Shown here piece by piece: positions 1 to 64,000 of a stretch of DNA of 64,000 nt. Origin of the DNA: Halovenus carboxidivorans (lineage in GTDB: Archaea > Halobacteriota > Halobacteria > Halobacteriales > Haloarculaceae); NCBI RefSeq assembly GCF_009831575.1, contig NZ_WUUT01000003.1, positions 184,748 to 248,747 on the forward strand. Reading direction: 5' to 3'. The position numbers and the translations under genes were made by a program. The stretch's first letter is position 1. Every line of letters begins with the position of its first letter. Below the pieces are notes generated by a model. The model was not told the origin of the DNA. It did no database searches and saw only the letters and a program-made list of their open reading frames with translations.

Positions 1-1
1 C

Positions 2-766
2 AACGAGTGGCTGGTCGAGAACGGCTACCAGCAGCGGGAGACCAGCATCGACAACGTCTTCCAGCGCGCCGGACTCGACCGGGAGAACGTCCTCTCGGTC
101 GCGAAACGGCTCGGCGTGGTCGACCTGCTCGCGGAAGTCGTCCCCGAGCGTATCCAGCAGATGGTCCCCCAGCGGGCGGGGCTGAAACGCGACCGAAAGC
201 TCGAAGCTATCGACCTCTCGGCCACGAAGGCGGTCGCGAGCGCCCAGGGGCCGATCTACCTCAACCCCGCCTTCGACACCGAAGCGGTCCGCGAGGAACT
301 GATCGCCGACCTCCGGGCGGTCGAGGACGAGGACGGCCCGCTGTTCGAGAACGTCTACAAAGGCGAGGAGATCTACAGCGGCCCCTACGCCGACGCCGCG
401 CCGGAGGTCGTCGTCGACCAGCGCGTCGGCGTCCACGTCAACGACGGCGTCGGCGGGGGAGAAGTGACCGCCGCTCCGGACCGCTGGGCGGCCGAGAACA
501 CGCTCAACGGCATCTTCGTCGCGAGCGGCCCGGACTTCCGGGACGAGGGCCAACTCGATCAGATCAGCATCCTCGATATGGCACCGACGCTGCTGACCGC
601 CCACGGCTGTCCGATCCCGACCGACATGGAGGGAGAGCCGCTCGATATCGTCGCCGGCGATCCGGAACCCGCGAGCCGCGAACCGATCTCACTGGCCGAC
701 GCCGACCGACAGGACGACACCGCGGCGGTCGAGGACCGTCTCAAAAACCTCGGCTACATGGAGTGA
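2..766 (+). CDS. AlkP-superfamily phosphohydrolase/phosphomutase, C-terminal part (5' truncated by window)
   Basis: The reading frame is open from base 2 with no start, so the N-terminus lies outside the window; about 254 residues remain. The end carries the pattern of type I phosphodiesterase/alkaline-phosphatase-superfamily enzymes: a GPIYLNP strand, then VASGPDF, then ILDMAPTLLTAHGCPIP and DMEGEPL, which is the usual metal-site and C-terminal closing segment. Family members hydrolyse or transfer phosphate or sulfate esters with two metal ions. The nucleophile would lie upstream and cannot be checked. It converges on the membrane glycosyltransferase gene, overlapping its 3' end by 13 bases. 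The substrate is unknown; the sugar-lipid neighbours suggest a cell-surface role, which is inference. Confidence 0.8.
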   Translation, partial: NEWLVENGYQQRETSIDNVFQRAGLDRENVLSVAKRLGVVDLLAEVVPERIQQMVPQRAGLKRDRKLEAIDLSATKAVASAQGPIYLNPAFDTEAVREELIADLRAVEDEDGPLFENVYKGEEIYSGPYADAAPEVVVDQRVGVHVNDGVGGGEVTAAPDRWAAENTLNGIFVASGPDFRDEGQLDQISILDMAPTLLTAHGCPIPTDMEGEPLDIVAGDPEPASREPISLADADRQDDTAAVEDRLKNLGYME

Positions 767-2163
767 CCGACCGGGGCGGCCGGGAGCCCCGACCAGGGCG
801 TGACGAGATCACCGAACCACTGCAGCGGCGGCTGATCGTACGGCCACTGTCCGCAGGTCGATTTGTACAGCGTGCCGCCGGTCTCCTGCTCGAAGTACTT
901 CTGTTTGTTTCCGAGCCGGTAGTGACACTGGTCCGGCTGGAGTTTCTCCCAGTAGATGGTCTCCATGGAGGGCCAGCCCTCGGGGTCTGCCGGTAGCGAG
1001 TCGTAGGCGGGGACCTCCCGCTGGTCGTACTCGTTTTCGACCGCGCTCTGTAAGGGCGCGTTCGGCCCGTTCAACTCCGCGGTCATATGCCAGCCGCCGC
1101 TGGTTACGACGAGGACGAGGACGACCCCCGCGAGCAGCGAGCGCTCGGAGGGGACCGACCTGTGGGCCACGGCCAGCCCGGCACCGAGCGAGAGGAACAC
1201 GAATGTGATGACGAGATCGATCGCGCCCTGGAATTCGAGAAACATCTGCAACAGGTAGATCGCACCGCCCGCCGCGACCCACCAGTACCTGCGGTAATCC
1301 TCCGCGACCCCGAGGCTCCAGCCGTACACCGCAATCGGGACGATCAACACGCCGTAACCGATCTCGATAACGAACTTGAGCAGTCGGCCGACCAGACTGT
1401 ATCCCTCGACGCCGTAGACCGGCGCGATCACGGCCTCGACGAACAGCGGTACGGTGTGACCCTGGAGCACGAACGGGGCGACAGTGAATACCGCGGCGGC
1501 CACTCCGCCGGCGACGGTCCGCAACAGCCCCTCTTTGCCCGTTCGCTGGAGGCCGATTCCGACGACCAGAAACGCGACCGGACCGCCGAGTTGCCAGAAG
1601 CCGGCACCCATCGCTCCGACCGCCCCGGCGGAGAACGGCCGGTCGTCGATGGCGAGAATCAACGCACCGACGGCACAGAGGAACGCGAAGTATTTCGGTC
1701 TGATCCCGGCGTACGGAAACGAGTAGATCGACGTGAGCACGAACATCGCCAGGCCCGCGACGACGCTCGCGAAGCCGTCGCCCGTCAGTCGGTGCGTGAG
1801 CACGCCCAGTAGCGTTACACCGGCCGTGACGGTCCCCACGGCGACGATCACGCTGAGGACGTGCAACACCGCCATGTTGCCGAACGACAGCGCGGCCAGA
1901 ATCGTCGTCACGAAGTAGATCAGCGGCGGTTTCAGATCCCAGATGTCGACGTAGAGATCCTCGCCGTTGAGAATCGACCAGCCGGCGTGCTGAAACAGTG
2001 CGGAGTCGATGTGGATATAAAATGGCGAGCGGGCGAACTGAACGAGCGTCGCCAGCGTGATGATCAGTCCCGATCCGACGAGCAACACCCAAAACCAGTG
2101 CGTGTCGATCTGTTCGTAAAACTCCGTCTTACTCTGTGGGATCTGCCCAGCGCTCACTCCCAT
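754..2163 (-). CDS. Multi-pass membrane glycosyltransferase, GT-C/PMT-like (dolichyl-phosphate-mannose type)
   Basis: This 469-residue protein has about ten hydrophobic segments starting near residue 28. In the first extracytoplasmic loop (about residues 70-80) it has the acidic-K-P-P-L motif WDLKPPLIYF, which matches the D/E-x-K/H-P-P-L signature of PMT/ArnT-like GT-C enzymes. These enzymes move a sugar from a polyprenyl-phosphate carrier onto a lipid or protein acceptor outside the membrane. In haloarchaea such proteins often finish N-glycans. A TATA-like element (around 2187-2196) lies just upstream, so it probably has its own promoter apart from the GT2/GtrA pair. Acceptor and sugar cannot be read from sequence. 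Confidence 0.75.
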   Translation of the reverse strand: MGVSAGQIPQSKTEFYEQIDTHWFWVLLVGSGLIITLATLVQFARSPFYIHIDSALFQHAGWSILNGEDLYVDIWDLKPPLIYFVTTILAALSFGNMAVLHVLSVIVAVGTVTAGVTLLGVLTHRLTGDGFASVVAGLAMFVLTSIYSFPYAGIRPKYFAFLCAVGALILAIDDRPFSAGAVGAMGAGFWQLGGPVAFLVVGIGLQRTGKEGLLRTVAGGVAAAVFTVAPFVLQGHTVPLFVEAVIAPVYGVEGYSLVGRLLKFVIEIGYGVLIVPIAVYGWSLGVAEDYRRYWWVAAGGAIYLLQMFLEFQGAIDLVITFVFLSLGAGLAVAHRSVPSERSLLAGVVLVLVVTSGGWHMTAELNGPNAPLQSAVENEYDQREVPAYDSLPADPEGWPSMETIYWEKLQPDQCHYRLGNKQKYFEQETGGTLYKSTCGQWPYDQPPLQWFGDLVTPWSGLPAAPVGHSM

Positions 2164-2219
2164 TCTCTGTCTGTGCTTTCGGGGACCATTATTAAAGGGT
2201 TACGTTCGGGGCGTTGACA

Positions 2220-2669
2220 TCAGGCGACCTGCCAGGTGTAGAGGCTCTCGGCGACGTAGTTGAACACCATCCCGATACCGATACCGATGCCGTTCGCGAC
2301 GACCGGCCAGAAGTCGACGCCGCGGATCAGAAGCTCAAAGTCCGGGATCCGAACCAGCAGAATGAGCACGACGAACCCGACGGTGAGTCCGACCGCTCGG
2401 ACGAGGTGTGACTTCCCCCACCGGCCGACGACGGCCCGAAACGAGAGCGCCCCGCTGGCAGCGAAGGTCCACCGGTCGTTGATCAGAAACATCGTCGAGA
2501 TCGAAAGCTCCGCGCCGACGGCCTTGGCAGGGACCGCGCCGACCCCAAACAGCGTCGTCAACACCGCGACGACGACCGTCTCGATGCTCGCCCCGACGAC
2601 GCCGACCGAGACGAACTTCTTGAACCGGCCGAGATGCAGCAGTGACTCGACCCGCGAGTCACCGCTCAT
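2220..2669 (-). CDS. GtrA-like four-helix membrane protein
   Basis: The product is 149 residues with four predicted membrane helices (about residues 18-38, 45-62, 88-106 and 120-140) and the FKKFVSVGVVGA opening typical of GtrA/DPMS3-like proteins. This family moves polyprenyl-linked sugars across the membrane or anchors a GT2 synthase to it. I chose the ATG at 2669 because it begins just before the conserved core; a longer frame upstream is antisense-like sequence. It overlaps the end of the GT2 gene by 11 bases, so the two are almost certainly translationally coupled and work together in making or flipping a lipid-linked sugar. Confidence 0.85.
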   Translation of the reverse strand: MSGDSRVESLLHLGRFKKFVSVGVVGASIETVVVAVLTTLFGVGAVPAKAVGAELSISTMFLINDRWTFAASGALSFRAVVGRWGKSHLVRAVGLTVGFVVLILLVRIPDFELLIRGVDFWPVVANGIGIGIGMVFNYVAESLYTWQVA

Positions 2670-3429
2670 CGTTTTCCGGATGATAGACCGCCGAGGAGGT
2701 CGTTTCCTCTCGATCACGGACGCCGGCGTCGCGCTTGCTGACGTTCGAGCGATACCAGATCTTCCCGACTGCGCCCGCGAGTTCGACGGTCGTCCAGAAC
2801 GGGTGGACCGTCGAATCGGGGCGGTCGTCCCACTCGACGGGCACCTCCGAGATGCCGTATCCGAGCGATCCGGCGACCGACACGAACTCCAGATCCCACG
2901 CGAACCCCTCCTCGTGGCAGTGCTCGCGGATCTCCGCCCACGCGTCGGCGCGGACCGCCTTCGCGCCACACTGGTAGTCGTAACAGGCCGTCGTGAGCAG
3001 ATTCCGCGCCACGAACGCGAAGGCGTCGCCGAGCATCCGCCGACCGATCGTCTGGTGGCTGTGAATCTGTGCGTCCGGGTGCCGGCGGGAGCCGATACTC
3101 ACTGCCGCCGTCCCCTCCTGGACCCGGTCGACGACGGTCTTCATCGACCGGGCGGGCACCGAACCATCGGCGTCGGCAAAGGCGAGTACGTCCGTCGAGA
3201 GCGCGTCGAATCCGTCGGTGATCGCCCGTCCCTTCCCGCGTCGCCGCTGGCTGGCGTTGACCTCGTCGGCGACGGAACTGATCTGTGCGACCGTCGAATC
3301 AGCAGGGGCGTCGATTTCGACGCGCACGGTCGCAGGCGAGAGCAGATCCCGAACGTCCTCGATGTACGCCGTCAAAAGCTCCACGTCGGGGCGATATGCC
3401 GGAATAACGAATCCAAGCGACCCACTCAT
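2659..3429 (-). CDS. GT2 family glycosyltransferase (dolichyl-phosphate sugar synthase-like)
   Basis: The product is 256 residues with a GT-A fold layout: FVIPAYRPD at the N-terminus, FADADGSVP as the DxD-type metal and nucleotide-sugar site (about residues 83-91) and a conserved YDYQCGAKAV segment near residue 153. This resembles the dolichyl-phosphate glucose/mannose synthase branch, which loads a sugar from a nucleotide sugar onto a polyprenyl phosphate on the cytoplasmic face. The ATG at 3429 is preferred over an upstream ATG at 3465 because homologous proteins begin at the Rossmann strand. Its stop overlaps the GtrA gene start, giving a two-gene unit. No C-terminal membrane helices are present, so GtrA may be the anchor. 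Confidence 0.85.
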   Translation of the reverse strand: MSGSLGFVIPAYRPDVELLTAYIEDVRDLLSPATVRVEIDAPADSTVAQISSVADEVNASQRRRGKGRAITDGFDALSTDVLAFADADGSVPARSMKTVVDRVQEGTAAVSIGSRRHPDAQIHSHQTIGRRMLGDAFAFVARNLLTTACYDYQCGAKAVRADAWAEIREHCHEEGFAWDLEFVSVAGSLGYGISEVPVEWDDRPDSTVHPFWTTVELAGAVGKIWYRSNVSKRDAGVRDREETTSSAVYHPENDER

Positions 3430-3645
3430 GGTACAGTGAACCGCTCGTCCGACTGATTCGCACACAGGCGATACATAGCTGTGACTGGCGGAATGAGTCC
3501 CTCAGTGTTAGTTTTGTCGTCTGGCGGTTCTCGCCGGGAGTCCCCGTCGACGCCACAATTTCGGAGTCGAGAACCGACCGACGCGACGACGGCCATCTCT
3601 ACCGCTGCACGGAGATTTATACCACGGACGGATGTATGAGAGACG

Positions 3646-4611
3646 ATGACAGCGATCACTGCCGAACGCAGCCCCGAACCGGATCCGCAGGTCGAGCAGT
3701 TCCTCCAGTTGTACGACTCGATGGACGTGCCGGAGTTGCACGAACTCTCGCCGCCGGAGGCCCGGGAGGTCCAGGAACAGCTCTCGCAGGCCGACCCCGA
3801 CATCGACCTCCCGACGGTCGAAGACCGGACTATCGACGGGCCGGACGGTGAAATTCCGATCCGGCTGTACGATCCCCGGACGGAGGAGACGGAGACGCCG
3901 CTGATCCTCTTCTATCACGGCGGCGGGTTCGTCGTCGGCAGCCTGGACACCCACGACGGCCCGTGCCGGAAACTCGCCGCAGAGACGGGCTACCCCGTCG
4001 TCAGCGTGGACTATCGCCTCGCCCCGGAGCATCCGTTCCCGGCCGGGCTGAACGACTGCTACGCGGCACTCGAGTGGGCCAGCGAGACCGACGAACTGGG
4101 GATCGACTCCGGGCAGATCGTCGTCGCCGGCGACAGTGCCGGGGGGAACTTCGCCGCCGCCGTCTCCCTGCTCTCCCGGGACCGCGACGGTCCGGAAATC
4201 GCCGCGCAGGTGCTCGTCTATCCCGTCACCGGCGACGCCGCGGAGACCGACTCCTACGACCAGAACGGCGAGGGGTATTTCCTGACCACCGAGACCATGG
4301 AGTGGTTCCACGACCAGTATCTCGACGACCCGATCGACGAGGGCAACATCTACGTCGCGCCCCGCCTGGCGGCCGATCTCTCCGATCTGCCGCCCGCGAC
4401 GGTCGTCACGGCGGGGTACGACCCGCTCCGGGACGACGGCGCGCTGTACGCCGAGCGACTGCGCGACGCCGGCGTCGAGGTCAGCCATCACAACTTCGGC
4501 GGGATGATCCACGGCTTTTTCAACATGATCGCCGATCCGGTAGACATCGACGCTGCACACGAGGCATACGACGCCGTCGTCGCTGACCTCGACGGGATGC
4601 TCGACGACTGA
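3646..4611 (+). CDS. Alpha/beta hydrolase, HSL-family esterase/lipase
   Basis: This 321-residue protein has the hallmark HGGGFVVGS oxyanion motif near residues 90-98 and the GDSAGG nucleophile elbow near residues 164-169. The charge-relay acid is probably in the YDPLRDDG segment near residue 262, and the His in MIHGFFNM near residue 292. These identify the hormone-sensitive-lipase-like family, which hydrolyses short to medium acyl esters in the cytoplasm. The N-terminal cap helices (residues 10-60) are acidic. A TATA-like gatttatacc at 3611-3620 supports transcription starting close to the ATG at 3646. It stands alone between two divergent or unrelated units. Physiological substrate unknown. 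Confidence 0.9.
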   Translation: MTAITAERSPEPDPQVEQFLQLYDSMDVPELHELSPPEAREVQEQLSQADPDIDLPTVEDRTIDGPDGEIPIRLYDPRTEETETPLILFYHGGGFVVGSLDTHDGPCRKLAAETGYPVVSVDYRLAPEHPFPAGLNDCYAALEWASETDELGIDSGQIVVAGDSAGGNFAAAVSLLSRDRDGPEIAAQVLVYPVTGDAAETDSYDQNGEGYFLTTETMEWFHDQYLDDPIDEGNIYVAPRLAADLSDLPPATVVTAGYDPLRDDGALYAERLRDAGVEVSHHNFGGMIHGFFNMIADPVDIDAAHEAYDAVVADLDGMLDD

Positions 4612-4625
4612 CCTCCCGGAGGTGC

Positions 4626-4633
4626 ATATTTAT
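4626..4633 (+). promoter_or_regulatory. TATA box of the first zinc-ribbon mini-gene
   Basis: The sequence atatttat ends 36 nt before the ATG at 4669. The same element (gtatttat) ends 36 nt before the ATT at 4956, so promoter and spacing are conserved between the two tandem copies. Confidence 0.6.
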
Positions 4634-4668
4634 CCCAGTAGTCCTAACCGAGTGGTAGTCGCTGTCAG

Positions 4669-4836
4669 ATGTCGCTCATTCCACCACAGACCGAAGAGAT
4701 CGAACGGGCACTCGAACAGGGGAACCGTCGGCTGCTGCACTGTCTGAACTGCGGCGGCCAGATCGTCGCTATCCGCCACGGCGGGTCCTGTCTCCGGTGT
4801 AGCTCCGAGGCAGTCATCGTCGAGCGGTACGACTGA
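4669..4836 (+). CDS. Zinc-ribbon mini-protein, copy 1 (55 aa)
   Basis: This small frame encodes 55 residues with two CxxC pairs (CLNCGG near residue 25 and CLRCSS near residue 41), a classic four-cysteine zinc ribbon. It opens MSLIPPQTEE and has an amphipathic helix before the first knuckle. The gene has its own TATA box and a leader of about 14 nt. A second copy follows directly downstream with the same length. Haloarchaea carry many such zinc micro-proteins, and some affect growth state or biofilm, but I do not recognise a specific function here. Regulatory protein-protein or nucleic-acid binding is the likely type of role (inference). Confidence 0.75.
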   Translation: MSLIPPQTEEIERALEQGNRRLLHCLNCGGQIVAIRHGGSCLRCSSEAVIVERYD

Positions 4837-4912
4837 CCGGCTCGCACCCCGCACGTACTCTGCCTCGTTCCGACATGCTCGCGTTGCTGTCTCGCACGCA
4901 GTCGTGGCGGCC

Positions 4913-4920
4913 GTATTTAT
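4913..4920 (+). promoter_or_regulatory. TATA box of the second zinc-ribbon mini-gene
   Basis: The sequence gtatttat is placed relative to the ATT at 4956 exactly as the upstream copy's TATA box is placed relative to its ATG. A transcript from it would start near 4942-4946. Confidence 0.55.
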
Positions 4921-4955
4921 CGGAGCCGTTCGCATAGACGAATGGGTGGTCTCCG

Positions 4956-5123
4956 ATTCCGTTCATCTCGCCACAGACCGACGCGATCCGGGCGGCGCTC
5001 GAACGGCCCGACCGCACGCTGTTGCACTGTCTCAACTGCGGCGGGCAGGTAGTTGCAACCGACCACGACGACGGCTGTCGCATCTGTGGTTCTCGCGCGG
5101 TCGTGATCGAGCAGACCGACTGA
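4956..5123 (+). CDS. Zinc-ribbon mini-protein, copy 2, with ATT at the start position
   Basis: From 4956 the frame encodes 55 residues that align without a gap to the 55-residue copy 1: the PQT motif, LLHCLNCGGQ and the CRIC second knuckle are all kept. The codon in the ATG position is ATT. In this frame there is no ATG, GTG or TTG between the upstream in-frame stop and the first zinc knuckle. A ggtggt element that could pair with 16S rRNA sits 5 nt before the ATT. The body is intact, with both CxxC pairs and mostly synonymous or conservative changes, so the gene may be translated from AUU. The alternative is a recently silenced copy or a sequencing error. Confidence 0.55.
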   Translation: MPFISPQTDAIRAALERPDRTLLHCLNCGGQVVATDHDDGCRICGSRAVVIEQTD

Positions 5124-5157
5124 AAGCTACAAGTTCGTTGCACGCTAACAGTCTGGT

Positions 5158-5376
5158 ATGCCAACCGAACGAAACGTCGGCGGCACAGATCGGATCGTTC
5201 GCGCAGTACTCGCGGCCGTCTGTACGGTCCTGGCTGTCTCGGCGCTACGGGCGGGACGGCGCTCGCTCGGGACGGTCGCGGCGCTGGCGGCAGTCGGACT
5301 CGGCTTTAATACCGTCACCTGTTTCTGCGGGCTGAACAAGGCGCTGGGGATCGACACCACCGGCGACGGCGAGTGA
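5158..5376 (+). CDS. DUF2892 (YgaP-like) two-helix membrane protein
   Basis: The product is 72 residues. Residues 12-30 and 38-56 form two hydrophobic helices, and the second ends in a Cys-containing turn (TCFCGLNKALGID) typical of the DUF2892/YgaP transmembrane domain, where the consensus ends CPLYxxLGI. The N-terminus keeps the NVGGTDRIVR pattern of the family (N-x-G-x-x-D-R-x-x-R). Function is not established. In bacteria the domain is often fused to or found beside rhodanese-like sulfurtransferases, but no such neighbour is present here. It sits just before rnhB on the same strand with a 54-nt gap. Confidence 0.85.
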   Translation: MPTERNVGGTDRIVRAVLAAVCTVLAVSALRAGRRSLGTVAALAAVGLGFNTVTCFCGLNKALGIDTTGDGE

Positions 5377-5430
5377 CCCGCCGTCCGGCGAGATCACAAG
5401 AAAATTACCACCACGTCTCCCACTCGCGGT

Positions 5431-6063
5431 ATGGAGTTCGGTGTCGACGAGGCCGGCAAGGGTCCGGTTCTCGGTTCGATGTTCGTCGCCGCGGTTCGGG
5501 CCGACCCCGACCGACTGCCGGCGGATGTCGGTGACTCGAAGGGGATCGACGCCCAGCGACGCCAGGAACTCGCAGCGTCGATCCGCGAGGTTGCGACCGC
5601 CGAAGTCGTCGAAATCCCCGTCGAACGGATCGACGATCCCGACACCGACATGAACTCGCTGACGGTCGCCGGTCACGGCGAGGCGCTGGCGGGCGTCGTC
5701 GAAGAGGGTCTCTCCGGCTACGCCGATGCCGGCGACACGAACGCCGTCCGCTTCGAGCGCCGCGTCGCCGGCGAACTGGAGTGCTCGGTCGATTTGCGTG
5801 CCGAGCACGGTGCCGACGAGCAGTACCCGATCGTCGGTGCGGCGAGCATCCTCGCCAAGGTCGCCAGGGAGCGCCACGTCGACCAGTTGGCGGCGGAGTA
5901 CGGCGCCGTCGGCAGCGGCTATCCGAGCGACCCGACCACCCGGGAGTTTCTGGAGTCGTTCGTCCGCGAACACGGCGAACTGCCCGACTGCGCCCGGGCG
6001 TGTTGGCAGACCAGCCAGGACGTGCTCCAGGCGCTGGATCAGGCCTCGCTGTCGGATTTCTGA
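5431..6063 (+). CDS. rnhB: Ribonuclease HII
   Basis: This 210-residue protein begins with the RNase HII motif FGVDEAGKGPVLGSM, whose Asp and Glu (residues 5-6) are two of the catalytic metal ligands. A later acidic cluster in the HGADEQYP segment (about residue 130) and the AASILAKVARERH helix complete the family signature. The enzyme cuts the RNA strand of RNA-DNA hybrids and removes misincorporated ribonucleotides and Okazaki primers. Length and domain order match archaeal single-subunit type 2 enzymes. The ATG at 5431 puts the motif at residue 2, as in homologues. It converges on the IclR gene, with 22 nt between stops. Confidence 0.96.
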   Translation: MEFGVDEAGKGPVLGSMFVAAVRADPDRLPADVGDSKGIDAQRRQELAASIREVATAEVVEIPVERIDDPDTDMNSLTVAGHGEALAGVVEEGLSGYADAGDTNAVRFERRVAGELECSVDLRAEHGADEQYPIVGAASILAKVARERHVDQLAAEYGAVGSGYPSDPTTREFLESFVREHGELPDCARACWQTSQDVLQALDQASLSDF

Positions 6064-6085
6064 GTGCGTTTCCTCATTGCGAACG

Positions 6086-6838
6086 CTACCCCTTGAGGTT
6101 CAGTTCGATGACGTTGCCGGCCTGATCGAGGTAGGTCCTGAGTTGCTGTTCGGTCTCGCCGGTCATCACCCGACTGGCGGGGCCGGTGACGCTGATCGCG
6201 GCCGGTCGGGGGCCGGGAACCGACAGCGGACGGGCCAGACAGGCCATCCCCTCAACGGACTCCTCGCGGTCGTACGCGATCCCCTCGCGGCGGATCTGCT
6301 CGATCTCGTCGAAGAGCCGTCCGCTGTCGGTGATCGTGTGGTCGGTGGCCGCCGGGAGACCGTGGGTGTCGATGATCTCCTCGATTCGCTCGTCCGGTAG
6401 CGTCGAGAGAATCGCCTTTCCGATCCCGGTCGCGTGGAGGTAGACCCGCCGGCCGGTCTGCGTGTTGATGTCGACCGCTTTCGGGCCTTCTGCGGTGTAG
6501 ACGTAGACCCCCTTGCCGCCCTCCTCGAACATCAGATTCGCGAGCTCGCCGGAGTCTTCGGCTAGCTGTCTGACCTCCGGATAGGCGGTGTCGTAGACGC
6601 CGTCGTATCGCTGTGCGTAGCCGCCGAACTCGAGCGCGCGCAGTCCGATCCGGTAGCGGTCGTCGGTCTCGACGACCAGCCCGTTGGATTCGAGCGTGTT
6701 CAGATGTTTGAAGATCGTACTCTTCGCGACGGAGAGATGGCCCGCGAGTTCGGTGATTCCGGCCTCCCCGTCGAGTTCGACGATAGCCTCCAGGATCCGT
6801 ATCGACGTTTCGGTCGCGCGGACCCGATCGTCCGACAT
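6086..6838 (-). CDS. IclR-family transcriptional regulator
   Basis: The product is 250 residues. A winged helix occupies about residues 8-70, with recognition helix AKSTIFKHLNTLESNGLV. An IclR effector-binding domain follows (about 80-245), with the typical RRVYLHATGIGKAILSTLP and ITDSGRLFDEIEQIRREG segments. I chose the ATG at 6838; the longer frame to 6892 adds a non-conserved leader. IclR proteins usually control nearby catabolic genes through a small carboxylate ligand. The lactate-utilisation-type genes at 7.3-10 kb are plausible targets, although a mini-gene and about 430 bases separate them. Control of this locus is inference. Confidence 0.92.
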   Translation of the reverse strand: MSDDRVRATETSIRILEAIVELDGEAGITELAGHLSVAKSTIFKHLNTLESNGLVVETDDRYRIGLRALEFGGYAQRYDGVYDTAYPEVRQLAEDSGELANLMFEEGGKGVYVYTAEGPKAVDINTQTGRRVYLHATGIGKAILSTLPDERIEEIIDTHGLPAATDHTITDSGRLFDEIEQIRREGIAYDREESVEGMACLARPLSVPGPRPAAISVTGPASRVMTGETEQQLRTYLDQAGNVIELNLKG

Positions 6839-6995
6839 GCCTGCCCGTACGCCACCGCCGGTGATAAGCGTGTCCGGAGACCCGGAGTTCACGATGAGGA
6901 AACGACGCGTCTGACCGGCGTCGCCGCGCGAAGTCGCGGTCGCCTCTAATACGGGTAATTCAGGCCTTCTACCGTGTTATCGCAGCGATCAGGCT

Positions 6996-7013
6996 CCCGA
7001 AACACGCTTCGGG
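6996..7013. promoter_or_regulatory. Inverted repeat between IclR gene and mini-gene
   Basis: Arms cccgaa (6996-7001) and ttcggg (7008-7013) flank a 6-nt spacer. The repeat lies in the 243-base region between the divergent IclR gene and the 39-residue mini-gene, about 70 nt before the latter's ATG. It could be an operator or an RNA hairpin. Short arms of this composition can also arise by chance in GC-rich DNA. Confidence 0.35.
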
Positions 7014-7081
7014 CCCGTTTCGCGTGAGAAAACATAGAAAATACGACATACATTTAGGTGTCCGGGGCCTAGCGAGGAGTG

Positions 7082-7201
7082 ATGACAGAACAGAAGTCCC
7101 CGTCCACGGACGCACGAATCGCCCTCAAAGACACGCCGAACAGCTCGGATCTCGACGAAGCGACGAGTCCGGTTGAGTACCTGATCGAGAAGCTCCTGTA
7201 G
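7082..7201 (+). CDS. Hypothetical 39-residue mini-protein
   Basis: The ATG at 7082 is preceded by a good Shine-Dalgarno (gaggag at 7074-7079) and by AT-rich promoter-like sequence at 7035-7058. The stop at 7201 is followed within 15 nt by a T-rich tract typical of archaeal terminators. The 39-residue product is hydrophilic and acidic (opening MTEQKSPSTD) and ends in a short amphipathic helix VEYLIEKLL. It has no cysteines and no membrane segment. I do not recognise the family. The signals on both sides argue that it is a true gene. The nearest units are the divergent IclR regulator and the convergent Lut-type locus. Confidence 0.6.
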   Translation: MTEQKSPSTDARIALKDTPNSSDLDEATSPVEYLIEKLL

Positions 7202-7212
7202 TCTGAAATACA

Positions 7213-7228
7213 GTTATTATTTTTTATA
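7213..7228 (+). terminator. T-rich archaeal terminator after the mini-gene
   Basis: The run ttattattttttat begins 12 nt after the mini-gene stop. Archaeal RNA polymerase terminates at such U-rich tracts on the coding strand. Confidence 0.55.
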
Positions 7229-7272
7229 CGTTCGACGAGCACACCCGGTAGTCGCTTCGCCGCGACCGGGCG

Positions 7273-9477
7273 TTACCGCGGATCGAGCAGTTCGACCGGG
7301 TGCGGCACCGGCCGGTCGTAGAGGAGATCGAGTTGGGTCTGACAGGAGGTGCCGCTGGCGGCGATGCGCTCGCCGCTGACCTCGCCGAGGTCGTCCCGGA
7401 GATGCTCCCCGACCGCCCGTGCCACGTCGGCGTACTCCTCCTTGTAGCCGAAACTGCCGGCCATCCCGCAGCACTCGACGTCCGAGGTCCGGACGTCGTA
7501 GCCGGCGCGGTCGAGCAGTTCCTCGGTGTACGCCGCCAGTTCGAGCGTGCGCTGCTGGCAGTGGCTGTGATACGCCACGGAGACGCCCTCGGCGGTCGAC
7601 AGCGCGTCGACCTCGCGGCCGTTCTCCAGCAGTCCGTAGACGAACTCACAGATCTCGTAGCTGTGCCCGGCGAGTCGGTCGGCGGACTGCTCGGGGAGTA
7701 GTTTCTCGTAATCGTCGCGGAACATCGCCGCGTCGCTCGGTTCGATGACCACGACGTCCCGACCCCGGTCGATGTGGGTGACGAGCGTGCCGTAGACGAA
7801 TTCGGCCTGGCTGCGAGCGGTCTCGATCATCCCCTGCGAGAGCGGTGCTCGACCGCTCTCCGCGACCGCCGGGATGTGGACTCGCACGTCGAGGGCCTCG
7901 AGCACGCGCACGGCCGCCTTCCCGCGCTCGGGATCGAAGTAGTCGGTGTATAGATCCGGGTAGAGGACCACGTCGCGGTCGGGGTCGACGACCTGTGGTC
8001 CCCGGTTCATGTACCACTCCCTGAGCGTCTCGTCTGCCAGGTCCGGGAGAGTCCGGTCGGTGTCCACGCCGAACACCGAGGCGAGCAGTCGCTTCCCGGG
8101 GCCGGAGTTTTTGACGGCGTTGGCCAACCTGGGCGTCTTGCTGCCGATCTTTGCGAGCGTCTCGACGTTGCCGAACAGCCACTTCTGGCGGTCCAGTCCT
8201 CCCGTCTCTTCGTCGGGGTGTAGCCCCTCGACCAGATACTCGAAGTCGTCGGCGTCGACCTCGCGGTTCAGCCGGTTGCGGACGACGGTGTTTATCCACG
8301 GGATGTCGATATCGACCGGACACTTCGGCTCGCAGCGCGAACAGCCCGTACAGAGGTCGTTCATCTCGCTGGCGCTCTCGATGCCGTGGACACCGGCCTC
8401 CCAACCGGTGCCGATCCCCCCGGTGTAGGTCTCTCCGCCGAAGCCGTGGCCGCCGACCGCCTGGAAGTTCGAGCAGGCGTTCGAGCAGGCCCCACACCGG
8501 ATGCAGTACAGCGTCTCCCGCAGTTGCTCGTCCTCGCGCATCCCCATCCGACCGTTGTCAAGCAGGATGAGGTGAAAGTCCCGGTCGTCGCTGTCCCGGA
8601 ACTCGTCGGCCTCGAAATCCGGCACTGGCGTGTCGACCCGCGGGGTCAGAAGCGAGACGTAGGAGGTGATGTCCTGGCCCGTTCCGGTCCGGGCGATCAG
8701 TTCCGTGAACGGCTGGAGGTCGACCAGCGAAGGGACGAGTTTCTCCACGCCCGCGACGGCGATGTGCGTGTCCGGGGTCACCGCGGTCTTGCGGGCGTTG
8801 CCCTCGTTGGTGACGAGCATGAGCGTCCCCGTCTCGGCGACGACGAAGTTCGCTCCCGTCATCCCCACGTCGGCCTCTCTGATCCGTTCGCCGACCTTCT
8901 GGCGGGCGAACTCGGTTAGCTCCTGTGGGTTCTCGCTCAGCGCGTCCTCGCCGGTGAGACCGAACTCCCGGTTGAACAGTTCGGCGATCTCTCCGGGGGA
9001 CTTGTGCATCGCCGGTCCGATCAGGTGCGAGGGTTTCTCGTCGGCGAGTTGGATGACGTACTCCCCGAGATCGGTCTCGATGACATCGTACCCCGCGGAT
9101 TCGAGGTGTTCGTTGACCTCGATCTCCTCGGTGGTCATCGACTTGCTTTTGGCCAGGGTCTGGGCGTCCTGTTCGGCCATGATCTCCTCGACGATCCGGT
9201 TGGCGTCGGCGGCGGTCTGGGCGACGTGGACCTCGCCGCCGTTCGCCTCGACGGCCTCGTCGACCTCTCCGATCAGCGCCGGTAGCTCCTCGATGGCCTG
9301 CTCTTTGATCTCGCGGGCCGCCCCGCGTAGCTCCTCGTAGCTGTCGAACCGTTCGAGCGCGTAGTCCGAAAGTTGGTTGACCGTTCGGGTGTTCTGGCCG
9401 ACGGCGTCCCCCTCCGTCTCGATCAACCGACGAAACTCCGAGGCCGTCCCCTCGCGGTCGCCGCGTTTCGAGCTCAT
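7273..9477 (-). CDS. Fused LutB-LutA-type iron-sulfur protein (LUD domain + 2 x [4Fe-4S] + CCG domain)
   Basis: This 734-residue protein has three parts. Residues about 70-290 are a LUD domain (NFVVAETGTLMLVTNEGN). Residues about 325-400 hold two ferredoxin-type clusters (CIRCGACSNACSNF and CTGCSRCEPKCPVDI). Residues about 480-730 form a cysteine-rich CCG region with SHCQQRT and ECCGMAGSFGYKEEY. Bacillus LutB supplies the first two parts and LutA the third, so this is a LutB-LutA fusion. The Lut complex oxidises L-lactate to pyruvate, feeding electrons to the respiratory chain. Its ATG overlaps the LutC-like stop by 4 nt (coupled translation). Some homologues act on glycolate, so the substrate is not certain. 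Confidence 0.88.
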   Translation of the reverse strand: MSSKRGDREGTASEFRRLIETEGDAVGQNTRTVNQLSDYALERFDSYEELRGAAREIKEQAIEELPALIGEVDEAVEANGGEVHVAQTAADANRIVEEIMAEQDAQTLAKSKSMTTEEIEVNEHLESAGYDVIETDLGEYVIQLADEKPSHLIGPAMHKSPGEIAELFNREFGLTGEDALSENPQELTEFARQKVGERIREADVGMTGANFVVAETGTLMLVTNEGNARKTAVTPDTHIAVAGVEKLVPSLVDLQPFTELIARTGTGQDITSYVSLLTPRVDTPVPDFEADEFRDSDDRDFHLILLDNGRMGMREDEQLRETLYCIRCGACSNACSNFQAVGGHGFGGETYTGGIGTGWEAGVHGIESASEMNDLCTGCSRCEPKCPVDIDIPWINTVVRNRLNREVDADDFEYLVEGLHPDEETGGLDRQKWLFGNVETLAKIGSKTPRLANAVKNSGPGKRLLASVFGVDTDRTLPDLADETLREWYMNRGPQVVDPDRDVVLYPDLYTDYFDPERGKAAVRVLEALDVRVHIPAVAESGRAPLSQGMIETARSQAEFVYGTLVTHIDRGRDVVVIEPSDAAMFRDDYEKLLPEQSADRLAGHSYEICEFVYGLLENGREVDALSTAEGVSVAYHSHCQQRTLELAAYTEELLDRAGYDVRTSDVECCGMAGSFGYKEEYADVARAVGEHLRDDLGEVSGERIAASGTSCQTQLDLLYDRPVPHPVELLDPR

Positions 9478-9974
9478 CGGTCCTCCAGCACGAGAATGTG
9501 GACCTCGTGCGGCCCGTGCACGCCCTCGATCAGCGTCCCCATGTCGGCGGTGGCGCTCGGTCCCGTCGCCAGCACCTGACTGTCGGCTCCCCCGGCGAAC
9601 TCCTCGCTGAGGCGCTCGTAGGCCGCCTTCATGTCGGGTTCGATCGCACTCGCCGCCAGCACGGCGACGTGTCGTGGCGTGTAGAGGCTGACGAGTTCGC
9701 TCCCCGCGCCGTCGCTCGGCAGCGTCACGGTCCCGTACTCCCCGATTCCGACCCGTGCCGGCGTGACACCCGTCTCGGCCGACTGTAGCTCCTCGGGCGA
9801 AAACTCGGTCTCGACGGGGCTCTCGTCGAGCGACACGCCCTCGAACGGCAGTGGTGTCCCGACGGCGGGCTTCTCGATAGCCGATTCCAGCGTCTCGGCG
9901 AACTCCTCGGCCGTCGTCTCGTGGACGGTCGCCGTCCCCGCGGCCGATTCCCGAAACGTCTCTTCGGAACTCAT
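9474..9974 (-). CDS. lutC: LutC-type LUD-domain protein
   Basis: The product is 166 residues, a single LUD domain with the closing GPSATADMGTLIEGVHGPHEVHILVLED segment characteristic of LutC/YkgG. It is first in a two-gene unit; its stop overlaps the start of the LutB-LutA fusion by 4 nt. A TATA-like aaaaggttag (reverse strand, near 10001-10010) lies about 30 nt before the ATG. LutC is needed with LutA and LutB for lactate oxidation in Bacillus, though its precise role in the complex is unclear. Function here is assigned by domain and by gene order. Confidence 0.88.
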   Translation of the reverse strand: MSSEETFRESAAGTATVHETTAEEFAETLESAIEKPAVGTPLPFEGVSLDESPVETEFSPEELQSAETGVTPARVGIGEYGTVTLPSDGAGSELVSLYTPRHVAVLAASAIEPDMKAAYERLSEEFAGGADSQVLATGPSATADMGTLIEGVHGPHEVHILVLEDR

Positions 9975-10086
9975 GTTCTGCGATAACTACTCCCAGCCCC
10001 CTAACCTTTTCCCGGCGCTCGATTCGGCCCGTCGCTCGCCCGGGTCGACGTTCCCACGCGACCGACGCGGCCCGGTGTCAGATCGG

Positions 10087-10533
10087 TCACTCTTCGCCGC
10101 TCCGCTCTCTGGCGACGGTGACGGGCACTGGTGACCGTCGAACGACGGTCTCTGCGACGCTGCCGAGCAGGATCCGGGAGACGCCCTGCCGACCGTGGCT
10201 CCCCATGACGATGTGGTCGATATCGTTCTCCCCGGCGACCTCGACGATCGTGGCCGCGGGCTTGCCCGTCTCGATGAGATGCTCGATGTCGAGCCCGTGT
10301 GACTCCACGACCGAGTCGAGATCTTCGAACCGCTCCTCGGCGCGTCTGCGCTGGTTTTCGTACCAGTCTTCGGGGATGTTCGGCACGGAGGTTTCGGCGC
10401 TGAAGCTCGCCTCGGCCGGGTCGATGACGTGTAAAAACAGGATCGTTCCCGAATCGAACAGCTCGACGGCGAGTTCGCAGGCGGTTCGGGCGTGATCAGA
10501 GCGGTCGACCGGTAGGAGGATCCGAGTGCTCAT
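10087..10533 (-). CDS. Universal stress protein (UspA family)
   Basis: This 148-residue UspA domain has ILLPVDRSD at the N-terminus and the ATP-binding loop MGSHGRQGVSRILLGSVAE near residues 116-134 (G-x2-G-x9-G-S). It therefore probably belongs to the ATP-binding, dimeric class. The ATG at 10533 places the first strand at residue 4, as in homologues. UspA proteins accumulate under stress; their molecular targets are mostly unknown. It is divergent from the small gene at 10625, with about 90 nt between them. Confidence 0.92.
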   Translation of the reverse strand: MSTRILLPVDRSDHARTACELAVELFDSGTILFLHVIDPAEASFSAETSVPNIPEDWYENQRRRAEERFEDLDSVVESHGLDIEHLIETGKPAATIVEVAGENDIDHIVMGSHGRQGVSRILLGSVAETVVRRSPVPVTVARERSGEE

Positions 10534-10624
10534 ACGGGAAGTCTCGCTGCCGCTCAGTTGAACATTTCGGGCGGCCCGGCACGCTTTCGACACACTAATA
10601 CGAGGATAGTCAGTAGTACGCACA

Positions 10625-10825
10625 ATGACAGAAGTAGCTCGTCTGCGTGACAGCACGCAGATACTGCTGCCACAGGGCTCGCTGTCGGGGATCGAGGGGG
10701 AACTGGAGGAGCGGTTCACGGTGACCGTCCGTGCCGAGGACGGCCAAGTACGGATCATCGGCAGTCCCGTCGAGATCAAAAGCGTCAGCGATTACCTCGC
10801 GCGCAACGGCGTTACCGTCGCGTAG
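10625..10825 (+). CDS. Conserved-looking hypothetical protein (66 aa) upstream of uL11
   Basis: The frame encodes 66 residues, opening MTEVARLRDS, with an alternating beta-alpha pattern and a closing IIGSPVEIKSVSDYLARNGV. This looks like a small soluble alpha/beta fold, loosely reminiscent of a single KH-like module, but I see no GXXG loop. A TATA-like taatacgagg lies about 30 nt upstream. It ends 148 nt before the uL11 gene and is followed at once by a nested inverted repeat. I do not recognise a named family. Proximity to a ribosomal protein gene could hint at an RNA-related role, which is inference. Confidence 0.65.
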   Translation: MTEVARLRDSTQILLPQGSLSGIEGELEERFTVTVRAEDGQVRIIGSPVEIKSVSDYLARNGVTVA

Positions 10826-10828
10826 TGT

Positions 10829-10898
10829 CGCCGGCTGTAGACTCCCGAGAGATTCGCCGTTGGGGGGCGGCGAACCCTTCGATTTCGCACAGCCGGCG
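10829..10898 (+). promoter_or_regulatory. Nested inverted repeat between the 66-aa gene and the uL11 gene
   Basis: The outer arms cgccggctg (10829-10837) and cagccggcg (10890-10898) are perfectly complementary over 9 bp. Inside them, ttcgccg (10853-10859) pairs with cggcgaa (10868-10874) over 7 bp, with an 8-nt loop. The two helices are separated by 15 nt on each side. It begins 4 nt after the stop of the upstream gene and ends about 45 nt before the uL11 TATA box. It could be a 3'-end structure of the small gene or a DNA element. Confidence 0.5.
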
Positions 10899-10942
10899 CC
10901 ACGAGCTCTGGGGGGAGTTCACACCGCGGCGAGAAAAAGGAA

Positions 10943-10950
10943 TTCTTAAA
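10943..10950 (+). promoter_or_regulatory. TATA box of the uL11 gene
   Basis: The sequence ttcttaaa lies about 27 nt before the ATG at 10974. That spacing predicts a leaderless or nearly leaderless transcript for the ribosomal protein gene. Confidence 0.55.
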
Positions 10951-10973
10951 CCCACGCCGACGGAGTTTCGTGT

Positions 10974-11462
10974 ATGGCTGATACGATTGAGGTACTCGTC
11001 CCCGGGGGACAGGTCGATCCCGGACCGCCGCTCGGCCCGGAACTCGGCCCGACGCCCGTGGACGTGCAGGCTGTCGTACAGGAGATCAACGACCAGACGG
11101 AGGCCTTCGACGGCACCGAGGTCCCCGTCACCGTCGAGTACGAGGAGGACGGCTCCTTCGAGATCGAGGTCGGTGTCCCGCCGACGGCCGAACTGATCAA
11201 AGACGAGGCCGGCTTCGAGACCGGCAGCGGCGAACCCCACGAGGAGTTCGTCGCGGATCTCTCCGTCGACCAGATCAAACAGATCGCCGAGCAGAAACAC
11301 CCGGACCTGCTCTCGTACGATCTCAAAAACGCCGCCAAGGAGGTCGTGGGTACCTGCGTCTCCCTGGGTGTCACCATCGAGGGCAACGACCCCCGCGAGT
11401 TCAAACAGCGCATCGACGAGGGCGAGTACGACGACCAGTTCGCGGACGAAGCCGCGGCGTAA
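10974..11462 (+). CDS. rpl11: Large ribosomal subunit protein uL11
   Basis: The 162-residue product begins MADTIEVLVPGGQVDPGPPLGPELGP, split here into the archaeal start and the proline/glycine-rich loop that binds 23S rRNA and contacts elongation factors. The C-terminal RNA-binding half holds DLSVDQIKQIAEQKHPDL and VVGTCVSLGVTIEG. uL11 forms the GTPase-associated centre with the P-stalk. Length and sequence are standard for haloarchaea. The gene stands alone, apart from the usual L1-L10-L12 genes, as is normal in this group. A TATA box sits close to the start. Confidence 0.97.
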   Translation: MADTIEVLVPGGQVDPGPPLGPELGPTPVDVQAVVQEINDQTEAFDGTEVPVTVEYEEDGSFEIEVGVPPTAELIKDEAGFETGSGEPHEEFVADLSVDQIKQIAEQKHPDLLSYDLKNAAKEVVGTCVSLGVTIEGNDPREFKQRIDEGEYDDQFADEAAA

Positions 11463-11545
11463 ACTTCCGGGTTCTCCGCGTTCGCTTCGAGTGACCAGCG
11501 CCGCGACCCGGATGATTTTCGGGTCCCGATCCAGTAGGGTGGGTA

Positions 11546-12787
11546 ATGACAGCCTTCCGTACCCACGACGAGTTAGTCGACGCCGTGAGCGAGGCGACCT
11601 TCGACCGGCCGCCCGCCGTCGTCGCTAACGCACACATCACCGGCCTCGGAGTCGCGCGGGCACTCGCCGCTCACGACGTGCCCGTGATCGCCGTCGACCG
11701 CAGCGGTGATGGGGCCGCACCGCCCTCCGCCGCCGTCGCGTTCGCGGGCGAAGTGACCTATCCACTGGACGACCAGGCAGGGTTCCGCGAGGATGTCGAG
11801 GCCCTTGCCGCGGCCGCGGGAACCGATCTCGTCGCCTTCGGCTGTATGGACGAGTGGGTCCACGCCTTCGCCGACACCGACCCCGAGGGCGTTCGACTCC
11901 CCTTCGCCGACCGGGAGATCATCGACGACGTGCTCGACAAGTCCTCGCTGTACCGTCTCGCCGAGCGACTCGACGTGCCCTATCCGGAGACGGTGTTTCT
12001 CGACGACGGTACCGTCGAGGAGCGTGTCGACCGGGCGACGGACCGACTCGGACTGCCGCTGGTCGTCAAGCCGGCGTTCAAGCGGGAGTTCGAGGAGGCG
12101 GTCGGGACGAACGTCCTCGAAGTCGAGACGGCCGAGGAGTTGCGCGACATCCTGACCCGCGCCCGGGCGGCGGGCATCGAGGTGATGGCCCAGCGCAAAA
12201 TCGACTCGGTGCGCGGCCAGGATCACTCCCTGGCGTCGTACGTCGGCCCCGACGGTGATGTGCTCTCGCTGGTCGGGAACGCCCGCGTGCGGAACCCGCT
12301 CGATTTCGGCACCTCCTGTCTCGTCGAGCGCGCCGAGAAGCCGGTGATCGAACAGCGCGCGCTCGACGTGCTCCGGGAGACCGACTACTACGGAATCAGC
12401 GAGGCCGAGTTCGTCTACTGTCCGGACCGGGAGGAGTATCTCCTGCTGGATATCAACACCCGGCCCTGGAAGTGGATCGGTCTGCCGGTGGCCGCGGGGG
12501 CGAACCTGCCGATGGCCGCCTACGCCAGCGTGACCGAGGCGACCTACGAGAGTCCGGGACTCACGGACACCCGGTGGGTCTACCTCCCGGATTACGTCGA
12601 ACTGCTCGCGACCAACAGCGGCGTCCGTGATCGGCTCACGCCGACCGATTGGCGGGCAATTCTCTCGGGCGATATCCAGAGCTACGCCGACCTCACGACG
12701 GGCGTGTACCGCCCCTCCGATCCGGACCCGGCCTACCAGGTGCTCCAGTCGACGCTCGGCGTGACCGACTACTACTGTTCCTGCTGA
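11546..12787 (+). CDS. ATP-grasp family carboxylate-amine ligase
   Basis: The product is 413 residues. A Rossmann-like preATP-grasp domain (residues 20-120, AHITGLGVARAL) is followed by an ATP-grasp fold: LVVKPAFKREFEEAVG near residues 173-188 supplies the ATP-binding lysine, and LLLDINTRPWKW near residue 302 supplies the metal-binding acid and Asn. Such enzymes couple a carboxylate to an amine or thiol through an acyl-phosphate. Related haloarchaeal proteins are generically annotated carboxylate-amine ligases; the product is unknown. It follows rpl11 by 83 nt and precedes a flavin monooxygenase by 40 nt, so ligase and monooxygenase may form a small biosynthetic unit. Confidence 0.82.
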   Translation: MTAFRTHDELVDAVSEATFDRPPAVVANAHITGLGVARALAAHDVPVIAVDRSGDGAAPPSAAVAFAGEVTYPLDDQAGFREDVEALAAAAGTDLVAFGCMDEWVHAFADTDPEGVRLPFADREIIDDVLDKSSLYRLAERLDVPYPETVFLDDGTVEERVDRATDRLGLPLVVKPAFKREFEEAVGTNVLEVETAEELRDILTRARAAGIEVMAQRKIDSVRGQDHSLASYVGPDGDVLSLVGNARVRNPLDFGTSCLVERAEKPVIEQRALDVLRETDYYGISEAEFVYCPDREEYLLLDINTRPWKWIGLPVAAGANLPMAAYASVTEATYESPGLTDTRWVYLPDYVELLATNSGVRDRLTPTDWRAILSGDIQSYADLTTGVYRPSDPDPAYQVLQSTLGVTDYYCSC

Positions 12788-12827
12788 TTCCGGTCCGTAT
12801 TTCCTCGTGGAATCCCGGAGAAGTGAT

Positions 12828-14168
12828 ATGGCCGATCACCTCCACCTCAATCTCTTCACGATGAATTCGGTCGAACACGTCACCGTCGGCTCCTGGCGGT
12901 ATCCGGGAGACCAGTCCCACCGGTACCGCGACCGGGAGTACTGGACGGAGGTCGCCCGAACCGCCGAACGCGGCGGCTTCGATGCGATCTTTTTCGCCGA
13001 CGTGCGGGGCATCTACGACGTGTACGACGACGACCGCGATCCGGCGGTCGAGCGGGCGGTCCAGACGCCGTCGAACGATCCCGCCTATCTCGTTCCGGCG
13101 ATGGCCGAGGTGACCGACGACCTCGGATTCGCGGTCACGAAATCGACCTCCTACAACCATCCCTACCAACTCGCCCGCGAGTTCTCGACGCTCGATCACC
13201 TGACCGACGGCCGTATCGCGTTCAATATCGTCACTTCCTACCTGGAATCGGCTGCGACGAATCTCGGCCTGGACGGGCGGATCGACCACGACGAACGGTA
13301 CGACCGCGCCGACGAGTTCATGGAGGTCTGCTACGCCCTCTGGGAGGACTCCTGGGAGGACGACGCCGTCCGGCGGGACCGCGCGGCCGGCCAGTTCACC
13401 GATCCGGAGAAGGTCCACGAGATCGACCACGAGGGGCAGTACTTCGACGTGCCCGGGCCACACGGGTGTGAGCCCTCGCCCCAGCGGACACCCGTGCTCT
13501 ACCAGGCCGGCTCCTCGGACCGCGGTCGGGAGTTCGCCGCCCGCCACGCCGAGGCGGTCTTCGTCAGTCAGCCCAACGAGGACGCCGTTCGTGAGTACAT
13601 GGCCGACCTCGAATCGCGAGCCGAAAACCACGGCAGAGACCCGGACAGTATCGTCTTCTTCCCCGGACTGGTGCCGATTGTCGGTGAGACGGAGGAGTTG
13701 GCACAGGCGAAATACGAGAGCTATCTCGACGCCATCGACGTGGAGGGCGTGCTCGCCCTGCTGTCCGGGTTCGTCGACATGGATCTCTCCGAACTCGACC
13801 CGGACCAGCGCCTCGAACACATCGAGACCGAGGCCATCCAGGGGGTCATCAACGCCTTCACGACGAACGACGACCGCGAGTGGACGGTCAGGGAAGTCGC
13901 CGAGTTCGCCGGACTCGGCACCACCTCGCCCGTCGTCGTCGGAACGCCCGAGGAGGTCGCCGACGAGTTCGAGTACTGGTACCGCGAGGTCGGCGTCGAC
14001 GGCATCAACGTCAAGGAGGTGATCCGACCGGACACGCTGACGGACTTCGTCGATCTGGTCGTGCCGGAACTGCGCGACCGGGGCGTCCTCGCGGACCTCT
14101 CGGGCGAGACGCTCCGCGAGCGAACGACCGGCAGACGCGGTTTGCCGGAGGGCCACCCGGGCCGGTAA
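12828..14168 (+). CDS. LLM-class flavin-dependent monooxygenase (NtaA/SnaA/DszA family)
   Basis: The product is 446 residues. N-terminal LHLNLFTMNSVEHVTVGSW and YWTEVARTAERGGFDAIFFAD match the NtaA/SnaA/DszA branch of bacterial-luciferase-like monooxygenases, which use FMNH2 and O2 on nitrilotriacetate, streptogramins or dibenzothiophene sulfone. TSYLESAATNLGLDG and YQAGSSDRGREFAARHAEAVF are further family blocks. The ATG at 12828 follows an SD-like ggagaagtga and is preferred over the frame start at 12807. A separate flavin reductase would be needed; none is adjacent. Substrate unknown. Confidence 0.9.
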   Translation: MADHLHLNLFTMNSVEHVTVGSWRYPGDQSHRYRDREYWTEVARTAERGGFDAIFFADVRGIYDVYDDDRDPAVERAVQTPSNDPAYLVPAMAEVTDDLGFAVTKSTSYNHPYQLAREFSTLDHLTDGRIAFNIVTSYLESAATNLGLDGRIDHDERYDRADEFMEVCYALWEDSWEDDAVRRDRAAGQFTDPEKVHEIDHEGQYFDVPGPHGCEPSPQRTPVLYQAGSSDRGREFAARHAEAVFVSQPNEDAVREYMADLESRAENHGRDPDSIVFFPGLVPIVGETEELAQAKYESYLDAIDVEGVLALLSGFVDMDLSELDPDQRLEHIETEAIQGVINAFTTNDDREWTVREVAEFAGLGTTSPVVVGTPEEVADEFEYWYREVGVDGINVKEVIRPDTLTDFVDLVVPELRDRGVLADLSGETLRERTTGRRGLPEGHPGR

Positions 14169-14233
14169 GAACCTTCGAGCAACGGAGCCGTCCAGACCCG
14201 TCGGGCACTCTCGACGGTTAGTTCGCGTGCGAG

Positions 14234-14926
14234 TCAGAGGAGCCGTCTGACGTGTGAGCGGTACTCCTCCGGGACCAGCCCTTCGAGGGCGGTCGTGTCC
14301 GTCTCGCCGTCGACGTTGACCAGATACGCCCGACCGGGCACGTCGCCGTAGACGCCCTGGAAGTCGTAGACGAAGCCGAACACCGAGATGTCGTCGGGGA
14401 CGTCCTCGCTCTCTTCGAGAAACCGGATCTGCCAGTCGACGTTGTACTCGACCAACTGATCGACGAGGCCGACGTCCCGGTCCACGTCGATCCGGTCGTC
14501 GTCCAGCCCGCTCTCGATGACCGGCGCGAGCAGGTCGACCCACTTGGTGACGCCGCTCGGCGTCCCGCCGCTGGGGCCGGACCGAACGACATCGAGCGCG
14601 GCGGAGATCGCTCCGCAACCGGTGTGGCCGACGACGAGCATCACGTCGGTCCCCGCGTAGGTCACCGGATAGAGCACGCTCCCGTCGACGACCTGTTCGC
14701 CGCCGTGGCGGTCCCAGACCTGATTGCCGATGGTGCTCGGCGTGAACAGCCAGCCGGGCTCCTGCACGTCCCACATCGCCTCCTGGGAGACCCGCGAGTC
14801 CGAACAACAGACCGAGACCGCCGCCGGCTCCTGGCTGGTCTCGACGCCCTCGAAGAACGCGGCCGGCATCGAGTCAGTGTGGCTGGCGTTGCGTTCGAGC
14901 AGTTCCGCGAGCGTGGTCTCTGGCAC
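14234..14926 (-). CDS. Beta-class carbonic anhydrase
   Basis: From a GTG at 14926 the product is 230 residues. CCSDSR (about residues 40-45) gives the zinc Cys and the Asp/Arg dyad, and VVGHTGCGAI (about residues 99-108) gives the His and second Cys, which is the complete active site of a beta-carbonic anhydrase. It interconverts CO2 and bicarbonate. The open frame continues to an ATG at 15016, but the extra 30 residues are unlike the family, and homologues start with a TTLAELLERN-type helix, which here directly follows the GTG. It converges on the LLM monooxygenase gene. Confidence 0.88.
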   Translation of the reverse strand: MPETTLAELLERNASHTDSMPAAFFEGVETSQEPAAVSVCCSDSRVSQEAMWDVQEPGWLFTPSTIGNQVWDRHGGEQVVDGSVLYPVTYAGTDVMLVVGHTGCGAISAALDVVRSGPSGGTPSGVTKWVDLLAPVIESGLDDDRIDVDRDVGLVDQLVEYNVDWQIRFLEESEDVPDDISVFGFVYDFQGVYGDVPGRAYLVNVDGETDTTALEGLVPEEYRSHVRRLL

Positions 14927-15155
14927 ACGGTGACGTTCCGCACAGGTGCAGTAAGTTCTATCGGAGGTGTTCGGGAACTGCTGTTCGTCGGCTACTGCCG
15001 TCCAGACCTGATACACTCTCGTCGGGATCCGAACGGGGTTCTATCGTGCTGATTGCCTGCAATTCTATCTGCTCTTAGCGCCGTGTCCATATTCTAAAAC
15101 GACTATAAACGCGGTCGTTTCGTGGCCAGCGACCGAGCGACGACTGGGAGAGCCG

Positions 15156-15311
15156 TTACGGCTCGTGGCCCATCGTCACGTCACCGAGGCCGCTGTGACA
15201 CTCCGCACACCGGTATCGCCGCACGAGTCCGTCCGCGAGTTCTTCGACCGAATCGCCCCCGCAGTCACAACTGTTGATCTGCGAGGGTGCCTGAGTTCTC
15301 GTCCACTCCAT
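15156..15311 (-). CDS. Zinc-finger mini-protein (51 aa)
   Basis: The ATG at 15311 opens a 51-residue frame with a CDCGGD knuckle (cysteines near residues 15 and 17) and a CAECHS knuckle (near residues 35-38), a four-cysteine zinc site. A TATA-like element on the reverse strand (15334-15340) is about 25 nt before the ATG, predicting a leaderless mRNA. The product is acidic and short, like other haloarchaeal zinc micro-proteins. I recognise no specific family. It is divergent from the MFS transporter gene and could regulate it, though that is inference. Confidence 0.6.
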   Translation of the reverse strand: MEWTRTQAPSQINSCDCGGDSVEELADGLVRRYRCAECHSGLGDVTMGHEP

Positions 15312-15408
15312 ACCACCAACCCGACCCCGAGCCACTAAACAGTGTTGTGTGTATCGTTGACACCATTTCCACTGGAAGCCCGCGCGCCGCGGAATCTATC
15401 ATTGATAA

Positions 15409-15418
15409 TAATTATACT
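15409..15418 (+). promoter_or_regulatory. TATA box of the MFS transporter gene
   Basis: The sequence taattatact lies in an AT-rich stretch about 45 nt before the ATG at 15463. The leader carries a clear Shine-Dalgarno, gaggag (15449-15454), 8 nt before the ATG. Confidence 0.5.
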
Positions 15419-15462
15419 TGGGGATAGAAACCTTTTCAGCCCGACCCCGAGGAGTAAGCGCC

Positions 15463-16746
15463 ATGAGCTACTGGTCGTCGGCGACGTCGCGGCGTTGGCT
15501 GCTGTGGGGGCTGCTCGCGGCCTCGTATCTCCTGGTCAACACGTATCGGCTGTCGACGGCGGTCGTCGCCGAGCAGTTGATGGACGCCTTCGCGATTGCT
15601 GGGGCGCAGTTGGGAACGCTACACGCCAGTTTCTTCCTGATCTACGCGGTGATGCAGATCCCGACGGGGGTGCTCGTCGACTCCGTAGGGCCGCGCCGGA
15701 CGGCCGCAGTCGGCGGACTCGGAACGAACGTCGGCGCGGTCGTGTTCGCGCTCGCGCCGACGTATCCGGTGGCGTTCGCGGGCCGGTTCCTGATCGGACT
15801 CAGCGGCAGCGTGATCTTCGTCTCGATGCTGCGGTTCTGTGCGAACTGGTACACTGCGGAGGAGTTCGGCACGATGAACGGCGTGAGCTTCGCCGTCGCG
15901 GGGATGGGCGGCATCGTCGCGACGACGCCGTTCGCGCTGCTGGTCGGCGCGGCGGGCTGGCGGTCGTCGGTGATCCTCCTCGCGTCGGCCGGGTTCGGCT
16001 TCGCGGTACTCGTCTACCTGTTCGTCCGGGACTCGCCCGAGCGAGCGGGTCTCGACCCCATCGAAGGCGTCCCCGAACCGCCGCGTCCCTCCGGGGCCGA
16101 GAGCTGGGCCTTTCTGAAGCAGGTGGTCCGCGACCGCCTGACCTGGGCCGTCTTCGTGATCCTCTTCTGTGCCGGCGGAGTGAACCTCACGCTCTTCGGG
16201 CTGTGGGGGATTCCGTACATCCGGCAGGTCTACGGGACGACCGTCACCACGGCCTCGCTGTTCACGCTTCTGGGTGGCATCGGCGCGGTCGTCGGCCCGC
16301 CGTTTTTCGGCTGGCTCTCGGATCAAACCGGACTGCGAACCGAAATCGTCGTCGCCGGCGGCGTCCTCTACACGACCGTCCTCACGATCATCGCCGTCTT
16401 CGGTGACCCGCCGCTGGCGGTCGTCGGCGTCGCCTTCTTTCTGACGGGTGGGTTGCTCGGTGCGTTCGTGCTCACCTATCCGCTGATCAAGGAGCGCAAC
16501 CCGGACCGCGCGAGCGGCATCGCGCTCGGGACGATCAACGGTGCTTCCTTCCTCGGTGCGGCCGTCTTCCCGTCGGCGATGGGGCTCATTCTGGACTCGT
16601 ACTGGACGGGCGAACTCTCCGGCGGCGCCCGCGTCTACACGACGACGGGCTACCGGGTGGCGTTCGGACTGGCCGCCGTCGCCGCGCTGCTCGCGCTGTG
16701 TTGTGCCCTATGGCTCCACCGCCACGACGACGGGGCCGTCGCGTGA
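15463..16746 (+). CDS. MFS transporter
   Basis: This 427-residue integral membrane protein has twelve predicted helices. The loop after helix 2 has GVLVDSVGPRRTAAVGG, the G-x3-D-x2-G-x-R-x2 signature of the major facilitator superfamily, and the loop after helix 8 has GWLSDQTGLRTE. The pattern resembles the nitrate/organophosphate-antiporter-like branch rather than drug exporters. The ATG at 15463 has a well-placed SD and is preferred to the ATG at 15418. The cargo cannot be read from sequence, and no catabolic neighbour points to one. Confidence 0.85.
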   Translation: MSYWSSATSRRWLLWGLLAASYLLVNTYRLSTAVVAEQLMDAFAIAGAQLGTLHASFFLIYAVMQIPTGVLVDSVGPRRTAAVGGLGTNVGAVVFALAPTYPVAFAGRFLIGLSGSVIFVSMLRFCANWYTAEEFGTMNGVSFAVAGMGGIVATTPFALLVGAAGWRSSVILLASAGFGFAVLVYLFVRDSPERAGLDPIEGVPEPPRPSGAESWAFLKQVVRDRLTWAVFVILFCAGGVNLTLFGLWGIPYIRQVYGTTVTTASLFTLLGGIGAVVGPPFFGWLSDQTGLRTEIVVAGGVLYTTVLTIIAVFGDPPLAVVGVAFFLTGGLLGAFVLTYPLIKERNPDRASGIALGTINGASFLGAAVFPSAMGLILDSYWTGELSGGARVYTTTGYRVAFGLAAVAALLALCCALWLHRHDDGAVA

Positions 16747-16793
16747 ACGAGGGGGATCCAAACTGACTTGCCAGTGCCGAGTGAATGCGGGGT

Positions 16794-17813
16794 ATGGCAG
16801 AGACACACCACGTCTACAAGCTCGCGAAGCGACCGACGGGAACGCCGACCGAAGAGGCCTTCGACTACGTCGAGGAGGAGATTCCCGAACCGGGGCCGGG
16901 CGAGGCGCTCGTCCGGACGATCTACATGTCCGTCGACCCGTACATGCGCGACCGGATGCGGGCCGGCGAATCCTACGCCGAACCGTGGGATGTCGGCGAG
17001 CCGCTGAAGTGTGCGGTCGTCGGCGAGGTCGTCGAGAGCAACGGTGCGGGCTACGAGGCCGGCGATGTCGTCACCGGCGAGATGCACTGGGCGGAGTACG
17101 CGACCGCTCCCGCGTCCGCTCTCACCCAGATCGACCCGGACCGCGGCCCGCTGTCGGCGTATCTCGGCGTGCTCGGTATGCCCGGTAACACGGCCTACTT
17201 CGGCGTCAACGAGGTCGCCAAGCCGCGGGCCGGCGAGACCTTCGTCGTCACCGGCGCGGCCGGCGCAGTCGGCTCGGTTGCGGGACAGATCGCGAAGCTC
17301 AACGGCGCGCGAGTGATCGGCTTCGCCGGCTCCGACCGGAAGGTGGAGTTCCTCGAAGACGACCTCGGCTTCGACGTTGGAATCAACTACAAGAAGGTCG
17401 ACGACTACGGCGCAGCGCTCGCGGAGGCGGCCCCGGACGGCGTCGACTCGTATTTCGACAACGTCGGCGGTCCGATCACCGACGCCGTCTTCAACCAGCT
17501 CAACGTCGACGCCCGCGTCGCCGTCTGCGGTCAGATCTCGCTGTACAACGCGACGGAGGTGCCGACGGGGCCGCGAAAACTGCTCACCCTCATCCAGAGC
17601 CGCGCGACCGTCGAGGGCTTTCTGGTCAGCGACTTCAGCGAACGCTTCGACCAGTCGGCCCGCCAGCTCGGCCAGTGGGTCGCCGACGGCACGATCCAGT
17701 ACCGCGAGACGGTCACCGAGGGGCTGGAGAACGCACCCGAGGCCTTCCTCGGCCTGTTCGAGGGCGACAACATCGGCAAACAGCTCGTCCAGGTCAACGA
17801 GTACGAGGGCTGA
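16794..17813 (+). CDS. NADP-dependent medium-chain oxidoreductase (PTGR/LTB4DH-like)
   Basis: The 339-residue product has the family block YMSVDPYMRDRM near residues 44-55, a nucleotide-binding VTGAAGAVGSVAGQIAK (about residues 152-168) and the NVGGPITDAVFNQLN segment. These fit the zinc-free leukotriene-B4 dehydrogenase / prostaglandin reductase / CurA group, which reduces the C=C bond of enones and enals with NADPH. The ATG at 16794 matches the family start. It converges with the APH-like kinase gene, stops 3 nt apart. Probable role in detoxifying reactive carbonyls (inference from family). Confidence 0.9.
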   Translation: MAETHHVYKLAKRPTGTPTEEAFDYVEEEIPEPGPGEALVRTIYMSVDPYMRDRMRAGESYAEPWDVGEPLKCAVVGEVVESNGAGYEAGDVVTGEMHWAEYATAPASALTQIDPDRGPLSAYLGVLGMPGNTAYFGVNEVAKPRAGETFVVTGAAGAVGSVAGQIAKLNGARVIGFAGSDRKVEFLEDDLGFDVGINYKKVDDYGAALAEAAPDGVDSYFDNVGGPITDAVFNQLNVDARVAVCGQISLYNATEVPTGPRKLLTLIQSRATVEGFLVSDFSERFDQSARQLGQWVADGTIQYRETVTEGLENAPEAFLGLFEGDNIGKQLVQVNEYEG

Positions 17814-17816
17814 CGC

Positions 17817-18797
17817 TCACAGCGCCCGCCGGAGCGACTCACGGTGGAACTGCACTGCCGCCTCCCGGTCGACCGGCGGATATCCCGGATTCGTGACGAC
17901 CCCTCGGGAGTCGACCGCCGTGCTCGCGATGGCCGCGACGCGGTGTGCGGACTCGACCGCCGGCGGCGCTCGAACGGATTCGTAGCCGCGACGAAAGGCC
18001 GACCGAAGCGTCTCGGCGCGCTCGCGGGAGACGTACCAGTCGGCGACGAGATACTCGGCTTTTGCGTAGGACAGCGCCGGAGCGGCGGCCAGCGGCCCCT
18101 CCCAGTCGACGATTGCGGCCAGCTCCCCGTCGTCGACGAGCGCGTTGCCCGGTCGGAAGTCCCACGGGAACAGCCGCGGCGTCGACGAGTCGGCGGGCGA
18201 ACCCGCCACGACGGACCGAAGCTCCGGTTTCAGCCCGTCGAACTCAGACGGCAGCCGTCCGATAGCGGCCTCGCCGTAGGTCGTGAGGTACCGCCCGCCG
18301 TCTCCGGGCGGTGTCGACCCGTTGGTCGCGAGTTCGAGTCCGCCGGCGACGACCTCCCGCTCGGCTGAATCCACTCGAAGCGTTCCGTCCGCGGCCGAGA
18401 CGGGCCCCCAGCCGTCGAACTCGAAGGCCTCGTGAACCTCCGCGAGCGAGCGACCGAACCGCTCGACGATCCGTCGCCGGTCGCCGGACGCGAGTTCGGT
18501 GAACTCCTCGTGGAGGTCCGCCCCCGAGATTAGCGGCGTCACGAGCCAGCCGTCGCCGCTGTGCAGTGGCCGCGGGACGGGTACGTCGGTCCGCTCGGCG
18601 AGCGCGTCGAGCAGTCGACCCTCCGTCCGGATCGCGGCGTGATCGGCGGATCGCTGCACGACGACTGGGTCTGCGTCGACGAATCGGACGACCGTCGTCT
18701 GCTTGCGGTTGCCGCGGTCGAGCCGTTCCGTCTCCGTCACCGTCGCTCCTGGTCGAACCGTGTCGAGAATCCCGTCCAGCTCAGGTGTGTCGATCAT
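17817..18797 (-). CDS. Aminoglycoside-phosphotransferase/choline-kinase-like small-molecule kinase
   Basis: The product is 326 residues. The C-lobe has LFPWDFRPGNALV (about residues 207-219), which corresponds to the Brenner catalytic loop with Asp and Asn, and IVDWEGPLAAAPA (about residues 226-238), corresponding to the DFG-like metal-binding Asp. The N-lobe has VVRFVDADPVVVQRS. These place it in the APH/choline kinase superfamily. Substrates range from aminoglycosides to choline, sugars and homoserine; none can be assigned. Its ATG overlaps the stop of the upstream HAD gene by 4 nt, so a kinase and a phosphatase are translated together. Confidence 0.82.
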   Translation of the reverse strand: MIDTPELDGILDTVRPGATVTETERLDRGNRKQTTVVRFVDADPVVVQRSADHAAIRTEGRLLDALAERTDVPVPRPLHSGDGWLVTPLISGADLHEEFTELASGDRRRIVERFGRSLAEVHEAFEFDGWGPVSAADGTLRVDSAEREVVAGGLELATNGSTPPGDGGRYLTTYGEAAIGRLPSEFDGLKPELRSVVAGSPADSSTPRLFPWDFRPGNALVDDGELAAIVDWEGPLAAAPALSYAKAEYLVADWYVSRERAETLRSAFRRGYESVRAPPAVESAHRVAAIASTAVDSRGVVTNPGYPPVDREAAVQFHRESLRRAL

Positions 18798-19462
18798 TCG
18801 TCGAGAACCTCGTCGAGTTCTGTTAGCGAGTCGATGACATACTCCGGATGGTAGTCGCCGGCGTCATCGTCTCCGCGCAGCCACGCGACCGCCAGCCCGG
18901 CGTTCTGTGCGCCGGCGACGTCGTACCCGAGTGAATCGCCGACGTACAGCGCCTTCTCCGCAGGGACGCCGAGCGCGGACAACATCGCGTCGAACGGCTC
19001 TCTGTGGGGTTTCCGTCGCGAGAGGTCGCCCGCGTAGACGATTTCGTCGACGCGGTCGTGCAGGCCGAGCGCCCGGATCTTCGGCTCCTGGCGGCGCCGT
19101 GGCCCGTTCGTGAGCACGCCCACCCGGCCGACTGCTCGCGCCCGGTCGAGCGCGCGCTCCGCTCCCGGCAGAAACTCCACCTGGGAGTGATCGATCGTTT
19201 CGGCGAGGGCCTCTGCCAGCGCGATCGGGTCGATATCGGTCTGGCCGTACTTGGCGGCCAGCCGGGCGAATCCGGCGCCGAAGTAGCTGACTGAATCGTC
19301 CGGGTCCGGCGGGCCGTCCAGCGCCGCCCACAGCTCTTCCGGTCGGCCGAAGGGTTCGACACCGACACGCTCGAACGCTCGGTCGTACAGCGCTCCCGTA
19401 TCGTGGCTGTTCCGACAGAGCGTGTTATCGAGATCAAAGACGACGGCGTCGAACCGAGACAC
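18794..19462 (-). CDS. HAD-superfamily hydrolase
   Basis: From GTG 19462 the product is 222 residues, with the four HAD motifs: FDLDNTLCRN (nucleophile Asp near residue 9), VLTNGPRRRQEPK (Ser/Thr motif II as T-N-G), K in SRRKPHREPF, and YVGDSLGYDVAGAQNAG (acidic motif). It has a C1-type helical cap, like phosphoglycolate-phosphatase relatives. The GTG is chosen because it lies directly before the first strand; the frame continues upstream without similarity. It overlaps the APH-like kinase gene by 4 nt. Probably a small-metabolite phosphatase; the substrate may be linked to the kinase product. Confidence 0.88.
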   Translation of the reverse strand: MSRFDAVVFDLDNTLCRNSHDTGALYDRAFERVGVEPFGRPEELWAALDGPPDPDDSVSYFGAGFARLAAKYGQTDIDPIALAEALAETIDHSQVEFLPGAERALDRARAVGRVGVLTNGPRRRQEPKIRALGLHDRVDEIVYAGDLSRRKPHREPFDAMLSALGVPAEKALYVGDSLGYDVAGAQNAGLAVAWLRGDDDAGDYHPEYVIDSLTELDEVLDE

Positions 19463-19502
19463 GGGTAGACGTTGGCCGGAAGGCCCAAATCGGTTGCGGC
19501 TG

Positions 19503-20249
19503 TCACTCCTCGTTCGAGCCGCGCAGCATCTCCCAGAGCGCGACCAGCCCCTCCTCGCGGCTCGCACCCTTCGAGATCATCACCCCATCGAAGGTCTCTA
19601 TCGTCTCGGTCGGCGGCGGAGCGAGATGATCCATGTGGTAGATGAGCCGTGTCAGCCAGCCGAGCACCGCCGTCTGTCCGACGAAGACGGCGGCGGTGAC
19701 GAGCGTCCCCGGCGCGACGATGCCGACGACGAGGCCGACCCCGATGTAGGCGAAGGCGACGATCACGAGCAGCACCGTCACCGTCGCGAGGATGTCGTTG
19801 ACGGCGGTCATCCGGGCGTTGTACTCGATCCACTGGGCGTAGCTGCGGAGCAGTTGCTCCCTGAAATCTCGGGTGTGCTCGCCGTACTCGGCGGCGATTG
19901 CCCGCTCGATGTCCTGGGCATCGAGGCCGCCGCGGAGGTTCGAGGAGGTGTACGTGATGCCGGCGAGCGCGGTCGAGAGGAGCAACAGTCCCACCCCGAC
20001 GAGGATGAACACGTTCAGGAACGGTTCGATGGTGATCGCCGTCTGGACGAAGATCGATCCGCCGGTGACGACCAGCCCGAACAGCAACAGGTTCGCTTTC
20101 AGAATCTCGATCGCCTTGGCGTCGATCTCACGGAGGCGCTGGACCTGGTACTCGAAGGTGCGCTGTAACTCCTCGCGCGCCAACTCGAAGGTGTCCTGGC
20201 TGATTCCGGCCGGCGATGTCGAGGTCTCCGCCGGTTCGCCGTCGTCCAT
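19503..20249 (-). CDS. Four-helix membrane protein of unknown function
   Basis: This 248-residue protein has a charged N-terminal helix (about residues 15-48, ELAREELQRTFEYQVQRLREID) and then four membrane helices (about 50-68, 75-98, 155-180 and 185-207). A charged coiled region (100-150) sits between the second and third, and the tail is hydrophilic. No enzyme motif is visible. The ATG at 20249 is chosen because the upstream extension overlaps the divergent methylase promoter region. Its start is 97 nt from the start of the DNA methylase gene, so they share a bidirectional promoter region. Helix pair plus cytosolic coil is a layout also seen in defence-associated membrane effectors, but I see no specific match. 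Confidence 0.8.
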   Translation of the reverse strand: MDDGEPAETSTSPAGISQDTFELAREELQRTFEYQVQRLREIDAKAIEILKANLLLFGLVVTGGSIFVQTAITIEPFLNVFILVGVGLLLLSTALAGITYTSSNLRGGLDAQDIERAIAAEYGEHTRDFREQLLRSYAQWIEYNARMTAVNDILATVTVLLVIVAFAYIGVGLVVGIVAPGTLVTAAVFVGQTAVLGWLTRLIYHMDHLAPPPTETIETFDGVMISKGASREEGLVALWEMLRGSNEE

Positions 20250-20346
20250 AGCCCCCGATTCAGGCAGTCGGGGCCTAAAACTGACGGTCCCACCGGGGGG
20301 CGACCCGACAGCTACATTCCGGCGGAACCGTACGAACCAGTTGCGA

Positions 20347-22515
20347 ATGACGACCGGGATCGACATCGCGACCCTCGACCGCCGGAGCGAGCGATACCGG
20401 CGGTTCGTCGACCGCGCCCGCGACCTGCTCGGGACGGACCGGAGGTTTCAGCGCGCCCACGCTCAGTGGCTTCGCTCGCTCGAAGCGAGCCACGGACGGA
20501 TCTTCGAGGAGGTCTCCGGCGCGGCACCCGAGCGGGAGCTGTTCGTCGAGTCGCTGTATTTCGATTTTACCGTCAGCGGGCTTCTCGAACGTCTCGAAAG
20601 CACCCTCGGGGTGACCGTCACCACTCCCGACTCGGGGGGCCGTTCGGTCGCGCTCGAACCGCTCCACGAACGGATCGTCGCCAGTAGCGGCCTCGATCCG
20701 GTCGGCGACTCGATCACGGACTCGGCGCTCCGTGCCATCGATGTCGGGACTCTCCGAACGCTGTACGAGCGGATCGTCTCTCGGGAGACGCGGCTGGCGC
20801 TCGGGGAGTACTACACCCCGCGCGGCGTCGCCGAACTCGCGGTCGACTCGCTTCAGATCGACGATCCGGCCTCGGCCACGATGCTCGATCCCGGGTGTGG
20901 CTCCGGCGTCTTTCTGTCGGTCTGTATCGACCGGAAACTCGCCGCGCTGGCCGACCGGCCGCCGGCCGAAACAGTCGAGACTGTCACCTCCTCGGTCTTC
21001 GGGATCGATCTGAACCCGGTCGCGGTCAAGACGAGCACGCTCGCGTACCTCATCGCGCTGTGTCCGGTCCTCGACGCGGAGGCCGTCGAGACCGTCGCGC
21101 CGCCGGTGTTCCACGCGGACGCGCTCGGGCTGACGGGGACATCGGCCGTCCCGGCGGAGCTTTTCGCCGGGGTCGACTACCTCCTCGGAAACCCGCCGTG
21201 GATCACGTGGGATCGACTGAGCGAGCGCGTCAAAACTCGTCTCCGCGAGCGATACGTCGACGAACTCGGGCTGTTGCCCCACGGCGGGGCGGCCGCCCGA
21301 CTCGGCCACAGCAACGACGACATCTCGATCCCGTTCGTCTGGATCTGTCTCGACCGGTATCTCCGCGCGGGCGGGGCGGTGAGCGTCGTGTTGAAACGCG
21401 ATCTGCTGACGGGTCCGGCCGGAGCGATTCTCCGGAAACTCCAGGTCGGTGATCGCTCGCTCTCGATGAGTCACGTCCACGATTTCGCCGGCCTCGCCCC
21501 CTTCGGCAGCCAGGTCGGGGCCGACGCCGCCCTCTACACGATGTGGGCAGACACCGACCCGTCGTTTCCGGCGGAACTGACGGCGTGGACGGGTGAGTCC
21601 GTCGATTTCTCGACGCGGGCGGCGCTCGCGGAGACCGCCGACCGGACCGAAACTACCGTCGCGCCGCTCGACCCGGACGACCCCACCTCCGCGTGGATCC
21701 GGGCGGACGCCGAACGCGGGGCGCTCGGTCCCTGCGCCCACGAGATCCGCCACGGAACCAAAGACGACGCCGAGGCGGTCTTCTCGGTCGACAGGGATCT
21801 CCTCGACCGGATCGAGCCCGATCTGGTCTACCCTTACATCAAGTCCCGCCACGTCGTGAAATACGGCCTGTTCGGTCACGAACTCCGGTTAGTTCCCGTC
21901 AAGAAGGCGAACCAGGACAACGAGGCAGAACTGCGCGAGCGGTATCCGGAGACGTATCGCTACCTCGCCGACCGCCGCGAGCAACTGACAGACCGGGCCT
22001 CATCTTGGCTCGACGACGGCCCCTTTTACAACGTCTTCGGCGTCGGCGAGTACACCTGGTCCCCCTACAAGGTCGTCTGGTGTCGACTGGGGTTCAACCC
22101 ACACTTCGCGGTCGTCTCGACGGTCGAGGACCCCGACCTGGGCGAGAAACTGGTCGTTCCCGGCGACCACTACATGTTCATCGGGGCCGACGACGAGCAG
22201 GAGGCACACGCCCTCTGTGCGCTGTTGAACTCGGCGGTCTATCAGAAATCGCTGCGAGATATCGCCAGCGCGGGCAAATCGAGCCTCTCGAAGGCCGTCG
22301 TCTCCGAACTCGCGCTCCCGCGGTTCGAGGATCTGCCACACGGGGACCGACTCGCGGAGCTGTCGATGCAGGCACACGACATCGTTCCGGGGTACACGGA
22401 CCGGAGCAAGCGGGCGTACAACCAGCTCACCATCGAGGAACTCCAGCCCGTTCAGGCCGAAATCGATCGACTCGTCGAGGAGAGCGTCGCCCGCGGCGGC
22501 GCGGTCGAGCGCTGA
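20347..22515 (+). CDS. N6-adenine DNA methyltransferase (class gamma, type I/IIG-like), stand-alone
   Basis: The product is 722 residues. A helical N-terminal part (1-150) precedes the HsdM-like lead-in LGEYYTPRGVAELAVDSL (about 150-167). SAM motif I is MLDPGCGSGVFL (about 178-189), motif II is FGIDLNPVAVKTS, and catalytic motif IV is LLGNPPWITWD (about 278-288), the N-P-P-W form. The C-terminal 300 residues look like a target-recognition region, ending in AGKSSLSKAVVSELALPRF as in type IIG and TaqI-like enzymes. I see no PD-(D/E)XK nuclease motif and no restriction gene next door, so it may be a solitary methylase. It is divergent from the membrane protein gene. Confidence 0.88.
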   Translation: MTTGIDIATLDRRSERYRRFVDRARDLLGTDRRFQRAHAQWLRSLEASHGRIFEEVSGAAPERELFVESLYFDFTVSGLLERLESTLGVTVTTPDSGGRSVALEPLHERIVASSGLDPVGDSITDSALRAIDVGTLRTLYERIVSRETRLALGEYYTPRGVAELAVDSLQIDDPASATMLDPGCGSGVFLSVCIDRKLAALADRPPAETVETVTSSVFGIDLNPVAVKTSTLAYLIALCPVLDAEAVETVAPPVFHADALGLTGTSAVPAELFAGVDYLLGNPPWITWDRLSERVKTRLRERYVDELGLLPHGGAAARLGHSNDDISIPFVWICLDRYLRAGGAVSVVLKRDLLTGPAGAILRKLQVGDRSLSMSHVHDFAGLAPFGSQVGADAALYTMWADTDPSFPAELTAWTGESVDFSTRAALAETADRTETTVAPLDPDDPTSAWIRADAERGALGPCAHEIRHGTKDDAEAVFSVDRDLLDRIEPDLVYPYIKSRHVVKYGLFGHELRLVPVKKANQDNEAELRERYPETYRYLADRREQLTDRASSWLDDGPFYNVFGVGEYTWSPYKVVWCRLGFNPHFAVVSTVEDPDLGEKLVVPGDHYMFIGADDEQEAHALCALLNSAVYQKSLRDIASAGKSSLSKAVVSELALPRFEDLPHGDRLAELSMQAHDIVPGYTDRSKRAYNQLTIEELQPVQAEIDRLVEESVARGGAVER

Positions 22516-22560
22516 GTCGGGACCGACGGGTACACAATCCGTCGGGATCTACGGCCGCGT

Positions 22561-23577
22561 ATGAACGTGGATGTCGAGCCGGTCGAGGACGTGCCAGTCG
22601 AGGAAGACGCCGTCCCGACCGGTATCGATGCCCCGGAGTACGTCCTCTACGGGGGGAAAGGCGGGGTCGGCAAGACGACGATGGCAGCCGCCACCGCGCT
22701 CGCGAGCGCACGCGGCGAGACGCCGACGCTCGTGGTCTCGACCGACCCGGCACACTCGCTGTCGGACACGCTCGACGCCGCCGTCCCGGACGAACCGACA
22801 CGGATCCGGGATGACATCCCCCTGTTCGCCGCCGAAATCGATCCCGAGGCCGCCCTCGCGGAAAGCCCCTTCGGCGGGGAGTCGAACCCGCTGGCCGGGA
22901 TGATGGGCGATGGCCCCGATCCGCTCGGCGGGTCGATGCCCGGTTCGGACGAGGCAGCGGCGATCCGGCTGCTGCTCGAGTATCTCGACGATCCGCGCTT
23001 CGACCGCGTCGTCGTCGATACCGCTCCGACGGGGCACACTCTCCGGCTGCTCGAACTGCCCGAGATGCTCGATTCGATGGTCGGGAAGATGCTCGCGCTT
23101 CGCGAGCGGATGAGCGGTATGCTCGGTGGACTGTTCGGTGACGACGACCAGGAAGCACAGGCGGGTGTCGACGACCTCCGGGAGTTCTCCGAGCGCATCG
23201 AACGGCTCCGCGACCTGCTCCGGGATCCGGCCCGGACGGACTTTCGAGTGGTAATGGTGCCCGAGGAACTGAGCGTCCGGGAGTCCGAACGGCTACTCGA
23301 CCGCCTCGACGGCTTCGGTATCCCGGTCGGAACGATCGTCGTCAACCGCGTGATGCAGGACCCGACGGAGGTGGCCGATATCGATCCGGACTGGGTCGTC
23401 GCTCCCAACCACACCGACTGTTCGTTCTGTGCCCGCCGCTGGGAGGTCCAGCAGGAGGCGCTAGCTCGCTCCCAGGAGCTGTTTCGCGGACACACCGTCC
23501 GCCGCGTGCCGCTTCTCGCCGAAGAAGTGCAGGGAGAGCGTCTGTTACGCGTCGTCGCGGCCTGTCTCTCTGAGTGA
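22561..23577 (+). CDS. ArsA/Get3-family ATPase
   Basis: The product is 338 residues. The deviant Walker A loop GGKGGVGKTTMAAATAL (about residues 31-47), switch I STDPAHSLSDTL and VVDTAPTGHTLRLLELP are diagnostic of the ArsA/TRC40 group. A CSFCARRW segment near residue 286 gives the CxxC motif that in Get3 coordinates the dimer-bridging zinc. There is a single ATPase domain and no arsenite efflux partner (ArsB) nearby, so a Get3-like role in tail-anchored membrane-protein targeting is as likely as metalloid resistance. It follows the methylase by 45 nt on the same strand and is convergent with the alcohol dehydrogenase. Confidence 0.9.
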   Translation: MNVDVEPVEDVPVEEDAVPTGIDAPEYVLYGGKGGVGKTTMAAATALASARGETPTLVVSTDPAHSLSDTLDAAVPDEPTRIRDDIPLFAAEIDPEAALAESPFGGESNPLAGMMGDGPDPLGGSMPGSDEAAAIRLLLEYLDDPRFDRVVVDTAPTGHTLRLLELPEMLDSMVGKMLALRERMSGMLGGLFGDDDQEAQAGVDDLREFSERIERLRDLLRDPARTDFRVVMVPEELSVRESERLLDRLDGFGIPVGTIVVNRVMQDPTEVADIDPDWVVAPNHTDCSFCARRWEVQQEALARSQELFRGHTVRRVPLLAEEVQGERLLRVVAACLSE

Positions 23578-23585
23578 AGCGACCG

Positions 23586-24602
23586 TCACGGCTCCAAGAC
23601 GACCCGGAACCGCGCCTCGTTTTCGAGCATCCGTTCGTAGGCAGTCTCGACCTCGGTGAGCGGGTATGTCTCGATTTCCGGGGTGATGTCCCGGAGCGAA
23701 CTGAACTCCAGGGTGTCCTGTGAGTCCCGGGCGTGGCCGGATGCCCACCCTTCGACCCCGCCGCGGGTCCCGACCAGTGTCTGTCCGTCGACGGCGATCG
23801 GTTCGCCGGGTACCCCGACGACGACGACGCGCCCGTCGATACCGAGTCCTCCGAGGACGGACTCGATCGCATCACTTGCGGGTGCCGTGGCGAGCACCAC
23901 GTCCGCGCCGCCGAGTTCCTGGAGCCGTTCGGCGGGGTCCGTCTCGGTGGTGTCCACGAAGTGATCCGCGCCCAACTCCTTCGCTAGCTCGGCCTTGTCG
24001 GGACTTCTCGAGAGCGCGACGGTCTCGAAGCCGGCGGCGTGGGCGTACTGGATGCCGAGATGACCCAGCCCGCCGACCCCCTGCACCGCGACGAGGTCGC
24101 CCGGGTCGGCGTGGCTGTTTCGGAGCGCGTTGTAGGTGGTGACGCCGGCACACAGAAGCGGGGCGGCGTCGGCGGCGTCGAGCGCGTCCGGCACTGCAGC
24201 GGCGGCCTCGGCGGGGACGGTCGCGTACTCGGCGTAGCCGCCGTCGTACGTGAGCCCCGTCACGTCGCCGTTCTCACACTGGAGGAAGTTCCCTCGTCGA
24301 CACGGTTCACAGGTGAAACAGTGGCCGCCGTGCCAGCCGACGCCGACGCGGTCGCCCGCCTCCCAGGTCGACACCCCCTCGCCGACGGCGTCGACCCGGC
24401 CGGTGATCTCGTGGCCCGGCACCCGGGGGTAGGAGACGCCGGGGTAGGTTCCCTCCTTCACGTACGCGTCGCTGCGACAGATTCCACAGGCCTCGACCGC
24501 GATGCGAACCTCGCCCGGATCGGGCTCCGGGATCTCTCGGTCGACGACCTGGAACTCGCCACCCGCTTCCTCGACCACGACTGCTTGCATCGTTTCGGAC
24601 AT
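23586..24602 (-). CDS. Zinc-dependent alcohol dehydrogenase
   Basis: This 338-residue medium-chain dehydrogenase has ACGICRSDAY (catalytic zinc Cys, about residue 39), GHEITGRV (His/Glu, about residue 62) and the structural zinc loop with Cys in HCFTCEPCRRGNFLQC (about residues 93-108). The coenzyme site is GVGGLGHLGIQYAHAAG (about residues 175-191). It oxidises primary or secondary alcohols with NAD(P)+ or reduces aldehydes. I chose the ATG at 24602; a second ATG 12 nt later is equally possible. It is tandem with tiaS upstream, 64 nt apart, but no functional link is evident. Confidence 0.92.
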   Translation of the reverse strand: MSETMQAVVVEEAGGEFQVVDREIPEPDPGEVRIAVEACGICRSDAYVKEGTYPGVSYPRVPGHEITGRVDAVGEGVSTWEAGDRVGVGWHGGHCFTCEPCRRGNFLQCENGDVTGLTYDGGYAEYATVPAEAAAAVPDALDAADAAPLLCAGVTTYNALRNSHADPGDLVAVQGVGGLGHLGIQYAHAAGFETVALSRSPDKAELAKELGADHFVDTTETDPAERLQELGGADVVLATAPASDAIESVLGGLGIDGRVVVVGVPGEPIAVDGQTLVGTRGGVEGWASGHARDSQDTLEFSSLRDITPEIETYPLTEVETAYERMLENEARFRVVLEP

Positions 24603-24666
24603 GTTGAACGTATTCGTCCTCCAGCGAAATAATCCACACGCACGCCCTCCGTCCGCCACCGAACGA

Positions 24667-25932
24667 TCATCGCTCGGGGTGTGTCGGGGCGTCGAAGCCG
24701 CCACGAATCAGTGGTTTAGCGATGTGGCGGCGAGCGACCGGCGGCACCTCGTACCAGCCCTCCTCGATGTCGCGGTCGAGCGGCCGTTCGACCTTCCCCG
24801 GTGCGGCCGTCGAACAGTCCCGGCAGCGATAGCCCGCGTCCGCGCCGGCCGACTCCATCGACCGCCCGCACTCCGGACAGTCCGGCGTCGCCGGCTCGGT
24901 CTCGACACGCTCGCGCAGCGCGAACTTCTCCAGTTTGAGCGTCCCGTCTGCAACCTCGCCGCAGGCGGTGATCCGATCTCCCGGGTACAGCGCCCGGACG
25001 CGGTTGCGAAACCGTTTCGTCGGCTCGAACGCCGCCGCTGAGATCCGGTCACCGCCGTCGGTAAGCGTCAGGAAGACGTGACCCCCCTCTCTCGTCTCCG
25101 GGCCGTCGGCGACCGTCGCAGTGACGCGGTACGCGCGGCCATCGCGGAGTTGGCCGACCGTCCCGCGCTGGAGGTGTGCGTCGGTCCCCTGATTCGTGAC
25201 GAACACCTGCCGCGACGCGACGGGTTCGCTGTCGATCCGCTCGGCGGTTTCCCTGACCGCTGTAGGGTCGTCGCCGCGGATCCCGTGGAGGATCGGGCAG
25301 GGGGTTCGCGGGACGCAGACGGCCGTCTCTTCCTCGCGGTCGACGGTGTCCCAGACCGTCGGATAGCCCGCGTCGGCCGCCGCGACGACCGACTCGTACG
25401 CGACCGAGCGCTCGCTGCCCCACCGCTCGCGCTCGCGGTAGCTGATACACTCGTAGGTCCACCCCTCGAAGGCCGCCCACGCACCGACGGCCGCCAACGC
25501 GCCGATCCGGCCCCGACCGATCCCCCGCGTCACCGAGCGGTAGCCGGCCTCGTCGATCAGTCGCCGGGCCGTCTCGATGTCGTGATGGCTCCGGACGGCC
25601 TCGCGAGCGAACTCGGCCACGGCCCTGGGGACCGCTTCCGGATCGCAGTCGCCAACGACTGCCCCGGGATTGGTCGCGTCGTCGTCGGTCGCGGCGCGGT
25701 CGAGCAGGTCGTCGACGATTTCGAGCGCGTCCGCCGCTGGGAGGTCACAGTGGACGGCGACGGCGGCGTTCCCGCGGGTCTTGTGCTCGACGGCGGGGTT
25801 CAGCCGAACCAGAAGCGTCCGCTGGACGGCCCCGCCGGCGGCCTCGATTCGGTCGCCGAGGCGCGCCCCGAGATAGGTCGTACACATCCCCAGCGTCCGG
25901 GAGTCGGTGTCGTCGATGCCGATGACCGTCAC
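24667..25932 (-). CDS. tiaS: tRNA(Ile2) 2-agmatinylcytidine synthetase TiaS
   Basis: The 421-residue product begins (GTG at 25932) with VIGIDDTDSRTLGMCTTYLG, the TiaS N-terminal kinase-like motif with its acidic cluster. It continues through the archaea-specific ferredoxin-like and OB-fold region (about residues 260-345) and ends in a zinc ribbon, CPECGRSME and YRCRDC (about residues 368-393). TiaS attaches agmatine to C34 of the CAU anticodon so that the tRNA reads AUA codons; it is archaeal and essential. The GTG is preferred to the ATG at 25980 because the conserved strand starts there. It is divergent from the GLUG surface-protein gene. Confidence 0.94.
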   Translation of the reverse strand: MTVIGIDDTDSRTLGMCTTYLGARLGDRIEAAGGAVQRTLLVRLNPAVEHKTRGNAAVAVHCDLPAADALEIVDDLLDRAATDDDATNPGAVVGDCDPEAVPRAVAEFAREAVRSHHDIETARRLIDEAGYRSVTRGIGRGRIGALAAVGAWAAFEGWTYECISYRERERWGSERSVAYESVVAAADAGYPTVWDTVDREEETAVCVPRTPCPILHGIRGDDPTAVRETAERIDSEPVASRQVFVTNQGTDAHLQRGTVGQLRDGRAYRVTATVADGPETREGGHVFLTLTDGGDRISAAAFEPTKRFRNRVRALYPGDRITACGEVADGTLKLEKFALRERVETEPATPDCPECGRSMESAGADAGYRCRDCSTAAPGKVERPLDRDIEEGWYEVPPVARRHIAKPLIRGGFDAPTHPER

Positions 25933-26024
25933 GGCCGGGGATAGCTCCGGCGACCTGAAACGGGTTTCGGAGCCGATCACCCGCCTGGTCCGCCGGCGGA
26001 AGATTCAGCCCGGCGGCCGTTTGG

Positions 26025-26033
26025 TTTATATAT
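26025..26033 (+). promoter_or_regulatory. TATA box upstream of the GLUG surface-protein gene
   Basis: The sequence tttatatat is a strong archaeal TATA element about 100 nt before the ATG at 26133. It predicts a 5' leader of roughly 75 nt. The 200-base region 25933-26132 between this gene and tiaS holds no other gene that I can see. Confidence 0.55.
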
Positions 26034-26132
26034 CATTCCGTGAGAATAATTCCGTATGTATTTGCCCTCCACTCGGTCACGACGACGCGCAGACCGACCG
26101 TTGGCCGTCCCCTCCGGCGGTCGGTGACTCCT

Positions 26133-29100
26133 ATGGCCGAACAGACAGCGCCGCGCTCGTCGGCGGTCTCGACCGGTCGGCGGCAGTTTCTCCGCGCAGC
26201 GACGGCCACCGGCCTCGCGTCCGTCGCCGGGGTCGGTGCCGCACAGGACGGGCCGACCGAGATCACGGACTGGCACGACCTCGACGCGGTCCGCGACGCC
26301 CCGGATCGGGAGTACGTCCTCGGCGCCGACCTCGGCCCGGAGACGGCCGGCTACGACGAACACGTTCGCAACCGATCAGGCGGCTGGAACCCGATCGGTG
26401 AAGAGGGCGAGGAGTTCGCCGGCACGCTCGACGGCACCGGCTACGAGATCCGCGGGCTGACGGTCGACCGGCCCGATACCGAGTACGTCGGGCTGTTCGG
26501 GGGTCTCTCCGGCACCCTCCGGAACGTCACGCTCGTCGACGTCGCGGTCACCGGCGGCGATCACGTCGGCGGGCTGGTCGGGGACAACGACGGCCAGGTC
26601 CGCGCCCCGACGGTCGACGGCGAGGTGACCGGAGCGGAGATGGTCGGCGGCGTCGCCGGGGAGAATCCGGGGCTCGTCACGGAAGCGACGTCGACTGCGG
26701 CCGTCACGGGCGAGAAATACGTCGGCGGCGTAGTCGGGTACGTCGGCGGTGACGTCCGCCAGTCGACGGCCAGCGGGGCCGTCACCGGGGGCGAGGACGT
26801 CGGCGGGCTGGTCGGCTACAACTCCATCTCCGGCCTCGCCGACCGCGGCGGCGATATCGTCGGCTCGACGGCGAGCAACGACGTCTCCGGCAACCGCCAC
26901 GTCGGCGGGCTGGTCGGCCGAAATAGCGGTCTGGGAGTGGTTCGGGGATCGACGGCGACTGGCACTGTGTCCGGTGACCGCGGCCTCGGCGGCCTCGTAG
27001 GGGTGAACGACGGGGAGATCCAGAACAGTTTCTACGACATCGAGACGGTCCAGATCAACGGTGAGTCCGCGCTCACAGTCGGGGGGCTGTTCCCCGATCA
27101 GTACGAGCAGTGGCAGGCGACCGACGGCGAGCTATCGCCCGAGGAGTACGACTCCCTGACGGTCGACGGAAACGTGATCGAACTCGCCGACGCGCAGGGA
27201 GTCCGCGACGCGCTCGCGTTCGTCCACGACTCGGCGTTCGGCTGGCGGTTGACCGCCGACATCGATCTCACCGGTGAGGACGCCGGGCTGTATTTCCCGT
27301 TCGTCGCTGGCCTGTTCGACGGCAACGGCCACACGATCACACTCGATGTCGACCTGCCGGCGGTGAGCCGCGTCGGCGCAATTGGGGCGAGTCTCGACGA
27401 GATCGTCGACCTCTCAGTCGAGGGGTCGGTCACCGGTGCCGACCGGGTCGGCGGCCTCGTCGGACTGAATCAGTCCCGGGAAGTCGCCGACGTGACGACC
27501 GACGTGGACGTGACCGGCGTAGCGGCCGTCGGCGGGCTCGCCGGGGAGAACGCCGACCGCGAGGACTTCACCCGAGACGAGGACGAGCGGGGTCGCATCC
27601 TCGATTCGACGGCGAGCGGAACGGTCGAGGGCGACGAGCAGGTTGGCGGACTCGTCGGCGAGAACAGTGGAAGCGTCGTCACCTCCACGGCTGAGGTGGC
27701 GGTGACCGGCGGGCAGTCGGTCGGCGGTCTCGCCGGAACGAACTCCGGCGGGATCGAGGGGTCAACCGCCACCGGATCCGTCACCGGCGACGGCGGCATC
27801 GCCGGTCTCGTCGGTGGCTCTCCCGGAGACATCTCGAATAGTCACTACAATATCGAGGAGCTATCGCTCAACGGCGAGACCGCCCTCACGGCCGGTGGAC
27901 TGTTCGCCGAGCAGTACGAGGACTGGGAGGCAAACGACAGGGAACTCGACCTCGAAGCGTACGACTCGTTGACCGTCTCCGACGATCGCGTCGAGATCGC
28001 CGACGAACGGGGCGTGCGGGACGCACTGGGCTTCATCGACGACAGGCAGTTCGACTGGCGGCTGACCGACGACATCGATCTCACCGGCGAGGCTGCCGGG
28101 CTGTACCTTCCGTATCTCGTCGGCGAGTTCGACGGCGACGGCCACACGATCAGGCTCGATGTCGACCTGCCGGCGGCGAGCCAGGTCGGTGCCATCGGAT
28201 ACGCCGAGGAGACCGTCGAGGGTCTCACGGTCGAGGGGTCGGTCACTGGGGCGAACGAGGTCGGCGGCCTCGTCGGCTACATGCCCGAGGGCAGTATTCT
28301 GGATTCGACGGTCGACTGCGACGTGACCGGAGAGGAGTTGGTCGGCGGCGTCGTCGGCCGTATCGGCAGCAGCCACGTCGAACGGTCGACCGCGAGCGGG
28401 GACGTGACCGGCGAGACATACGTCGGCGGCGTGGTCGGCCGGAACGGATCCGGGAAGATCCGCGCCCTGACCGTCGACGGGGCAGTAACTGCCTCGGAAG
28501 AGGTCGGCGGGATCGTCGGTCTCAACGGCGGGAGGATCCTGCGCTCGACCCTCTCGGGGCGCGTCTCCGGCGAACGGACCGTCGGCGGCGTCGCTGGCAT
28601 CCACTACAGGGGAGCTATCGAGAACTCTCGGGTCCTCGGAAGCGTAAGTGGCGGGACGCGCGTCGGAGGTCTGGCCGGCACGTTCGGGACCGGACGAATC
28701 GTCACCTCGCTCGTCTCTGGTCCAATCGACGGCGAGGAGGCGGTCGGCGCGCTCGTCGGATACAACGACCGGGGATTCAACCACTTCTCGGGGACGGTGA
28801 CGGACTCGTACTGGGACGCCGAAACGACCGGCCAGCAGAGCGCCCTCGGCGACGGCGTCGAGATCACCGGTACCGTTCGCGGCCTCTCGACCGACCAGAT
28901 GCAGGGGGAAGACGCCGCCGAGCATATGTCGGCGCTGGATTTCGAGGGGATCTGGGCGACGACGACCGATCCGGCGGGCTATCCGACTCCGAACCAGAGG
29001 GAATCACGGGACCAGTCCGACCCGGCTGATTCGACGGACGAATCCGGGCCGGGATTCGGCCTCACCGGGGTCGTCGGGGGTCTCGGCGGCGTCGTCTACC

Positions 29101-29156
29101 TCCTCTCGCGTCGGGGCAACGATACCGGCTCGAACGGGGGAAGACCCGGCCAGTGA
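26133..29156 (+). CDS. Secreted GLUG-repeat surface protein with Tat signal and PGF-CTERM anchor
   Basis: The product is 1007 residues. The N-terminus has a twin-arginine signal (GRRQFLRAATATGLA, about residues 15-29). The body is a run of about 18 GLUG motifs (VGGLVGxN-like, for example VGGLVGDN and VGGVVGRN), which form stacked beta turns. Two long modules of about 150 residues repeat within it (about 298-446 and 569-717). The C-terminus has an acidic Ser/Asp linker, then GPGFGLTGVVGG, a hydrophobic stretch and an Arg pair, the PGF-CTERM signal processed by archaeosortase A and replaced by a lipid anchor. It is therefore exported folded and anchored outside. Binding target unknown; GLUG proteins are often adhesins or peptidase-associated. 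Confidence 0.88.
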   Translation: MAEQTAPRSSAVSTGRRQFLRAATATGLASVAGVGAAQDGPTEITDWHDLDAVRDAPDREYVLGADLGPETAGYDEHVRNRSGGWNPIGEEGEEFAGTLDGTGYEIRGLTVDRPDTEYVGLFGGLSGTLRNVTLVDVAVTGGDHVGGLVGDNDGQVRAPTVDGEVTGAEMVGGVAGENPGLVTEATSTAAVTGEKYVGGVVGYVGGDVRQSTASGAVTGGEDVGGLVGYNSISGLADRGGDIVGSTASNDVSGNRHVGGLVGRNSGLGVVRGSTATGTVSGDRGLGGLVGVNDGEIQNSFYDIETVQINGESALTVGGLFPDQYEQWQATDGELSPEEYDSLTVDGNVIELADAQGVRDALAFVHDSAFGWRLTADIDLTGEDAGLYFPFVAGLFDGNGHTITLDVDLPAVSRVGAIGASLDEIVDLSVEGSVTGADRVGGLVGLNQSREVADVTTDVDVTGVAAVGGLAGENADREDFTRDEDERGRILDSTASGTVEGDEQVGGLVGENSGSVVTSTAEVAVTGGQSVGGLAGTNSGGIEGSTATGSVTGDGGIAGLVGGSPGDISNSHYNIEELSLNGETALTAGGLFAEQYEDWEANDRELDLEAYDSLTVSDDRVEIADERGVRDALGFIDDRQFDWRLTDDIDLTGEAAGLYLPYLVGEFDGDGHTIRLDVDLPAASQVGAIGYAEETVEGLTVEGSVTGANEVGGLVGYMPEGSILDSTVDCDVTGEELVGGVVGRIGSSHVERSTASGDVTGETYVGGVVGRNGSGKIRALTVDGAVTASEEVGGIVGLNGGRILRSTLSGRVSGERTVGGVAGIHYRGAIENSRVLGSVSGGTRVGGLAGTFGTGRIVTSLVSGPIDGEEAVGALVGYNDRGFNHFSGTVTDSYWDAETTGQQSALGDGVEITGTVRGLSTDQMQGEDAAEHMSALDFEGIWATTTDPAGYPTPNQRESRDQSDPADSTDESGPGFGLTGVVGGLGGVVYLLSRRGNDTGSNGGRPGQ
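27024..27470 (+). repeat. Internal duplication in the GLUG protein, copy A
   Basis: This encodes about residues 298-446: a YDIE start, GGLF..QYE, EYDSLTV, GVRDAL, DIDLTGE, HTITLDVDLPA and GSVTGADRVGG. Copy B repeats the same order 813 nt (271 codons) later. Confidence 0.8.
27837..28283 (+). repeat. Internal duplication in the GLUG protein, copy B
   Basis: This encodes about residues 569-717 with the same order of blocks as copy A (YNIE, GGLF..QYE, AYDSLTV, GVRDAL, DIDLTGE, HTIRLDVDLPA, GSVTGANEVGG). The third bases have diverged, so the duplication is not recent. Confidence 0.8.
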
Positions 29157-29175
29157 GAGCCAACCGCCGGAGTTA

Positions 29176-29204
29176 GTGGCGATGTTTGCCACAACTCATA
29201 TAAG
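29176..29204 (+). promoter_or_regulatory. Promoter with inverted repeat before the HTH regulator gene
   Basis: Arms gtggc (29176-29180) and gccac (29188-29192) lie directly upstream of the TATA-like catataag (29197-29204), which is about 30 nt before the ATG at 29233. An inverted repeat abutting the TATA box of a regulator gene is a reasonable autoregulatory operator, but 5-bp arms are weak evidence. Confidence 0.4.
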
Positions 29205-29232
29205 GGGTGGCTAATTACCTTCGGGTAGTACT

Positions 29233-30198
29233 ATGTCCCGGTCAGCACTGGTCGGAAACGTCACAGCGATGCTCGAAGACGCTGGCTTCCTCGTCAGCGA
29301 CCGCTGTGCGATCCGACCGAAGAGCTTCGATGTCGCGGCACGCCGGGGCGAAGACGTGTTGCTGGTGAAGATTCTCGGCAATATCGACGCCTTCGACGCC
29401 CGGACCGGCGCGGAGATGCGCCGGCTGGGCACCTATCTCAACGCGACGCCGATCGTGATCGGTCTGCGGACCCGCGACGAGGAACTCGATCCCGGCGTCG
29501 TCTACTTCCGTAACGGCGTTCCGGTGCTCTCCCCGGATACGGCGATGGATCTGTTCGTCGAGGAAGTTCCGCCGCTGATCTACGCCGCGCCCGGCGGCCT
29601 CTACGTCAACATCGACAGCGAAGTGCTGCAAGACGCCCGCCAGGAACGCGACTGGTCGCTCGGCCGACTCGCGAAGGAACTCGGCGTCTCCCGCCGGACC
29701 GTCTCGAAGTACGAGGACGGGATGGACGCGAGCGTCGAGGTCGCGGCCGAACTCGAAGAGCTGTTCGACGCGCCGCTGACTTCGCCGGTGTCGGTGCTCG
29801 AAGACGGCGGCGAGTCGGTCCGTGAGCCGGAGGATCCGCCGGAGGGACCGGACGTCGACAAGGAAGACGAGCCGATCGTGACGGTGCTCACCCGCGTGGG
29901 CTACGAGGTTCACCCGACCGACCGCGCCCCGTTCAAGACCGTCAGCGAGGACGAGGGCGAGCAACAGCAGATGCTCACCGGTCACTCCGAGTTCACCAAG
30001 ACCGCACAGAAGCGCGCGAAGATCATGTCCTCGGTCAGCCGCGTGACCCGGACGCACTCGGTGTACGTCGTCGACCGCGCCCGCACGGAGGCGGTCGACG
30101 GTACGGCGATCATCGAGCAAGACGAGATGGAGCAGATCGAAGACCGGTCGGAACTGCGCAATCTGATCGCGGATCGGATCGAAGAAGAGCCGGCCTGA
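29233..30198 (+). CDS. Archaeal putative HTH-type transcriptional regulator (Cro/C1-type HTH in the middle)
   Basis: The product is 321 residues. The N-terminal 115 residues form an alpha/beta domain ([23 protein letters not shown]) that resembles a nuclease-like or ligand fold. A Cro/C1-type helix-turn-helix follows at about residues 132-180 ([21 protein letters not shown]), and then an acidic linker and a C-terminal domain with [16 protein letters not shown]. This architecture is that of the archaea-specific 'putative HTH-type transcriptional regulatory protein' family. Its regulon is unknown. It has its own promoter and is followed by a hairpin with an AT-rich tail. Confidence 0.88.
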
Positions 30199-30202
30199 CG
30201 GT

Positions 30203-30232
30203 GTGAAATCGGTTTCACAAAATGATTATTTT
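30203..30232 (+). terminator. Hairpin and T-rich tail after the HTH regulator gene
   Basis: Arms gtgaaa (30203-30208) and tttcac (30213-30218) flank a 4-nt loop and are followed by an AT-rich tail containing gattatttt. The position, directly after the stop at 30198, suggests transcription termination. Confidence 0.5.
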
Positions 30233-30334
30233 CATCCTCTCCACATTTCCCTCTGTGTTCACTGATTACCAGTACCCCTGGGCCCCACAGCACCGCACGG
30301 ACGAACGCAGTGGATCGAACGCGGGGGACCGGCG

Positions 30335-30523
30335 ATGACTGCCCGACACACTGACAGCCGCCTCCTGCGGGCCGTCGGCGCTGGCGTGTTCGCCGTCGCC
30401 GTCGTCGGCGGCGTGGCGTTCGGCTGGGATTTCAGCGGGTCGACCGGCACGATACCGGCCGCCATCGCGGTCGCTGCTGCGGCAGTTGCGACCGCCGTCG
30501 GCTATCTGAGTCGGTCCGGCTGA
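30335..30523 (+). CDS. Small two-helix membrane protein (62 aa)
   Basis: The 62-residue product has hydrophobic segments at about residues 12-29 and 39-57, separated by a polar loop (WDFSGSTG), with short charged ends (MTARHTDSR at the start). It is probably a small two-helix membrane protein. No family is recognised. It precedes the helicase gene by 56 nt on the same strand. The codon pattern (strong GC3) supports a real gene, but similar frames can arise by chance at this base composition. Confidence 0.55.
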   Translation: MTARHTDSRLLRAVGAGVFAVAVVGGVAFGWDFSGSTGTIPAAIAVAAAAVATAVGYLSRSG

Positions 30524-30579
30524 CGCTGTCGCCGTGCTGGGACAGAAACGCCTATTGTCGCTGGTCCCCGTCTCCCGAT

Positions 30580-32991
30580 GTGACACGCAGTGCCGACGCC
30601 GAGACGGAAATTCCCGTCTCGGATGTCCTGCCGTCGTTTACCGAGGCGTTCCCCTTCGAGCGGTTCAACCGGATGCAGTCGGAGACGCTGCCGGCGCTTC
30701 TGGACACCGACGAGAACGTCGTCGTCAGCGCCCCCACCGCGAGCGGGAAGACCGCCGTCGCGGAGGTGGCCATCTGCCGGACGCTCGATGCCGGCGGGAC
30801 CGCACTGTTTCTCGCTCCCCTCCGGGCGCTCACCAACGAGAAAGAACGCGAGTGGGAGCGCTTCGAGGACCTCGGCTACTCGGTGTACGTCGTCACGGGC
30901 GAACGCGACCTGAATCCTCGCAAGGCCGAGCGCGCGGACGTGCTCGTGATGACCCCGGAGAAGGCCGACTCCGCGACCCGGAAACACGACTCCCGCCGGT
31001 ACTCCTTCGTGACCGACATCGACTGCTGTATCATCGACGAGGTGCATCTGCTCGACTCCGAGCAGCGCGGGAGCGTCCTCGAGGTGACCATCTCCCGCCT
31101 TCGACGGCTCTGTGATCCCCGCGTCGTCGCGCTGTCGGCGACGATGCCCAACGTCGAGGACGTCGCGGCGTGGCTCGACGCCCCCGAGGAGTGTACCTTC
31201 TCCTTCGGCGAGGAGTACCGCCCCGTCCCGCTGGAGGCGGACGTGACCACCTACACGCACGGCGAGAACGCCTTCGCCGACAAGTACCGGCGCCTGTACC
31301 GCGCGCTGGACCGGGCGGAGCCGCACATCCGCGAGGACGGGCAGGCGCTCGTGTTCGTCGCCTCCCGCCAGGACACCGTCCAGGCCGCGAAGAAGGCCCG
31401 GGACGAACTCGTCGAGCGGGACATCCCGATGGGGGCTCGCGGCGACTACGACTTCCACACCGACGCCGAACAGTTGAGCGACGACACGCTCCGGCAGTCC
31501 GTCCTCGACGGCGTCGGCTTTCACCACGCCGGCCTCGCCCGCGAGGACAAGACCCTCGTCGAGCAGTGGTTCCGCGAGGGGAAGATTCAACTGCTCTTTT
31601 CGACCTCGACGCTGGCGTGGGGGGTCAACCTCCCGGCGCGGTGTGTCGTGATCCGCGATACGAAACACCACGACCCCCTGAAGGGGGAAGTGGAGATGAG
31701 CCCGCTTGATGTCCTGCAGATGCTCGGCCGGGCGGGGCGGCCGGGCTACGACGACAAGGGCTACGCCTGGGTGGTCTGTGACGGCGACTCGGTGCGCCGG
31801 TACCGCGAGTTGCTCTCGGAGGGCAAACGCATCGAGTCGCGGCTGGCGGACCGGACCGGTTCGGACGAACAGGTCGACGGCGAACCGCCGGCCAGCGATC
31901 TGGCGGTCCACCTCAACGCCGAAATCGCACTCGGGACTGTCCAGGATATCGACGACGCGATGGACTGGCTGGAAACCACCTTCTACTACGTCCGGGCGAA
32001 ACGCGGCTCGGAGTACGTCGCCGGCGACGAGCTTCGAAACCGGGTCAGCGAGACCCTGGAGTGGCTCGTCGACCGCGGATTCGTCGAGATGGACGGCCTC
32101 TCGGTCGAGCCCACGGCACTCGGGCGGCTCACCTCGAAGTTCTACCTCGAACTCTCGACTGCGCGGCATTTCGCCACCCTCGCGGACCGGACCGATCTCA
32201 CCGAACTGGAGGTGCTGACCGCCGTCGCGACGGCCGGCGAGTTCGATAGCGTCAGCGCCCGCTCGGACGAAGAAGGTGCCGTCGAGGCGGTGCTCGGCGA
32301 CCGGGCGACGAGTCTCGACCCCGGGAGCCGGAAGGTGCTCGCGATCCTGAAGTCGGCGATGGACGGCACTACGCCGGCCGCGCTGCGCAGCGACGCCTGG
32401 GTGATCAGACAGAACGCCCTGCGGCTGCTCGCCTCGCTCCGGGCTATCGTCGACCGGTTCGGGACGGCAACACAGGCGAATCTCGTCTGCCGGATCGAAG
32501 CCCGGGTCGAGACCGGTGTCAGCGACGACGCGGTCGGCCTGACCGCAATCGACGGCGTGGGATCGACCCGAGCGGGAACTCTCGCCGCCGCCGGCTACGA
32601 CTCTCCGGCCGCCGTCGCGGCGGCGACTCCCCCGGAACTGTCCGCCGCTGGCCTCTCCGGTGGCGTCGCCGAACAGATCGTCGACAGCGCCGCTGATCTC
32701 CCTGCCATCGCCGTCGACTGGGGGGAGTTCCCCGAGTCGATCCCACGCGGCGAGCGCGACCTGCGGGAGGTCACCGTCCGCTCGACGGCCGGCAGCGCCC
32801 GCGCGACGGTCACGGTCCGGGTCAACGGCGTCGAGATGACGGAAAAGAGCACCTACCTCGGCGAGGCCACTCTCCCCGTCGGCGTCTTCGGCGGCGACAC
32901 CGACGAACTCGACTTCGAGATCCGCGTCGTCTTCCCCGAACTGCCGATCCGACCGATCACCCGCTCGCGGACGGTCCGCGTCCGACGGTAG
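30580..32991 (+). CDS. Ski2-like DEAD/DEAH-box helicase
   Basis: The product is 803 residues starting at GTG 30580. Helicase motifs appear in order: Q-like FNRMQSETLPALL, Walker A SAPTASGKTAVAEVA (about residues 47-61), Ia LAPLRALTNEK, II IIDEVHLLD (about residues 150-158), III ALSATMPN, IV VFVASRQDT, V FSTSTLAWGVNLPAR and VI MLGRAGRPGYD. A winged helix and a Sec63-like helical domain follow, then a helix-hairpin-helix (AIDGVGSTRAGTLAAAGYDS, about residues 650-669) and a terminal beta-rich domain. This is the Brr2/Ski2/Hel308 superfamily, acting on RNA or on stalled replication forks. I do not see the RAR-containing C-terminal module of Hel308. Confidence 0.9.
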   Translation: MTRSADAETEIPVSDVLPSFTEAFPFERFNRMQSETLPALLDTDENVVVSAPTASGKTAVAEVAICRTLDAGGTALFLAPLRALTNEKEREWERFEDLGYSVYVVTGERDLNPRKAERADVLVMTPEKADSATRKHDSRRYSFVTDIDCCIIDEVHLLDSEQRGSVLEVTISRLRRLCDPRVVALSATMPNVEDVAAWLDAPEECTFSFGEEYRPVPLEADVTTYTHGENAFADKYRRLYRALDRAEPHIREDGQALVFVASRQDTVQAAKKARDELVERDIPMGARGDYDFHTDAEQLSDDTLRQSVLDGVGFHHAGLAREDKTLVEQWFREGKIQLLFSTSTLAWGVNLPARCVVIRDTKHHDPLKGEVEMSPLDVLQMLGRAGRPGYDDKGYAWVVCDGDSVRRYRELLSEGKRIESRLADRTGSDEQVDGEPPASDLAVHLNAEIALGTVQDIDDAMDWLETTFYYVRAKRGSEYVAGDELRNRVSETLEWLVDRGFVEMDGLSVEPTALGRLTSKFYLELSTARHFATLADRTDLTELEVLTAVATAGEFDSVSARSDEEGAVEAVLGDRATSLDPGSRKVLAILKSAMDGTTPAALRSDAWVIRQNALRLLASLRAIVDRFGTATQANLVCRIEARVETGVSDDAVGLTAIDGVGSTRAGTLAAAGYDSPAAVAAATPPELSAAGLSGGVAEQIVDSAADLPAIAVDWGEFPESIPRGERDLREVTVRSTAGSARATVTVRVNGVEMTEKSTYLGEATLPVGVFGGDTDELDFEIRVVFPELPIRPITRSRTVRVRR

Positions 32992-33146
32992 TCCCTCACC
33001 GGCCCGATCGCTGAAACGGCCTCAGAAATCGAAGTAAAAATTCTGACGCTCTCTCGTGGCGTCTTAAAACGAATTGGATCGTCTGAACGGCGATAATTTA
33101 TGTTGGAGCGGCTGAAAATGAGGTGAAATCTCTCTAGCCGTCTCCC

Positions 33147-33155
33147 CTTTATATT
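33147..33155 (+). promoter_or_regulatory. TATA box of the 77-aa membrane protein gene
   Basis: The sequence ctttatatt lies in the unusually AT-rich 200-base region after the helicase gene, about 40 nt before the ATG at 33193. A purine-rich agaggac just before the ATG may serve as ribosome-binding site. Confidence 0.5.
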
Positions 33156-33192
33156 GGGGGATAGTCCGTATAGAGGAGTACAGAGAGGACCC

Positions 33193-33426
33193 ATGTCAAG
33201 TGCATTCCCCTCCGACTCGACCGCAGGCGCGGACCGCGGCATCAGTCTCCGAACCGCAGTCAAATACCCCCTCCGAGCGCTCGGATTCTGGGCCGCAGTC
33301 GTCCTCCCGTTCGTACTGCTCTGGCTGATCGTCTCCGGCATCGCCCAGCAGTCGCCCACCATCCTGACCGGAGTCGTCAGCGCGAACGTCGCCGCCCTCG
33401 TGCTCGGCAGAGAGTACAAGCGCTGA
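33193..33426 (+). CDS. Small membrane protein (77 aa)
   Basis: The ATG at 33193 opens a 77-residue protein with two hydrophobic segments, about residues 25-46 (WAAVVLPFVLLWLIVSG) and 52-70. The N-terminus is polar (MSSAFPSDST) and the C-terminal tail basic (REYKR), so both ends are probably inside. No family is recognised. It has its own TATA box. The 231 bases after its stop hold no gene that I can see, only a TATA-like catttac (33629-33635) placed for a leaderless start of the next gene. Confidence 0.6.
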   Translation: MSSAFPSDSTAGADRGISLRTAVKYPLRALGFWAAVVLPFVLLWLIVSGIAQQSPTILTGVVSANVAALVLGREYKR

Positions 33427-33658
33427 CCCGCGCCGGCGGCCGGGTGGGTCCTCTCTGCCACCCCTGTGGTTCCCGTTGACGCCCCCTCTACTCCGTTTTC
33501 GGACAACACGCGTGCGCTCCGACACGGTCTCACTCTCGTAACCGACCGGTATCACCCGGCCACTCGCCCCGTGCTGTACGGCTGGAAACCCGGTACTGCG
33601 GGCGGCCCAACCCATTGGAGATGGATGTCCATTTACCCACGCAGCTCCAACCTCTGGT

Positions 33659-34249
33659 ATGAGCGAGACGGCGGACGAGCGGCTGTTGGTCGATGTCGAC
33701 GGGACGCTCTGTCGAAATATGCCGCGGCTCTGTGAGTATCTCGAACTCGAGTACGGGCTCGACGTAACGCCAGCGGAGATCACCGACTGGAGCTACCAGT
33801 TCGAGTCGGTGGGGCTGGGCATCAGCGAGGTAATCACGGAACTGTTCGAGCGCCGCCCCGAGTGGTTTCTCGCCGACCTCGATCCGGTCTCGGGGAGCGA
33901 GGCGGCGCTGGAGACGCTGTCGGACGCCGGCTACGAGATCTGGATCGTCACCCACCGGCCATCTGACACGCACGATCTCACCCGGGAGTGGCTGGCCGAA
34001 CAGGGGATGACCTACGATCACTACGTCTCCGACGTGCCGGAGAGCAAAGCCGAGGTGTCCGGGGACGTCCTGATCGACGACTACCACGGCAACGTGACCG
34101 ACGCGGTCCGGGCGGGGATGACCGGACTGGCGTTCGACCGCCCGTACACCGAGCGGATCGATCACGACCGCGCGTACCGCGTTCAGACGTGGGAAGACGT
34201 ACTCGACCTGTTAGTTTTCGATACCGAAGTGCCGGGCGAAGCCGGATGA
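33659..34249 (+). CDS. HAD-superfamily 5'(3')-nucleotidase-like phosphatase
   Basis: The product is 196 residues. LLVDVDGTLCRNMPRLCEYLE (catalytic Asp pair near residues 11-13), IWIVTHRPSDTHDLTREWL (motif II Thr) and VLIDDYHGNVTDA (acidic motif) match the NT5C-like HAD branch that dephosphorylates (deoxy)nucleotides or nucleic-acid ends. Motif III Lys is probably in SDVPESKAEV. A TATA-like element about 27 nt before the ATG predicts a leaderless transcript. Only 3 nt separate it from the next gene, a P-loop kinase, so the two are an operon. Confidence 0.85.
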   Translation: MSETADERLLVDVDGTLCRNMPRLCEYLELEYGLDVTPAEITDWSYQFESVGLGISEVITELFERRPEWFLADLDPVSGSEAALETLSDAGYEIWIVTHRPSDTHDLTREWLAEQGMTYDHYVSDVPESKAEVSGDVLIDDYHGNVTDAVRAGMTGLAFDRPYTERIDHDRAYRVQTWEDVLDLLVFDTEVPGEAG

Positions 34250-34252
34250 CAT

Positions 34253-34795
34253 ATGTGCCCGCACGCGAGAACTGGGAGTGTGAGCGGACCACTGCTGATC
34301 GTCTACTGCGGGCTTCCGGGCGTCGGGAAATCGACCGTCTCGGCGTACACCGCCGACCAGCTCTCGGCCGTTCGACTCCGGAGCGACGAGGTGCGCTACG
34401 ATCTCTTCGACGAACCGGAGTACACGGCCGAGGAGATGCGCCGAACGTACGACGAACTGCTCGACCGCGCCCGCCAGCGCCTGGCGGCGGGCGAGGACGT
34501 GGTCGTCGACGGGACGTTCAAGGAGGCGGACAAGCGCGAGCAGGCCGCCGCTATCGCTGCCGAGACCGATGCGACGGTCTACTTCGTTCGCGTCACCTGT
34601 CCGCCGGACACCGTCCGGGAACGACTCGAAGCGCGGACTGACGACGCGAGCGACGCCGACCTCTCGGTCTACCAGAAACACCGCGAACAGTTCGAGGCCA
34701 TCGACCGCGAGCACGTCGTCATCGACAACGGCGGTTCGCTCCCGACGACGCGCAGTCGAGTCGACCGGAAACTGTTGGGGACGATTCGGGAGTAA
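34253..34795 (+). CDS. P-loop kinase (AAA_33/zeta-toxin-like ATPase)
   Basis: The product is 180 residues from ATG 34253, or 171 from GTG 34280, which would begin right before the first strand. IVYCGLPGVGKSTVSAY holds Walker A, VRLRSDEVRYDLF the acidic switch, and DVVVDGTFKEADKREQAAAIA a substrate-binding segment; VTCPPDTVRERLEAR resembles the lid of small-molecule and polynucleotide kinases. The target could be a sugar, nucleotide or nucleic-acid 5' end. Its operon partner is a nucleotidase-like HAD phosphatase. Kinase plus HAD phosphatase is also the make-up of polynucleotide kinase-phosphatase, so a split end-healing pair is conceivable (inference). Confidence 0.8.
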   Translation: MCPHARTGSVSGPLLIVYCGLPGVGKSTVSAYTADQLSAVRLRSDEVRYDLFDEPEYTAEEMRRTYDELLDRARQRLAAGEDVVVDGTFKEADKREQAAAIAAETDATVYFVRVTCPPDTVRERLEARTDDASDADLSVYQKHREQFEAIDREHVVIDNGGSLPTTRSRVDRKLLGTIRE

Positions 34796-34930
34796 CGCCC
34801 GACTTCCCCCGTTAGAAGCCATCTAACTCACGAGATATCCGACCTCGGCGGGCACCCCGGGTCGCGCTCGTACGCCGACTGCCCCCCTGAGTGCCGCCGA
34901 GAGACATTTATCGCCGCTGTGAGAACAACC

Positions 34931-35338
34931 ATGTGTATGATTCGCACACTCCTGATCCTGTTCGGCCTGGTCGAAATCGTCGCCCCGAAACCGATCATCG
35001 AGGCCTGCGAGCGGATCGGTCTCGAAAACCCCGACCACGCCCAACTCCGCCCCCGGGCCGCCCTGCTAGCCAGACTCGAAGGCGCACTGTTCGTCTGGGT
35101 GCTCGTACGCGGTCGCGACCAGTCACCGCTGACGAGTCGACTCCTCGGCGCGACCGGCGCGTTAGCGGTGGTGTATCCGACGCCGCTGATCCGGTTCAGC
35201 CAGTCCTTCGCCTACGAGAACTCGAGCGACCTCGAACTCCGTCCGTGGGTGCGCCCGGCCGCGCGGTTGCTCGGGGCGCTGTATCTCGCCGTCGTCGCGC
35301 TCTCGGGTGCGTCGACAGACGAGAGCGGACCCGCGTGA
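34931..35338 (+). CDS. Membrane protein of unknown function (135 aa)
   Basis: The ATG at 34931 gives 135 residues with hydrophobic segments near residues 3-18, 44-58, 70-86 and 112-126, starting MCMIRTLLILFGLVEI. A TATA-like acatttat (34904-34911) lies about 22-27 nt upstream, so the mRNA should be leaderless from this ATG. No enzyme motif is visible; ARPAARLLGALYLAVV near the C-terminus is a repeated small-residue pattern. I recognise no family. It is followed 42 nt later by the acyl-CoA dehydrogenase gene on the same strand. Confidence 0.72.
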   Translation: MCMIRTLLILFGLVEIVAPKPIIEACERIGLENPDHAQLRPRAALLARLEGALFVWVLVRGRDQSPLTSRLLGATGALAVVYPTPLIRFSQSFAYENSSDLELRPWVRPAARLLGALYLAVVALSGASTDESGPA

Positions 35339-35380
35339 ACGGGCATCACGCTTTTTCGGGTCCGTCCCGTCCCGAATCGT

Positions 35381-36526
35381 ATGAGCAGCCAGTTCAGTCT
35401 GACAGACGAACAGCAGTTGATCCGCGAGACGGTCCGGGAGTTCGGGGACAACGAGATTCGGCCGGTCGCCGCGGAGTACGAAGCCGAACAGCGGTACCCG
35501 ACCGACCTGCTCTCGGCCGCGGGTGATCTCGACCTGGTCGCGCCGAACGTTCCCGAGGAGTACGGCGGTGCGGGGATGGGCCACCTCTCGGAACTGATCG
35601 TCACCGAGGAGTTGTGGCGCGCCGACCCCGGTATCGGAGGCTCGATCGCCGCCGCCCGCTTCGGCACCGAGATGCTGCTGGAGTACGGTGACGAGTGGAT
35701 GTGCGAACAGTGGCTCCCGAAGATCACCGCCGGCGAGACGCCCATCGCCACCGGGATCAGCGAGGCGGCCCACGGCTCGAACGTCGCGGGGATGGAAACC
35801 CGGGCTGAACGGGATGGCGACGAGTACGTCATCAACGGCGACAAGATGTGGATCACCAACGGCACCGTCGCCGACGTGGCGATCATCATGGCGAAGACGA
35901 CGCCGGAGGCCGGCCACGAGGGGATCACCGCCTTCCTGACGCCGACCGACGTCGACGGCTACGACGCCACCCGGATCACGAACAAACTCGGCATCCACGC
36001 TCAGGACACCGCCGAAATCGTCATCGACGACCTGCGAGTCCCCGCCGAGAACGTCGTCGGCGAGGTCGATCAGGGATTTTACCAGTTGATGGAGTTTTTC
36101 GCGCCCGCCCGTGCGGACGTAGCCGCCCAGTCGACCGGCGTCGCACAGGCCGCCCTCGACGCGGCCGTCGAGTACGCCCGCGAGCGCGAGCAGGGCGGTC
36201 AACCGATCGCGGAGTACCAGGCCATCCAGCACAAACTCGCGGAGATGGCGACCGCCGTGGAGGCGGCGCGGTCGATGACCTACCGGGCGGCCGCGGCGCT
36301 GGAATCCGACGATCCCTCCCGCGTGACTCGCTTCGCCAGCATGGCGAAGCTATTCGCGAGCGAACACGCCGTCGACGTGACCGACGAGGCGTTACAGGTC
36401 TTCGGCGGGGCGGGCTACGTCTCCGACCATCCGGTCGAACGGTTCTACCGCGACGCCCGCATCACGAAGATCTACGACGGCACCAGCGAGATTCAGAAAA
36501 ACATCATCGCCGGCGAACTGCTGTGA
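35381..36526 (+). CDS. Acyl-CoA dehydrogenase
   Basis: This 381-residue protein has the ACAD layout: an N-terminal helical domain (FSLTDEQQLIRETVREF), a middle beta domain with the FAD-binding ITAGETPIATGISEAAHGS and WITNGTVAD, and a C-terminal helical domain with QVFGGAGYVSDHPVERFYRDARI and IYDGTSEIQKN. It dehydrogenates the alpha-beta bond of an acyl-CoA and passes electrons to an electron-transfer flavoprotein. The position that holds the catalytic Glu in short/medium-chain enzymes (Y-E-G-T) is Asp here; some ACAD branches use a Glu elsewhere. Chain specificity is unknown. Confidence 0.93.
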   Translation: MSSQFSLTDEQQLIRETVREFGDNEIRPVAAEYEAEQRYPTDLLSAAGDLDLVAPNVPEEYGGAGMGHLSELIVTEELWRADPGIGGSIAAARFGTEMLLEYGDEWMCEQWLPKITAGETPIATGISEAAHGSNVAGMETRAERDGDEYVINGDKMWITNGTVADVAIIMAKTTPEAGHEGITAFLTPTDVDGYDATRITNKLGIHAQDTAEIVIDDLRVPAENVVGEVDQGFYQLMEFFAPARADVAAQSTGVAQAALDAAVEYAREREQGGQPIAEYQAIQHKLAEMATAVEAARSMTYRAAAALESDDPSRVTRFASMAKLFASEHAVDVTDEALQVFGGAGYVSDHPVERFYRDARITKIYDGTSEIQKNIIAGELL

Positions 36527-36530
36527 CCCC

Positions 36531-36887
36531 TCAGAATGTGATGATCTCGTAGTCGTCGTCGACCAGCGATCGGATGCTCGGGTGACCGTCGTGGTCGTCG
36601 AGAGTGACGACGCCGGCGTCGGCGACGGCGTCCTCGACGCCGAACGCTCCAGCACAGTAGTCACAGGCGGCCGCCTGATCCTGTACCGTCGCGTAGAGGT
36701 CGTGATAGTCGTGCTCCTCGTCTTCGAGTTCGGGGATCCACTGCGTCCCCGCGCCGTCGAAGATGAGTTCGACCTCGTCGCCGTCGGTTTCGGCGAACTC
36801 CCGCGCCGTTTCGAGACCGTTGACGACTCGACCCATGTTCTCGTGTCCGTCCGTGCCTGCCAGAATGACGACTGCTGCGTTTGCCAT
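36531..36887 (-). CDS. DsrE-family protein
   Basis: The product is 118 residues, opening ANAAVVILAGTDGHENMGRVVNGLETAREF, a DsrE/F-like alpha/beta fold. ACDYCAGAFGVEDAV (about residues 75-89) contains the conserved Cys of the family after a strand-turn. DsrE-like proteins handle protein-bound sulfane sulfur or act as small-molecule-binding subunits. It converges with the acyl-CoA dehydrogenase gene, stops 4 nt apart. A reverse-strand TATA (around 36911-36918) precedes its ATG by about 25-30 nt. The sulfur substrate is not known. Confidence 0.85.
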   Translation of the reverse strand: MANAAVVILAGTDGHENMGRVVNGLETAREFAETDGDEVELIFDGAGTQWIPELEDEEHDYHDLYATVQDQAAACDYCAGAFGVEDAVADAGVVTLDDHDGHPSIRSLVDDDYEIITF

Positions 36888-36946
36888 TGCGCCCGATCAT
36901 ACGGCACCCGTATATAACTCGGTTGGGTGGGCTGGCGTCTTCGATG

Positions 36947-36963
36947 CGTTCGCGACGAACGCT
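36947..36963. promoter_or_regulatory. Perfect inverted repeat between DsrE and ABM genes
   Basis: The 7-bp arms gcgttcg (36947-36953) and cgaacgc (36957-36963) have a 3-nt spacer. It lies between the stop of the ABM gene and the promoter of the DsrE gene, both on the minus strand. It could be a terminator hairpin for the former or an operator for the latter. Confidence 0.4.
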
Positions 36964-37041
36964 TATTACCGGTGGCTCATCGACACGGTTGAACACGTCG
37001 GTTCGTGCCGAGACGTCTCTGGGAAAGAACAGAACCCGGAC

Positions 37042-37347
37042 TTACAGTTCGAGTTCCTCCGCGTTCTCCACGTCGTACCGCATCACTTCGGGTTCGCCGG
37101 CGAGTACGTCGGGGAGCATCCGCTCGAACTCGGCGAAGTGGTCGGTCTGGGTGTGCGCGCCGAGGGCTTGCTCGTCCTCGTAGCGCTCGGTGAAGCGGAT
37201 CACGTTGGGGTCGTCGATGTCGGTGGAGGCGACGTACTCGATGACGCCGTCCTCCTGGCGGGTCTTCGCTTCGAGTTCCTCGATGTGTTCGATCACACGG
37301 TCTCGCTCGTCCGGGTCGATCGGAAATGTCGCGTGGACTACGATCAT
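37042..37347 (-). CDS. Quinol monooxygenase-like ABM-domain protein
   Basis: From the ATG at 37347 the product is 101 residues of the antibiotic-biosynthesis-monooxygenase (ABM/YgiN) fold: IVVHATFPIDPDERDRVIEHIEELEAKTR is split here as strand plus helix, then GVIEYVAS, RFTERYEDEQALGAHTQTDHFAEFE. These dimeric ferredoxin-like proteins oxidise quinols or bind small reactive molecules without cofactor. An ATG 10 codons upstream (37377) overlaps a TATA-like tagttatat, so I prefer 37347, which also matches the usual start MIVV. No pathway link is evident. Confidence 0.85.
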   Translation of the reverse strand: MIVVHATFPIDPDERDRVIEHIEELEAKTRQEDGVIEYVASTDIDDPNVIRFTERYEDEQALGAHTQTDHFAEFERMLPDVLAGEPEVMRYDVENAEELEL

Positions 37348-37428
37348 TACGCTCTCTTCGAGTGGTGCCTCCGCCATATAACTACGGCCGACGTGTGTGC
37401 CCTCCGGTCAGCCGGCGAGTCCGGCCGG

Positions 37429-38850
37429 TCAGTGCGAGTGGCCGCCGCGGCTGAACTGTCCCGAGAAGCCCCGCTGGACGACCTCCGACAGAGCGGGGTG
37501 GATGTGTACGGACTCGCGAATATCCTGTACTGTACCGGATCCGGCCGTCATCGCCACGACGACCTCCTGGATCAGCGTCGAGGCGTCGGGGCCGATGATG
37601 TGACAGCCCAGAATCTCGCCGTCGAGGTCGATGATCGCCTTCAGGAAACCGTCGGCGTGCATCGCGTCTCCGCGGGCGGTCTGGTCGAACTCGTAGGTTC
37701 GGGTGGCGTACTCGCGGCCCGCTTCCCGCAGTTCGGCTTCGGTCGCGCCGACGCCGGCGACTTCTGGTGAGGCGAACACAGCCCACGGCATCACGCTGTA
37801 CTCCACCGGCGTCAGATCGTCGCGGAACAGATTGCGAACGACGGTCTGGGCCTCGTGGTTGGCGTTGTGTTTCAGCAGATACTCCCCGACGATATCGCCC
37901 AGCGCCCACACGCCCTCCGCGGTCGTCCGCAGATACTCGTCAGTCTCGATGAAGCCGCGGTCGTCGGTCTCGACGCCGGTCGCGTCGAGATTCAGCGTGT
38001 CGGAGTTCGGGCGACGCCCCGCCGCGACGAGCAGTTCGTCGCCGGTCACGCTGACGCCCTCGTCGTCGACAGTTCCAGCGTCGTCGCCGTACTCGTAGGG
38101 CTTGGCCTCGACGGTGATTTCGTCGCCGTCCTGCGAGACGGCCGTGGCGGCGTGGCCGGTGTGGACGGTGTACCGGTCGGCGTATCGCTCCGTAACGGCC
38201 TCGGCGACCTCCTCGTCGGCATCGGGAAGCAGATTCGGCCGCCGGCCGATGATCGTCACCTCGCTGCCGAAGGTGCCGAAGAAGTGGCCGAGTTCGGCGG
38301 CGATGTAGCCGCCGCCGACGATGACGAGACGCTCCGGCGGTGATTCTAGCTGGAGCGCTTCGGTGCTCGTGAGATAGTCGGTGTCCTCGATACCCTCGAT
38401 GTCGGGAATCGTCGGCCGCGTACCCGCGGCGATGAGTACGGTCTCGGCCCGCATTCGTGCGCCGTCGTCTTCCCCGCCGGAAATCTCGACCGTTCGCTCG
38501 TCGATGAACCGGGCCTCGCCGTCGTAGAGGTCGTGATCCGGCGACGAGGACAGCCCCCGTCGGATCGAGTCAGAATCCGCCGAGACCTCCTCGTTGACCT
38601 CCCGGACGATCCGCGAAAAGTCCACGTCGGTCACTTCGGCGTCGATGTGATACTCCTCGGCGCGTTCGATCGTTTCGAGCACGTCGGCGTGATACAACAG
38701 GTGTTTCGAGGGGATACAGCCGCGGTTCAGGCAGGTGCCGCCGAGCGGCCCCTTCTCGACGACGGCGACCGACTGCCCCTGGTTCACCGCCGCGTTCGCC
38801 ACGTCCAGCCCCGATCCCGAGCCGATCACGAGAAAGTCGTACTCGTCCAT
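37429..38850 (-). CDS. Pyridine-nucleotide disulfide oxidoreductase (dihydrolipoyl dehydrogenase/thiol reductase-like)
   Basis: The product is 473 residues. FAD motif VIGSGSGLDVANAA near residue 7, redox disulfide GTCLNRGCIPSKHLLYHA (Cys near residues 40 and 45), NAD-binding IVGGGYIAAELGHFFGTFG (about residues 180-198), FAD motif WALGDIVG and the C-terminal His in HIHPALSEVVQ. All catalytic parts of the family are present. No pyruvate-dehydrogenase-type genes are nearby, so a stand-alone thiol reductase is likely. In Halobacterium a protein of this type once annotated as mercuric reductase is bis-gamma-glutamylcystine reductase, a plausible role here; mycothione-reductase-like and lipoamide functions are alternatives. 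Confidence 0.88.
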   Translation of the reverse strand: MDEYDFLVIGSGSGLDVANAAVNQGQSVAVVEKGPLGGTCLNRGCIPSKHLLYHADVLETIERAEEYHIDAEVTDVDFSRIVREVNEEVSADSDSIRRGLSSSPDHDLYDGEARFIDERTVEISGGEDDGARMRAETVLIAAGTRPTIPDIEGIEDTDYLTSTEALQLESPPERLVIVGGGYIAAELGHFFGTFGSEVTIIGRRPNLLPDADEEVAEAVTERYADRYTVHTGHAATAVSQDGDEITVEAKPYEYGDDAGTVDDEGVSVTGDELLVAAGRRPNSDTLNLDATGVETDDRGFIETDEYLRTTAEGVWALGDIVGEYLLKHNANHEAQTVVRNLFRDDLTPVEYSVMPWAVFASPEVAGVGATEAELREAGREYATRTYEFDQTARGDAMHADGFLKAIIDLDGEILGCHIIGPDASTLIQEVVVAMTAGSGTVQDIRESVHIHPALSEVVQRGFSGQFSRGGHSH

Positions 38851-38942
38851 GGGGTGAACTCCGGCGGCGACGCTGAAGAAAGTCCGGCCCGGCCGTTGGG
38901 GGCACCCGTACGGTTTAACCGACAGACGCCGGAACTGTGTGT

Positions 38943-39956
38943 ATGCGCGCTGCAGCCTTCACCGAACTGATCGGTCCGGACGGCGTCTCGATCATCGACC
39001 AACCGACACCCGAACCCGAGCGCGGAGAGGCGGTCGTCGACGTCCGCGCGTGTGCGATCAACCACCACGACCTCTGGATTCTCGACGGCGACTCAGCGAT
39101 GGTCGACGGCGACAACCTCCCGTTCGTCAGCGGCCTCGATGTCGCCGGCGAGGTCCGGGCGGTCGGCGGGGACGTACGGGGCGTCGAACCGGGCGATCGG
39201 GTGCTCCTGTGCCCGAACGAGACCTGCGGGAGCTGTCGGTTCTGCCGGGAGGGGCCGGAGAACCTCTGTGAGTCCTTCTCGCTGTTCCACGGCGGCCTCG
39301 CCGAGTCCGCGGCGGTCAGCGCCGACCGACTGCTTCAGTTACCCGAATCGGTCGAGTTCACGACCGCCGCTGCGGTTCCGACCGCCTACATGACCGCCTA
39401 CCACATGCTCCGCCGGGCGGAGGTGGGCCCGACGGATCTGGTCTTCGTTCCCGGCGCGACCGGCGGCGTCGGCGTCGCCTGCGTCCAGCTCGCGGACGTG
39501 CTCGGCGCCGAGACGGTCGGCACCTCCTCCTCGGCGAGCAAGCTCTCGACCGTCGAATCGCTGGGGCTCGACCACGCGATCGAGGGGACAGATCCCGAAC
39601 AGATCCGCCCCGCGGTCGAGGAGATCGGGAAGCCAGACGCCGTGATGAACCACCTCGGCGGCGAGTACACCGATCTCGGACTCTCCGTACTGCGTCGCGG
39701 CGGCCGGATGGCCGTCTGTGGTCGCACTGCCGGTGGTCGATCCGAGTTCGATGTCGCGGGACTGTTCCTCGGCCACAAGCGGATCATCGGCAGTACGATG
39801 GGGACCCAGGACGACCTCAGACGGCTCGTCGATCTCGTCGCGTCGGGCGATCTCGACCCGGAGATCGACGAGACGTACCCGCTCGAAGAGACTGCGGAGG
39901 CGTTCAGGGCGATGAAAAACCGAGATAGCGTCGGGAAGCTAGTCGTGACGCCGTAG
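38943..39956 (+). CDS. Medium-chain oxidoreductase with structural zinc (quinone-oxidoreductase/alcohol-dehydrogenase-like)
   Basis: The product is 337 residues from the ATG at 38943. The structural zinc loop is intact (CPNETCGSCRFCREGPENLC, about residues 95-114) and a nucleotide-binding VPGATGGVGVACVQLA (about residues 175-190) is present. The catalytic-zinc residues of alcohol dehydrogenase are altered: ACAINHHDL replaces ACGICHSD, and SGLDVAGEV replaces GHExxGxV. So it probably uses the structural zinc only, as in zinc-lobe quinone or enoyl reductases. It is divergent from the disulfide oxidoreductase gene, 92 nt apart. Confidence 0.88.
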   Translation: MRAAAFTELIGPDGVSIIDQPTPEPERGEAVVDVRACAINHHDLWILDGDSAMVDGDNLPFVSGLDVAGEVRAVGGDVRGVEPGDRVLLCPNETCGSCRFCREGPENLCESFSLFHGGLAESAAVSADRLLQLPESVEFTTAAAVPTAYMTAYHMLRRAEVGPTDLVFVPGATGGVGVACVQLADVLGAETVGTSSSASKLSTVESLGLDHAIEGTDPEQIRPAVEEIGKPDAVMNHLGGEYTDLGLSVLRRGGRMAVCGRTAGGRSEFDVAGLFLGHKRIIGSTMGTQDDLRRLVDLVASGDLDPEIDETYPLEETAEAFRAMKNRDSVGKLVVTP

Positions 39957-39969
39957 CGACGGACGCCTC

Positions 39970-40452
39970 TCAGGTCGCGGCGTCTGCGGCGTCGAGAACC
40001 TCGTCGTAATCGGGCTCGGTCGTCGTGTCGTCTCGAACCCACGAGTAGGTCACCTCGCCGTCGCTGCCGACGACGAAGACGGCACGCTTGGAGAACTCTC
40101 GAAGGCCGTACTCCTCCCAGTCCATCGACACGCCGAACGCGTCGATTATCTCCCGGTTCGCGTCGCTCACCAGCGCGTAGTCGAGACCGAGTTGATCCCG
40201 AAAGGCGCTCAGCGCGAACGGCGAGTCGACGCTGACGCCGTAGATTGTCGCGCCGGCGTCCTCGAACTCGGAGAGGCGCGTCTGGAACGCGTCCATCTCG
40301 TGCGAACACGTCGGCGTGAACGCCCCCGGAAAGAACGCGAGCACCAGCGGCCCGTCCGATAATCGCTCCGACAGCGCGAACGTGCCGACTTCGTCGTCGC
40401 CGTATGCGAGCGGTGCGGTGAACTCCGGGGCCGTCTCTCCTGCTGTGATCAT
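39970..40452 (-). CDS. Peroxiredoxin (AhpC/TSA family)
   Basis: The 160-residue product has FFPGAFTPTCSHEMDAFQ near residues 44-61, with the peroxidatic Cys in the P-x3-T-x2-C motif and the supporting catalytic Arg probably in the ALSAFRDQLG segment. I see no second conserved Cys in the usual C-terminal position, so it may be a 1-Cys or atypical enzyme. It reduces H2O2 and organic peroxides. Start at ATG 40452 by similarity to the family start. It lies 60 nt downstream of a minimal thioredoxin-reductase-like FAD protein on the same strand, a likely functional partner. Confidence 0.92.
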   Translation of the reverse strand: MITAGETAPEFTAPLAYGDDEVGTFALSERLSDGPLVLAFFPGAFTPTCSHEMDAFQTRLSEFEDAGATIYGVSVDSPFALSAFRDQLGLDYALVSDANREIIDAFGVSMDWEEYGLREFSKRAVFVVGSDGEVTYSWVRDDTTTEPDYDEVLDAADAAT

Positions 40453-40512
40453 ACCCCGGTATTGCGCGGGTGACGGCAAAAGAATTTAGCAGGGTCGGCC
40501 GACGCTACCGCG

Positions 40513-41097
40513 TTACTCCTCGGTGAGCGAACCGAACAGTTCCTCGGCGTCTGCCGGCACGTCGAAGTCGTGGTAGTGTTCGCCTTTCTCCTCGCTGAGG
40601 ATGTTGAGCGCGGCGGCGGCGCCGTCGCCGGCGGAGATGACCGCCTGCCACTCCTCGGCGCGGACCATCGCACCCGTCGCGTACGCGCCCTCGACGGAGG
40701 TCTCCATCGACACGTCGACGTCGACGGTCTCCTCGTCGGTGAACTCACAGCCGAGTTCCTCCGCGAGGTCGCGGTTGGCCCCGGTCGCGAGGACGACGTA
40801 ATCGGCCTCGTGGTCGCCCTCCTCGGTCGTGACGGTGAAGCCGTCTCCGTTCGATTCGACGCCGGTCACTTCGGTTCCCTGTTCGCGCTCGACGCCGAAG
40901 TCGTCGACCTGATCGCGCAGCGTCTCGATGTACACGGAACCGTCGACCGAGCCGATTCCGGGGTAGTTGAACAGGTGTGCCTTGTGCATCCACGTGCCGT
41001 CCGTGTCGAAGACGGTCGTTTCGAGGCCGTTCTTTGCGGTGAACAGTGCAGCGCTGAGGCCGGCGGGACCACCGCCGACGATTACAACAGAACTCAT
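40513..41097 (-). CDS. Minimal FAD-binding thioredoxin-reductase-like protein (194 aa)
   Basis: The product is 194 residues, beginning VVIVGGGPAGLSAALFTAKNG (FAD site), then HLFNYPGIG, VLATGANRDLA and a closing AYATGAMVRAEEWQAVISAGDGAAAALNI. These are the two halves of the thioredoxin-reductase FAD domain. Between them, where a full TrxR (about 310-330 residues) has its NAD(P)H domain with the redox CxxC, the sequence passes almost directly from one to the other. I see neither a second dinucleotide fold nor a CxxC. How it is reduced and what it reduces are unknown. It sits upstream of a peroxiredoxin. Confidence 0.82.
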   Translation of the reverse strand: MSSVVIVGGGPAGLSAALFTAKNGLETTVFDTDGTWMHKAHLFNYPGIGSVDGSVYIETLRDQVDDFGVEREQGTEVTGVESNGDGFTVTTEEGDHEADYVVLATGANRDLAEELGCEFTDEETVDVDVSMETSVEGAYATGAMVRAEEWQAVISAGDGAAAALNILSEEKGEHYHDFDVPADAEELFGSLTEE

Positions 41098-41180
41098 ACT
41101 CGAACGTTGGAGCGAGTCCGTGATAAATACCGGAGTAACACCCGTGAAACTTCCTGACGGATGCGGCGGGGACCTGCCGG

Positions 41181-41648
41181 TCACTCGAAGTACCCGGTCT
41201 CCGTCCCACACGCCAGACATCTCGTGATCTTCCCCTCCCGATCCGCCGCTAACTCGACGGTCGTCGGCGTTCGGTCGCCACACTCCGGACACTCCCGCAG
41301 AATCTCGACGTCACCGCCGTCCTGCGGCGCACCGACCGCCAGCAACACGGCACGCTCCGATCCGGTGTTGACCCCGCGCTGGTACTCTCCCGGACCGAAC
41401 CGGATCGCCTCGCCGCCTTCGAGCACGACCTCCCCCGCTTCCGTCTCGAAGGTCATCTCCCCCTGTTGCAGATAGAAGACTTCCTCCTGGCGCTCGTGTT
41501 TGTGATAACCGTACGCAGGGCTGTCCCCGGGCGCGAGTTCGTAGTAGTTCAACGCGAGATCACTCGCGCCGAGCGCCTTCGTCAGCGGCCGCTGGTCGGT
41601 CGAAACGTCGATCCGCCGGTCGATCTCGTCGATCCGGACCTTCTCCAT
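41181..41648 (-). CDS. Cupin protein with C-terminal zinc ribbon
   Basis: The product is 155 residues. Residues about 35-110 form a cupin barrel with HKHERQEEVFYLQQGE (metal-binding H-x-H and E) and RFGPGEYQRGVNTG. Residues about 117-150 add a zinc ribbon, CPECGDRT and CLACGTET. Cupin plus zinc ribbon is a recurrent haloarchaeal small protein. The cupin probably binds a small ligand or metal; catalysis cannot be assumed. It is transcribed in the same direction as the FAD protein, with an 83-nt gap. Confidence 0.82.
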   Translation of the reverse strand: MEKVRIDEIDRRIDVSTDQRPLTKALGASDLALNYYELAPGDSPAYGYHKHERQEEVFYLQQGEMTFETEAGEVVLEGGEAIRFGPGEYQRGVNTGSERAVLLAVGAPQDGGDVEILRECPECGDRTPTTVELAADREGKITRCLACGTETGYFE

Positions 41649-41709
41649 ACCGGCCCATCGACCGACCGACCGATGAATCTACCGGCCGGCCGTGCTCCGG
41701 ACCGGTCCG

Positions 41710-42393
41710 CTACACGCCTAACTCCTCGGCGACGTCGTGAATCGAGTCGACGACCAGCGAGGGATCGCCCGCGAACGGCTCCCACGGGCGGGATTTCCGG
41801 TTGAGCCAGACGCCCTGCATCCCGGCGTGTTCCGCCCCCACTACGTCGAAGAAGCCGGCGGTCACGTGTGCCACCTCTTCGATCGGCGTGCCGGTCCGGG
41901 CCGCGCCGTGGCGGTATATCTCGGCGGCGGGTTTGAACGTCTCGACCTCGTCGGCGCTGATCGTGTCGGTGAGCAGATCACCGATGTCGGCGTGATCGAC
42001 CATCGAGGCCAGCATCTCCGGGTTCCCGTTCGAGATCACGTAGCAGTCGTATCCCCCCTCGACGAGCCGCGAGATGCCCTCACGAACGTCGTCGAAGACA
42101 TCGAGTTCGTGATAGACCGCGAGGATCTCGTCGCGCTCCTCGGTGGTGATGTCCACCCCGTAGGCGTCGAGCGCGTACTGCAACGCGTCGCGGTTCATCT
42201 CGTAAAACGGCTGGTAGGCGTCGACCTGGTTGGCGATGAAGGTGTACGCCAGCGAGCGCGAGCGCCAGAGCCGCGAGACGGGTTCGGGGTCAGGCACCCG
42301 CTCGGCCAGCGCCGTCTCCGCGGCGTCGACATCGACCAGTGTGCTGTACGAGTCGAACGTGACGGTGCTCACGCGATCTGCGTCGAATCCCAT
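41710..42393 (-). CDS. HAD-superfamily haloacid dehalogenase type II
   Basis: The product is 227 residues. TVTFDSYSTLVDVDAAETAL holds the nucleophile Asp (near residue 14) with Y-S-T-L in place of the phosphatase D-G-T, typical of 2-haloacid dehalogenase-like enzymes. CYVISNGNPEMLASMVDHA is motif II with the S-N-G-x-P signature, ETFKPAAEIYRHGAARTG the Lys motif and VTAGFFDVVGAEHAGMQGVWLNR the closing block. The family removes halide from L-2-haloacids, but many archaeal members act on other substrates. No haloacid transporter is nearby. Confidence 0.88.
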   Translation of the reverse strand: MGFDADRVSTVTFDSYSTLVDVDAAETALAERVPDPEPVSRLWRSRSLAYTFIANQVDAYQPFYEMNRDALQYALDAYGVDITTEERDEILAVYHELDVFDDVREGISRLVEGGYDCYVISNGNPEMLASMVDHADIGDLLTDTISADEVETFKPAAEIYRHGAARTGTPIEEVAHVTAGFFDVVGAEHAGMQGVWLNRKSRPWEPFAGDPSLVVDSIHDVAEELGV

Positions 42394-42515
42394 GCGCTCG
42401 TTACACTGCCGATCCTGTTAAACGTCGCCCCCGCGCTCGGTACACCTCGATGGCTCTGTGACTGGCCAGCACATCACCGGGAAAGCTTCTTGTGTGATCC
42501 GACACAGTAAGACGT

Positions 42516-42767
42516 ATGACATCCCAGTCGCATCCCGACGACGCGACTGACTCCCTCTCGGAGATGCCGCCCAGTGCGAAACTCGTCGTCAAAACGCTGG
42601 AACACGAGGGCGAACTAACCCAGCCGCAACTGGCCGAGCAGACGCTGCTCGCCGGCCGCACGGTCCGCTCCGCGCTGTCGACGCTCGAAGACGCCGACCT
42701 CGTCACCTCCCGGGGTTCGGTCGTCGACGCGCGCAAGACGCTGTACTCACTCACAGGGGAGGACTGA
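42516..42767 (+). CDS. Winged-helix DNA-binding protein (83 aa)
   Basis: The product is 83 residues, almost entirely one winged helix-turn-helix: SAKLVVKTLEHEGELTQPQLAEQTLLAGRTVRSALSTLEDADLV, shown here only as motif order, with LTQPQLAEQTLL as helix 2 and GRTVRSALSTLE as recognition helix. The wing is TSRGSVVDARKTLYSL. This resembles MarR/TrmB-type minimal regulators common in haloarchaea. The frame begins MTSQSHPDDA and has a TATA-like cttgtgtgat upstream. It precedes the CoA-disulfide-reductase-like gene by 55 nt on the same strand and may control it (inference). Confidence 0.85.
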   Translation: MTSQSHPDDATDSLSEMPPSAKLVVKTLEHEGELTQPQLAEQTLLAGRTVRSALSTLEDADLVTSRGSVVDARKTLYSLTGED

Positions 42768-42822
42768 TCCGGTAACCAGCCGCTCACCAACACTTACTAC
42801 CGGTGGGGGCAGAGAACGACGT

Positions 42823-44247
42823 ATGAGCGACCCGTTTGTCGTCGTCGGCGGCGACGCCGCCGGACTCAGCGCGGCCAGCAAGTGCAAACGCGAGGACCCA
42901 GACCGCGATGTCATCGTCTACGAAAAAAGCGAGTGGATCTCATACGCCCACTGCGGTATGCCCTACTACGTCAAGGGGGAGGTGGACTCTATCGGTGACC
43001 TGCTCTCGTTGTCGCCCGCGGAGGTCCGCGAGCGCGGCGTCGACCTCCACCGCAACCACGAGGTTGTCGAGGTCGATCCGGAGCGACAGACGGTCTCGGT
43101 GGAGGGCGCCGACGGCACGTTCGAGCAACCGTACGACGACCTCCTGATCGCCACGGGAGCGCGCGCGGTGACAGAACCCATCGACGGCACCGATCTCGAC
43201 GACGTGTTCACGATGCATCACATGCACTCGGCGGCGGCGCTGCGGGCGCTTCTGACACCTCCCGAGGAGGCCGACGACGCGATGTTCGACGCGGGCTACG
43301 TCGACCTCAGCGAGCTGTCCGAGTACGTCGAGCGCGACCCGCCGGAGACGGTCGCCGTCGTCGGCGGTGGCTACGTGGGGGTCGAGATGGCCGAGGCCTT
43401 CCGCGGCCGCGACCTCGACACGCATCTCTACCAGCGCTCGGATCGGCCCGCCCCGCCCTTCGGCGAGGCGGTCGGTGACGAGATCACCGCGTATCTGGAC
43501 GACGCGGGCGTCGACCTCCACCTGAACACCGAGGTCGAAGCGCTCGCGGGCGACGGCAGCGTCGAGCGGGTCGTCGCCGACGACGGGGCCGTCGAGGTCG
43601 ATCTGGTCGTGGTCGGAATCGGCATCCGCCCGAACGCCGAACTCGTGGCGGAAACCGGCGTCGAACTCGGGGGCTCCGGCGCGATTGTCACCGACGAGTA
43701 CGGCCGGACGGCGGTCGAGGGGATCTACGCCGCCGGTGACTGCGCGGAGAACCGCCACACGGTCACCGGCGAGAACGACTGGGTTCCGCTCGGTCTGACG
43801 GCGAACCGGGCGGGCCGCGCCATCGGACAGACGGTTGCGGGCGAGCCCGCGCCGGTGGGTGAGATCGCCGGAACGGCCGTGTTGAAAGCCTTCGACCTGG
43901 AATGCGGACGTACCGGTATCATCGACCACGACCGCGCGGAGGCGGCGGGCTTCGATCCCGTCTCGGAGACGATCACCGCCGGTTCGCGGTCGGGCTATTA
44001 CCCCGGCAACGCCGAGACGACAGTGACGCTGACCGCCGACCGCGAGAGCGGCCGTCTGCTCGGCGGGACCATCGCCGGGGAGGACCGCGCGGCGATCCGG
44101 ATCGACACCCTGGCGACGGCGCTGCACGAGGCCACTACCGTCGAGGAACTGGAGCGGTTCGACCTCGCGTACGCCCCGCCGTTCAGCCCGGTCTGGGACC
44201 CGATCCTCGTGGCGGCGAAAGTGCTCGACGGCACGCTCTCCGCGTGA
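42823..44247 (+). CDS. CoA-disulfide reductase / NADH oxidase-like flavoprotein
   Basis: The product is 474 residues. FAD motif VVVGGDAAGLSAASKCK near residue 5, single redox Cys in SYAHCGMPYYVKG (about residue 43), NAD motif VAVVGGGYVGVEMAEAF (about residues 182-198), YAAGDCAENRH and the C-terminal dimerisation domain ending YAPPFSPVWDPI. A single Cys in this place marks the CoA-disulfide reductase / NADH oxidase / persulfide reductase group, not the CxxxxC enzymes. It keeps CoA or another thiol reduced, or reduces O2 or sulfur. The specific acceptor is not clear from sequence. Confidence 0.9.
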   Translation: MSDPFVVVGGDAAGLSAASKCKREDPDRDVIVYEKSEWISYAHCGMPYYVKGEVDSIGDLLSLSPAEVRERGVDLHRNHEVVEVDPERQTVSVEGADGTFEQPYDDLLIATGARAVTEPIDGTDLDDVFTMHHMHSAAALRALLTPPEEADDAMFDAGYVDLSELSEYVERDPPETVAVVGGGYVGVEMAEAFRGRDLDTHLYQRSDRPAPPFGEAVGDEITAYLDDAGVDLHLNTEVEALAGDGSVERVVADDGAVEVDLVVVGIGIRPNAELVAETGVELGGSGAIVTDEYGRTAVEGIYAAGDCAENRHTVTGENDWVPLGLTANRAGRAIGQTVAGEPAPVGEIAGTAVLKAFDLECGRTGIIDHDRAEAAGFDPVSETITAGSRSGYYPGNAETTVTLTADRESGRLLGGTIAGEDRAAIRIDTLATALHEATTVEELERFDLAYAPPFSPVWDPILVAAKVLDGTLSA

Positions 44248-44259
44248 CCGCAGGTGCGT

Positions 44260-45945
44260 TCAGACCTCGTCGTCTCTCCGCTCCGGCCGCGGCAGCCAGA
44301 CGCGGACGAATCCACCGTCCCAGTCGCCGTCGAACCGCAACTCGCCGTCCGATTTCGTCACTGCCCAGTACGCGAGCCAGAGACCGATCCCGCTCCCGTG
44401 TTCGAGGGAGGTTTCCTCGCTCTCTTCGAGTACGTCGCGCTCGTGGGGCGGGATGCCGGGGCCGTTGTCCCGGATCTCGACCAGCACGCGGTCGTCGACC
44501 GCGATACTGACCCACACCGCCGGGCTGTCGCTGGTGTTGTGCTCGAAGGCGTTCTCGACGAGGCTCTCGATCCCGAACTCCACGCCGGAGACCGCGCTCA
44601 CCACCGCCCGGTCCGGGAACGAGGTGTGGACGGTGTGTTCGGGATACTCCGCCTGATACTCCGCGACGATATCCCGCACCCGCGGAACGAGATCGATCTC
44701 GTTCGGTCCCTCCGCGGCGTTGTCCATGATGGTCTCCAGCCGACGGGCCTTCTTCCCGTGGTCGACGAGTCCCTGGGACTTCTCGATGATCTTCGCCGAG
44801 GCACGCTCGATCTGCTGTGGGTCCGCTTCCGGGAGGATCTCGGCGTACCCCTGAATGACGTTCATGTCGTTCTGGAGGTTGTGCCTGAGCACGCGGTTCA
44901 GTACGCTCAGCCGCCGCTCGCGCTCCCTGATCTCCCGCTCGCGTTCTCTGAGCTGTCGTTCGCGTTCGGCCAGGCTGTCGGCCATCTCGTTGAAGCCGTC
45001 GCCGATCTGTCGCCACTCCGTGGCGGCGGTCAGTTCGAGCGTGTGCTCGAAGTTCCCGTCGGTCAACTCCCCGAACCCGTCGAGCAACCGCCTGGTCTGT
45101 CGCAGGTTCGTCCGGTACTCGTAGACGCCGAGTCCGAGCACCGAGACGATGACGACGAACAGGCTGCCGAACTGGATGGTCTGCAGGAGGGTCAGCCGGT
45201 CGAGGAGGTCGCTACGGTCGCGCTCGATTTCGACGATCCAGCCGCTCTCTTCGGAGCGTGCGCGGCTGGTGAGACTGCGCTGGAACTCCGTGGTGGGACC
45301 GGCCATGACAACCTCGCCGCTCTCGGTCGGTTGGATCACCCTGGCGGACTGGTCGGTCGTGTTCAGCGGTGCGAGCGCGCTGAACAGTTGTGCCTCCGTC
45401 TCGACGGCGGGATCGTAGACGGTGATCGCGGCCGCCAGCACCCCTGCCTGTGTCCCGTTCTGGACGACCCGAGCAGCCATGACGAGCGTGACCCGGCCGT
45501 CCGATTCGACCTCCGGGTCCGCGATGTGGCTCCCCTCGGCCAGGCTCGTCTGGAAGTACGGCTCGTCGGACTCGTCGGTTCCGACGATATCTCCGCGGGA
45601 TAGCTCGCTCTGCTGGCTGATCCCCCTGATATCTCTGATCGTCCCGTTCGCATCGATAAACAGGGCGGTATCGAACGCGGTGTCGTCGATGACTGACTGG
45701 AGATACGGGCCGGAATCGGCGGTGAGATTCGCGGGCGGGACGGAGCTTCTGCTGACCAGCCGGTCCAGTTCACGGTTCAGCGACTCGTCGATCTGGTCGG
45801 CCGCCAGTTCCGCCGTCTCGTCGACATCGCGCTGCTCGCGGCTCTCGGTCTGTTGCTGGAAGAGTTCCGTCCCGCCGACGACCGTGACACCGAGGATCAG
45901 TGACACGCCGACGAGCACCAGCAGATATCGTGTCAGCAGGCGCAT
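44260..45945 (-). CDS. Membrane sensor histidine kinase with Cache-like sensor and HAMP
   Basis: The product is 561 residues. A first membrane helix (about 8-28) and a second (about 262-283) bracket a 230-residue external sensor with Cache-like features (FIDANGTIRDI, EPYFQTSLAEG). A HAMP segment (about 285-340) and a charged coiled coil of Arg/Glu follow. The H-box is LRHNLQNDMNVIQGYAE (about residue 355, haloarchaeal type), and the ATPase has ENAFEHN and EIRDNGPGIP. It autophosphorylates in response to an outside ligand. No response regulator is adjacent. The gene 49 nt upstream on the same strand encodes an anchored surface protein, so both may share a transcript. Confidence 0.9.
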   Translation of the reverse strand: MRLLTRYLLVLVGVSLILGVTVVGGTELFQQQTESREQRDVDETAELAADQIDESLNRELDRLVSRSSVPPANLTADSGPYLQSVIDDTAFDTALFIDANGTIRDIRGISQQSELSRGDIVGTDESDEPYFQTSLAEGSHIADPEVESDGRVTLVMAARVVQNGTQAGVLAAAITVYDPAVETEAQLFSALAPLNTTDQSARVIQPTESGEVVMAGPTTEFQRSLTSRARSEESGWIVEIERDRSDLLDRLTLLQTIQFGSLFVVIVSVLGLGVYEYRTNLRQTRRLLDGFGELTDGNFEHTLELTAATEWRQIGDGFNEMADSLAERERQLREREREIRERERRLSVLNRVLRHNLQNDMNVIQGYAEILPEADPQQIERASAKIIEKSQGLVDHGKKARRLETIMDNAAEGPNEIDLVPRVRDIVAEYQAEYPEHTVHTSFPDRAVVSAVSGVEFGIESLVENAFEHNTSDSPAVWVSIAVDDRVLVEIRDNGPGIPPHERDVLEESEETSLEHGSGIGLWLAYWAVTKSDGELRFDGDWDGGFVRVWLPRPERRDDEV

Positions 45946-45994
45946 GTCCGAAGATCACGCTCGGCGCTCGTCGCGCCCGTCTTTCCTTCGGCGC

Positions 45995-48019
45995 TCATGA
46001 CCGTCGCCGTGCCGCGAGCGCGGTCACGAGGACGGCGGTCACGCCGGCGAGGACGCCGAATCCGGGACCGAGCCCGTCACTGCTCGCCGTGCCGTCCCCT
46101 CCGTCGGTCCCGTTCGTCTCCGTGTCCTCTGTCTCGGCGCTCCCTCCGTCGGTGCCGCCCTCGCCGTCTGTCCCGGAGTCGCCGTCGGTCGCGGACCCGT
46201 CGCCGGGGTCGGTCTCGGTCCCGCCGGCCTCGGTCACCTCGATTTCGGTGATCCGCTGGTCGTTGACCTGCACCTCGTAGGTGCCGGGCTGGTCGAACGA
46301 CCGCTCGAAGTCGAACAGCGCCTCGCCGCCTTTGGCGATGACGGACTCTTTGCTGTCGACGACCTCGCCGTTGAGCAGTAGATCCGCCACGTACGTTCCC
46401 TCGGTTCCGCCGGTGTTCTCGACGAACACGTTGATAGTGACCGTCTCCTCGACCGTCGCGACGTCGACGTTGACGTTCGAGTCGGTGATCTCGAACTCGG
46501 GGCGGGCCGCCGCCGCGGTCCACTCCGAGGCGTGATCGGCGATGGCTCGAACCTGAATCGTCTCCTCCGTCCTGTCGATCACTTCGGTCCGCTGTGGCCG
46601 CCAGCGATCCTGTGACTCGTTGAACCGATACATCGTGACGTTGCCCGGGTCCGTGTCTAACTCCTCCAGGCGGCTCCTGTTGATTCGGGTGGTGATCTCG
46701 ACCCGTTCGGTCTCGTCGGGGCTGAGGTTCGTCTCGACGCTGATGTTTCCGAGTTGTGCGGCGTTCGGCGTGAAGCCAGCGTCGGTCTCCGGCGTGTCCT
46801 CGAGCGACTGGTTGCTCGTCTCGATATCGACCGTCACGTCGGTGTTCTCTGCCGGCGTGATGCCGAACTCCTCCGTCTCGAACTCGTCGTCCTCATCGGT
46901 ATCGGTGTCGTCCGGGACCGCGATGTTGATCGACTCGTTTGCCCGTGCATCCTGCACCGACGCGTCGACCCGGGTGCGGTTCTCCTCGACGGTCACCTCC
47001 GCCTCGACTCTGCCGCTGGCGACCGGAACTGTCTCTCTCACCGACGGGTTCTCACCGACGAGCAGCAGCGTCGTCGTCCGAACGCCCGGCCGCTCGGGCG
47101 CGAACGTGACCGTCAGCTCTCGCTGTTCGCCGGGAGCGAGTTCGATCGGTAGCTCCGCCCCGACGCGTAACTCCCCGGGCCACTGGCGCAGTTCGGCCCG
47201 CCGCAACCGGAGCGGTTCGCCGCCCTCGTTCGCTATCGTTACGGTCCGGGTTGCCGTCTCCCCTTCGGTGATGCTCTCGAACTCGACGGATTCGGGCGTG
47301 ACGGACAGCTCCGCCGGCTCGGTCTCCTCCTCGCTCTCGTTGCTCCCCGGCGTCTCGATATTGAACGGCGCTCTGATGCTGTTTTCGCCGGGTTCGGTCG
47401 CCGGGAGGCCGAGTCGCTCGTCGATCACCTCCGTCCCGGTCTCGTTGACAGTGAACGTGTCGTCGGCGACGACCGCTCGCCCGCCGTCTTCGGTGAGATC
47501 CGTCTCGCTGCGCTCGCTTTCGGCGACGAGCCTGAACCGGAACTGATCGCCGGTCAACCCGACCGAGACGAGCAGTTCCCCTTCGAGGGTGAACCTGTCG
47601 TTTTCGGGGTCGTACTCACCTTCGAGGCCGTTCGGTGCCGTTATTTCGGCGCCGATGCTCCCGCCGACACCGCTGAAGTCGACATCGGTCGATTCCCAGG
47701 TGCCGTCGCTGGCCTCGCCCTCGATGACGATATCGCCCGGTTCGATGTCGATTGTCTGGCCGTCGTCGCCGCCGATCCGAAGCTCTCCGCTTCCGCTCGT
47801 CGCGTTGAACTCGGTTGTCCCGTCCTGCTGCGCGGCGGTAGCCTGCGTAGCCTCTGCCGTCGCTACCGGAACCGTTGCCAGCAGACCGACGACGAGCACC
47901 GCCGCTGCCGCCGCCCACCAGAACCGCCCCAGGTCGCTCGTGCGCTTTCCCGCTGCCCCGGCGACGCGGCCGTCGTCGCCGGGCACTGGCTGGCCGCTTG
48001 TTTGCCGTGTGCTCCCCAT
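45995..48019 (-). CDS. Secreted PGF-CTERM surface protein with ASH-like, PGF-pre-PGF-like and CARDB domains
   Basis: The product is 674 residues. A hydrophobic signal (about residues 33-55) precedes a beta-rich region. An ASH/Ig-like domain starts at LSVTPESVEFESITEGETA (about 238). A PGF-pre-PGF-like part follows (about 410-500, ETNLSPDETERVEITTRINR and GNVTMYRFNE), then a CARDB Ig-like domain (about 508-600, VNVFVENTGGTEGTY-type pattern). A long Asp/Gly/Thr/Ser linker (likely glycosylated) leads to GLGPGFGVLAG, a hydrophobic stretch and a terminal RRR, the archaeosortase PGF-CTERM signal. It is thus an anchored cell-surface protein. A reverse-strand aaaaatag about 25 nt before the ATG predicts a leaderless mRNA. 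Confidence 0.85.
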   Translation of the reverse strand: MGSTRQTSGQPVPGDDGRVAGAAGKRTSDLGRFWWAAAAAVLVVGLLATVPVATAEATQATAAQQDGTTEFNATSGSGELRIGGDDGQTIDIEPGDIVIEGEASDGTWESTDVDFSGVGGSIGAEITAPNGLEGEYDPENDRFTLEGELLVSVGLTGDQFRFRLVAESERSETDLTEDGGRAVVADDTFTVNETGTEVIDERLGLPATEPGENSIRAPFNIETPGSNESEEETEPAELSVTPESVEFESITEGETATRTVTIANEGGEPLRLRRAELRQWPGELRVGAELPIELAPGEQRELTVTFAPERPGVRTTTLLLVGENPSVRETVPVASGRVEAEVTVEENRTRVDASVQDARANESINIAVPDDTDTDEDDEFETEEFGITPAENTDVTVDIETSNQSLEDTPETDAGFTPNAAQLGNISVETNLSPDETERVEITTRINRSRLEELDTDPGNVTMYRFNESQDRWRPQRTEVIDRTEETIQVRAIADHASEWTAAAARPEFEITDSNVNVDVATVEETVTINVFVENTGGTEGTYVADLLLNGEVVDSKESVIAKGGEALFDFERSFDQPGTYEVQVNDQRITEIEVTEAGGTETDPGDGSATDGDSGTDGEGGTDGGSAETEDTETNGTDGGDGTASSDGLGPGFGVLAGVTAVLVTALAARRRS

Positions 48020-48232
48020 TATCCGTGTCTCTGTACTATTTTTGTGCCAACACTTAGTTACTTCGTCGACTTTCCCAAGATATACTGATCGTCTACATTC
48101 GGCGCTACCCCCGTTCCGGTCTGAGAGTGGCCACCGGGCTATGCTCCGCCGGCCTCGCCTCCCGCACGGATCTACACAACGTGCTGTAGCGGCCGCCGAG
48201 GTTTATTACAGATCCCGCGACCAGCCACCCTG

Positions 48233-48349
48233 TGTCCGAAACCGCTCACATCGCCACTGGCCGCTCTACGACCGTCTTCGAGGGATCGAGAGCGCAGAAG
48301 CGCCACGGCGACATGGTCGTCCCCGTCAAGCCCGACAGCACTAGCTAAC
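48233..48349 (+). pseudogene. Truncated copy of the NucS-N-like zinc-finger gene (38 codons)
   Basis: GTG 48233 opens 38 codons, then TAA. Codon by codon they align with the first 38 codons of the intact gene at 49134 without gaps: AHIATGRSTTVFEG against AHVIAGRCTTIFEG, and HGD..V.VKPD in both. By hand count about three quarters of the bases match. The copy keeps a TATA-like gtttatta (48202-48209) about 25-30 nt before its GTG, as the intact gene does. It has no zinc-finger part. It is either a decayed partial duplicate or a gene for a 38-residue peptide. The 213 bases before it (48020-48232) hold no other gene that I see. Confidence 0.7.
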
Positions 48350-48358
48350 TACTAGTGG
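48340..48358. repeat. Inverted repeat at the end of the truncated copy
   Basis: Arms cactag (48340-48345) and ctagtg (48353-48358) flank a 7-nt spacer that contains the TAA stop. It marks the breakpoint at which similarity to the intact gene ends. Confidence 0.4.
48344..48350 (+). repeat. Direct repeat AGCTAAC, left flank of the toxin-antitoxin segment
   Basis: The heptamer agctaac occurs here, at the end of the truncated copy, and again at 49095-49101, just after the toxin stop. It could be a target-site duplication or recombination scar bordering the approximately 750-base toxin-antitoxin segment, or chance. Confidence 0.35.
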
Positions 48359-48390
48359 GTCGGATCTAGACGCCCGGAGCAAATACTTAG

Positions 48391-48409
48391 GTACTACCAC
48401 GTGTAGTAC
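48391..48409 (+). promoter_or_regulatory. Operator-like inverted repeat before the antitoxin gene
   Basis: Perfect 7-bp arms gtactac (48391-48397) and gtagtac (48403-48409) flank cacgt. They lie between a TATA-like aaatactta (48381-48389) and the antitoxin ATG at 48415, covering the expected transcription start. This is where an AbrB-type antitoxin or toxin-antitoxin complex would bind to repress its own operon. Confidence 0.6.
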
Positions 48410-48414
48410 TACAT

Positions 48415-48696
48415 ATGAGCACGGAGAACGATGTCGACGGGGAGACGACTCGTATCACGCGGAAAGGACAGGTCACCATTCCGAAGAAGTTGCGTGAGGA
48501 GTTCGGTCTCGAGGAAGGGGACGAACTGCTTTGGCAAAAAACTGAGGAGGGTATCAAGGTCAGGAAGACGACTCGTTCGGCCGGGCGCGGGATGCTCGTC
48601 GACGATGACGTCTCGGCGGAGAAACGAGAAGAGATGGCCGAGGAGATGGAGGCGGAAATACGTTCGAACAGGGAGACGGAGTGGACGCCCGAATGA
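48415..48696 (+). CDS. AbrB/SpoVT-type antitoxin
   Basis: The product is 93 residues. The swapped-hairpin AbrB domain is TRITRKGQVTIPKKLREEFGL (about residues 12-32), then EEGDELLWQKTEEGIKVRK. The acidic C-terminal tail (about residues 65-93, EKREEMAEEMEAEIRSN) should wrap and inhibit the toxin. It binds DNA as a dimer, probably at the inverted repeat just upstream, and controls the operon. It is followed by a PIN-domain gene with a 4-nt ATGA overlap. The pair is more AT-rich than its neighbours, which fits acquisition from elsewhere. Confidence 0.9.
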   Translation: MSTENDVDGETTRITRKGQVTIPKKLREEFGLEEGDELLWQKTEEGIKVRKTTRSAGRGMLVDDDVSAEKREEMAEEMEAEIRSNRETEWTPE

Positions 48697-49094
48697 CGCG
48701 GTACACTGTCGACGGCGTGGCGATGGCTCGCTATCTCGTCGACCGACTGCCGCCAGCCGCAGACGATGTCTTCCGACGGGCCGAAAAGGGAGTGGATGTG
48801 ATCGAAGCGCCGACTGTGACTGTGAGCGAGGCGATCTGGACGGCAGTCAACAAGGGAGCGATTGCGGATGTCGAAGTCGACACGACACCGAACGCGGTAC
48901 TGCGAGGACTCGTAAACGACGGGCCGGTACAGATTGCGCCGACTGACGAACACGATTTGGCAGTCTACGGGAGTCTCATCGACCACCACACGCTCCACGA
49001 CGCGCTGGTTATTGCGAACCACCGCGTGCGGGGAACGGAAGCAATTGTCACGAGTGACGAAGGATTCGCTGCTGAGGAAACGATCTGGAAATAG
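48693..49094 (+). CDS. VapC-type PIN-domain ribonuclease toxin
   Basis: The product is 133 residues from the ATG at 48693, which overlaps the antitoxin TGA as ATGA; an in-frame ATG at 48681 is an alternative. Acidic residues of the PIN active site are visible: D in YTVDGVAMARYL (about residue 7), E in TVTVSEAIW (about residue 47), D in TLHDALVIANHR (about residue 107) and D in VTSDEGF (about residue 122). Such toxins cut tRNA or rRNA when free of antitoxin. The first Asp context (VDG) differs slightly from the common LDT/LDA pattern. The pair lies between two copies of another gene. Confidence 0.88.
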   Translation: MTRYTVDGVAMARYLVDRLPPAADDVFRRAEKGVDVIEAPTVTVSEAIWTAVNKGAIADVEVDTTPNAVLRGLVNDGPVQIAPTDEHDLAVYGSLIDHHTLHDALVIANHRVRGTEAIVTSDEGFAAEETIWK

Positions 49095-49101
49095 AGCTAA
49101 C
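49095..49101 (+). repeat. Direct repeat AGCTAAC, right flank of the toxin-antitoxin segment
   Basis: This is the second copy of the heptamer found at 48344-48350. It starts at the base after the toxin stop codon and touches the TATA box (atttatat, 49103-49110) of the next gene. Confidence 0.35.
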
Positions 49102-49133
49102 CATTTATATCCAATCACGGAACCACACCCCCC

Positions 49134-49856
49134 ATGCCCGAACAGGCCCACGTCATCGCTGGCCGCTGTACGACTATCTTCGAGGGAACGCGCGAACAGG
49201 AGCAACACGGCGATGTGCTCGTGCTCGTCAAGCCCGACAACACCGTCTTGGTCCACGACGCCGACGGCTACCAACCGGTCGCGTGGCTCACCAGACCCGA
49301 TTCTGTCACCGTGACGGGCGACACCGTCGCCGCTCGTGACGGCGACCAGTCGCTCACCGTTACCGTCCACGACGCCCACAGTCACGGCCAACACGACGTG
49401 GGCGACGCGGGCCTGCCGGTCGGTCACTGTCCCGACTGCGACGACACACTGCTCCGGTCCGACGGTACCATCTCCTGTCTCGACTGCGAATCCGCCTACC
49501 CGATCCCTCGGGATGCCACCGTCCTCGACGAGCAGTGTACCGACTGCGGTCTCCCACAGGTCCAGGTACAACGCGGCTGTTCGCTGGTCTGCTGTCCCGA
49601 CTGCGATTCGCTGACCGACCGTGTTCGCCGGGCGTTCGACCGCCGGTGGGACTGCCCGGATTGTGAGGGGTCGCTGCGCGTGCTCTACCGCGGCGGGATA
49701 CTGCTCGGATGCGATCGCTATCCCGACTGCGAGGTCGTGTACTCGTTCCCGACCGGGACACACGACGGGACCTGCGACTGCGGACTCCCCGCGTTCGAGA
49801 CGCCGACCGGTCGCCGCTGTCTCGACAGCGACTGCCGCGCCGGGGCTACAGACTGA
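49134..49856 (+). CDS. NucS-N-terminal-like domain fused to C4 zinc fingers
   Basis: The product is 240 residues. Residues 1-80 resemble the N-terminal beta-barrel of NucS/EndoMS: IAGRCTTIFEGTREQEQHGDVLVLVKPDNTVLVHDADGYQPVAW, given here as blocks GRC..I.EG, GD.LVLVKPD.TVLVHD and G.QPVAW. The NucS nuclease domain is absent. Instead there are several four-Cys zinc modules: CPDCDDTLLR/CLDCES, CTDCGLPQ/CCPDCDS and CPDCEGSLRVLYRGGILLGCDRYPDC, the last like a topoisomerase C4 finger. A TATA box about 25 nt upstream predicts a leaderless mRNA. Probably a single-stranded or branched DNA-binding protein. A truncated copy lies 0.9 kb upstream. Confidence 0.75.
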   Translation: MPEQAHVIAGRCTTIFEGTREQEQHGDVLVLVKPDNTVLVHDADGYQPVAWLTRPDSVTVTGDTVAARDGDQSLTVTVHDAHSHGQHDVGDAGLPVGHCPDCDDTLLRSDGTISCLDCESAYPIPRDATVLDEQCTDCGLPQVQVQRGCSLVCCPDCDSLTDRVRRAFDRRWDCPDCEGSLRVLYRGGILLGCDRYPDCEVVYSFPTGTHDGTCDCGLPAFETPTGRRCLDSDCRAGATD

Positions 49857-49872
49857 CTCCCACGACAGGATC

Positions 49873-50292
49873 TCAGTCCCGATCCCGGACCGTGAACACG
49901 GGCACGTCTGCCGTCCGGACGACCTTCTCCGTGACGCTCCCGAGGAGATACCGGTCGATCCCGCTTCGCCCTCGCGTCCCCATGACGATCATATCCGTCT
50001 CGTCGGCGTACTCCAGGATCCTCTTGTGCGGATCTCCCTCCTCGACGTGTGTCTCGGTCACGACGGCGGCGTCGCTGGCCGCCGACTCGATCTCCTCGAC
50101 CACCGCTCGCCCGCTCTCTCGGAGATCGTCGACCGAGCGCGAACCCGTCGCCCCCAGGTCCTGATAGTTCGTGTTCGCGACAAACAGCACGTGTAACGTC
50201 GAATCGAAGGCCTCGGCCTGATTTATGGCGTGCTCGAAGGCGGACTCGGCGGCCTCGCTCCCGTCGGTCGGAAACAGGATGTCGTCGTACAT
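49873..50292 (-). CDS. Universal stress protein (UspA family)
   Basis: The product is 139 residues: MYDDILFPTDGSEAAESAFEHA at the start (strand 1 and helix 1) and VMGTRGRSGIDRYLLGSVTEKVV near residues 108-130, the ATP-binding G-x2-G-x9-G-S motif in full. It is an ATP-binding UspA protein. It converges with the zinc-finger gene (16-nt gap). Its upstream region (50293-50450), shared with the ferredoxin gene, is AT-rich and includes acaattgt, but I cannot define an operator. Confidence 0.93.
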   Translation of the reverse strand: MYDDILFPTDGSEAAESAFEHAINQAEAFDSTLHVLFVANTNYQDLGATGSRSVDDLRESGRAVVEEIESAASDAAVVTETHVEEGDPHKRILEYADETDMIVMGTRGRSGIDRYLLGSVTEKVVRTADVPVFTVRDRD

Positions 50293-50450
50293 AGGGATCT
50301 GGATCCGCCACGGACACTAAAATCTGTCCACTATTACAGAATTTACGGAAACAATTGTATTGGTGTGAGTGGAATAGTTGTGTAATCGGACGGTATGGGT
50401 GTCACGGCGGTATCCACCACCTCTATGCCCGTCGGCCGCAAACTTCGGGT

Positions 50451-50693
50451 ATGCGAATCGAATTCGACCGCGACACCTGCATCGGGATGTTCCAGTGCAC
50501 CGCGGAGTGGGAGGCGTTCGAGCGCGACGAGGACGACGGCAAGGCGGACTTGGCAGACAGCGAGGAGGCGAGCGAGGATCTCTTCGTCCGAGAGGTGCCC
50601 GATGGTGAGGAACTGGACGCGAAATTCGCCGCCCGGAGCTGTCCGGTCGACGCGATCGCCGTCTACGACGACGACGGCGAGCAGATCGTCTGA
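50451..50693 (+). CDS. Ferredoxin, [3Fe-4S]-type
   Basis: The product is 80 residues. Cys in DTCIGMFQCTAEW (residues 10 and 16) and in ARSCPVDAI (about residue 67) are the only cluster-type cysteines, a C-x5-C...C-P arrangement that fits a [3Fe-4S] cluster rather than [4Fe-4S] (which needs a fourth Cys). The central part is very acidic (DEDDGKADLADSEE). The frame is open upstream to 50355, but the ATG at 50451 starts directly at the ferredoxin fold. It would carry single electrons, for example to cytochrome P450 or other oxygenases; no partner is adjacent. Confidence 0.85.
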   Translation: MRIEFDRDTCIGMFQCTAEWEAFERDEDDGKADLADSEEASEDLFVREVPDGEELDAKFAARSCPVDAIAVYDDDGEQIV

Positions 50694-51131
50694 TTACTCG
50701 AACTCGCCTTCGCGCACGTCGCGCTCGGGCCGGGAAGCCATCGTGATCCGGTTGCGCGGGAAGAAATGCGCGAGGTCGGTCGTCGTCACGATGCCGACCG
50801 GCTCGCCGTCTTCGGTCACCGGGAGCTTCTTGACGGCGTTGTGGCCCATCCGCTCGCCGGCGACGTAGACGGGTTCGTTCGGCCGGACCGTCACCACGGG
50901 ATCCGTCATGATCTCCTCGACGGCCGTCGAGTCGAGGTCGAGTCCCTCACTGACTGCTCCGACGACGTCGGTCTCCGTAACGATCCCCTCGATAATCTCG
51001 TCGCCGACGACCAGCGAACCGATGCTCTTCTCCCGAAGCACCTGTGCGGCCTCGGTGATCGTCGTGTCGCTGGTGACTGTCGCGACGGGTGAACTCATGA
51101 TCTCCTCGACCGGAGTCTCTTTCTCCGACAT
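50694..51131 (-). CDS. CBS-domain pair protein
   Basis: The 145-residue product consists of two CBS domains: PVEEIMSSPVATVTSDTTITEAAQVLREKSIGSLVV (about residues 6-42, shown as order of motifs) and VEEIMTDPVVTVRPNEPVYVAGERMGHNAVKKLPV (about residues 66-100). Each ends with a typical G-I-V-T-x-x-D turn (GIVTETDVVGA, GIVTTTDLAHF). CBS pairs bind adenosyl ligands such as AMP, ATP or SAM and sense energy state. There is no catalytic domain. It starts at ATG 51131 and its stop directly follows that of the ferredoxin gene on the other strand. Confidence 0.92.
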   Translation of the reverse strand: MSEKETPVEEIMSSPVATVTSDTTITEAAQVLREKSIGSLVVGDEIIEGIVTETDVVGAVSEGLDLDSTAVEEIMTDPVVTVRPNEPVYVAGERMGHNAVKKLPVTEDGEPVGIVTTTDLAHFFPRNRITMASRPERDVREGEFE

Positions 51132-51193
51132 AGCTGACCTTTCGGCGCGATCCATCTTTAATTCCGGTGCCCCTCCTCGACCCCGGCCCGAGA

Positions 51194-51574
51194 TCAGACC
51201 CGGACCACGACCACCGGGCGGTCGGCCGCGGCGAGCAGCTCCCGGACGGTCGATCCGGGCGGGTCGCCGGCGGTCTCGGGATCGCCGCGGTTGGCGCCGA
51301 CGACGATCTCGTCGACATCGTACTCCTCGGCGGCGTCTCTGAGGACAGCGCTAACAGAGGTGCCGTCCCCGTTCTGCTCTATGATTTCGACGGTTGGCTC
51401 GACGAGTCGCGTCCGCGCGACGTTTCCGGCGTCGCCCGCGTCCCGTTCGGAGACCGGTCCCTCCGGTACCGCGCAGATGAGGACGGTATCACCGGTGTCG
51501 AGGCGCGGGCCGAGATAATCGCAGGCCGCCGCCGTCGTGTGTACCGAGTCCGTCCCGACGAGGACTGTCGTCAT
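51194..51574 (-). CDS. UspA-like protein, degenerate ATP loop
   Basis: The product is 126 residues, starting TTVLVGTDSVHTTAAACDYLG, the first strand and helix of a UspA fold, and ending REILAAADRPVVVVRV-like (RELLAAADRPVVVV). The nucleotide loop region reads VVGANRGDPETAGDPPGSTV, an enlarged and altered version of G-x2-G-x9-G-S/T, so ATP binding is uncertain. It is in tandem with the CBS gene (62 nt between). Stress-related role by family. Confidence 0.78.
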   Translation of the reverse strand: MTTVLVGTDSVHTTAAACDYLGPRLDTGDTVLICAVPEGPVSERDAGDAGNVARTRLVEPTVEIIEQNGDGTSVSAVLRDAAEEYDVDEIVVGANRGDPETAGDPPGSTVRELLAAADRPVVVVRV

Positions 51575-51658
51575 AGCTCGGGATCAGGCGGCCGCGACAA
51601 TATAGCTGCGGTCCGCACCGGCGTAACGTCGATGAACGCGCGGTCCTGACACCCGACG

Positions 51659-52141
51659 ATGAGCGATCCCGTCCGCGGCGACGTGCCCGAGGTCGAAGAC
51701 GGCCCGGAGTACGACCTGAACTTCCGGGCGAACCCCGAGCGATACCGCTACACCAGCGACGAGCGCGGCGCGTTCAAGATCGAACCGTACAAGAGTGAAC
51801 TGTTCCCCGAGTGGACGATCAGCGACCTCGACAGCGCGAACTCCGGCGCGGAGGCGATCTACGACCGCTACTGCGAGTACCGCGAGGCCGAGGATTTCGT
51901 CGGGATGGACATGGCCCGGAAGTATCTCCAGATGGGCTGGACCCGAGCGATGCGGTACGCGAAGTATCCGGGCGGACGGAAGTACGAAGACGACGACGGC
52001 GACCGCGTCGAACGCGACCCCCAGCGGTGGTACGACGAGGAGAAACGCGAGATCGCGCTCATCTACAAGGAGTATCTCGACAGCGTCCGCGAGGACGACG
52101 CCTACGGGCGGGCGAAAACTCACCTGCGCCGCGAGGAGTGA
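51659..52141 (+). CDS. DUF4385 family protein
   Basis: The product is 160 residues with the pattern YDLNFRANPERYRYTSDERGAFKIEPYKSEL (order of blocks), then RYCEYREAEDFVGMDMARKYLQMGWTRAMRYA and QRWYDEEKREIALIYKEYLD. These fit the DUF4385 family as I remember it. The function is not known; the protein is soluble, rich in Tyr, Arg and Asp, and has no metal motif. It converges with the ABC permease gene, stops 1 nt apart. Confidence 0.8.
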   Translation: MSDPVRGDVPEVEDGPEYDLNFRANPERYRYTSDERGAFKIEPYKSELFPEWTISDLDSANSGAEAIYDRYCEYREAEDFVGMDMARKYLQMGWTRAMRYAKYPGGRKYEDDDGDRVERDPQRWYDEEKREIALIYKEYLDSVREDDAYGRAKTHLRREE

Positions 52142-52142
52142 G

Positions 52143-53045
52143 TCAGTCGACGATGCCGTATCCGCGCCGGAACAGCCAGACGTCGAGCGCGATCACGAAC
52201 GCCGTGAAGCCGCTCAGCACCGCAAGCGCCATCGTCGGCCCCACGTCGGAGTACCCGAGGAAGCCGTACCGAACGCCGTTGACCATGTAGACCATCGGGT
52301 TCGTCAGCGAGAGCGCCCGATAGATCGTCGGCAACACGTCGAGCGAGTAGAAGACCCCGCCGAAGAAGACCAGCGGCCGGACGATGAACTGGTTCATCAC
52401 CGTCAGGTAGTCGAAATCCCGCGCCCACAGGCCGCCGATGATGCCGAGGCCGGCAAACAGCGTCGAGATGACGAGCATGAAGGCGACGAGATACAGCGGC
52501 TCCGCGATCGCAATCGAGCGGTCAGTCACCGTCACGAAGACCAGTCCGATCGCCGCGATGATCGACCCGACCAGCACGCCCCGGATCGCGGAGGCGATGA
52601 CGTAGGCCGCGACGAACATCCAGTTCGACAGCGGCGAGATGATGACCGTCTCGATGTACTCGTTCCAGCGGCCGTGAAAGATCGAAAACGAGGCGTTCTC
52701 GAAGGCGTTCGAGATCGTACCGAGCACGATCAGCCCCGGCAGCAGGAAGACGATGTAATCGAAGCCGGCGATCTGATCGATCCGGCCCCCGAGGATGACG
52801 CCGAACACCGCGAAGTACAGCACGTTCGTGATCATCGGCGGGAGGAAGGTGTTTCGCGGGCGACGGATAAAGCGGAGCACTTCCCGGCGGAGCAGGGCCC
52901 GGAACCCGGTCAGCCCCCCCGCTCGATCGCCGGTCTCGGCGGCCGTCGTCGCCTCGGTCCCGAGCAGTTCGATCCCGTCAGCCCGGCCGGTCCCGCCGTC
53001 TGTCCGCGTCGAATCGCCAGCACTGTCCGTCTCGTGGTCGCTCAT
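52143..53045 (-). CDS. ABC-2 type exporter permease
   Basis: The product is 300 residues with a charged N-terminal tail (about 1-45) and six predicted membrane helices between about residues 60 and 295. RRPRNTFLPPMITNVLYFAVFG near residue 60 and an ABC-2 signature GLWARDFDYLTVMNQFIVRPLVFFGGVFY near residue 207 (order of blocks) identify the DrrB/NodJ-like permease. It forms an exporter with the ATPase gene just upstream, whose stop overlaps its ATG by 4 nt. Cargo (lipid, drug or polysaccharide) unknown. Confidence 0.92.
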   Translation of the reverse strand: MSDHETDSAGDSTRTDGGTGRADGIELLGTEATTAAETGDRAGGLTGFRALLRREVLRFIRRPRNTFLPPMITNVLYFAVFGVILGGRIDQIAGFDYIVFLLPGLIVLGTISNAFENASFSIFHGRWNEYIETVIISPLSNWMFVAAYVIASAIRGVLVGSIIAAIGLVFVTVTDRSIAIAEPLYLVAFMLVISTLFAGLGIIGGLWARDFDYLTVMNQFIVRPLVFFGGVFYSLDVLPTIYRALSLTNPMVYMVNGVRYGFLGYSDVGPTMALAVLSGFTAFVIALDVWLFRRGYGIVD

Positions 53046-53971
53046 GCCTGTCCCTCCGCGGTCCGTGTCATGTCGACGAAGACCTCTTCGAGCGATGCCC
53101 GACGGATGTCGAGATCCGTCACCGTGTACCCCTCCGCTTCCAGTTCTCGAAGCACGTCCGGAACGAGCCCGCTGCCACCGCGTGCGGTCACCAGCAGGCG
53201 GTCGCCGTCCATGCGTGCGGAGACGACCCCGTCCCGGTCGATCTGTGGCGCGGTCGCCGGCGGATCGCCGAGTCCGATATCCAGCGTGTCGGTGCCGCGC
53301 TGGGTGAGTTCGTCCGGCGTCGCCACCTCGACTTTCCGCCCCTGGTCGAGAATCGCGACCCGGTCACAGAGCCGTTCGGCCTCCTCGATGTAGTGGGTCG
53401 TGAGCAGGATGGTCGTCCCGGCGGCGTTCATCTTCTCGATGATCTCCCAGAGGTCGTGCCGGAGTTGCACGTCGACTCCGGCTGTCGGCTCGTCGAGGAT
53501 GAGCAGTTCCGGCCCGGAGACCAGCGCACGGGCGAGCATGAACCGGCGTTTCATCCCGCCGGATAGCTGGTGGAACCGAGCGTCGGCCTTGTCGGCGATG
53601 TCGACCATCTCAAGCGCCTCGCGAGCCCGCTCCCGTGCGGTCGCGCGGTCGAAGCCGTGATAGCCGGCCTTGTGTTCGAGCACCTCCTGAATCGGGAAAA
53701 AGCGGTCGACGTTGTACTCCTGTGGCGCCAGCCCGATCCGGTCCCGGACCTCGCGGTAGTCCTCGACCACGTCGTAGCCGAACACAGATGCTTCGCCGCC
53801 GCTCGCGCGGACCAGCCCGACCAGCACGTTGATGAAGGTGGTCTTGCCAGCGCCGTTCGGCCCGAGCAGACCGAAGAACTCGCCTTCCTCGACCGACAGC
53901 GAGAGGCCATCCAGCGCCTGCACGTCGCCGTACGACTTCTCTAATCCCCGTACGTCGATGGCCGCAGTCAT
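53042..53971 (-). CDS. ABC exporter ATPase (DrrA/NodI-like)
   Basis: The product is 309 residues. Walker A GLLGPNGAGKTTFINVL (about residues 34-50), Q-loop IGLAPQEYNVDRFF, signature LSGGMKRRFMLARAL (about residues 136-150), Walker B LLILDEPTAGVDVQ and H-loop LLTTHYIEEAERLCD are all intact. The C-terminal 80 residues form the extra regulatory domain of DrrA-like ATPases. It drives export by the permease whose gene overlaps its stop. The pair probably shares one promoter upstream of 53971. Confidence 0.95.
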   Translation of the reverse strand: MTAAIDVRGLEKSYGDVQALDGLSLSVEEGEFFGLLGPNGAGKTTFINVLVGLVRASGGEASVFGYDVVEDYREVRDRIGLAPQEYNVDRFFPIQEVLEHKAGYHGFDRATARERAREALEMVDIADKADARFHQLSGGMKRRFMLARALVSGPELLILDEPTAGVDVQLRHDLWEIIEKMNAAGTTILLTTHYIEEAERLCDRVAILDQGRKVEVATPDELTQRGTDTLDIGLGDPPATAPQIDRDGVVSARMDGDRLLVTARGGSGLVPDVLRELEAEGYTVTDLDIRRASLEEVFVDMTRTAEGQA

Positions 53972-54042
53972 TACCCGAAAGGAGACGGTTCGTGCGGTTA
54001 AGGGCGTTGCACTGGGCCGAAAATGGTCGGTCGTGCGAACGG

Positions 54043-54234
54043 TTACTCGGCGTCGCCGGTCAGAATCTCGACGTCGCCCTCGCGCTCGTCGTTCAGGAAC
54101 TCGGGGTCACCCCCGCGAGACTGGATATCGACGGCCGCGCCCACCGCACTCGCGTACGCATCGTCGATTGTCTCGGCGGCGTCACTGTCGTCGAGATCCA
54201 ACAGCTCCCGGGCAATCGCGTCCTTCGTTTCCAT
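54043..54234 (-). CDS. Hypothetical acidic protein (63 aa)
   Basis: The ATG at 54234 gives 63 residues, beginning METKDAIARELLDLDDSDAAETIDDAYAS (helical and acidic) and ending in GDVEILTGDAE. It has no Cys or membrane segment. The frame is open upstream to 54303 but that part overlaps the end of gpmI. I do not recognise the family; the composition is typical of haloarchaeal soluble proteins. It could be co-transcribed with gpmI (65-nt gap, same strand). Confidence 0.6.
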   Translation of the reverse strand: METKDAIARELLDLDDSDAAETIDDAYASAVGAAVDIQSRGGDPEFLNDEREGDVEILTGDAE

Positions 54235-54299
54235 CTGTGAGTGACACAGGGGCTGCATGGTCTCTCGTTCGGCTTCCAGACCCCTATTGGTTGCGCCGC

Positions 54300-55856
54300 T
54301 CACTCCAGCAGGGTCTCCCCGGTCATCTCCGCGGGTTTCTCGACGCCGAGCAGGCGAAGGATCGTCGGCGCGAGGTCGGCGAGGGTGCCGTCGCCCCGGA
54401 TCTGCTCGCCGCCGTCGGTGCCGTCTGGGGCCCGGTAGAACACGGGGACGGGGTTGGTGGTGTGTGCGGTGTGGGGTTCCTCCGCCGTGCCCATCTCGTC
54501 GGCGTTGCCGTGGTCGGCCGTGACGAGGGCGTGAGCGCCCGCCTCGGAGACGGCGTCGAGCAACCGCGAGAGATTCGCGTCGACGGCCTCAACCGCGGCG
54601 ACGGCGGCCTCGAAGTCGCCGGTGTGGCCGACCATATCCGGGTTAGCGTAGTTGAGCACGACCACGTCCGGGTCCTCGGTCTCGATGTACGAGACGGCCT
54701 GATCGGTCACCGCCTCGGCGCTCATCTCCGGTTGTTGATCGTACGTAGCCACGTCGGGGCTGGGAACGATCTCCCGGAGTTCGCCGTCGAACTCGACCTC
54801 CCGGCCGCCGTTGAGGAAGTAGGTGACGTGGGGGTACTTCTCGGTTTCCGCGATCCGGAGTTGTGTGAGACCGTGCTCGGCAAGCACCGCGCCGAGGGTG
54901 TTCTCGGGGCGGGTCGGCGGGAAAGCGACGGGGAGATCGAACGTCTCGTCGTACTGGGTCATCGTCACCAGTTCGATCTCCGGCGGCGTCGTCTCGAAGG
55001 GCCACTCGGGGTCGATATCGGCGAGCATCCGCGTCAACTGCCGCGCGCGGTCCGACCGGAAGTTGACGAAGACGGCGGCGTCGCCGTCACTCAGCGCCGG
55101 GCCGCCGTCGATCAGCGTCGGTTCGATGAACTCGTCTGTCGTTTCGCGGTCGTACGACTCGGTCGCCGCGGCGGGCGCGGACGCGGCGCTGTACTCGGCC
55201 TCCCGAGAGACGATAGCGTCGTAGGCCCGCTTCGTGCGCTCCCAGTTCTCGTCGCGATCCATCGCGTAGTACCGCCCGGAGACGGTGGCGACGTGGCCGG
55301 TCCCCTGTTCTGCGGCGTGTGCCTCGAGCGTTTCGAGATAGCCCTTCCCGGATTTCGGGGCGGTATCGCGGCCGTCGGTGAACGCGTGGGTGACGGCCTC
55401 GACCCCCCGGTCGGCGGCGAGTTCGATCAGCGCGTGGAGGTGTGACTGGTAGGAGTGGACGCCGCCGTCGCTGACGAGTCCGAGCAGGTGGAGCCGACCG
55501 CCGGACTGCTCGACGTGATCGAGCGCGCCGGCAATCGCGTCGTTGTCGTCCAGCGGCGGGTCCGCGGGCTCGTCGAACGCGGTCTCCTCGCCGCGCCAGC
55601 GGTCGATTGCGTCGGTGATCCGGGCCGACTCCTGGACGAGCACCCGGCCCGCGCCGATGTTGAGGTGGCCGACCTCGCTGTTGCCCATCTGTCCCTCGGG
55701 GAGACCGACCCGACGGCCGGAGGTTTCGAGCGTTCCGCTCGCGGCCCGCTCGCCCAGTCGGTCGACGGTCGGCGTCTCCGCCGCGGCGACGGCGTCGCGG
55801 GCCTGCTCGTCCGGGTTCAGCCCCCAGCCGTCGAGAATCACGAGTCCAACCTTCAT
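54300..55856 (-). CDS. gpmI: 2,3-bisphosphoglycerate-independent phosphoglycerate mutase
   Basis: The 518-residue product starts MKVGLVILDGWGLNPDEQ (metal-binding Asp, about residue 9) and has the catalytic Ser in QMGNSEVGHLNIGAGR (about residue 62). VSDGGVHSYQSHLHALIELA, HAFTDGRDTAPKSG, VNFRSDRARQLT and LVTADHGNADEM complete the alkaline-phosphatase-like metal sites. It interconverts 2- and 3-phosphoglycerate in glycolysis/gluconeogenesis. Length is that of bacterial-type iPGM, not the shorter archaeal ApgM. The ATG at 55856 matches the family start. Confidence 0.97.
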   Translation of the reverse strand: MKVGLVILDGWGLNPDEQARDAVAAAETPTVDRLGERAASGTLETSGRRVGLPEGQMGNSEVGHLNIGAGRVLVQESARITDAIDRWRGEETAFDEPADPPLDDNDAIAGALDHVEQSGGRLHLLGLVSDGGVHSYQSHLHALIELAADRGVEAVTHAFTDGRDTAPKSGKGYLETLEAHAAEQGTGHVATVSGRYYAMDRDENWERTKRAYDAIVSREAEYSAASAPAAATESYDRETTDEFIEPTLIDGGPALSDGDAAVFVNFRSDRARQLTRMLADIDPEWPFETTPPEIELVTMTQYDETFDLPVAFPPTRPENTLGAVLAEHGLTQLRIAETEKYPHVTYFLNGGREVEFDGELREIVPSPDVATYDQQPEMSAEAVTDQAVSYIETEDPDVVVLNYANPDMVGHTGDFEAAVAAVEAVDANLSRLLDAVSEAGAHALVTADHGNADEMGTAEEPHTAHTTNPVPVFYRAPDGTDGGEQIRGDGTLADLAPTILRLLGVEKPAEMTGETLLE

Positions 55857-55971
55857 ACAGGTCGCTCGGGACGGCCGCCTACGACGTTTTCGGAACGCGT
55901 CCGTCCCGTTCGCGGGGCTGCCTGTCGGACTGAACACCGGAGTTATGTACTCGCGGTGAGTGGACTCGCAT

Positions 55972-56367
55972 ATGTCATCGCAACTGCTCTCCGAGGACTT
56001 CGCAGAGAACATCGTCACGACCGCACGGACGGCGACGGGCGATAGCCTCCGCTCTGTGACCTACTTCACCCGCTCGGATTTCGATCAGTTGTATCTGCGC
56101 GATGATCTCGAACAGGACGCCGATCTGAACACCTTCGTCGGCCACGAGTGGCGCGGCTACCGCGAGACCCAGAACGCCTACCAGGAATCCGAACTCGGCC
56201 AGTGCAAGTTCACCGTCCGTTCCTTCGAGAACGGCTACCTGCTCAGAGTCGCCGAGGACCGCCGGGGCGTCTTGATAACCACCGACGGTCTCTCGATGCA
56301 GAGCTACGAGGAGATTGCGGAGGCACTGAAACGGATGCTGCAGGACGCCGACGACGAAGAGGCGTAA
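55972..56367 (+). CDS. Conserved haloarchaeal hypothetical protein (131 aa)
   Basis: The product is 131 residues: a helical start (MSSQLLSEDFAENIVTTART), then RSVTYFTRSDFDQLYLRDDLE, a beta-rich centre (CKFTVRSFENGYLLRVAEDRRGVLITTD) and a closing helix YEEIAEALKRMLQ. This resembles a family seen widely in haloarchaea (possibly the one labelled DUF7522; from memory, uncertain). It suggests a small sensor or regulatory fold with no catalytic motif. It has an ATG directly after a TATA-less AT-rich stretch, and is divergent from gpmI. Confidence 0.75.
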   Translation: MSSQLLSEDFAENIVTTARTATGDSLRSVTYFTRSDFDQLYLRDDLEQDADLNTFVGHEWRGYRETQNAYQESELGQCKFTVRSFENGYLLRVAEDRRGVLITTDGLSMQSYEEIAEALKRMLQDADDEEA

Positions 56368-56518
56368 CCGCACTCCCCGACCGGCGTTTTGGCGCTTCTG
56401 AAGGCAGACCTGCGTCGACGTTCGCGTACTCGGTTCGTCCCGCCCGCACGCGCTGACTCCTTCGACCGTTCCACCCAGATGCCAAGAGGTTTACTGACAC
56501 TCTCCGTAGGAGTAGATA

Positions 56519-57517
56519 GTGGCACAGCCCCTCCGATTCCGGTACTCGCCTCACGCCTGGAGCGACTCGCAGGTCCGTTCCGAGATCCTGCAGCCGCTCC
56601 GCTCGAACATCGGCGCGCGGTCGGTCTCGCCGCGGTTCGACATCAACGGGCCGTGGGAGACATATCGCTTCGAGATGGACAACGGCGACCTCGCGCTGTT
56701 CGCGACCGACGAGGAGGCGTACTGGATGGGTAACACCGAGACGCCGCAATCGCTGTGGCGGACTGACAAGATCGACTGGGAGGCCGCTCCCTATCCGGTC
56801 GCGCGGTGGGCACAGCGCGAACTGCTGGATACGCTGCACGAGCGGGACCCGTGGCTCGAATCCTACCCGTATCTCTCCTGGTTTTTCCTCCCGGTTTTCA
56901 TGTCGAAAGACGGGCGCGGGTCGACCCAGGGGTTCTTCCGAAAGCACGCCGCCGGGTTTCCCGAGACGGGATGGCGAGAGGCGCTGGCGTTTTTCGAGGA
57001 GTTTCTCTCGACGGGCGTCCTCGACGAGTACCGCTATCTGATGGCGGGCAAACTCGGCACCAGCCCGGAGGTCGATCACACTCGGATGGCCGCGGCGATG
57101 GCCGAGTTCATCGCCGCGAAACTGCTGACGGAGGCGGGCTACGAGATCACCCCCGAGATCGAGGTGACGACCGGGCACTCGCTGGATTTCCGGGCGACGG
57201 ACGAGACGACGAACGTGCTCGTCGAGGTGACCCGACCGGTCAGCCCCGAGGACCGGCAGGCGGCGGCCGTCGCGGCGGTCCGCGAGACGGCCGCGACGAA
57301 AACCAGCGGCCAACTCGCGGAACACGGCGGCGGCGCCGTCCTGTTCGTCGACTGCTCGAACTTCCGTCGGGTACAGTGGGAACGCGTCCGAGAGGAACAA
57401 CCCTCTGTCGGCCACCGCCCGGCGGTCGTCTACCGTGCCCGCCCCTCCGGACACGTCGAGGGATACGCCGAGGGGCGGCTTCCGCTCGAACTCGACGACG
57501 CGATGGAGTTCCGCTGA
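56519..57517 (+). CDS. DUF5784-like haloarchaeal protein with restriction-endonuclease-like core
   Basis: The product is 332 residues from GTG 56519. YWMGNTETPQSLWRTDK and SWFFLPVFMSKDGR blocks fit the haloarchaeal family I know as DUF5784 (name from memory). The C-terminal half has an alpha/beta core: AKLLTEAGYEITPEIEVTTGHSLDF, then NVLVEVTRPV (about residues 205-250), shown here as blocks. The E...SLDF...VEV order is like the PD-(D/E)XK nuclease fold, but the Lys of E-x-K is Thr. GAVLFVDCSNF follows. No partner gene is evident. Confidence 0.72.
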   Translation: MAQPLRFRYSPHAWSDSQVRSEILQPLRSNIGARSVSPRFDINGPWETYRFEMDNGDLALFATDEEAYWMGNTETPQSLWRTDKIDWEAAPYPVARWAQRELLDTLHERDPWLESYPYLSWFFLPVFMSKDGRGSTQGFFRKHAAGFPETGWREALAFFEEFLSTGVLDEYRYLMAGKLGTSPEVDHTRMAAAMAEFIAAKLLTEAGYEITPEIEVTTGHSLDFRATDETTNVLVEVTRPVSPEDRQAAAVAAVRETAATKTSGQLAEHGGGAVLFVDCSNFRRVQWERVREEQPSVGHRPAVVYRARPSGHVEGYAEGRLPLELDDAMEFR

Positions 57518-57567
57518 GAGAGAGCGAGCGAAACCATCTTGGGCTCGCTGTCGCATTCGTATGACAG

Positions 57568-59226
57568 ATGGTCTCCGCGATAGCCGCGTTGCTCTGGGTG
57601 ATGATCGCCAGCGGCGGGGCGCTCTGTGCGCTCGGCTACGCCAGCGTCCGGTGGTGGGACGAACCGGGATCGACCCTGTTTGGCCTGTACGTCGGCCTGT
57701 GGGGTGCGCTGCCGATCATCGACAGCGGGGCCAACGCGCTGTTCGGCGTGGCGGGCCTCTCGGGGCTGCTGTGGGTCGTGACGGTCGTCCCGTGGTTCCT
57801 GTTCACCCTGCAGTACACGGGCCGGCAGTTCGGCCGGCGTAGCTGGGCGGCCCTGCTCGTCCCCGCGGTCGGGATCGGGCCGTGGCTCTGGTCGCTATCG
57901 GTCGCGTCGCCTGTCCCGGCCTTCGAGGCCGTCGGCATCCTCGTCTTCGTCTACTACGCCGCGGTGGCGACCGTCGGCGCGTTGCTCGTGCTCCAGGCGG
58001 CCAACAGGTACGGACATCTCTCGCTGTCACAGGGGGCGCTGCTGGCCCTGGTCGGCGTGATCCCGACCGTGACGATGAACACCTTCGGCGTCCTGGCCCG
58101 GCAGTTCGGCGACGCGGTCCTCTTTTCGATCTACGCCGGCGGCCTGCTCAGTAGCTGTCTCGCCGCGGGACTCGCGCTGTTCTGGGACGACGTCTTCGAC
58201 TCGACGCCGGCGGCGGGGACGGTCGGCGAGCGGGCGGTCATCCGCGAGACTGACGACCTCGTCCTCATCACCGACGACGAGGGCGACCTGGTCGTCCACA
58301 ACGAGGCCGCAGCGTCGGTCCTGCCGGCGATCGACGCGGCGGCGGTCGGACGCCCCGTCGAGAACGCACTCGGTATCGCCGTCGAGGAACTGGCGGCGGC
58401 CGAGACCGTCGAACTGCAGACGACAGCGGGCCGTCGCCAGTTCGACCCGCAGGTGACGGGCCTGACCGACCAGCACGACCGCCGGATCGGATCGATGCTC
58501 AGCCTGCGCGATATCACCGACCGGGAGATCCGCCGCCAGCGACTCGCGGTCCTGAACCGCATCGTCCGCCACAACCTCCGCAACCAGGCGAGTGTCATCA
58601 AGGCGAACACCGAGGCAGTCGCGGACGAACTGACCGAGGACCGACTCCTCGACCGACTCGACACCGCGGCCGACTCCGTGGACTCGCTGACCGCGCTCAG
58701 CCGCAAGGCCAAGACGGTCGAGGCGGTGCTCAGCGAGGGCGGCGAGACGACGGCCGTCGAACTCCGGGCGCTGCTCGCGGACATCGTCGCCGACAGCGCC
58801 CGGCGGTGGCCGGAGGCGACGGTCACCGTCGAGGAGTGTCCGGAGGGGGTCGTCGAGACCGACCGCCGGGCGCTGGAGTTCGTGCTCGCGAATCTCGTCG
58901 AGAACGCCGTCGAACACGCCGATACCGACTCCCCGACCGTCGAGTTGCGCGCCGAGATCGACCCCGAAGCGTCGTATCCGGTCGAGATCACTGTCGCTGA
59001 CGACGGTCCCGGGATTCCCGATCAAGAGGTCGATGTCCTCGAAGCGGGGACGGAAACACAGCTCAAACACGGGACCGGGATCGGTCTCTGGGTGACGAAC
59101 TGGACGGTCAGGGAACTCGGCGGCGAACTCTCCTTTCCCCGGCGTGGACCGGACGGGAGTACGGTCGCGGTTCGGTTGCCGGACCGGCCGACTTCGACGA
59201 CGGCGCAGGCGGGTTCGGAGGCGTGA
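57568..59226 (+). CDS. Sensor histidine kinase with N-terminal 7TM and PAS domains
   Basis: The product is 552 residues. The first 210 residues hold about seven membrane helices (histidine-kinase 7TM type), from VSAIAALLWVMIASGGALCALGY onward as hydrophobic blocks. A PAS-like domain (about 225-310, DDLVLITDDEGDLVVHNEA) is followed by the H-box VRHNLRNQASVIKANTE (about residue 330) and an ATPase with ANLVENAVEHA and VADDGPGIPDQE, then GTGIGLWVTNWTVRELGG. This domain order is common for haloarchaeal kinases. The ligand and response regulator are unknown; the thiolase operon follows by 80 nt. Confidence 0.92.
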   Translation: MVSAIAALLWVMIASGGALCALGYASVRWWDEPGSTLFGLYVGLWGALPIIDSGANALFGVAGLSGLLWVVTVVPWFLFTLQYTGRQFGRRSWAALLVPAVGIGPWLWSLSVASPVPAFEAVGILVFVYYAAVATVGALLVLQAANRYGHLSLSQGALLALVGVIPTVTMNTFGVLARQFGDAVLFSIYAGGLLSSCLAAGLALFWDDVFDSTPAAGTVGERAVIRETDDLVLITDDEGDLVVHNEAAASVLPAIDAAAVGRPVENALGIAVEELAAAETVELQTTAGRRQFDPQVTGLTDQHDRRIGSMLSLRDITDREIRRQRLAVLNRIVRHNLRNQASVIKANTEAVADELTEDRLLDRLDTAADSVDSLTALSRKAKTVEAVLSEGGETTAVELRALLADIVADSARRWPEATVTVEECPEGVVETDRRALEFVLANLVENAVEHADTDSPTVELRAEIDPEASYPVEITVADDGPGIPDQEVDVLEAGTETQLKHGTGIGLWVTNWTVRELGGELSFPRRGPDGSTVAVRLPDRPTSTTAQAGSEA

Positions 59227-59306
59227 TTCGCGGTCCGGCGACCACCTAAAAAACCGCCGTAAGCGCAGTCCGCGGAATTATGTACCGGCTCGAACAAAGC
59301 CCGGGT

Positions 59307-60479
59307 ATGCGAGACGTATATCTCGTCGGGGCAGGACAGACCCCGTTCGGCTCGTTCCCCGAACGGAGCTACCGCGACCTGTTCGCGGAAGCGTACCAGA
59401 ACGCACGGGAGAGCGTCGACAGCCCGCCGGACCCGGAGGAGATCGACGAGGCAGTCGTCGGTTCGCTGGGCGTCGGCGGCCGGCAACTCGGCCTGTCGGG
59501 ACCGGCAGTCACCGAACACGTCGGCCTGCACAACGTCACCTGCTCGCGGATCGAAAACGCCTGTGCGGCGGGCGGGTTCGCCGTTCGACAGGCGATTCAG
59601 GCGGTCAAAAGCGGCATGGCCGATGTCGTCCTCGCGGGCGGCTACGAGGTGATGACCGACATGTCCAGCGACGCGACGAAGTACTGGCTCGGCGTCAGCG
59701 GGGAAACCGAGTGGGAACGACTCACCGGCACCACCTTCGCGGGCGTGTACGCACAGATGGCCAGCGCCTACCTCGACCAGTACGAGGCGACGACGGAGGA
59801 TCTCTCCCGCGTCGCGGTGAAAAACCACGGCAACGGCGCGAAGAACCCGAAGGCCCACCTCGGGTTCTCCTGCTCGCTCGAGGACGCGGTCAACGCGCCC
59901 GACGTGGCCGCGCCGCTGAACCTCTATCACTGCTGTCCGACCTCCGACGGCGCGGCGGCGGCGCTGTTCGTCAGCGAGGATGTCGTCGACCAGTACAGCG
60001 ACGAACGAATCCGCGTCGCCGGCTCCGGCGGCGCGAGCGACCACGTCGGCCTCGCCGAGCGGGACAGCTACACCTCGCTGTCGGCGACGAAAGCCGCCGC
60101 CGAGTCCGCCTACGAGGGGGCGGCGGTCGGTCCCGACGACCTGGATTTCGCCGAGGTACACGACTGTTTCGCAATCGCCGAGCTGGTCGCCTACGAGGAT
60201 CTCGGCTTCTGTGAGGAGGGGCAGGCCCACACGCTGCTCCGGGAGGGGCGAACCGACCCGGACGGCGATCTGCCGGTCAACACCTCCGGCGGACTGAAAT
60301 CGAAGGGCCATCCCATCGGCGCGACCGGGACCGGCCAGGTCGTCGAGGTGTTCGACCAACTCACCGGCAACGCCGGCGAGCGACAACTGGACGATCCGAC
60401 GCTCGGGTTGACCCACAACGTCGGCGGGAGCGGCGGGGCGACAGCGATCCACATCTTCGAGCAGGAGGTGGCGCGATGA
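59307..60479 (+). CDS. Thiolase-family acyltransferase (SCP-x-like)
   Basis: The product is 390 residues from ATG 59307 (an ATG at 59280 is also possible). RDVYLVGAGQTPFGSFPE opens the fold. The nucleophile Cys is in RIENACAAGGFAVRQAI (about residue 85), and the second active-site block is LKSKGHPIGATGTGQ (His, about residue 336). THNVGGSGGATAIHIF is the SCP-x-type C-terminal block. It condenses or cleaves acyl-CoA. Its stop overlaps by 4 nt the start of an HMGS-like/DUF35 fusion. In methanogens an archaeal thiolase, HMG-CoA synthase and DUF35 protein form one complex, so these two probably bind each other. Confidence 0.92.
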   Translation: MRDVYLVGAGQTPFGSFPERSYRDLFAEAYQNARESVDSPPDPEEIDEAVVGSLGVGGRQLGLSGPAVTEHVGLHNVTCSRIENACAAGGFAVRQAIQAVKSGMADVVLAGGYEVMTDMSSDATKYWLGVSGETEWERLTGTTFAGVYAQMASAYLDQYEATTEDLSRVAVKNHGNGAKNPKAHLGFSCSLEDAVNAPDVAAPLNLYHCCPTSDGAAAALFVSEDVVDQYSDERIRVAGSGGASDHVGLAERDSYTSLSATKAAAESAYEGAAVGPDDLDFAEVHDCFAIAELVAYEDLGFCEEGQAHTLLREGRTDPDGDLPVNTSGGLKSKGHPIGATGTGQVVEVFDQLTGNAGERQLDDPTLGLTHNVGGSGGATAIHIFEQEVAR

Positions 60480-61891
60480 CGGGCATCGACCAGATCGGGA
60501 CCTACGTCCCGCGGTACGCGCTGGCCGCCGAGGCCGTCGAGGAGGCCTGGGGACAGTTCCACGGCGCGGGGATCGAACACACGGCCGTCCCCGGCGGCGA
60601 CGAGGACACGCTGACGATGGCCTACGAGGCCGCGACGAACGCCATCGAGGCTGGCGACCTCGACCACACCGCGTTCGAGAGCCTGCTCGTTGCGACGACG
60701 ACCCCGCCGCTGGAGGAGGAACCGATGGGCGCTCGGCTCCGGAGCACGCTCGGTCTCGACGACTCGATCCGGACGCGACAGCTCACCGGGAGCACGCGTG
60801 CGGGTGTCGAGGCGCTCGTGACCGCCGCGGAACGGTCCGGGCCGACCCTGGTCGTCGCCAGCGACAGCCCCCGCGGTGCGCCCGACAGCGACCTCGAACA
60901 GGCCGGCGGGGCGGGTGCGGTCGCTCTCGTCGTCACCGACGACGGCACCGCCGAGATGACCGACCACGCGGCCCGCGTCGACGCCGTTCCGGGGACGCGG
61001 TTCCGGCCCGCCGGATCGGACGAGAGCGACGGCCTCGGAATCGCGACCTACGACCGAAACGCCTACACCTCGGCGGTCGGCGGCGTCGCTGCCGATCTCG
61101 ATACCGATCCCAGTGAGTTCGCGGCCGTCGCGTTGCAGGCCCCGAACGGCAAACTCCCGTACCGGGCGGCCGGCGCTCTCGGCGTCGAGACGGAGACCAT
61201 CGCGGCGGGAACCAACGTCTCCGAGATCGGTGACACCGGCGCTGCGAGTCCGCTGTTCGGGCTGGCGACGGCACAGTCGGCGGCCTCGACGCTCGTCGTC
61301 GGGTACGGCTCCGGTGACGCCGCTGCCGTCGCAATCGAGGGGTCGATCCCGGTTGCGACGAATCCACACGACGGGATCGTTCCCGAGGACCGACGCTCGC
61401 TGAACTACGGCGAGTACCTCCGAATGCGCGGGGAGATCACGACGGGCGAACCCGAGGGGGGCGGTGCATACGTCAGCGTCCCGAGCTGGAAACGCACCAT
61501 GCCCCAGCGCCACCGACTCGTCGCCGGCCGGTGCACAGAGTGTGGCACGCTCGCCTTCCCGCCGGAGGGTGCCTGTACCGACTGCGGGACTTTCGAGTCC
61601 TACGAGTCGGTCGAACTGCCGGGGACGGGGACGGTCGAGGCGGCGACGGAGATCGGTGCCGGCGGCGCGCCCCCGGAGTTCGTCGAACAGCAGGCCAAAA
61701 GCGGTGCCTACACCAGCGCCGTCGTCGCGCTTGACGGTCCCGACGGGGGATCGGTCTCGATTCCGGCACAGGTCCTCGGCGACGGGGAGACGACCGTCGG
61801 CGACCGCGTGACCGCGACGATTCGGCGGATCTACACCCAAGAGGACGTGATCCGCTACGGCTTCAAGATGCGACCGCTGGCGGAGGACTGA
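60476..61891 (+). CDS. HMG-CoA-synthase-like protein fused to a DUF35 OB/zinc-ribbon domain, apparently without catalytic residues
   Basis: The product is 471 residues. Residues 1-335 follow archaeal HMG-CoA synthase (IDQIGTYVPRYALAAE, then a long thiolase fold). Residues about 340-470 are a DUF35 domain: zinc ribbon CTECGTLAFPPEGACTDCG and an OB fold. Where synthases have the Glu in S-E-S/T-x-P, the nucleophile Cys in F-A-C-K-A-G-T-E-A-L and the His in H-Q/x-P-N-G-K, this protein shows TTTPP, GSTRAGVEAL and QAPNGK, so E, C and H seem replaced by T, T and Q. It may scaffold the thiolase. Overlap with the thiolase gene supports a stable complex. Confidence 0.88.
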   Translation: MTGIDQIGTYVPRYALAAEAVEEAWGQFHGAGIEHTAVPGGDEDTLTMAYEAATNAIEAGDLDHTAFESLLVATTTPPLEEEPMGARLRSTLGLDDSIRTRQLTGSTRAGVEALVTAAERSGPTLVVASDSPRGAPDSDLEQAGGAGAVALVVTDDGTAEMTDHAARVDAVPGTRFRPAGSDESDGLGIATYDRNAYTSAVGGVAADLDTDPSEFAAVALQAPNGKLPYRAAGALGVETETIAAGTNVSEIGDTGAASPLFGLATAQSAASTLVVGYGSGDAAAVAIEGSIPVATNPHDGIVPEDRRSLNYGEYLRMRGEITTGEPEGGGAYVSVPSWKRTMPQRHRLVAGRCTECGTLAFPPEGACTDCGTFESYESVELPGTGTVEAATEIGAGGAPPEFVEQQAKSGAYTSAVVALDGPDGGSVSIPAQVLGDGETTVGDRVTATIRRIYTQEDVIRYGFKMRPLAED

Positions 61892-61962
61892 CCGCTCGGG
61901 TCGTTCCGGCTCGCTGGTCGCTTTTCGAACTGATTTTGTCCGCCAGCACCGTACCAGCGGGT

Positions 61963-62238
61963 ATGGCAGAATCAACCGAACTCGAAACCGAGACGGAGCA
62001 CACGCCCGAAGAGGCCGCGGAGCTGTTCCGCGATCTCGCCGACGAGATCGAATCCGGTGAAGACATCACCGTCACCGGGAACAACGCCGAGATCACCGTT
62101 CCCGGAACCGTCGAGAAGATCGACTCCGAACTCGAAGTCGAACACGAGATCCGCGGCGAGTACGACCAGGTGATGCTCGAACTCGAACTCGACTGGACGA
62201 TCATTCCCGACGAAGACGACGATCACTCCGAGGAGTAA
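61963..62238 (+). CDS. Amphi-Trp domain protein (91 aa)
   Basis: The product is 91 residues: ELETETEHTPEEAAELFRDLADEIESGEDITVTG then beta strands with VMLELELDWTII (motif blocks). This fits the amphi-Trp domain, a short alpha-plus-beta module common in haloarchaea. Its function is not established. The start ATG at 61963 follows a TTG-opened frame; the closing tail is very acidic (PDEDDDHSEE). It is convergent with the OYE-family gene (16-nt overlap of the two stops' region). Confidence 0.8.
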   Translation: MAESTELETETEHTPEEAAELFRDLADEIESGEDITVTGNNAEITVPGTVEKIDSELEVEHEIRGEYDQVMLELELDWTIIPDEDDDHSEE

Positions 62239-63554
62239 GCGCCCTCCCGTTCGAGCCGCGCCCGCCGGCGGACGATCCGCGGCGTGTGACAGCGGCCCGG
62301 TTCGCCGGTCGCCTGCGGGACTGTACAGTTGTTACAGCTCTCACAGAGTGCTCGCTTCCCCGCCAACAGTCGCGCGGGCAGGCGTGGTTCGGCGTAGAAT
62401 GGCCGCCCGAGACCGACGAGGTCGGCGGCTGGCTCCGGACCACCCAACACTGCCTCGCAGTGCTCGCGCTCGCGGAGCCCACCCTCACAGAGCACCGGCA
62501 CGTCGACTCGCTCCCGCACCCGCCGACAGAGGTCGGCGTTCCAGCCCGGTTCGGCCGGAAACTGTCGGGCCTGCAGGCGGTTGAGAAGCGAGACCGCCCG
62601 CGCCCGCAGTCGACTCCCGAAGACGGCGGCGTACTCCGACCGGAGTTCCTCGGCGGCCCACGCCCGGTCCGGGTAGGCTCCGCGGATGAGGCTCATATCC
62701 CAGTAGACCGAACACTCGACGGGGACGAGCGCGTCGTAGCCGGCCTCTGCGAGTCGCTCGGCAATCGTCACCGCGTCGTCGCGGTCGAGTCGGGTCCGGA
62801 CGAACGGCGGGGCCGCCGTCTCGGCCGGGACTTTCGTCACGAGCGGAATCGCCCCGGCGTGTTCGCGGACCGCGTCCCGGACCGCGAGCAGGAAGCGAAC
62901 GCCGTCGGCGAACTCGTCGTCGCGGTCGTTGTAGTACGGGGAGAGAAACTGCTGGATGATTCCCATGTTCGCCCCCGAGAGGTGGATCCCGTCGTACCCC
63001 GCGTCGGCGGCGTAGCCCGCCGCACGGCCGAACGCCTCCGCGAGGTCGTACACCTCCGCCGTCGAGAGCACGTCCGGGTCGAGGTCGATCAGCCCCGCCC
63101 GGTCCGCGGCCCGGAGTTGTACCGGCGGCTCCGAGACGGCGAGTTGGCCCTCCTCGGGGTTCCGTGTCCGGTACTCGCTGTGCCAGAGGCTCATACTCCG
63201 CAGTCCCCCGTGGGCCAACTGGATGAAGATCCGCGAGCCGTGGTCGTGAATCCGGTCGGTCAGCGCCGAGAGCCGGTCGACGAACGCGGGGTCGTGGACC
63301 CGCGTCATGTTCGGTGCGGCACAGCCACCGCTTTCGGTGACGATACTCGCGCCCTGGAATATCAGCCCCGCACCCGACTCGGCGGCCGGTTCGAGTTCGT
63401 CGATGTACGTCTCGACGGCGTCCGGCCCGTTGCCGGCGCATTCGAGCAACGGGGCGCGATACAGCCGGTTTCGCAGTTCGACACCGCCGATCTCGATTGG
63501 CTCCGTCAGCGTCGCGTCCGCTGGATCGGTGGCACGTTTCTCCCTCCCTGTCAT
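62223..63554 (-). CDS. NADH:flavin oxidoreductase, OYE family
   Basis: The product is 443 residues from ATG 63554 (or 446 from GTG 63563, which overlaps the upstream stop as GTGA). The TIM barrel has ELRNRLYRAPLLECAG, the FMN-binding GLIFQGASIVTESGG and FIQLAHGGLRS, and YDGIHLSGANMGIIQQFLSPYYN with the usual catalytic His-x-x-His/Asn region altered to HLSGAN. The C-terminal end has CESCNNCTVPQ, a cysteine cluster like that of larger iron-sulfur OYE enzymes, though the second flavin domain is absent. It reduces enoates or enones. It may be translationally coupled with Cgi121 upstream. Confidence 0.88.
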   Translation of the reverse strand: MTGREKRATDPADATLTEPIEIGGVELRNRLYRAPLLECAGNGPDAVETYIDELEPAAESGAGLIFQGASIVTESGGCAAPNMTRVHDPAFVDRLSALTDRIHDHGSRIFIQLAHGGLRSMSLWHSEYRTRNPEEGQLAVSEPPVQLRAADRAGLIDLDPDVLSTAEVYDLAEAFGRAAGYAADAGYDGIHLSGANMGIIQQFLSPYYNDRDDEFADGVRFLLAVRDAVREHAGAIPLVTKVPAETAAPPFVRTRLDRDDAVTIAERLAEAGYDALVPVECSVYWDMSLIRGAYPDRAWAAEELRSEYAAVFGSRLRARAVSLLNRLQARQFPAEPGWNADLCRRVRERVDVPVLCEGGLREREHCEAVLGGPEPAADLVGLGRPFYAEPRLPARLLAGKRALCESCNNCTVPQATGEPGRCHTPRIVRRRARLEREGAYSSE

Positions 63555-63559
63555 GGCGA

Positions 63560-64000
63560 TCACCGCTCGACGACGAGTAGTGTGACGCGTTCGCGTATCA
63601 GGTCGCTGATCGTCCCGTCGGTCGCGGCCAGTTCCCGCTCGGTGACGTCGAAATACGAGCGCAACTGCTCGTCAGCGGCCGAACCGAGCGTCACTCCCGG
63701 TTCGAGTTCGCCCCGAAGCGCCTCGGCAGCGGCCCGCTCGGCGTCGGTTTCGGGGCGATCGTCGCTCCCGGTCGCGTCGCCGCGCCACTCGTGGCTGTCG
63801 AGGTCGACGACGACTGCCGCGAGTGGGCAGTCGCCGGCCGAGACGCCCATCTCCAGCGCCCGGTTGATCTGGCGACGACCCGCCGCGTACAGCAGGATTT
63901 CGACGCCGGGATCGTCCGCAATCGTCTCGCCGCGTTCGATGGCCCGGGCCGCGTGATCGACGGCCCGGCGGAGGTGGGCGGCGTCGGCGACGTAGCGGGC
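63560..64000 (-). CDS. KEOPS complex subunit Cgi121 (5' part outside window)
   Basis: The frame is open to the last base of the window (147 codons including stop), so the N-terminus is missing. ILLYAAGRRQINRALEMGVSAGDC followed by AAVVVDLDSHEW is the Cgi121 core: the G-x-R-Q-I-x-R-A-L-E helix and the following strand. In archaeal KEOPS, Cgi121 binds tRNA 3' ends and Bud32, helping to make t6A37 of ANN-decoding tRNAs. In haloarchaea it often lies beside a Hel308-type helicase gene, which may lie beyond the window. Its stop overlaps a GTG that could start the OYE-family gene. Confidence 0.9.
   Translation of the reverse strand, partial: ARYVADAAHLRRAVDHAARAIERGETIADDPGVEILLYAAGRRQINRALEMGVSAGDCPLAAVVVDLDSHEWRGDATGSDDRPETDAERAAAEALRGELEPGVTLGSAADEQLRSYFDVTERELAATDGTISDLIRERVTLLVVER

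Follow-up and report, generated by a model that had tools for sequence, protein, structure and literature searches.

A thiolase paired with a fused HMG-CoA-synthase-like/DUF35 protein without the synthase catalytic residues: a putative two-gene catabolic thiolase in haloarchaea

In the acetoacetyl-CoA thiolase (AACT)/HMG-CoA synthase (HMGCS)/DUF35 complex of methanogens, the DUF35 protein links thiolase to HMGCS, and both enzymes share a CoA site in the 6ESQ structure (PMC12329534). Substrate contact in PhlABC is made by the thiolase-like PhlC alone; the HMGCS-like PhlA carries Gly115 in place of the Cys and Cys83 in place of the Glu and is thought to be required for assembly (PMC6392133). The haloarchaeal PhaA/BktB enzymes combine a thiolase with a Ser-His-His active site and a co-located OB-fold subunit required for activity (PMC7137286). 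In DUF35-linked aldolases (Ltp2, Sal), Tyr replaces His in a YDxF/Y motif (PMC12329534).

The window, by which we mean the whole 64,000-nucleotide stretch of Halovenus carboxidivorans DNA analysed here, contains a thiolase gene followed by a gene for an HMGCS-like protein fused to DUF35, hereafter the partner. Residues of the partner were mapped on the solved archaeal synthase 6ESQ_I, and the residue counts out of 50 refer to dereplicated haloarchaeal fused relatives. The features are as follows.

59307 to 60479, forward strand: thiolase of the archaeal AACT/SCP2 type, 390 amino acids from the ATG at 59307
60476 to 60479, forward strand: 4-bp ATGA overlap between the thiolase stop codon (60477-60479) and the partner ATG (60476)
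60476 to 61891, forward strand: partner open reading frame, HMGCS-like/DUF35 fusion, 471 amino acids
60476 to 61441, forward strand: HMGCS-like domain, residues 1-322, without the Glu/Cys/His triad and without any Cys (NF003274, 6ESQ_I alignment, structure match)
60698 to 60700, forward strand: Thr75 at the catalytic Glu position (GSESHP aligns with ATTTPP); Thr or Ser in 50 of 50
60794 to 60796, forward strand: Thr107 at the nucleophilic Cys position (FACKAG aligns with GSTRAG); Thr in 49 of 50
61136 to 61138, forward strand: Gln221 at the catalytic His position (FHQPNGK aligns with LQAPNGK); Gln in 42 of 50
61232 to 61234, forward strand: Asp253 at the conserved Asn position (LGN aligns with IGD); Asp in 50 of 50
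61502 to 61879, forward strand: fused DUF35, residues 343-468, zinc ribbon (Cys 353, 356, 367 and 370) plus OB fold (PF12172, PF01796)

The thiolase, for which an alternative, longer open reading frame begins at 59280, scores 437.9 bits against NF004720, above the cut-off of 420, and its closest PDB match is the methanogen thiolase 6ESQ_A (E 3e-88), PhlC reaching only about 1e-29. Its active site is a complete Cys-His-His set, with the nucleophile Cys86 (59562-59564) in ENAC and the two histidines in HDCF and GHP. An identity as a DUF35-linked aldolase is disfavoured because the thiolase motif reads HDCF where Tyr would be expected. A thiolase gene thus adjoins an HMGCS-like gene with DUF35, as for the archaeal AACT/HMGCS/DUF35 complex, with DUF35 fused in this case. 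An earlier, sequence-only reading of this locus had proposed that the thiolase keeps its own nucleophilic Cys, which the intact motifs bear out, and that the two genes are translationally coupled; the 4-bp overlap behind the second proposal is present, and coupling is what such an overlap would suggest.

The fold of the partner is that of an HMGCS. The NCBIfam archaeal HMGCS model NF003274 spans residues 2-322 (E 8e-43), 6ESQ_I is the best solved relative of this part, and residues 1-322 of the AlphaFold model, which is modest for the fused protein (mean pLDDT 66), superpose on 6esq_I with a Z score of 30.2 and an rmsd of 4.7 over 300 aligned residues, as expected of an HMGCS/KAS-III-like thiolase fold. 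The partner stays under every HMGCS equivalog cut-off (147 bits against 244 for NF003274, 79 against 353 for TIGR00748 and 15 against 800 for NF041302). The structural comparison covered residues 1-333, and the DUF35 assignment comes from sequence: zf-ChsH2 covers residues 343-373 (E 1.4e-8), OB_ChsH2_C covers residues 379-449 at 22.2 bits (E 1.3e-4), under its cut-off of 27.1, and a 13-sequence profile finds the DUF35 chain 6ESQ_E as the best solved match of the C-terminal part (E 2.5e-16).

Since structural tools return ranges and not residue pairs, the residue mapping was made by sequence alignment; a single-sequence HMMER search, the 13-sequence HMMER profile and two MAFFT alignments gave identical positions. 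The replacement of Glu, Cys and His by Thr, Thr and Gln, already proposed in the sequence-only reading together with a retained HMGCS fold and a fused DUF35 OB/zinc-ribbon domain, was recovered in all alignments against archaeal HMGCS, and the retained domains are borne out by the matches above, that to OB_ChsH2_C lying below its cut-off. All four cysteines of the partner lie in the zinc ribbon, at residues 353, 356, 367 and 370, so residues 1-342 offer no candidate nucleophile. An intact triad elsewhere in the protein was considered and ruled out on the same ground, the first Cys being at residue 353. A loss of HMGCS catalysis by the partner is supported by these alignments, and while both enzymes of the archaeal complex are catalytic, here the thiolase motifs are intact and the HMGCS-like triad is gone.

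One intact haloarchaeal HMGCS is encoded on another contig of the same genome (NF041302, 869 bits, cut-off 800), with the catalytic Glu, Cys, His and Asn present, so mevalonate synthesis needs no contribution from the window protein. This second synthase, whose existence the sequence-only reading had named as a check, supports its view that the pair works outside mevalonate synthesis, as does the occurrence of relatives in phenylacetate and beta-oxidation clusters described below. The fold and a gene order like that of the methanogen complex might still suggest a functional HMG-CoA synthase whose catalytic residues have gone unrecognised; this reading is barely credible given a domain devoid of Cys through residue 342, scores far under the equivalog cut-offs and the separate intact enzyme. 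Three further SCP2-type thiolases are present in the genome (L160, 8791-10310; L162, 7688-8857; L163, 8273-9406), with Cys, Ala and Ser, respectively, at the nucleophile position, and a DUF35 gene follows the one with Cys.

Across the class, 265 of 391 haloarchaeal genomes match the partner at E 1e-5, and subtracting 23 weak or partial matches leaves strong relatives in 242. We aligned 93 fused or split relatives, comprising haloarchaeal proteins (fused, or split in two genes), proteins from two other archaeal families of the phylum, f15 and f31, and sequences from five bacterial plasmid records. Neither the Glu nor the Cys is found in any of the 93 and the His is kept in two; nearly all have Thr or Ser where the Glu would be, and the Cys and His positions vary by group. 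A 68-row tree, for which midpoint rooting alone was used, separates 54 degenerate proteins from 14 others, namely the intact archaeal synthases, PhlA and the MucABC chain 9VBO_A, the last being a long branch (support 100/97). A catalytic Cys is general in the thiolase superfamily, and the residue loss is therefore the derived state. As read from these alignments, the dead state is no local decay and is shared by an old and wide clade spanning archaea and bacteria.

The live thiolase accompanies the clade. The neighbouring thiolase has Cys-His-His in 90 of 92 degenerate loci, the other two being truncated at the Cys, and in a thiolase tree made by a quick method, 28 haloarchaeal partner thiolases group together (SH-aLRT 99), apart from thiolases adjoining an intact HMGCS. 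In one genome (G010, L155), two degenerate HMGCS-like genes share a neighbourhood, with a thiolase near each. A mirror case was found in archaeal families f5, f11 and f15, where an intact HMGCS with Glu and Cys motifs adjoins a thiolase with Asp for the nucleophilic Cys; these thiolases (L060-L064, L102, L195-L198) read VEAADASGG, and HDS for HDC, in all nine genomes read, whereas the nucleophilic Cys is present in 21 of 21 genomes of the other families. The f15 genomes additionally encode the degenerate fused protein paired to a live thiolase, and in one f24 genome (G462, L211) a thiolase adjoining an intact HMGCS has Asn for the His of the GHP motif.

The partner is under purifying selection. 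Against the nearest Halovenus relative, dN is 0.136 and dS 0.912 (dN/dS about 0.15); the corresponding values for the thiolase are 0.041 and 0.832 (dN/dS 0.05). The loss of all three residues in an HMGCS-related family could in principle mark a pseudogene or an ancestral HMGCS complex that has recently decayed, a reading to which we give practically no credence: dN is well under dS, the frame is open, 242 of 391 genomes carry a strong relative and the same loss extends across the clade, which together refute it. The synthase-like domain changes more quickly than either the thiolase or the DUF35 part, and within it Thr75, Thr107 and Asp253 are better conserved than 77-92% of the columns among the 50 dereplicated haloarchaeal proteins. 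This conservation, with Thr or Ser at position 75 and Asp at 253 in all and Thr at 107 in all but one, is what would be expected if the domain had gained a new activity or a substrate-binding role at a Thr/Thr/Gln/Asp pocket instead of being a pure scaffold. We regard this reading as unlikely, since beyond the haloarchaeal group the Cys position is occupied by Met, Phe, Ala, Gln or Leu and the His position by Ser, Tyr, Val, Pro or Ala, and since the domain as a whole changes faster than its thiolase and its DUF35 part.

The gene context of the relatives points to catabolism. A codon-usage script supplied the gene calls, which were then clustered, and reference members of the clusters were named with NCBIfam; PaaA, PaaB, PaaC, PaaD, PaaK and PaaI exceeded their cut-offs among the reference members. 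At 19 of 38 haloarchaeal loci PaaA/B/C/D or PaaK lies within 9 genes, and at 29 of 38 an enoyl-CoA hydratase or 3-hydroxyacyl-CoA dehydrogenase is nearby; a FadA-type thiolase, a possible enzyme of the PaaJ step, is also present at 11 of the 38. A strong partner match is found in 179 of 186 PaaA-strong genomes versus 63 of 205 genomes lacking a strong PaaA match (odds ratio 58 by Fisher test, with no correction for kinship; genome lists copied over from the two search outputs). The H. mediterranei pair, E6P09_RS16140 and RS16145, adjoins genes for PaaK, MaoC, a thiolase, 3-hydroxyacyl-CoA dehydrogenase and enoyl-CoA hydratase. Four of the five bacterial plasmid relatives lie amid acyl-CoA genes, two of them (Rhodococcus and Variovorax SRS16) next to genes for ring-hydroxylating dioxygenase and enoyl-CoA hydratase and two (Variovorax VAI-C and Sphingobium) amid acyl-CoA dehydrogenase and MaoC genes; the Novosphingobium relative lies amid SDR and amidohydrolase genes.

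The window locus itself has none of the acyl-CoA or paa-type neighbours found around relatives: on its upstream side lies a gene for a histidine-kinase-like protein, and on its downstream side lie genes for an Amphi-Trp protein and an FMN oxidoreductase. The Amphi-Trp domain gene (61963-62238), just 3' of the pair, is not common to other haloarchaeal loci. The genome encodes five 3-hydroxyacyl-CoA dehydrogenase relatives; it contains no match to PaaA, and for PaaK only weak ligase matches far under the cut-off, so a paa role cannot hold in this genome and was rejected there.

Two known types of biosynthetic thiolase partnership were weighed against this context. In place of catabolic thiolysis, the pair could carry out PhlABC- or MucABC-like acylation of a small acceptor. 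Structure comparison places PhlA and MucABC chains among the nearest matches, the triad is missing from PhlA and from the MucABC chain as well, and IGDTGAASP of the partner resembles GDAGSASP of PhlA. We consider such an acyltransferase quite improbable, because both proteins branch with intact synthases outside the partner clade, the thiolase is far closer to the AACT 6ESQ_A than to PhlC and the gene context is catabolic. A haloarchaeal beta-ketothiolase for PHA synthesis, of the PhaA/BktB type, would likewise be made of two co-located genes, a thiolase and an OB-fold subunit needed for activity (PMC7137286), yet PhaA/BktB use Ser-His-His where the window thiolase has Cys-His-His, and the Ser-type thiolase of H. 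mediterranei, paired with a 120-amino-acid gene, branches apart from the thiolases of the pair; this reading is very unlikely, and identity with the published PhaA/BktB was rejected on the Ser nucleophile and the separate branch. H. mediterranei RS15515/RS15520 were linked to BktB/PhaA through the Ser nucleophile and not through locus tags. The H. mediterranei plasmid pHME505 carries two more pairs of a thiolase and a small OB or hypothetical gene (L115, 6521-8061 and 17866-19376), the second with a Ser nucleophile as described for BktB/PhaA.

From the observed residue loss, conservation, gene pairing and context, we infer that the pair is probably a two-gene catabolic 3-ketoacyl-CoA thiolase with a non-catalytic partner acting as scaffold or CoA-site subunit, the complex, the CoA contact and the substrate being putative. 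The thiolase would carry the chemistry through its Cys-His-His site and would be expected to cleave, or make, 3-ketoacyl-CoA. By analogy with PhlABC and the methanogen complex, from which we derive the picture of a non-catalytic, DUF35-docked partner completing the thiolase CoA site, DUF35 may dock onto the thiolase and help to wall its active site. The dead synthase domain would then occupy the place of the active HMGCS in the methanogen complex, where it probably completes a shared CoA-binding interface and fixes the quaternary structure. Thiolysis of 3-ketoacyl-CoA in catabolism is the most likely chemistry predicted for the pair. In many haloarchaea it may serve the breakdown of phenylacetate or related acyl-CoA compounds, and in those bearing paa genes it could perform the PaaJ step, for which it is a candidate. 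A pure scaffold need not keep Thr, Thr, Gln and Asp at the old active site, which leaves room for more. We only tentatively entertain, as doubtful, a broader proposal of pan-prokaryotic thiolases dependent on a fused pseudo-HMGCS/DUF35 subunit, whose Thr/Thr/Gln/Asp pocket would bind CoA or substrate and which would supply the phenylacetate thiolase step of haloarchaea.

These findings bear on annotation and on pathway models. A dead HMGCS partner is not confined to one antibiotic pathway, and instead characterises a whole archaeal and bacterial clade whose members are mostly fused to DUF35 and, where the site is readable, always adjoin a live thiolase. Because their annotations read 'zinc ribbon', 'OB-fold' or 'HMG-CoA synthase', these genes can be misassigned in models of mevalonate or phenylacetate metabolism. 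A 2026 survey reported archaeal phenylacetate pathways as incomplete (PMC13186573), and the pair is a candidate for one acyl-CoA step of these pathways.

Our literature search, which left most subscription journals outside, returned nothing on a pair of thiolase and fused partner, and several described systems resemble it in part. The archaeal AACT/HMGCS/DUF35 complex of M. thermolithotrophicus (6ESQ, 6ET9) has the same three folds, the same kind of thiolase and adjoining genes, but its HMGCS is catalytic and its DUF35 separate, whereas the window protein is dead, fused and on a separate branch. The benzoylsuccinyl-CoA thiolase BbsAB is likewise a catabolic thiolase with a DUF35 subunit, although BbsA, described by a model of 145 positions, has no HMGCS-like part. 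Haloarchaeal PhaA/BktB share the two-subunit organization with an OB-fold partner and differ in the Ser nucleophile and in a partner described by its OB domain alone. MucABC (9VBO, 9VBT) contains an HMGCS-like chain without the triad and a chain E related to thiolase, but the HMGCS-like chain lies on the other branch and shares 19% identity with the window protein over the aligned part. PhlABC (5M3K, 5MG5) likewise combines a dead HMGCS-like subunit without Cys and Glu, a DUF35 protein and an active thiolase-like subunit, and differs in its three separate genes, its biosynthetic acyl transfer and the position of PhlA among intact synthases. A thiolase with DUF35 and a dead HMGCS-like subunit is therefore already known from PhlABC, and a chain without the triad from MucABC; relative to the papers that could be searched, what is new here is that the HMGCS-like and DUF35 parts are fused, that the proteins form a clade of their own, how far this clade extends and the catabolic setting in which it occurs.
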